22,456 nt of DNA, taken from positions 1 through 22,456 of IMG/VR virus record IMGVR_UViG_3300010160_000248, one strand, 5' to 3'. Shown one piece after another: positions 1 through 22,456 of the stretch; the first letter of the stretch is position 1, and each line of letters starts with the position of its first letter. The notes beneath the pieces were generated by a model that saw only the letters and a program-made list of their open reading frames with translations, was not told the DNA's origin and did no database searches. The DNA is from a virus. Position numbers and translations under genes: made by a program.

Positions 1-1
1 C

Positions 2-1357
2 AATCTTACATTCAGCACAGCCACAAACACACTAGGTACAGTCAATGTAATTGCTAGTGCTAAAGTTAAAGGTGCTGACCTACAAGCAACTAATTTAACC
101 AGTGATAGGATAACATTTGCCGGTGCCAACGGCCTATTAGTTGATAGCAGTAATTTTACAATCAACACAGGCACAGGTAAAGTATCAATTACCGGTGAGT
201 TGCAGGTTGATAATATTGATATCAATGGCAATGTTATTAGCTCTACTGATACTGATGGAAATATAACATTAACTCCAAATGGCACAGGAGCCGTTGTTGT
301 TAGTAGTGGTAAACAATTAAGAGTAACAGATCTTACCACTGCTAGAATTGTATATGTAGGAGCCAGTGGAGCTCTAAAAGATTCTAACAATTTTAGATTT
401 GATGATGGCACAAACAAACTAACTATTACAGGACAAGCCACAGTTGGTAACATCAATGTCAACGCTTCTACAATCAGCGCAATTGGTACTGACACAACAA
501 TTGATCTAGTACCAACAGGCCTAGGCACAGTCAATGTAAACAATACACGAATTACTGGATTGGCCGCTCCTAAAAATGATACAGATGCGGCCACTAAAGC
601 CTATGTTGACGCCGCCGCTAGTGGATTACACATTCATGCTACCGCAGATGCGGCCACTACACAATCATTGGCTCTGATCATTGGCGGTACAGTAACTTAT
701 ACTACTACCACTATTGCATTAAGCAACCCGTTGACCATACTTGACGGATATACACTATTAGATAAAAATAGAATTTTAGTTAAGAATGAAGCAACCACAT
801 CTAGTAACGGTATATATGTATGGTCTTCAACTGCTACTTCATTATTAACTCGAGCTGATGATTTCCAAACTGTTATAGAAATTAGTGGCGGCGATTTCGT
901 ATTCGTAGTCAACGGTACTAGAAACGGTGACACCGGTTGGGTTCAAACTGAAGTTACTACAGTAATAGGTACTAGTCCTATTATCTTCCAGCAGTTCTCT
1001 GGTGCAGGCACATTCCTAGCAGGCGGCGGCCTTGTATTAAATGGCAACAGCTTTGAAGTTGTTGGTACTAGTAATAGAATTGTAGTCAATGCTGATGCCA
1101 TAGATATTTCTAACTCTTATACTGGACAAACATCTATTGTTACAGTTGGTGCAGTCAGTCAAGGAACCTGGCAAGCAGACACAGTGGCCACAACCTATGG
1201 TGGCACAGGAAGAACAACATTTAACTACGGTGATATATTGCTTGGTACTACTGGCTCCTTACAAGTATTAGCCATGGGATTAGCGGGCCAAGTACTGCAA
1301 GTTAATCCAAATGGTGATGGTGTATACTGGGCTGAATTAGATGGCGGTTCGTATTAA
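2..1357 (+). CDS. Tail fibre protein, C-terminal part (5' end outside window)
   Basis: The frame is open from the first bases of the window, so the real start lies upstream; a TTG at 200 is an internal leucine. The visible 451 codons begin with a repeated beta-rich unit of about 75-80 residues: segments such as 'LLVDSSNF...LTPNGTGAVVV' and 'GALKDSNNF...LVPTGLGTVNV' are clear copies. Next comes 'DAATKAYVDA' (near nt 580-612), the hallmark of many phage tail fibres. A fibre domain of the 'RILVKNEATTSSNGIYVW...RADDF...GDTGWV' type follows (nt about 765-945). The C-terminal part has 'GTSNRIVVNADAIDIS' and 'YGGTGRTTF', also recurrent in marine phage fibres. From family knowledge this is a trimeric, elongated virion fibre; which fibre (long, short or side) cannot be told. 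It ends in TAA-TAA, 3 nt before the next ATG, so the two genes are probably co-transcribed and translationally coupled. Confidence 0.85.
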   Translation, partial: NLTFSTATNTLGTVNVIASAKVKGADLQATNLTSDRITFAGANGLLVDSSNFTINTGTGKVSITGELQVDNIDINGNVISSTDTDGNITLTPNGTGAVVVSSGKQLRVTDLTTARIVYVGASGALKDSNNFRFDDGTNKLTITGQATVGNINVNASTISAIGTDTTIDLVPTGLGTVNVNNTRITGLAAPKNDTDAATKAYVDAAASGLHIHATADAATTQSLALIIGGTVTYTTTTIALSNPLTILDGYTLLDKNRILVKNEATTSSNGIYVWSSTATSLLTRADDFQTVIEISGGDFVFVVNGTRNGDTGWVQTEVTTVIGTSPIIFQQFSGAGTFLAGGGLVLNGNSFEVVGTSNRIVVNADAIDISNSYTGQTSIVTVGAVSQGTWQADTVATTYGGTGRTTFNYGDILLGTTGSLQVLAMGLAGQVLQVNPNGDGVYWAELDGGSY

Positions 1358-1360
1358 TAA

Positions 1361-2113
1361 ATGACAACATTTAGATTAAAACGAAGTGATGTACCTGGAA
1401 AAGTACCGCTAAATACTGACCTTAAAAGTGGTGAACTAGCCCTAAACACCACAGACGGCAAACTGTTTTTTGCCAAAACTGTGGGTACTTCAACCTCAAT
1501 GGTTGTACTGTCACAGCTGAGTGTAGGACTAGTTGCTGGTACAAGTACAGTAGCCACAGTTAGTCCTGTATCAACAATTAAATTTAATCAAGACGAAGGC
1601 TTTACACTCACCAATCTAGACAACGGCGAGGTTAAAGTAGGGTTCAGCGGCGGCTATGGATTTAGATATTGGGATGTTGGAGGCAAAACTTTATCACCTG
1701 TTAACGACGATACTATTCATTTAGTTGCTGGTCAGGGTGTTACTTTTTATAGTTCTTCTGTAACAAATACTGTTACAATTGAATCATCAGTGGCAGCAGG
1801 CGCAAATTTAATTAAAACTTTTAATGTTTTGAATAGTTTTGATGCTCCCCTTGTAGGTACTGCAATTTTTGTGCCTTCGTATACTGATTATATTCGAGGA
1901 ATTCAGTTAACAAATGGTGAAATGTGCTACGGAAACTTAACTGCGGCCTTGTATAGAAACAATGAGTTACTGGGCTTTTACACAATTCCTGCAAACAGTT
2001 TTCGTGCTAGAATCTCAGGACTTAATTTTAGGATAACTCCTGATGATTATCTAGCAGTAAGTATAGTATCGGGATCAGGGTTAAATTTCACGCTGGCTTT
2101 ATTAAATTCTTAA
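1361..2113 (+). CDS. Small tail fibre / virion surface protein with Mtd-like N-terminus
   Basis: This 250-aa protein opens with 'FRLKRSDVPGKVPLNTDL' followed by 'GELALNTTDGKLFF'. That is the short N-terminal module found on many phage fibres and related to the N-terminal domain of major tropism determinant (Mtd)-type proteins; it usually serves as the attachment or trimerisation end. The middle (about residues 50-145) is beta-rich with 'DEGFTLTNLDNGEVKVGF' and 'IHLVAGQGVTFYSS'. The last 100 residues form a compact domain ('NLIKTFNVLNSF...YTDYIRGIQL...YLAVSIVSGS') that I do not recognise and that is the likely receptor- or partner-contacting part. The start is the ATG 3 nt after the upstream stop. 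It has no good Shine-Dalgarno, which favours coupling to the preceding fibre gene. No reverse transcriptase or variable-repeat pair is visible, so there is no sign of a diversity-generating retroelement despite the Mtd-like start. Confidence 0.75.
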   Translation: MTTFRLKRSDVPGKVPLNTDLKSGELALNTTDGKLFFAKTVGTSTSMVVLSQLSVGLVAGTSTVATVSPVSTIKFNQDEGFTLTNLDNGEVKVGFSGGYGFRYWDVGGKTLSPVNDDTIHLVAGQGVTFYSSSVTNTVTIESSVAAGANLIKTFNVLNSFDAPLVGTAIFVPSYTDYIRGIQLTNGEMCYGNLTAALYRNNELLGFYTIPANSFRARISGLNFRITPDDYLAVSIVSGSGLNFTLALLNS

Positions 2114-2130
2114 TTGAAAAATTCAAAAAA

Positions 2131-2138
2131 GCTAAATA
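2131..2138 (+). promoter_or_regulatory. Candidate T4-type late promoter (GCTAAATA)
   Basis: GCTAAATA matches the T4 late consensus TATAAATA at 6 of 8 positions. It lies in the only sizeable gap (75 nt) upstream of the 1279-aa gene, 50 nt before its ATG. It probably starts the 2189-6028 transcript. Confidence 0.5.
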
Positions 2139-2188
2139 AACACAAGAAACCATGTTAGATAGATCTGACAATTAGGAGAAAACAATAA

Positions 2189-5100
2189 ATGGCAACACTT
2201 AACGAACTTGGTAGAAACAGCGCAGCCTTATCATACGGGCCATCTACAACTGGTGCAGACCTTTGGCCTACACTAGCCGCGCTAGACGGATGGATCAGAA
2301 ATGATACGTTACAAGGAACTGTAACGTGTTCTGGTACCACAGTTACTGGTGTAGGAACCGCATTTACCACACAGGTAGAAGCTGGTTTTGTAATCATGAT
2401 CGCAGGCGTGCCTAAAACTGTAGCCAGTGTTACTAGTGATACTGCACTTGAAGTTACTATTGCTTATACTACAGCCACTGTTATTGCCAGTGCTGTTAAA
2501 GTACTTAATACTACCAACAACTTGTTAACTGGTATTACTACTGCTACCAACGCAACATTCCAAGTAAGGGGAGCAACTAACGGTAGAGTATACTGTGTAG
2601 CTGGTTCTCAGCAAATTACAGGTATTGGTACATTCTTCTTGTCAGATTGTACAAATTCAGTGACATTACAGGCTGTAACAGGTACAGTGGCCATTGATAC
2701 TAGTGGTAACGTGACAGGTTCTGCTACAAGTTTTGTGGCACAACAAGGCGCACAAAACGGACTATTCCCAGGTGACAGCATTGCTGTTACCCTAAACGGT
2801 AGAACACAATATTTTATTATCAACACTGTTACAGGTGACGGTGCGGCTACACTGGTTACTCCTCCAGCAACAGCTATTGCCGCAGGTGCTACTATTGCCA
2901 AAGCACAAAACGGTGTAATTGGTCGTAAGATTCAAATTAACGGACGTCTACGTACTGTTACTGGTATTTCCAGCAACTCAATTATGACAGTTAATGCTCC
3001 TATGGACTTTACTGACAGTAACCTGCGTTACAAAACATTCCCTCGTGGTACTATTTCCAACGGTACTAACGCTACTACACAGTGGACCTTTACTGCGCTA
3101 AGTACTGGTACTAACAGAATGCAGGTAACTGCACCGAGTGCATTTATATCCGTTGGTGCAACAATATATAACATCTGGCAAGGTACTGTAGCACTTACTG
3201 CCGGTACACTTATTTCAGCACAAGAATTTGGTGGTCTAGGTACTGCGATTACACAGTCTCCGATCAACGCTGAACTAGGTACAAGCACTATTTCTGTGTC
3301 ATCAAGCACATCAATTGTTGTAGGTCAACTAATATCTGGTAACGGTGCTCCATTACTAGGTATTCAAACTGGTACATATGTCACTGGTATTGTTGGTAAC
3401 TCTGCTACAATTAGTTCAACAGTTACTACCGCAATTGTTGCTCAACAAGGCTTCTTCTACACACCAGGCGGTGCTGGAACATACTTGACCACACAACCAA
3501 CAACGATAGCTACTTCTGCTACCACTGTTAGTGCTGTTCAAGGTACTGGTACTAACTTCCTATGGGACCTACAAACAGGTGACCAAGTATGGATTGGTGA
3601 TGAACTAAGAACTTTAAACTTTAACACACTTACTGGTACATTGAGTTCTAGTATTCCTACAGCGGCTACTAACTATGGTTATACCACAGACTATGCTGGT
3701 TACAGCGGTGTTGCAACTCACGTGTTACGTCAAACTTATTTTGGATCATCATTCAAACGTGATGAAACTTACATCACAATGAGTGCGTCTCCTGCTACAA
3801 TTTCTAACGTGGTACAAACTGAAATTCGTCAAGGTGATGATTTGATCATTGACGGTACTGAAGTTACTATCGCACAGGTTGTTAATACTAGCACAACAGC
3901 TTTCCGTTTAACACAAGACTTTACACATACTCCTAATGCTTTACAAGTTTACAAGAAACGTAAACTACACGGTTTTGTATTAGAAGGTACCCGCGAAGGC
4001 GGCCCAGGTCTATCATTCAACGGTTTGTCAACAGCTACTCAAGGTATTAAGTGGAGCCAATTAGCCAGCATTACTGCAACAACCAGCGTGTTGTATGATA
4101 TTGGTGCTACACAGATTTTAGTGTCAGCAGTTCCATTTACTAACACTGCATTACCTAACCACTTTATTAAGATCAGTGGCGCTGGTGGTGCTCCGATCGC
4201 CCTAACTGGACAAATTAACAGTGCTGTGGCAACCACTACACTAACTGGTCTTAACACACAGTTTACAACACAGCTACACATTGGTGCAGAAATTATCATT
4301 GCTGGACAACATTTAGTTGTTATTGCAATTAACAGTGATACCAGCATGGTAGTACATGCGGCTGTAACTGTAATTGGTCCAACACCGTTTTACAGAAGTG
4401 TTCCGTTATACACATATATTGCGGCCATTGCTGGTAACTTGATCACATTGGGTACTCCGATTAGGCATCCAGTATACTCCACTGGTGTTGCAGCCAATAA
4501 CCCACCGTTGGTGTTCTTTATGGCTCACAGTGCAGACTTTATTGAGTATGTATACAGTGCGCCTAACAAGAGTGCTGATGCAGTACCGTTAATAAACACC
4601 AGTAATGATCGTAAGTATTTTGGTATTCGTTACTGGCCACTGCTATCTAACACACAGGTGTTGACCACAGGTACTGGTACTATTGCGGCAGCTACTGCTG
4701 GTATTGCAACTCCAGTATATGAGCGTTGGGCGGCAGCTTATGGCGGCGCACACGGCGTTGGTGTTAACATGTCTGATATGTCCGGCGGTACAATGGTAGT
4801 TGGTACACAAACTACAACAGCATTTACTGTCGGTAGCCCAATTACTGGTTCAATCACTACATCCATGCAAGCTCAGGGAACTGCTGGTAACAGTATTACA
4901 GCACTAACATCAGCTCAGGGTACACAAGGTTTAGCTAACTCTGCATACACTATGTCACAGTCTTATGGTTCTGGACTTGGCGCAACTACTGTGTTTGGTC
5001 TAAACGGTGTTTTTGATATTCAGTCATTGACACAGACCACAGGTGGATACTTGTATCTATTTGCTAACCCACGTTACTTTGTACTACAAGGTAAGAGCTA

Positions 5101-6028
5101 CTCAAACATCCAAACGCAATGGCAGGGTGTTATTGAGTTTGAACGTGCTCAACCAGAAGATACTGGTAGTGGACTTGGAACTAGTGCAGGTATTGTTTAC
5201 TCAACACTAGGTGGTGGCACACAGTTGGCACAGGGCTTCTCTGGAGCACCGACTAACACCACAGCGGCTGGTTTCTCACAGTCAATCCAGTATCTTCCTG
5301 GTATTGCTCCATGGCCATGCTTTGCGTACTTTAATAGTAACAGATTCCCAGTTGGATCAGCGCAGAATGCTACATTACCAGTAGCTTCTCTATATCCAAT
5401 CCATGGTGGTATTTTTGCTACTCCACGTGTACGTAACTCCGTAGGCGACCTAGTTGGTATTAATGCCCACATTTACAGTGCGGCAACTATTACTACTGGA
5501 CGTTGGGGCCACGTTGTCGAATTTGGTGCTACTGGTTCTTATACCAGCCCTGGTACATTAGCAAACAATGCATTACCAGCCCAACCAACTAACACAGTAC
5601 CTCAGATCCACATGGGGCAGATTGTTCCTGTGTACACCAACGTATATAACAGCAAGCGTTTCATGTTTAGTCCTGTAGTCGTTCTTGGACCAGCATACGA
5701 TCCTGATATCCGCGGACGTATTTACGGATTGAAAGTTTTACCAAGCGCATTGGGTACATTAATGGATACTGTAAGTATTACAGTTGATAGTAACTCGTTC
5801 TATGATTCAACACAGAGTGCTAAGGATCACTGGGTTATTGGTACTCCTCCAACAGCCGGTGCATTGTCTGGACAGCAAACTGTTGTAACATACAGATTTA
5901 CTACCTTACAGAATGCTACAACAGGACCTCAACAGTCTTGGAGAAGTTTGGAAGATACTAACACTCAAGGCACTTCAGGTGCGCCGAGTACGTTTGTTAA
6001 CAACTTCCGTTGGGCATTACCTGCTTAA
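2189..6028 (+). CDS. Large virion surface/tail fibre structural protein (1279 aa)
   Basis: The start is well supported: AGGAG at 2174-2178 sits 10 nt before ATG. The protein begins 'MATLNELGRNSAALSYGP' and is built largely of a short beta module of the form GTxVTGxGTxFTTQLxxGxxIxIxG...VxSDTSMxV. Copies are visible at about residues 43-92, 165-220, 445-490 and 675-725, and a diverged one occurs in the 18011-20920 protein. The C-terminal third is less repetitive and more conserved-looking, with 'APWPCFAYFNSNRFPVG', 'LYPIHGGIFATPRVRNS', 'FMFSPVVVLGPAYDPDIRGR' and 'IYGLKVLPSALGTLMDTV' (from residue about 1175). The last signature is one I associate with T4-like marine phage virion proteins, but I cannot assign a T4 gene number. 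There is no signal peptide, membrane segment or catalytic motif. It is flanked by a late promoter motif and a strong terminator, so it appears to be its own transcription unit. Inferred role: host-contacting or baseplate-associated surface protein. Confidence 0.75.
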   Translation: MATLNELGRNSAALSYGPSTTGADLWPTLAALDGWIRNDTLQGTVTCSGTTVTGVGTAFTTQVEAGFVIMIAGVPKTVASVTSDTALEVTIAYTTATVIASAVKVLNTTNNLLTGITTATNATFQVRGATNGRVYCVAGSQQITGIGTFFLSDCTNSVTLQAVTGTVAIDTSGNVTGSATSFVAQQGAQNGLFPGDSIAVTLNGRTQYFIINTVTGDGAATLVTPPATAIAAGATIAKAQNGVIGRKIQINGRLRTVTGISSNSIMTVNAPMDFTDSNLRYKTFPRGTISNGTNATTQWTFTALSTGTNRMQVTAPSAFISVGATIYNIWQGTVALTAGTLISAQEFGGLGTAITQSPINAELGTSTISVSSSTSIVVGQLISGNGAPLLGIQTGTYVTGIVGNSATISSTVTTAIVAQQGFFYTPGGAGTYLTTQPTTIATSATTVSAVQGTGTNFLWDLQTGDQVWIGDELRTLNFNTLTGTLSSSIPTAATNYGYTTDYAGYSGVATHVLRQTYFGSSFKRDETYITMSASPATISNVVQTEIRQGDDLIIDGTEVTIAQVVNTSTTAFRLTQDFTHTPNALQVYKKRKLHGFVLEGTREGGPGLSFNGLSTATQGIKWSQLASITATTSVLYDIGATQILVSAVPFTNTALPNHFIKISGAGGAPIALTGQINSAVATTTLTGLNTQFTTQLHIGAEIIIAGQHLVVIAINSDTSMVVHAAVTVIGPTPFYRSVPLYTYIAAIAGNLITLGTPIRHPVYSTGVAANNPPLVFFMAHSADFIEYVYSAPNKSADAVPLINTSNDRKYFGIRYWPLLSNTQVLTTGTGTIAAATAGIATPVYERWAAAYGGAHGVGVNMSDMSGGTMVVGTQTTTAFTVGSPITGSITTSMQAQGTAGNSITALTSAQGTQGLANSAYTMSQSYGSGLGATTVFGLNGVFDIQSLTQTTGGYLYLFANPRYFVLQGKSYSNIQTQWQGVIEFERAQPEDTGSGLGTSAGIVYSTLGGGTQLAQGFSGAPTNTTAAGFSQSIQYLPGIAPWPCFAYFNSNRFPVGSAQNATLPVASLYPIHGGIFATPRVRNSVGDLVGINAHIYSAATITTGRWGHVVEFGATGSYTSPGTLANNALPAQPTNTVPQIHMGQIVPVYTNVYNSKRFMFSPVVVLGPAYDPDIRGRIYGLKVLPSALGTLMDTVSITVDSNSFYDSTQSAKDHWVIGTPPTAGALSGQQTVVTYRFTTLQNATTGPQQSWRSLEDTNTQGTSGAPSTFVNNFRWALPA

Positions 6029-6039
6029 TTAATTAAGCA
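6022..6039. repeat. 18-nt perfect palindrome over the stop codon
   Basis: TGCTTAATTAATTAAGCA is self-complementary over all 18 bases and contains the TAA stop (6026-6028) of the 1279-aa gene. It lies directly before the hairpin terminator at 6044. It could form a second, AT-rich hairpin or cruciform, or be a protein-binding site. Its composition makes chance possible. Confidence 0.6.
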
Positions 6040-6043
6040 ACAT

Positions 6044-6077
6044 AAAATAGCCGCTCTTTTTAGGCGGCTATTTTTTT
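6044..6077 (+). terminator. Rho-independent terminator after the 1279-aa gene
   Basis: An 11-bp stem (6044-6054 pairs with 6064-6074, core AGCCGC/GCGGCT) with a 9-nt loop runs into a T-tract at 6071-6077. It lies 16 nt after the stop codon and only 2 nt before the next late promoter motif, so it separates two transcription units. Confidence 0.85.
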
Positions 6078-6078
6078 A

Positions 6079-6086
6079 GGTAAATA
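6079..6086 (+). promoter_or_regulatory. Candidate late promoter (GGTAAATA), possibly leaderless start
   Basis: GGTAAATA matches TATAAATA at 6 of 8 positions and sits right behind the terminator, 5 nt before the ATG at 6092. If it acts like a T4 late -10 element, transcription would start at or next to the ATG. The only SD-like bases are a weak AGG at 6078-6080. The same arrangement (GGTAAATA, 5 nt, ATG) recurs at 21397. Confidence 0.55.
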
Positions 6087-6091
6087 TTCAC

Positions 6092-9000
6092 ATGCCCATT
6101 ACTATTCGATTTCCAGCGCCCGGCTTTCCTTTAGGCAAACAGATTATTACACCTCTTTCCAATTTTAGTGGTCGAGGCTTTGATGGCGGCTCATTTAAAA
6201 ACATTTTAATTAACAGTGAAAATCAAGGGTCATCTACCTGGATCATTAATACGGGCACTGTTGTTGCCCCTTTAGCAGATGGCACCACAGTAGTAACCTA
6301 TGCTCCAAAAATTAACAATGCTACATCTTGGTATCAAGAGTATTCAATAACATCAGACGCACTATCTACTGAACTTGTTAACCACGGAGCATTACCTGTA
6401 ATTACCGGCGTTCCATTTGTTGGGCAATTGCTAACTGTTACAACGGGTACTTGGTACGGAGATAGTATCAGTTTTAGCTATCAATGGCAACGAGGCACAG
6501 TTAATATAGATGGTGCAACTAGTAGCACTTATTACGTAGATCCAGCAGATGAAAAATTCAAATTAAGATGTTTGGTAATTGCTACTAGTGGCGCAGAAAG
6601 TACAATTAGTAAAAGTACCAGCACAGCCGTTATTGCTGGCGCCCCGTTAGACACATCACCTCCTGTATTGAGTGGAACACAGTCAATTGGATCTACACTG
6701 AGTGTAACTACAGGCACATGGACTGCTGATACTGCACTTACATTTACATATCAATGGTATAGGACCAATGTTGCTATAACAACGTCAACAGCTAGCACTT
6801 ATGTGATTCAAAGTATTGATGCAGGATATATATTAAATTGTACAGTAAGAGCCACTAATACACGTGGTGCATATCATACAACTTCGTCAAACTATACTGG
6901 AATCATCTCAGGTCCTCCTATTAATACGTTTGCTCCAATTGTATCTGGTTCTTTTGTATTAGGTAGCACACTATCAATATATGATGGTTTATGGGTTGGG
7001 TACCCAACCCCTGCATTTACCTACCAATGGCAACGAGGAACTACTGATATTGCAGGTGCTACTGCTTCTACTTATGTCTCAGTAATAGGCGACGTAGCAT
7101 CTACGATTAGAGCAAGAGTAACTGCTACCAATGGACTAGGAAGTAGTAGCACTTTTTCAAATTCAACTCTGGAAATTTCTACAGTACCTGCAAATACTGT
7201 GGCTCCAGTAACCACTGGAAATATATACGTAGGACAGACATTATCTGTTACCACTGGCACATGGACGGGATATCCTGCACCTACCTATGCATATCAGTGG
7301 AAACGTATTTCGGCAACAGCAATATCAGTATCAGGAGCGGCAGCATTCACTACTCCTGGAACATATACTTGGACCTGCCCAGCGGGTGTTACTAGTGTAA
7401 ATGTAGTATGTGTTGGTGCAGGAGGAGGAGGCGGCCTTAGTGGCGGCCTTAGTGGCGGTGGAGGAGGCGGTTTAGCATGGGGAAATAATATCCCAGTGAC
7501 ATCTGGTACAGTCTATACTGTTGTAGTTGGCCAAGGCTCTTTCAATGCGCCCGGCGGCACTAGCTATTTTAGCAATACTAATGTAATTTCTGCACTTGGT
7601 GGCAGCACTGGTACCGTCACGGGTGGCGGCCAGCAACCCGCTGGCGGCACCTATTTTGTGGCTGCTTCTATTACTTCTCAAGGTGGTGGCAACGGCGGAA
7701 TTGGTGGCGCGGCAGCTGGGCAAGGTCAACCTGGACCAGGCGCAGGTGGTGGTGCCGGCGGATATACAGGTAATGGAGGAGCAGGCGGTGGCGCCTTCTT
7801 GTCTGACCAAGACGGTTCTCCTGGTACTGGTGGTGGTGGTGGTGGTGGTGGCCGCGCTTATGGAAACGGCAACGGAGCCGGTGGTGGCGGTGGCGTTGGT
7901 ATATTTGGGCAAACGAGCAACGGTGCTGGTGGTATTGGATCAACTACTACAAATGGTGGAGGCGGCGCAGGCAACCCAGTCGGCGGCGGCAATGGTGGTG
8001 CGGGAGGCCTGTTTGCCCTAGGCGCTGGCGGTCCTGGCGGGCGTGGCGGTACTGCCTTTGGTGGCGGTGGTGGCGGCCTAGGCGGCACGGCGATATCTGG
8101 TACTAGTTCAGGTGCTGGTGGTGGTGGTGGTGGCTTTGGTGGCGGAGGCGGTAATGGATACGATAACGGCTCCACCCCTAGTACTCGAGGTCAAGGTGGT
8201 GCAGGCAGTGGAGGGGCTGTACGTATTATATGGAGCAATGCAGGTCAGATCCGTGCATTCCCTAGTACCAACGTAGATGCGGCATATGACAATGTCACCT
8301 ACTCTACTACTTATCTACCCTTTATGTCTACTTTGTCTAATGTCTCAGTTGTTAGTGGAGTAGGTGCAATTTCAGGAGCCAATTCATCATCATATCTATT
8401 GATTCCAAGTGATTACAATTGTGGCATATCATGTACAGTAACTGGAAATAACCAAGCCGGGTCATCTAGTGCTGATTCTAACACCCTGGGAAATACTTCA
8501 ACTGGAATTGGGTTGATTACACAGCCGGCACAATATCTAACACAACCTGTTGTTTCTGGAACACCAACACGTGGACAAACTCTGTCAGTTAACACAGGCA
8601 CATGGAGTACTAACGTTAACTTAGTCTACGCATATCAATGGTATCGTAGTGGAACTGCAATTTCAACAGGTACTGCCAGTACATATATATTAGCAGATGT
8701 TGACCTTGGACTGACAATGACAGCGAGTGTTGCGGCAACTAATATTGCAGGCACAACAACAGCCACATCATCTAACAGTCTTGGACCAGTGGTTGGAATT
8801 CCTGTTAATACAGTACTACCTGTAATTTCTGGAACTAATCTAGTAGGACAAACATTATCTGTTACTGATGGAACTTGGACAGCATATCCTTCAATTACAT
8901 ATTCATATCAGTGGAAGCGTGGAGGAACTCCTATCAGTTTAGCCACTAGCAATACATACCTATTAGTTTCTGCAGATGCAACTTATACTATCACTTGTAC

Positions 9001-10720
9001 AGTAACAGCTACAAACAGTCAAGGATCTACTCCTGTAACAACCAACGCAACTAGTTCAATTAATGAAACAGTTTCAAATACCGCAGTACCAACAGTATCT
9101 GGATTACTGTATGTAGGTCAGACACTGGCTACTACTACTGGAACATGGATTGGAACACCTGGTCCTACATACACATTCCAGTGGCAGCGAGTAACCACAC
9201 CTATAGCTGGCGCTACATCAAGCTCGTATGTTCTAACAACAGATGATGTAGGATATACTTTACGTTCCTCAGTGACTGCTACTAACGTGGTAAATTCTGC
9301 TACTGCATATTCTGTACAAACTGGCTCAGTTAGTGGACTGCCTTATGTTTCAGTTCAACCGCTTATCACCGCTGGAACATCTCCGTACATACCTGGTGTG
9401 GTGTTAACTGTTAACACTGGAACTTTCTTAGGTGCCACACCTATTACAGTAACCCAACAATGGTATAGAGTTGCAACTACAGGCACAGTGGCCATTGCAG
9501 GTCAGACTAGTTTAACATATACAGTAACCAGCGATGATATTGGAATGAGTATTCAGACAAGATCTACAGCTACTAACTCTTATGGCAGTACTTCTACTAC
9601 ATCATCTAACTCGATATTAATACCCCCAGTGATACCAACAAATGCAATGATTATGTACAACGGTACAGATCCGGGACTGGCAGGTTGGAGCAGATACTCC
9701 ACTGCTGACGGTTTAGTTATAAAAGGTGCCAGTGTACAGGGAGATATTGGTGTTACAACAGCAGCCGCAGGAACTTATAGTGCGGCTTATACAGTAGGTC
9801 TAGCTGGGTTACACAATGGTCCAGGAAACTATTATTTCTTCGGTGGTAATACTCCAGGATCTGCATCCTACGGTCCACAATCGAACAGTGCAGGAGATCA
9901 CAGTCACACTTTCTCACTGACAGGTTCTGCGGCTCCGGCTAAACCTCCAAGAACACAACACACCTTGCTGTATGCTACCACTGATCAATATCAATTTCCA
10001 ACTAACACCATACATATTCACGCAAATAATGCTGGAGGTAGTTGGACACAAAAGATAGCATCGGGCGCCATCCGATTTATTGTTGGCGGAAACGGTGTCA
10101 GTGACTTGGCCGCAGTCGCTGCCACAAACAACAGTGCTTCATCAAGTAGTGATGGATTCCACGATCACATTGCAGGATCACCAACTCGAATTTCAAGTAG
10201 TACGCCAGCTGGCCCTAACTCGGCTACACCCGGTTCTGCTACAGGACAAGTGCATAGTCATAGCGCATCAGCTGGAACTGTACCGATGACTGTGTCATCT
10301 ATTGCAGGAAAATTAATGAAGTTGTGGACAGCCGCAAGTCAAGATACAGCATTTAATGGTCATGTTGTAATGTTTGTTGGTACATTAACTGCATTGCCAC
10401 CGTACTGGAAACTATGTGATGGCACAAATGGAACACCAGATCTAAGAACATACAGTTTAGGATATTCAACAGCGTCTACTGATCATAATGTGGCCACTGC
10501 CCTTACTGCTCAAAGTGCATCACTTACTCTGTCACTAGGCAGTTGGACTCACACCCATGCTGGCAACGCAGGCGCTACCCCGTCAAGTACTCAATCAGCA
10601 CCGCACGGAAGCACTAACGTTGGCAGCCACAACCACACACTTGCAGCCGTAACTGCTCCGCTATCAGGATATGATCCAGGATCAATTAAAGTTGCGTTTA
10701 TACAATACGTAGCACCATAA
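6092..10720 (+). CDS. Giant tail fibre: Ig-like repeats, nested Gly-rich module, Tail Collar tip
   Basis: 1542 aa. Residues about 34-85 ('NILINSENQGSSTWIINTG...SWYQEYSI') resemble the first half of a lectin-like jelly-roll domain common on phage fibres. Eight Ig-like domains of about 90 aa follow (starts near residues 98, 185, 275, 365, 816, 903, 995, 1083), each with 'GQTLSVTTGTW', 'YQWxR' and 'TSSTYxLxxxDxG...VTATN'. Domain 4 is split: after 'YQWKRISATAISV' comes a glycine-rich module (about 416-716, 'FTTPGTYTWTCPAGV' to 'GAVRIIWS'), and the Ig fold resumes at about 745. Residues 1183-1542 form a tip with two collar-like units, 'AMIMYNGTDPGLAGWSRYS' and 'LCDGTNGTPDLR' (about 1441, Tail Collar signature). 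Six His-x-His motifs lie at H1270, H1308, H1357, H1388, H1487 and H1513; in T4 gp37 such motifs coordinate iron in the tip needle. Inferred role: host-receptor-binding fibre, with the next gene as its chaperone. Confidence 0.85.
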   Translation: MPITIRFPAPGFPLGKQIITPLSNFSGRGFDGGSFKNILINSENQGSSTWIINTGTVVAPLADGTTVVTYAPKINNATSWYQEYSITSDALSTELVNHGALPVITGVPFVGQLLTVTTGTWYGDSISFSYQWQRGTVNIDGATSSTYYVDPADEKFKLRCLVIATSGAESTISKSTSTAVIAGAPLDTSPPVLSGTQSIGSTLSVTTGTWTADTALTFTYQWYRTNVAITTSTASTYVIQSIDAGYILNCTVRATNTRGAYHTTSSNYTGIISGPPINTFAPIVSGSFVLGSTLSIYDGLWVGYPTPAFTYQWQRGTTDIAGATASTYVSVIGDVASTIRARVTATNGLGSSSTFSNSTLEISTVPANTVAPVTTGNIYVGQTLSVTTGTWTGYPAPTYAYQWKRISATAISVSGAAAFTTPGTYTWTCPAGVTSVNVVCVGAGGGGGLSGGLSGGGGGGLAWGNNIPVTSGTVYTVVVGQGSFNAPGGTSYFSNTNVISALGGSTGTVTGGGQQPAGGTYFVAASITSQGGGNGGIGGAAAGQGQPGPGAGGGAGGYTGNGGAGGGAFLSDQDGSPGTGGGGGGGGRAYGNGNGAGGGGGVGIFGQTSNGAGGIGSTTTNGGGGAGNPVGGGNGGAGGLFALGAGGPGGRGGTAFGGGGGGLGGTAISGTSSGAGGGGGGFGGGGGNGYDNGSTPSTRGQGGAGSGGAVRIIWSNAGQIRAFPSTNVDAAYDNVTYSTTYLPFMSTLSNVSVVSGVGAISGANSSSYLLIPSDYNCGISCTVTGNNQAGSSSADSNTLGNTSTGIGLITQPAQYLTQPVVSGTPTRGQTLSVNTGTWSTNVNLVYAYQWYRSGTAISTGTASTYILADVDLGLTMTASVAATNIAGTTTATSSNSLGPVVGIPVNTVLPVISGTNLVGQTLSVTDGTWTAYPSITYSYQWKRGGTPISLATSNTYLLVSADATYTITCTVTATNSQGSTPVTTNATSSINETVSNTAVPTVSGLLYVGQTLATTTGTWIGTPGPTYTFQWQRVTTPIAGATSSSYVLTTDDVGYTLRSSVTATNVVNSATAYSVQTGSVSGLPYVSVQPLITAGTSPYIPGVVLTVNTGTFLGATPITVTQQWYRVATTGTVAIAGQTSLTYTVTSDDIGMSIQTRSTATNSYGSTSTTSSNSILIPPVIPTNAMIMYNGTDPGLAGWSRYSTADGLVIKGASVQGDIGVTTAAAGTYSAAYTVGLAGLHNGPGNYYFFGGNTPGSASYGPQSNSAGDHSHTFSLTGSAAPAKPPRTQHTLLYATTDQYQFPTNTIHIHANNAGGSWTQKIASGAIRFIVGGNGVSDLAAVAATNNSASSSSDGFHDHIAGSPTRISSSTPAGPNSATPGSATGQVHSHSASAGTVPMTVSSIAGKLMKLWTAASQDTAFNGHVVMFVGTLTALPPYWKLCDGTNGTPDLRTYSLGYSTASTDHNVATALTAQSASLTLSLGSWTHTHAGNAGATPSSTQSAPHGSTNVGSHNHTLAAVTAPLSGYDPGSIKVAFIQYVAP
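6383..9637 (+). repeat. Eight Ig-like domain repeats in the fibre gene
   Basis: About 270-nt units each encode one Ig-like domain. They are recognised by the recurring 'GQTLSVTTGTW', 'YQWKR/YQWQR/YQWYR' and 'VTATN' blocks. The fourth unit is interrupted by the glycine-rich module. The copies differ substantially from one another, so this is an old expansion, unlike the near-identical repeats in the 2156-aa gene downstream. Confidence 0.85.
7346..8241 (+). repeat. Glycine-rich module nested in Ig domain 4
   Basis: About 300 codons dominated by GGT/GGC glycine. The module starts with 'FTTPGTYTWTCPAGVTSVN' and ends with 'GAVRIIWS', the same boundaries as the module in the 2156-aa gene. It includes pure (GGT)7 at 7829-7849 and (GGT)5 at 8117-8131, both slippage-prone. 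The strand is strongly G-over-C and locally richer in GC than its surroundings. Long proline-rich frames on the opposite strand are by-products of this composition. Confidence 0.85.
9638..10717 (+). other. Fibre tip region: tandem collar units with six HxH motifs
   Basis: This region encodes residues 1183-1542 of the fibre. It shows two related units, each with a 'GT..L..W' entry ('MIMYNGTDPGLAGWSRYS' and 'VMFVGTLTALPPYWKLCDG') followed by His-rich strands. The motifs are HSH, HIH, HDH, HSH, HTH and HNH. Family knowledge: Tail Collar domains and the T4 gp37 receptor-binding needle share this His-x-His metal-site pattern. Confidence 0.75.
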
Positions 10721-10733
10721 CAAGGAAATAAAA

Positions 10734-11243
10734 ATGGATTACACATATTTTACTTTAAATGTATATAACAACCATGCTTCTATTACAAAGAATGGAGAAG
10801 GTTATATTTTTTCTAGCGTTGACAAATTCGTTGAACGTACAAATTTTCCATATATAGAACAGGCAAAAATGATACACCACGAAGGTTTTAGAAACAATTG
10901 GGTTGTCGAAAGAACGGGCGGCGAGATTGTTTCTGGCCCAGACTTAGAAGAAATAGTTTGGATAACTAATTACATGGAGTTCATTTGGAACCATGCTCTC
11001 AAAGACAAGGAAGAACAAGAAGCATTGTCTGCACCACCGTTAAGTGCTCTGCGTAATTTTAAATTATATGAAACAGACTGGATATTGCAACGTCATCAAG
11101 AAGAAACAATGTTAAACTTAGCACACAAATTTACAGAACAACAGATAACCGCAGTGCTTATCTATAGACAACAATTAAGAGATATGAACTTATCTGGGTT
11201 AAATGAAAAAAACGTAGTTTGGCCAACTAACCCAATAGCATAA
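10734..11243 (+). CDS. Tail fibre assembly chaperone-like protein
   Basis: 169 aa, with a clear SD (AAGGA at 10722-10726, 7 nt before ATG) and 13 nt after the fibre stop. The C-terminal half carries the pattern of the phage tail assembly chaperone family (Phage_tail_APC type): 'YETDWILQRHQEE' (W116), 'KFTEQQ', 'YRQQLRDMN' (144-152) and a terminal 'VVWPTNP' (161-167). The N-terminal 90 residues ('YTYFTLNVYNNHASITKNG', 'VERTGGEIVSGPDLEE') are not recognised and may be phage-specific. Unlike its neighbours the protein is charged and not glycine/threonine/serine-rich, which fits a cytoplasmic assembly factor rather than a virion fibre. A chaperone gene directly after a collar-tipped fibre gene is the standard arrangement. 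It most likely helps fold or trimerise that tip, and perhaps the 2156-aa protein whose ATG follows 4 nt after its stop. Confidence 0.75.
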   Translation: MDYTYFTLNVYNNHASITKNGEGYIFSSVDKFVERTNFPYIEQAKMIHHEGFRNNWVVERTGGEIVSGPDLEEIVWITNYMEFIWNHALKDKEEQEALSAPPLSALRNFKLYETDWILQRHQEETMLNLAHKFTEQQITAVLIYRQQLRDMNLSGLNEKNVVWPTNPIA

Positions 11244-11247
11244 AAAC

Positions 11248-14200
11248 ATGGTAGCTCCAGTAAATGCAGTATTCCCCGTACTATCAGAAACGGCAACTGT
11301 TTCTGCTAATACTCAGTACGTGTTCAGTTTCTATGCCAAGAAAGGAACAGCAGGTAATGTTACCTGCGGAATATATGATAATACCAATGGAGCAAACATT
11401 GTTAACCCAGTTAGCTATGTATCATTGCTCAGTGATACTACTCTAGTTAGAATTAGCCTAGCATTTACTACACCTGCAAATTGCACCTCAGTTTCTGTAT
11501 TCCCGGTATGGTATGGTACAGACTACGGATCAGTTACTGTCTATGGTATGCAATTAGAAGTTGCAACAATAACTCCGAGTTTACCTACACTATTAACTGA
11601 GTCTGGGGATACATTAATTGCAGAGTCTAGCACAGTGCTAACCGGTGAGGTAGTAGAAGATATAGCCACTCCCTATCAACTAACCCTAAGCACATCGTTG
11701 GCCGCACAAGGATACACTCCGCAGGCCACTGACTATTCATTGGTTAATAAAGTCAAGGCTATAGATATTTTAAAATCTTCTGAGATCGTAGTTCCTGTTG
11801 CTAGACTTAGATCTGTTGGCTCACTACGAAGTTACAATAATTCAACTTCTACGTTGGTAATATCTAAATTACGTAACAGTAGTATAGCCAAAGATACACC
11901 ATCTGCAAAGTTTAACAATACATCGTCGATGGTTAATAAATTAATTACACCGGCAAACAAAACACAGACAATTTCTCTGACTACATCAAATGTAGTATAC
12001 CCAACTCCTTTTCAAAATTCACCTAACGCAGGTGATTTTAAATTTGGCGTAACAGCACAAACACCTAGATCAATTACTACATCTTCCTCGTCATTACTGC
12101 AATGGTATTTAGAATACGGATCTCAAAGTGATCTATTAACTACAGCAACTTCAACTACTACTAATCTAACAATTAAAACGTTTTATTTTACACCTAGTGC
12201 ATATACTCCGTTTGCAGTAGGATCATCGATTAAAGTTAGTAATACAAATGGCAGTGCATATACTGCCACAGTAATCGCCACTGATTTTAGTTCAGTGACT
12301 ATTGCCATGCCTGCTGTAGAATTCCCAAGCGTTGGCACATTTGTTGAATCAAGTGCTACCGTTTACTCTAAATTGCTAGTTGCTCCAACAAATCGAGGAT
12401 CGAGACTGGCCAGAGATAGATTATATTATAACGATATGGGTCCTGGTATAAAGGGATTCTTACCTGAAAGAACAAACGTAGGATTGTTATCTTTATCTAC
12501 AACTACAGGGCAGTTAACCAAAGCCATTGAAGTTATTAAGGATTTAACAAATAATGTTCGTCTTGGACAACTACAAAAATCAATTGAAGTCATCCGCCAA
12601 GTTAGTACTACAACATTTACAGTTAGTAAAGTTAACGCGGCAGTAGTAGTTCGAGCAGTTCCTGCTATACTTTCGTCAAATCTTGGTACTCCTATAATTA
12701 AAAAATATTCATTGCCACCGGTATCTTTTATTAATTTTAATATATCTACTAGAGTAGCCAAGGTATCTGCGGCCGCAGTATTAAGAGCAGATACTTCTAA
12801 GTTACGGGTAGATAAACTTAGTACTGTAAACGTACTAAAGGGCATACCTTCAACTACTTCAACACCTATTGTTAGTAAATTTAAAACAATAAGTGGAATC
12901 GTTGCGGCAATTAATACTACAGTACTGTCTCCGACACCATTCCAAAATACACCCAACCCTGGTGATTTTAAAATGTTTGTTGTCGGGCAAAGTCCAGATG
13001 CAACAACTACATCGACATCATCTTTATTGCAATGGTATCTAGAATACAGCGCCAATTCAGATGTATTGTCTATTTCAACAGCTACATATACTACATCATC
13101 GGTTAAAACTTTTTACTTTGGTCCAACTGGTTATAATCCATATTCTGTAGGTTCAATAATTAAAATTGGAAATATTTATGGATCAAGTTATACAGCTACA
13201 GTAGTGTCGTCTAGTATTGGTTCAGTGACTATTGCAATGCCAAGATTGGCATTACCTAGTGTTGGAACTTATATTGAAACAAGTGCCACAGTTTATTCTC
13301 AGTTATTGGTAGCACCTACAAATAGAAGTTCTGGACTGGCTAGAGATAGGTTATATTACAATAACATGGGACCGGGCATAAAGGGATATTTAGACGGCCG
13401 TTCAAATATAGCGCAGGTATCTTTACCTACAACTACAGGACAGTTAGCAAAAGCATTTGAAGTTGTTAAATCTTTAACAAATAATTTTCTCATAGGACAA
13501 TTACAAAAACCATTTGAAATTATCAAAGCAACATTGTCAAGGATAGATGTAGCTAAACTCAATTCGGCAGCAATAGTACGTGGCGAAAATAATAGATTTA
13601 ATCCTAGTATTATTTCTAAATTTAAACCGCCTATTGGTCAAGTATTTGTAGTGCGACCAACTGTTACCCAATTACAAAAAGCATTTGAAGTTGTCAAAGG
13701 ATCTCTATTAAAAATAGATGTAGCTAAACTTAATGCTATGAATGTTGTACGTGGTGATAGAACTAGAATTTTAGCTTACCAAGTTGAAAAACAAAAAGTT
13801 CCAGCAACCAATGTAGGACTGTTTAGATTACCGCTTGTGACTGGTCAATTATCTAAGGCATTTGAAATTGTTCGTGCAGATCAATCAGTAATTAAAGTAG
13901 ATAAAGTTTCTTCAGTTGCAGTATTAAAAGCTGAGCCAAGCAAATTAAGAACGGATAAACTTAATACCGTCAATGTCATACGAGCTATTCCTTCAATAAT
14001 TAGAATATCTAATATTGAGAAAATTAAGAGACCTATTGAAGGCCCGACATTCTCGTTGGCTCCTAATATATTGTTCCCAACACCGTTCCAGAATACACCT
14101 AATCCAGGTGATTTCAAATTTGGTGTAACAGCACAAACACCTAGATCAATTACTACTTCAACAACATCTTTGTTGCAGTGGTACTTAGAATATGGATCTC

Positions 14201-17200
14201 AAAGTGATCTATTAACTACAGCAACTTCGACTACTACTAATTTAACAGTTAAAACTTTTTATTTTACACCTAGTGCATATACTCCGTACTCGGTAGGGTC
14301 TTCAATTAAAGTTAGCAACACAAATGGCAGTGCATATACTGCCACAGTGCTTGCCACAGATTTTAGATCAGTGACTATTGCCATGCCTGCTGTAGAATTT
14401 CCAAGTGGCTATACTTTTGGCATTAGTAGACCAGAATCCACTACTCTCTCGTTTGGTCAAGCAACCTTTACCACTCCGGGTGCTACTACATGGACTTGCC
14501 CACCAGGTGTTTTCAGTATAAGTCTAGTAGCCGTTGGTGGCGGTGGTGGCGGTGGATATGGTCAAGTTGGTATTGGCGGCGGCGGCGGCGCACTTGTCTG
14601 GGTCAATGATATCCCAGTAATTCCCGGAAGAGTTTATAATTTAAATGTCGGCGCGGGCGGCGTAATCGCCACCAACGGCGGAGATAGTTGGTTTAATAAC
14701 AGTAATTATATTAAGGCAGGCGGTGGCGGTGGCGGTGCAGGTGGCTCTAATAATATAGCACTTGCTTCCAGCGCGGGCGGTATTCCTGTAAATAATTCAG
14801 GTGCTCCCGGCGGTGGCGGTAGCGGTGGTTTCGCGCACGCTGGCAGCACGCCCGGCGCCACCTACTCCGGCGGCGGCGGTGGCGGTGCAGGTGGGTATTC
14901 GACTTTGTTTACGAACCGTGGTGGCGATGGATCGTATCCAACCGGTGGTGTCGGTGGTAATTTTGGAAGTGCAAGCGGACCGCTACCCGCAGGCAGTGGT
15001 GGCGGTGGAGGCGGTGCCTCGGCGCTTTGGCAGAACGGCCGTGCTGGTGGCGCCGGCGGCGGAGTGGGCTTACTTGGTATAGGTGCAGACGGTGTGGGCT
15101 TTACTGATAACGCCGGCACTGGTGGCACAGGTGGATCTGGTGGTGGATCTGGTGGTAGTTATCTTGCACCAACGGGTGGTCTGTATGGCGGTGGCGGTGG
15201 CGGCGGAACAACAAATAGTACTGGTCCAGGATTTACTCCTGGATTAGGTGGTGCTGGAGCAGTACGCATAATATGGAGCACAGGCAGATCGTTCCCATCG
15301 ACATTTACAGCAGATCTGCCAACTACAACCGGCACTACTACCCCTGCTACCATTGGTACAGATATTGGCACATTTATTGAATCAAGTGCTACTGTATATT
15401 CTCAGTTATTGGTAGCACCTACAAATAGAGGCTCTGGTCTAGCTAGAGATAGATTGTATTACAATAACATGAGTCCTGGTATACAGGGGTACTTAGCTGA
15501 ACGTTCAAATGTAGCTCAAGTATCTTTATCTACAAGTACAGGACAGTTAACTAAAGCATTTGAAATTGTCAAAGGATCTCTATTAAAAATAGATGTAGCT
15601 AAACTTAATGCGGCAGCAATAGTACGTGGTGATAGAACTAGAATTTTAGCTTACCAAGTTGAAAAACAAAAAGTACCAGCAACTGGGGTAGGTTTGTTTA
15701 GATTACCGCTTGTGACTGGTCAATTATCTAAAGCATTTGAAGTAGTTAAGGATACACGTACTACGTTGGTATATAGTCAATTATCTAAGGCATTTGAAAT
15801 TGTTCGTGCAGATCAATCAGTAATTAAAGTAGATAAACTTACTACAGCTAATGTACTACGAGGTATTAAAACAGTATCTACATCAGTATCTATAGTTACA
15901 CAGGTAAAGATGCCTGTGACACGGTATGTGTTCTCTATTGCTAATTCTGTTACTAACCAAGTTGCCAAATTAACAAGCGCCGCAATAGTTCGAGATACAC
16001 AAAGCAAACTAACATACAGTCAATTACAAAAAGCATTTGAAACTATACGTAGTGTTAATGTTAACGCTATTGCAGGCAATATTTTTAAAGTCAAGCAACC
16101 TTTATCACCACCGTTTGTATTTTCAATTGCTGGTACATATACCAATCAAGTTGCTAAGTTAACAGCAGCCGCAGTGGTTAGAGAAGCTAGAGTAAGATTA
16201 ACAGTGGATAAACTTACCACTACTAACGTACTGCGAGGTATTAAAACAGTATCTACGTCAGTATCTATAATTACACAGGTAAAGATGCCCGTGACACGTT
16301 ATGTGTTTTCAATGGCTAATACATATACCAATCAAGTTGCTAAGTTAACCGCAGCCTCTGTTTTGCGAGAAGCACGTTCAATTTCTACTGTAACAAATAG
16401 ATTAGAATCTACAATTAATACAACTACATTTATATATACACAATCGACAGTAGCGCCTGCAGGATCACCTAAAACTTCTAGGGAAGCACTGTATTATTTC
16501 TATCTAGCACCTGACTATCGTGCAGATCATTATCAAAGGCTTACAAATTATCCTACAGTGGGCGTATACAATACACCGGTTCAAAGTGGACGAGTGAATG
16601 CTGTTAATGTATTGAAAGGTGTTACAAATAATATTCAAGTTGCTCGATTAAAAGCAATAAATGTGCTTAGAGATGCTAATACTAGAATAGATATTTTTGG
16701 AAGACTTGAGAGGAGGATACTATTAGAAGCTAATAGAATAGCATTCTTGTATACTGCCGCATCAACAAGTACCACTGATATCAGTAGGCTGGAACAGTTC
16801 AATGTTGGATCTTATCCCGGTGATTTTAAATTACAGATCGTGGGGCAAAATGCAGATTACGATAACAATCTTATTTCCTGGTATTTAAATGATAATGACG
16901 TATTAACTCCGTCAGTTAAATCGACCAGTACCACTAGGACAGTATACTTTAACCAAACATTGTATACACCATTCTCAGTTGGTACTAGAATTAAGTTAAC
17001 TAGTTCTGGTAGCAATAGTATTTTATATTATGCAACTGTAACCTCAGTTACTAGCAACTCTGTGTCTTTTGTTAAGCCAAGCATTGATATATCTATTTTT
17101 AATACCTACATTGAAGGTGGTAGTTCGGTATATCCACGTAGTTTTGTAAGCCCTACTACTGCACCAAAAAATGCTCGTGAAAATTTGTATTTCTTTGAGT

Positions 17201-17718
17201 TAGCGCCTGCTATTCGAGATGCTAACAAGTATCAAAATACATTAGTTAACCGAGCTACAGCTCAAGCAGTATCAGCCTATACAGTTACTAATAGATTAGA
17301 ATCTACAATTAACACCAGCACGTTTATATATGCACAATCTTTAGTAAATCCTGCATACCCAACGTTCCCGCAATCATCTAGGGAAGTTTTATACTATTTC
17401 TATCTAGCTCCTAGCTTACGTGCAGATTATTGGCAACGCTTGACTAATCGGATAACTATTGGGCCAGAACAACAAAGATTATCGCAAGGCCTTCTTAGCC
17501 CATTAAAAGTTGGTAAAGATAGCATACAAGATTTTAGATTAGCACCTAGTCAAGGTAATTTATCCAAAGCATTTGAAATTGTTAAAGATGTGTTTAACAC
17601 ATTTAAACTGCCATATGCACAGGTTATACGCTTAAAAACTGGTGACGGTAAAAATGGCCAGCGCGGCGTACAAGACCCTACTTTTAGGAAAAAAGCGCCA
17701 ATACAATTTTGGAACTAA
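11248..17718 (+). CDS. Giant repetitive virion protein with 160-aa modules and short-repeat arrays
   Basis: 2156 aa. The ATG is the first available start (in-frame TAG at 11236-11238), 4 nt after the chaperone stop and without an SD, so coupled translation is likely. Residues about 14-108 ('SANTQYVFSFYAKKGT', 'VRISLAFTTPANCTSV', 'VYGMQLE') are the second half of a lectin-like jelly-roll domain whose first strands are missing. A 160-aa module 'PTPFQNxPNxGDFK...GPGIKGxLxxRxN' occurs complete at 12001-12480 and 12931-13410. A third copy is split (14077-14406 and 15364-15513) by a glycine-rich insert. Diverged relatives sit near 16800-17230, 16390-16560 and 17280-17460. Between them lie about 29 copies of a roughly 19-aa unit such as 'VAKLNAAAIVRGDRT' or 'GQLSKAFEIVRADQS'. 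The C-terminus is basic. I do not recognise the 160-aa module or the short repeat. Inferred role: large adhesin or fibre on the virion. Confidence 0.75.
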   Translation: MVAPVNAVFPVLSETATVSANTQYVFSFYAKKGTAGNVTCGIYDNTNGANIVNPVSYVSLLSDTTLVRISLAFTTPANCTSVSVFPVWYGTDYGSVTVYGMQLEVATITPSLPTLLTESGDTLIAESSTVLTGEVVEDIATPYQLTLSTSLAAQGYTPQATDYSLVNKVKAIDILKSSEIVVPVARLRSVGSLRSYNNSTSTLVISKLRNSSIAKDTPSAKFNNTSSMVNKLITPANKTQTISLTTSNVVYPTPFQNSPNAGDFKFGVTAQTPRSITTSSSSLLQWYLEYGSQSDLLTTATSTTTNLTIKTFYFTPSAYTPFAVGSSIKVSNTNGSAYTATVIATDFSSVTIAMPAVEFPSVGTFVESSATVYSKLLVAPTNRGSRLARDRLYYNDMGPGIKGFLPERTNVGLLSLSTTTGQLTKAIEVIKDLTNNVRLGQLQKSIEVIRQVSTTTFTVSKVNAAVVVRAVPAILSSNLGTPIIKKYSLPPVSFINFNISTRVAKVSAAAVLRADTSKLRVDKLSTVNVLKGIPSTTSTPIVSKFKTISGIVAAINTTVLSPTPFQNTPNPGDFKMFVVGQSPDATTTSTSSLLQWYLEYSANSDVLSISTATYTTSSVKTFYFGPTGYNPYSVGSIIKIGNIYGSSYTATVVSSSIGSVTIAMPRLALPSVGTYIETSATVYSQLLVAPTNRSSGLARDRLYYNNMGPGIKGYLDGRSNIAQVSLPTTTGQLAKAFEVVKSLTNNFLIGQLQKPFEIIKATLSRIDVAKLNSAAIVRGENNRFNPSIISKFKPPIGQVFVVRPTVTQLQKAFEVVKGSLLKIDVAKLNAMNVVRGDRTRILAYQVEKQKVPATNVGLFRLPLVTGQLSKAFEIVRADQSVIKVDKVSSVAVLKAEPSKLRTDKLNTVNVIRAIPSIIRISNIEKIKRPIEGPTFSLAPNILFPTPFQNTPNPGDFKFGVTAQTPRSITTSTTSLLQWYLEYGSQSDLLTTATSTTTNLTVKTFYFTPSAYTPYSVGSSIKVSNTNGSAYTATVLATDFRSVTIAMPAVEFPSGYTFGISRPESTTLSFGQATFTTPGATTWTCPPGVFSISLVAVGGGGGGGYGQVGIGGGGGALVWVNDIPVIPGRVYNLNVGAGGVIATNGGDSWFNNSNYIKAGGGGGGAGGSNNIALASSAGGIPVNNSGAPGGGGSGGFAHAGSTPGATYSGGGGGGAGGYSTLFTNRGGDGSYPTGGVGGNFGSASGPLPAGSGGGGGGASALWQNGRAGGAGGGVGLLGIGADGVGFTDNAGTGGTGGSGGGSGGSYLAPTGGLYGGGGGGGTTNSTGPGFTPGLGGAGAVRIIWSTGRSFPSTFTADLPTTTGTTTPATIGTDIGTFIESSATVYSQLLVAPTNRGSGLARDRLYYNNMSPGIQGYLAERSNVAQVSLSTSTGQLTKAFEIVKGSLLKIDVAKLNAAAIVRGDRTRILAYQVEKQKVPATGVGLFRLPLVTGQLSKAFEVVKDTRTTLVYSQLSKAFEIVRADQSVIKVDKLTTANVLRGIKTVSTSVSIVTQVKMPVTRYVFSIANSVTNQVAKLTSAAIVRDTQSKLTYSQLQKAFETIRSVNVNAIAGNIFKVKQPLSPPFVFSIAGTYTNQVAKLTAAAVVREARVRLTVDKLTTTNVLRGIKTVSTSVSIITQVKMPVTRYVFSMANTYTNQVAKLTAASVLREARSISTVTNRLESTINTTTFIYTQSTVAPAGSPKTSREALYYFYLAPDYRADHYQRLTNYPTVGVYNTPVQSGRVNAVNVLKGVTNNIQVARLKAINVLRDANTRIDIFGRLERRILLEANRIAFLYTAASTSTTDISRLEQFNVGSYPGDFKLQIVGQNADYDNNLISWYLNDNDVLTPSVKSTSTTRTVYFNQTLYTPFSVGTRIKLTSSGSNSILYYATVTSVTSNSVSFVKPSIDISIFNTYIEGGSSVYPRSFVSPTTAPKNARENLYFFELAPAIRDANKYQNTLVNRATAQAVSAYTVTNRLESTINTSTFIYAQSLVNPAYPTFPQSSREVLYYFYLAPSLRADYWQRLTNRITIGPEQQRLSQGLLSPLKVGKDSIQDFRLAPSQGNLSKAFEIVKDVFNTFKLPYAQVIRLKTGDGKNGQRGVQDPTFRKKAPIQFWN
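12001..12480 (+). repeat. 160-aa module, copy 1 (complete)
   Basis: 480 nt from 'PTPFQNSPNAGDFKF' to 'GIKGFLPERTN'. At nt level it is close to copy 3: an exact 35-nt match, 12118-12152 with 14194-14228, lies in a longer near-identical stretch. Confidence 0.85.
12931..13410 (+). repeat. 160-aa module, copy 2 (complete)
   Basis: 480 nt, the same length as copy 1, from 'PTPFQNTPNPGDFKM' to 'GIKGYLDGRSN'. It is more diverged in its first two thirds ('VVGQSPDATTTS', 'SANSDVLSIST') but its end ('LLVAPTNRSSGLARDRLYY') is almost the same as in the other copies. Confidence 0.85.
13693..13905 (+). repeat. Short-repeat block A (exact duplicate segments in block B)
   Basis: The block holds four segments identical to block B: 13693-13735 (43 nt), 13747-13799 (53 nt), 13821-13856 (36 nt) and 13844-13905 (62 nt, overlapping the third). 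It encodes 'SLLKIDVAKLNAMNVVRGD' to 'SKAFEIVRADQSVIKVDK'. Confidence 0.9.
14077..15513 (+). repeat. 160-aa module, copy 3, split by glycine-rich insert
   Basis: The first part (14077-14406, 330 nt) ends in '..PAVEFPS' and the second (15364-15513, 150 nt) resumes at 'IGTFIESSATVYSQLL'. Together they are 480 nt, exactly the size of copies 1 and 2. The intervening 957 nt (319 codons) hold the glycine-rich module and its linkers. Confidence 0.85.
14407..15363 (+). repeat. Glycine-rich insert (319 codons) inside module copy 3
   Basis: It contains a linker ('GYTFGISRPESTTLSFGQ'), the glycine-rich module from 'FTTPGATTWTCPPGV' to 'GAVRIIWS', and an exit linker ('GRSFPSTFTADLPTTTGTT'). The same entry and exit signatures bound the module in the 1542-aa fibre. 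GGT/GGC/GGA codons dominate and the strand is strongly G-rich. Confidence 0.85.
15568..15837 (+). repeat. Short-repeat block B, with one extra 57-nt unit
   Basis: Counterparts of block A are at 15568-15610, 15622-15674, 15696-15731 and 15776-15837. The order is the same, but one additional 57-nt (19-codon) unit, 15721-15777, is present. It begins with CAATTATCTAAAGCATTTGA, and the same 20 bases with one change recur at 15778. Confidence 0.9.
15835..16380 (+). repeat. Imperfect repeats 'VDKLTT.NVLRGIKT..' and '..TNQVAKLTAA'
   Basis: A segment encoding 'KLTTANVLRGIKTVSTSVSI' and 'TQVKMPVTRYVFS' (from about 15832) recurs from about 16204 with scattered, mostly synonymous changes. A 30-nt exact repeat covers 16134-16163 and 16320-16349 ('TYTNQVAKLT'). 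Confidence 0.85.
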
Positions 17719-17726
17719 CATAAATA
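17719..17726 (+). promoter_or_regulatory. Candidate late promoter (CATAAATA)
   Basis: CATAAATA matches TATAAATA at 7 of 8 positions and begins directly after the stop of the 2156-aa gene. It is followed by AGGAG (17733-17737) and the ATG at 17747. No terminator precedes it, so read-through from upstream is also possible. Confidence 0.6.
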
Positions 17727-17746
17727 TATCATAGGAGATAACACAA

Positions 17747-17962
17747 ATGACATACTCAGAACTAGACACAATTTTCCCGGGACATTACCACTTTTACACC
17801 GTGAACAACATGGATATCAGCGAAGCATTGGATAAATGCGGACGTTTATCCCGTGACGCGGCACAGGTTATTCAATATCAGGGACAAATTGTTTTTGCAT
17901 CAACACATGCTGTTAGCAGTGACGTACCATTTTTAACACCAGTGCCTGGCAACCCAGAATAA
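17747..17962 (+). CDS. Small late protein of unknown function (71 aa)
   Basis: A strong SD (AGGAG, 9 nt before ATG), its own late promoter motif and a tight position between two structural genes make this a real gene despite its size. The sequence begins 'MTYSELDTIFPGHYHFYTVN', with an aromatic/His-rich stretch, then a probably helical part 'DISEALDKCGRLSRDAAQVI' and a C-terminus with several prolines ('PFLTPVPGNPE'). It has no membrane segment, signal peptide or catalytic motif. I do not recognise the family. Its place directly before the conserved 969-aa virion protein suggests a small structural or assembly partner, but that is inference only. Confidence 0.65.
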   Translation: MTYSELDTIFPGHYHFYTVNNMDISEALDKCGRLSRDAAQVIQYQGQIVFASTHAVSSDVPFLTPVPGNPE

Positions 17963-18010
17963 TAGCTGTACTGCCCCAGGGCAAGACAATAACAAAATAG
18001 GAAATAAAAA

Positions 18011-20920
18011 ATGGCAAAACGAGTAATAGGCGAACAGTATACTTTTACGCCGGCAACAAAAACTGTTGTAATCAACGGTAAAACAATTCAGCGCGAAAGA
18101 TTAATATTAATTCTCAATGTTACACAAAACATTGTGCTTTATAATTTCTCTGACTCTGCCCTTACTGCTCAAACTTATACAATTAGTACTGCGGCCAACG
18201 TTGAAACAACCACAATTGTTTTAAACTATAATACAACATTAATGAATGCCAACGATAAGTTGAGTATTATTGTTGACGAAGTAGACGAAACATTTACACC
18301 AGCAGAATCAGTTACTGATCCGGTGGGTAAAATACGTATGAGTACCCCGCAGGCCCTAATTGACACTGACTTTGAATACGGTGTACAAAGTACCAAGTGG
18401 GAAACACTGGCTTTGACAAACCAACGTCAGAGTTCGTTTTATGATAGTACTACAGGTATTGCTGGTATTCCGAACGTAGTAACCGTAGGCGGAACAACTG
18501 GTACATATTCTATTACTAACATCACAGGTAACGGTACTAGACTAGTAACGGTTACTATGGCTAACACTACTAACATTACCACAGGTACACCTATATACAT
18601 TCAGGATAGTACAGATTCTAACGCCAACGGTTGGTACATCCCTGACACAATTACAGGTGGCACTAGCTTTACATATTATGCTAGGGCTAACGTGACCAAC
18701 GGTACTATTTTTGATCCTTATAAAACTTACTTGTTTGTTGGTTCATGGTACACAGGATCATCAATTCCTGTTGGTACCAGTGCATACAGTATTATCAGCA
18801 GTGGTGCTACATCTGTAATACAGGTAACTACAACCAACAATCACGGACTTGCCGCAGGGCAAGCTATATATGTAACCAACGTCACTGGTGCAAGTACTAA
18901 AAACCCAGTGGGTTCTTGGACAGTTAGAAGAACATTAAGCAGTCATATATTTGATTTTGAAGTACCTTTTATAGTTGGTACTGGTCCGCTGAGTAATGCC
19001 TCAAACCAAAGTTTATATCCTAGGACATGGGGTACCAGTATTCACAGGGCCTTTGACGGTGGTGTAACATTTACCGCTGGTTATCCATATCAAGGTAATC
19101 AACTAATTCGTCAAACTCGACGCTACTTCCGTTATCAGTCTGGTAAGGGTATTCAATTCTCTACAGGTTCTAACTTATGTTCACCGTTCCAAGTTGACTC
19201 GCTAACAGCCAGCGGAACTACTGTAACAGTTACAACTAAATTCCCCCATAATCTATGGATTGGCAGCTTCGTTAGAGTGTCGGGTGCTGACCAAACTGCA
19301 TATAATACCAACTCAGCACAGGTAACAAGCGTACCGTCAGATACTACATTTACCTATGTTGTGGGATCAGTACCTAGCCCTGCAACAGCAACCAGTTCAG
19401 GTGGTTACAACGTTAGTCCAGTTACTTGGTATGGTGCTAGTTTGCGTATTGGCATGTTTGATCACCAAAACGGATTCTTCTTTGAGTATGATGGACAGAA
19501 CATATTTGCATGCCGTAGATCAAGTACCAACCAGTTAGTGGGTTACATAAATTCGTTGGCCAACGGTGGGCAATACGTGCAAGGTACAAACAGTAAATGG
19601 AGTGAAACACTTATTCCCGGTGATATGATTGTCATCCGTGGCATGAGCTATGAAGTTGTCAGTGTTGAAAGTAACACTTCGATGACCATTTATCCTGATT
19701 ATCGTGGACCTACTATCAGTGCTCCTCAACAGGTTATTGTCAGTAAAACAGTGGATACGAAGATTCCTCAGACTGCATGGAATATTGACAGAATGGACGG
19801 CTCAGGTGTTAGTTCATATACTGTAGACATTACAAAAATGCAGATGTGGTATATTGACTATAGCTGGTACGGTGCAGGTGCAATCCGTTGGGGATTCAAA
19901 GATCAACGTGGTGCTGTTAGATACTGTCACAGATTGGCACACGCCAACAACCAAAGTGAAGCGTATATGCGTTCTGGTAACTTGCCAGCACGTTATGAAG
20001 TTAACACACTATATCCTAAGACCGTAGCTATTAACACTATTACCAGCGGTGAAGTAAGTACAATCTCTGTTAGAGATAATTCACAATTCCCCGGTACAGG
20101 TACTATTGTAGTATCAGCGCCGGGTAATATTGGTGCAAACATTGAGTACATTAACTATGGTAGCAAGGGTAACAACACATTTGGTAACTTGACTCGTGCT
20201 GTACAAGGATTACCAGGACCAGGCGGCCTAACTAACCTAGGTGGTACAGGTACTGCGGCAACATTCTCATACAGCAGTACATCATGTATTGGTATAGCCT
20301 ATTGGGGTCCACAAGCCGCATGTACTATCAGTCACTGGGGTTCATCAGTGATCATGGATGGACGCTATGATGACGATAAATCATTCTTGTTCAACTATGG
20401 TTTACAAAGTCCAGTAACTTACACCAATGCCGGTCAGCGTTATCCGGTGTTCAGTATTCGACTAGCACCTAGCGTTGATAGTGGTCTTGTTGGACAGTTG
20501 GGACAACGTGAAATTATTAACAGGATGCAGTTAACACCTGCTGGTGCAGGTGTATATCCAACTGGCGCAGGTGTTAAAGTTGAAATCTGGTTAAACGCTA
20601 GAACTAGCGTAGGTACGTGGACTCCAATTGGCGGATCAAGTCTTGCACAATTTGCTACGCATGGCGCTTCTGGTACAATAACTGGTGGTGAGTGTATCTA
20701 TACGTTCTTTGCACCATCAGGCGGCGTTAGCACACAGGACATTTCAAAAGTTCGAGATATTGGTAACAGTATTTTAGGCGGTGGAACTACTAGTACTATA
20801 TCTAGCACCAGCACAAACATGTATCCAGATGGTCCAGACGTTATTACCATTGCGGTAACACCGTTGGCAAGTAACGCGGCTACTGTAGCTCGTTTAAGCT
20901 GGACAGAAGCTCAGGCTTAA
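18011..20920 (+). CDS. Conserved T4-like marine phage virion structural protein (969 aa)
   Basis: SD AGGA at 17999-18002, 8 nt before ATG. The N-terminus ('TFTPATKTVVINGKTIQRER') leads into a beta domain. At residues about 114-150 comes 'ALIDTDFEYGVQSTKWETL' and '..SSFYDST', a signature I associate with large virion proteins of T4-like cyanophages and relatives. Residues 150-470 contain repeated transition modules ('RLVTVTMANTTNITTGTPI', 'TTNNHGLAAGQAIYV', 'VTTKFPHNLWIGSFVRVSG'). Around residues 594-650 is the conserved 'KMQMWYIDYSWYGAGAIRWG' with 'AYMRSGNLPARYE'. One copy of the 'GT.SKW...L.PGDMIVIRG' module links it to the 1279-aa protein. The C-terminus ends 'LSWTEAQA'. There is no enzyme motif. 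It is probably a baseplate- or fibre-associated surface protein; its exact position in the virion is not inferable here. Confidence 0.8.
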   Translation: MAKRVIGEQYTFTPATKTVVINGKTIQRERLILILNVTQNIVLYNFSDSALTAQTYTISTAANVETTTIVLNYNTTLMNANDKLSIIVDEVDETFTPAESVTDPVGKIRMSTPQALIDTDFEYGVQSTKWETLALTNQRQSSFYDSTTGIAGIPNVVTVGGTTGTYSITNITGNGTRLVTVTMANTTNITTGTPIYIQDSTDSNANGWYIPDTITGGTSFTYYARANVTNGTIFDPYKTYLFVGSWYTGSSIPVGTSAYSIISSGATSVIQVTTTNNHGLAAGQAIYVTNVTGASTKNPVGSWTVRRTLSSHIFDFEVPFIVGTGPLSNASNQSLYPRTWGTSIHRAFDGGVTFTAGYPYQGNQLIRQTRRYFRYQSGKGIQFSTGSNLCSPFQVDSLTASGTTVTVTTKFPHNLWIGSFVRVSGADQTAYNTNSAQVTSVPSDTTFTYVVGSVPSPATATSSGGYNVSPVTWYGASLRIGMFDHQNGFFFEYDGQNIFACRRSSTNQLVGYINSLANGGQYVQGTNSKWSETLIPGDMIVIRGMSYEVVSVESNTSMTIYPDYRGPTISAPQQVIVSKTVDTKIPQTAWNIDRMDGSGVSSYTVDITKMQMWYIDYSWYGAGAIRWGFKDQRGAVRYCHRLAHANNQSEAYMRSGNLPARYEVNTLYPKTVAINTITSGEVSTISVRDNSQFPGTGTIVVSAPGNIGANIEYINYGSKGNNTFGNLTRAVQGLPGPGGLTNLGGTGTAATFSYSSTSCIGIAYWGPQAACTISHWGSSVIMDGRYDDDKSFLFNYGLQSPVTYTNAGQRYPVFSIRLAPSVDSGLVGQLGQREIINRMQLTPAGAGVYPTGAGVKVEIWLNARTSVGTWTPIGGSSLAQFATHGASGTITGGECIYTFFAPSGGVSTQDISKVRDIGNSILGGGTTSTISSTSTNMYPDGPDVITIAVTPLASNAATVARLSWTEAQA

Positions 20921-20939
20921 TTATTAGCTGTACTTAAGA

Positions 20940-20964
20940 TAAAAGGACTCAGTGAGTCCTTTTA
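20940..20964 (+). terminator. Hairpin terminator after the 969-aa gene
   Basis: A perfect 11-bp stem (20940-20950 with 20954-20964, core AAAAGGACTC/GAGTCCTTTT) has a 3-nt loop. The T-run is short (TTTT), so efficiency may be moderate. The stem is symmetric and could act in both directions. Confidence 0.8.
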
Positions 20965-20967
20965 CTT

Positions 20968-20975
20968 TATAAATA
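20968..20975 (+). promoter_or_regulatory. T4-type late promoter (TATAAATA, perfect)
   Basis: TATAAATA is identical to the T4 late consensus. It lies 3 nt after the terminator hairpin and 21 nt before the ATG at 20997, with AAGG (20987-20990) as SD. It is the strongest evidence in the window for gp55-type late transcription. Confidence 0.75.
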
Positions 20976-20996
20976 TAGTGTAAATTAAGGTAATCA

Positions 20997-21392
20997 ATGG
21001 CCACGACCAGTACAAAAATCTCCGAGTTAATAACCCTGTCAACAATGACAGATATTGCTTTCTTGCCTGTGGTAGAAGGCCTGGCCACTAAGCGCATCAC
21101 AGGCTTAAATCTTAAGAATTATTTCACCTCAGGCGCCGTAACTTCTACCAGTGTACTAGTAACTGGCGAAGTAACTTCACTGTCTACTAACACAGGATCT
21201 CTACAAGTTAGGGGCGGAGCAGGTCTTAGCGGAAACTTATATGTCGGCGGTACTCTAATTATTGCCGCAGGTAATGCACCGGCAACAGCAAGTTCAACAG
21301 GAACAGCAGGGCAAGTAGTATACGATAGTGGATTTATATACGTTTGTGTAGCAACTAATACTTGGAAACGTAGTGCATTGACTACTTGGTAA
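20997..21392 (+). CDS. Small fibre-like virion protein (131 aa)
   Basis: AAGG at 20987-20990 lies 6 nt before ATG. After an N-terminal segment ('MATTSTKISELITLSTMTDI', 'FLPVVEGLATKRITGLNLK') comes the unit 'TNTGSLQVRGGAGLSGNLYV', which is common on phage fibre shafts. The C-terminal 'GTAGQVVYDSGFIYVCVATN' and 'WKRSALTTW' is another end motif seen on many marine phage structural proteins. At 131 residues it is much shorter than the other fibres here, so it looks like a minimal fibre: an attachment end, one shaft unit and a cap. It is preceded by the perfect late promoter and followed, with an 18-nt gap, by the metallopeptidase-like gene. Its virion location is unknown. Confidence 0.7.
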   Translation: MATTSTKISELITLSTMTDIAFLPVVEGLATKRITGLNLKNYFTSGAVTSTSVLVTGEVTSLSTNTGSLQVRGGAGLSGNLYVGGTLIIAAGNAPATASSTGTAGQVVYDSGFIYVCVATNTWKRSALTTW

Positions 21393-21396
21393 TAAC

Positions 21397-21404
21397 GGTA
21401 AATA
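21397..21404 (+). promoter_or_regulatory. Candidate late promoter (GGTAAATA), possibly leaderless start
   Basis: GGTAAATA is 5 nt before the ATG at 21410, the same geometry as at 6079-6092. No SD precedes that ATG. A T4-type -10 element here would place the transcript start at the start codon. Confidence 0.45.
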
Positions 21405-21409
21405 CCAGT

Positions 21410-21823
21410 ATGCGAGCCAATCAATTTTTTACAGAAGAAAACAAAGATCAAGACACTGTTGTAGAGATGTTTAAGTTATTTTTCCCCTTGGCCATGGAAG
21501 TATTGGGCATAGATAGATTACCTAAAATGCATTTTGAGCCATTGATAGATACAGGTCATCAACCCAGTTTTGGCATGTATAAAACTGATGACCAAACATT
21601 GTATGTTGCCCTACTATATAGACATCCAGTAGATGTGCTAAGAACAGTGGCACATGAATTAGTACACTTTAGACAAGATCTACGTGACGAATTGAATGAT
21701 CAAAGTGGTGCTACAGGCAGTCCTGAAGAAAATCAAGCACATGAGATTGCCGGCGTAATTATGCGTCATTTTAACAAAAAATACCCGCAATTCCTTAGTA
21801 GTAAGCCAATAATGCCAAATTAA
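21410..21823 (+). CDS. Putative zinc metallopeptidase-like protein (HExxH)
   Basis: I place the start at ATG 21410 (137 aa, 'MRANQFFTEEN'). A TTG at 21386 would overlap the previous gene and add eight residues with no support; 'MRxxxFxxE' is a common opening among marine T4-like phage proteins. The core is 'VLRTVAHELVHFRQDLRDEL', with HELVH at residues 82-86 (two zinc-binding His plus catalytic Glu). Downstream 'EENQAHEIAGVIMRHF' could supply the third ligand (E107, ExxA pattern). This arrangement matches small gluzincin-type peptidases, and near-identical patterns ('LRTLAHE.VH..Q', 'IMR.FN..YP') recur in T4-like cyanophages, where the function is not established. It is cytoplasmic by sequence, without signal or membrane segments. 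Co-expression with late genes would fit a role in virion maturation or release, but no substrate can be inferred. Confidence 0.75.
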   Translation: MRANQFFTEENKDQDTVVEMFKLFFPLAMEVLGIDRLPKMHFEPLIDTGHQPSFGMYKTDDQTLYVALLYRHPVDVLRTVAHELVHFRQDLRDELNDQSGATGSPEENQAHEIAGVIMRHFNKKYPQFLSSKPIMPN

Positions 21824-21828
21824 GTCAC

Positions 21829-21857
21829 AAAAAAGCCCTGTTTAACAGGGCTTTTTG
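21829..21857. terminator. Bidirectional terminator between convergent genes
   Basis: The stem AAAAAAGCCCTGT/ACAGGGCTTTTT (about 12 bp, loop of 3 nt at 21842-21844) has an A-tract on its left arm and a T-tract on its right, so it can stop transcription from both sides. It lies between the plus-strand metallopeptidase gene and the minus-strand 89-aa gene. Confidence 0.85.
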
Positions 21858-21905
21858 TTCTTCTATATTATTGTGGGCTATGCCCTAATATTATTATAAT
21901 AAAAA

Positions 21906-22175
21906 TTATTTCTTAGCGCCAGCATTGACAAATGCGTACATCTTTTCTGCTGTTTCTAGAACTTTTTCAAGTCCTGGGAATGTTGGCATATCTACTTTGG
22001 TAACGATTTGCCCAGTCTTCTCGTCGCGAGTAGCAGTCATTTCCCAACCTTGGAATTTAGAGTGGAAGTCTTCTGTTACCATGCTCTTGGCCATACCAAG
22101 AATGTCTGTACGGATTTCATAACCGTTCTTATTGAATTTAACTTCTGGTAGCTTAGGGGTTTCAAAATTTGACAT
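21906..22175 (-). CDS. Conserved phage protein of unknown function (89 aa)
   Basis: AAGGAG (22182-22187 on this strand) lies 6 nt before ATG, and the gene has its own sigma70-type promoter, so it is well supported. The protein, 'MSNFETPKLPEVKFNKNGYE...', has no Cys and is charged. Residues about 18-34 ('NGYEIRTDILGMAKSMV') look helical. A middle segment with 'FQGWEMTATRDEKTGQIV' looks like a beta hairpin. A C-terminal helix follows 'MPTFPGLEKVLETAEKMYAF'. Proteins of this size and pattern ('ETPK.P', 'YEIR...L..AK', 'P...KVLE.A...Y.F') are familiar from T4-like marine phages, where they remain hypothetical. Opposite strand and host-type promoter suggest early or middle expression, unlike the late virion genes next to it. 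Confidence 0.75.
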   Translation of the reverse strand: MSNFETPKLPEVKFNKNGYEIRTDILGMAKSMVTEDFHSKFQGWEMTATRDEKTGQIVTKVDMPTFPGLEKVLETAEKMYAFVNAGAKK

Positions 22176-22195
22176 ATTATTCTCCTTGTGTGTAA

Positions 22196-22230
22196 TGTCT
22201 ATGTGTAAACAGCGTATTTGCTGTCTATGT
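22196..22230 (-). promoter_or_regulatory. Direct repeats and small hairpin in the leader of the 89-aa gene
   Basis: ACATAGACA (minus strand) occurs twice, at 22222-22230 and 22196-22204, with starts 26 nt apart. Between them, ACAGC and GCTGT (22209-22213/22220-22224) can form a 5-bp hairpin with a 6-nt loop. The upstream copy overlaps the predicted transcription start. An operator or leader structure is possible; the elements are short. Confidence 0.35.
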
Positions 22231-22234
22231 ATTT

Positions 22235-22263
22235 ATTATACAGTGTACAAGACTGTTTGTAAA
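22235..22263 (-). promoter_or_regulatory. Sigma70-type promoter of the 89-aa gene
   Basis: On the minus strand TTTACA (22258-22263) and TATAAT (22235-22240) are separated by exactly 17 nt: a 5/6 -35 and a 6/6 -10. Transcription would start near 22228, giving a leader of about 52 nt. The -10 runs directly into AATAAATA (22230-22237), 7/8 to the late consensus, so the same site might also serve late transcription. Confidence 0.75.
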
Positions 22264-22273
22264 GCTGAATGAA

Positions 22274-22456
22274 CTATTTTTTAAACTTGTTTACTCTTTC
22301 TTTAACGAGTCGAATAACAGTGTCACTGAGCACAACTTCGTAGTGGTTGCAATCTACTTCTACCAGTTCCATATCTTCATGATGCCGTTGACTAGCAATG
22401 GTAACTACACCATCATTAGGTTCGTGCATGAACGGGCTTTGACCCTTTACAGTCAC
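22274..22456 (-). CDS. C-terminal end of an alpha/beta-hydrolase-like protein (5' end outside window)
   Basis: The last 60 codons are visible and the frame stays open to the window edge; the GTG at the edge is probably an internal valine. The segment 'NDGVVTIASQR' followed about 20 residues later by 'VDCNHYEVVLSD' has the layout of the C-terminal end of alpha/beta hydrolases of the lipase/esterase kind. There the Asp of 'NDGVV' and the His of 'NHYE' would be the acid and base of the catalytic triad; the nucleophile serine would lie upstream, outside the window. The protein ends in a basic helix ('RLVKERVNKFKK'). The gene is upstream of, and on the same strand as, the 89-aa gene, but a strong promoter in the 98-nt gap makes them at least partly independent. 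Substrate unknown. Confidence 0.55.
   Translation of the reverse strand: MTVKGQSPFMHEPNDGVVTIASQRHHEDMELVEVDCNHYEVVLSDTVIRLVKERVNKFKK

Follow-up and report, generated by a model that had tools for sequence, protein, structure and literature searches.

It is well known that phages exchange fibre tips as modules at the ends of fibres. In cyanophage Pam3, host recognition was proposed for the TNF-like and glycine-rich part of gp24, and the chaperone gp25 helps this part to fold (PMC9608196). In Salmonella phage S16, glycine-rich helices of gp38 serve as the receptor-binding tip, a polyglycine sandwich formed from two beta-helix loops (PMC6851490). The glycine-rich domain considered here (Gly_rich_2, hereafter Gly domain) is already known, and so is domain insertion as a principle.

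The locus analysed here resembles Pam3 in that its Gly domain has the same predicted fold as gp24 over ~190-200 residues (7ypx and 7yfw; Z 17.5-18.3, 28-29% identity), and a gene that may encode a fibre assembly chaperone stands nearby. However, in Pam3 the domain forms the distal tip of a trimeric short fibre, whereas here it is internal, within a repeat of a 2156-aa protein (P3). In S16, too, a glycine-rich receptor-binding tip is grafted onto another fold, but the element inserted here is predicted to be an entire TNF-like domain, base included, and not a set of beta-helix loops. S16 gp38 had no sequence match to the insert; it was also absent from the fold matches listed, which says nothing for or against a shared fold. 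We consider it fairly probable that a self-contained fibre-tip domain was copied in frame into a loop of a small barrel in P3, giving a side-facing receptor-binding surface.

Gene setting

The window, that is, the whole stretch of DNA analysed, is IMG/VR virus record IMGVR_UViG_3300010160_000248 (22,456 nt) from an uncultured tailed phage, and it contains a block of virion-type genes:

6092-10720, + strand: P2, a 1542-aa fibre-like protein with Ig-like repeats
10734-11243, + strand: chaperone-like gene (tail-fibre assembly), between the two Gly_rich_2 proteins P2 and P3
11248-17718, + strand: P3, a 2156-aa virion-type repeat protein bearing the insert
18011-20920, + strand: 969-aa virion structural protein, ~43% identical to Kyanoviridae (cyanophage) structural proteins and used as a syntenic marker

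The chaperone-like gene matched phrog_8716 (E 3e-11) and reached 26.0 bits against PF16778, just below the cut-off of 26.6. The C-terminus of P3 (...KKAPIQFWN) was common to syntenic homologues. A short ORF at 21386-21823 gave a weak metalloprotease-like match (phrog_87, E 0.0097). In three related loci (L091, L094 and L096), the N-terminal start of P2 (MPxxFPAPG, 6092-6280) and the P3 body, starting at its CBM_4_9-like part, formed a single gene. In the window, this ancestral gene seems to have received the chaperone gene and the Ig-repeat fibre part of P2 as an internal insertion.

Module copies in P3

The repeated module that carries the insert occurred in P3 as follows:

12004-12480, + strand: module copy 1 (barrel and C-half), uninterrupted
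12934-13410, + strand: module copy 2, uninterrupted
14080-14406, + strand: left part of module copy 3, in which the barrel runs to ...SVTIAMPAVEFPS
14407-15363, + strand: in-frame insert of 319 codons (linker, Gly_rich_2 domain, tail, linker)
15364-15513, + strand: right part of module copy 3, with the C-half after the last barrel strand IGTFIES
~16795-17283, + strand: module copy 4, degenerate, uninterrupted, 30-33% identical to copy 1

The first-pass annotation had described three copies of a single 160-aa domain, the third of them split in frame by the insert without loss of module sequence. The copies at 12004, 12934 and 14080 were recovered, with the degenerate fourth copy in addition. 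However, the "160-aa domain" is two separable units, a small beta-barrel and a short C-half that also occurs alone (in P3 at aa 1719 and 2019). The coordinates given for the insert were right. The left parts, from TPFQN to FPS, were 327 nt long in each of copies 1, 2 and 3; in copy 3, exactly 957 nt lay between FPS and the resumption of the module at IGTFIESS, and no module codon was lost.

Both flanks of the insert had been called close to copy 1. This was true of the left part (nucleotide identity of 87.5% to copy 1 and 65.4% to copy 2), but on the right it applied to only ~26 nt, after which the sequence became copy-2-like. Informative sites in copy 3 sided with copy 1 and copy 2 in a ratio of 89:17 left of the insert and 19:33 right of it (Fisher p = 4e-9). 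The best switch point between the two lay 26 nt past the insert and was reached in none of 5000 permutations; the right part was copy-1-like to ~15390 and copy-2-like from ~15399. By these sites, copy 3 is a chimera (mosaic) of copy-1-like and copy-2-like sequence. The switch fell ~26 nt past the insert and was therefore near the border of barrel and C-half, not at the insert itself. Its placement after the last barrel strand suggests that the barrel around the insert behaved as one unit, and the pattern fits recombination of the barrel as one unit with a copy-2-type C-half, either before or after the barrel was filled.

Identity and origin of the insert

Within the insert, three features were delimited:

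14455-15276, + strand: folded Gly domain, first to last predicted strand (ATFTT ... VRIIWS), matching the Pam3 gp24 tip
15286-15318, + strand: tail RSFPSTFTADL
15319-15363, + strand: 15-residue linker PTTTGTTTPATIGTD

The insert is glycine-rich, as first annotated, but it is more than a glycine stretch. It matched Pfam PF21722 (Gly_rich_2; E 2e-6) and phrog_4474 (E 9e-37), and both profiles were covered over most of their length. The PF21722 score was 28.3 bits in P3 and 33.5 bits in a six-frame search, above the curated cut-off of 24.3. The PF21722 strands around the glycine-rich loops were present, the first as xFTTPGxxTWTCPAG and the last as GAVRIIW (from the alignment; predicted strands 143-156 and 411-416). 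The domain lay at ~aa 1070-1343 of P3 and the carrier went on beyond it, so that it does not occupy the C-terminal distal position.

An IMG/VR scan for the Gly domain gave 79 loci with relatives, in which 105 such domains were classified. The domain was C-terminal in 59 of the 105 (<=45 residues from the protein end), typically ending in GAVRIIWGxGRxFPSTxTxDL and then a stop; in most of these C-terminal relatives the stop codon followed directly after the motif that matches the copy-3 tail. Nesting inside another domain was a minority state among the classified members. The copy-3 insert carries the tail RSFPSTFTADL at the very point where its relatives stop, and it thus appears to be a former end domain that moved inside together with its tail. 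When P3, the module or the insert was compared with the phage collection at the DNA and protein levels, no homologue emerged, and the first 110 residues of the Gly domain had a single weak match there. No useful sequence match to the insert, the module or the chaperone-like gene was obtained from the PDB.

We do not read the FPS that occurs at either side of the insert as a target-site duplication, since the right FPS is part of the tail motif of the Gly domain. At the right junction (15352-15375), the last 12 nt of the linker, ATTGGTACAGAT (IGTD), and the 12 nt that open the right part, ATTGGCACATTT (IGTF), were near-duplicates; this may be a footprint of the insertion, and chance would also fit. 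The glycine codon GGC was used for 44 of 107 glycines in the P3 insert and 47 of 126 in a second such insert in P2 (described below), vs 49 of 329 in the other window genes sampled. GC3 was raised in the two inserts, at 0.37 and 0.34, where amino-acid composition would predict 0.24.

Predicted fold of the insert

The copy-3 region was modelled by AlphaFold2 from a smaller alignment; a large alignment (A7) misplaced distant modules into the insert. The pLDDT of the Gly domain was mostly 80-98. Its model matched the Pam3 fibre structures 7ypx and 7yfw with Z of 18.3 and 17.5, respectively (Foldseek E 4e-6), followed by the Bxb1 tail tip (Z 14.4) and then the glycine-rich extracellular domain of ALK/LTK (Z ~8.5). 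The Gly domain is predicted to be a TNF-like sandwich with glycine-rich loops, like the tip of Pam3 gp24, and by analogy with this homologue it may contact the host. The domain could also be nested just as described and act as a spacer or structural filler that binds no receptor. Similar glycine-rich folds, such as that of ALK/LTK, have other roles. However, the closest folds were phage fibre and tail-tip proteins, and receptor binding at the glycine-rich tip was proposed for Pam3 gp24 (PMC9608196). We consider a mere spacer rather improbable and regard a receptor-binding tip as the likelier role.

Carrier barrel and insertion point

In the model of copy 1, five barrel strands were predicted at good confidence (72-78, 92-97, 102-111, 114-120 and 129-133), and the insertion point, after FPS, fell between the fourth and the fifth. 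PDB barrels aligned across this point with Z up to 8.7; the V-type ATPase N-terminal barrel and similar small beta-barrels aligned with the carrier over ~70 residues at 2.1-3 A. Identity was ~11%, and for so common a small barrel we take this as a fold resemblance and claim no kinship. Barrel-only copies in relatives kept the strand (SISGMYI or similar) that stands right of the insert in copy 3. Because these copies include the last strand, the insert lies by alignment within the barrel and not behind it, and its predicted site is the loop before the last barrel strand. The claim that the insert entered a loop of its carrier is thus borne out as to the point between two predicted strands, but the copy-3 model did not close the barrel: the last strand was not re-formed across the insert, and pLDDT was <50 after residue 434.

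Alternatively, and as the chief rival to this reading, the insert might lie at the seam between barrel and C-half, with GYTFGIS of the left linker as the last strand of the barrel, as a product of ordinary end-to-end domain shuffling. The C-half alone was frequent (33 matches; in P3 at aa 1719 and 2019), and in L016 a Gly domain stood directly before a C-half that lacked a barrel. Profile similarity of the left part extended into GYTF, and with no closing last strand in the copy-3 model, GYTFGIS, which is weakly like the last strand GTFVES, could close the barrel before the insert. However, GYTFGIS had a pLDDT of <50 and no predicted strand, and the barrel-only copies of relatives end with the strand found right of the insert. 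Further, just 2 of its 27 nt distinguish the IGTFIESSA stretch from copy 1, and this stretch stands before the copy-1/copy-2 switch. In L106 and L107, the Gly domain preceded a SVTIA-like strand, with left flanks that matched weakly; it is apparently inside a diverged barrel, one loop earlier than in copy 3. An insert at the seam therefore seems unlikely to us, and we retain insertion into the barrel loop.

Insertion or loss

Distant homologues were reached in steps, starting from the Gly domain and continuing from copy 4 together with L016; IMG/VR scans with module patterns had returned none, the patterns probably being too specific. The homologues typically started with MPxxxFPAPG and/or ended in PIQFWN, and many adjoined the same MATLNELG gene. 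Their unit make-up varied: L100 had mostly barrels without C-halves, L111-L114 had C-halves only, and some homologues had both. About 73 uninterrupted barrels were counted in 16 related contigs (74 in 17 loci before correction; one match in L107 was a right flank only, and L090 and L104 were one contig). In the syntenic homologue L091, where a 969-aa-type gene follows as well, the protein had no filled barrel and no Gly domain; the genome had two Gly_rich_2 domains elsewhere, in another frame. Since uninterrupted barrels are common and L091 is unfilled, insertion is favoured over loss. By the test proposed in the first-pass annotation itself, the gene comparison thus supports in-frame insertion, as had been claimed at first.

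The opposite course, in which the Gly domain was once present in all copies and then disappeared from copies 1, 2 and 4, would agree with L106, L107 and L108, where every barrel core found bears a Gly domain. However, it must account for the uninterrupted barrels, including those of syntenic homologues without a filled barrel, and for the tail of the copy-3 insert, which is typical of end domains, and exact excision would have to recur. We find such loss hardly credible. Corrected as above, the first-pass reading of a nested in-frame insertion was largely right, and we grade it as partly supported overall.

A second, shortened barrel stood directly after a first one and before the C-half in L091 (aa 1396-1605) and in L122 (aa 157-365 and 742-943). 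Barrels may have grown in tandem in these two loci, near the site of the Gly domain in the window.

Other nested Gly domains

The window holds a second nested case, in P2:

7337-8359, + strand: insert of 341 codons with Gly_rich_2, splitting an Ig-like repeat of P2 between YQWKR and ISGANSSSYLL

The P2 domain scored 37 bits against PF21722, and the joined flanks matched the other Ig repeats of P2, mostly across the junction. A generic joined-flank test gave no clear signal for either window case, probably owing to the linkers. A near relative, L093 (92% identity over 534 aa), shared the left side of the P2 insertion; its contig ended inside the Gly domain.

Such a break raises the question of an assembly chimera formed at glycine-rich repeats. 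The copy-3 insert was present in a single metagenomic contig, and no second assembly with its junction was found in IMG/VR. However, both sides were in frame with 319 codons free of stops, both flanks came from the same module and were copy-1-like at the junctions, and the left side of the P2 insertion was confirmed by L093. An artefact is very unlikely, and we treat the copy-3 insert as genuine.

Further nested cases were seen in other loci. In L067, the Gly domain interrupted a beta-propeller. In L016 (ORF from 4231, aa 480-1425), one Gly_rich_2 domain appears to lie inside a glycine loop of another, and ~340 residues that were not glycine-rich occupied a further loop of the outer domain. 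Nesting in a subtilisin-like protease (L039/L040) is only suggestive; in a BLAST check of L040, a single alignment crossed the junction, thinly. It is conceivable, though we lean slightly against it, that the Gly_rich_2 tip is a general plug-in, able to enter the surface loops of unrelated virion folds in frame, so that one virion would present receptor-binding surfaces at several places besides its fibre tips. Its targets would tentatively be the small barrel, the Ig-like repeat, the beta-propeller, another Gly domain and possibly the subtilisin-like protease.

Proposed course of events and significance

In the course that we propose, a fibre-tip domain, consisting of a TNF-like base and a bundle of glycine-rich loops, would have been copied, in frame, into the copy-3 barrel at the loop that precedes its last strand, and would have brought along its C-terminal tail FPSTxTADL. 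In TNF-like folds generally, the strand that opens the fold and the one that ends it lie side by side at the base, so the domain can sit on two short linkers and leave the carrier undisturbed. The C-half and the other barrels would have been left in place. The glycine tip would project sideways from the P3 repeats as a presumably exposed receptor-binding surface, and the product of the adjacent chaperone-like gene, which separates P2 from P3, might help the domain to fold.

In a limited literature search, we found no account of this fibre-tip domain being nested repeatedly in unrelated virion folds. A tip domain repeatedly nested inside other folds, with its old C-terminal tail as a scar, would be a readable record of the gain of a surface. 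Empty and filled sites of the same barrel both exist in related viruses, which makes the idea testable. Nested tips of this kind may show how phages add contact surfaces while keeping the old ones.
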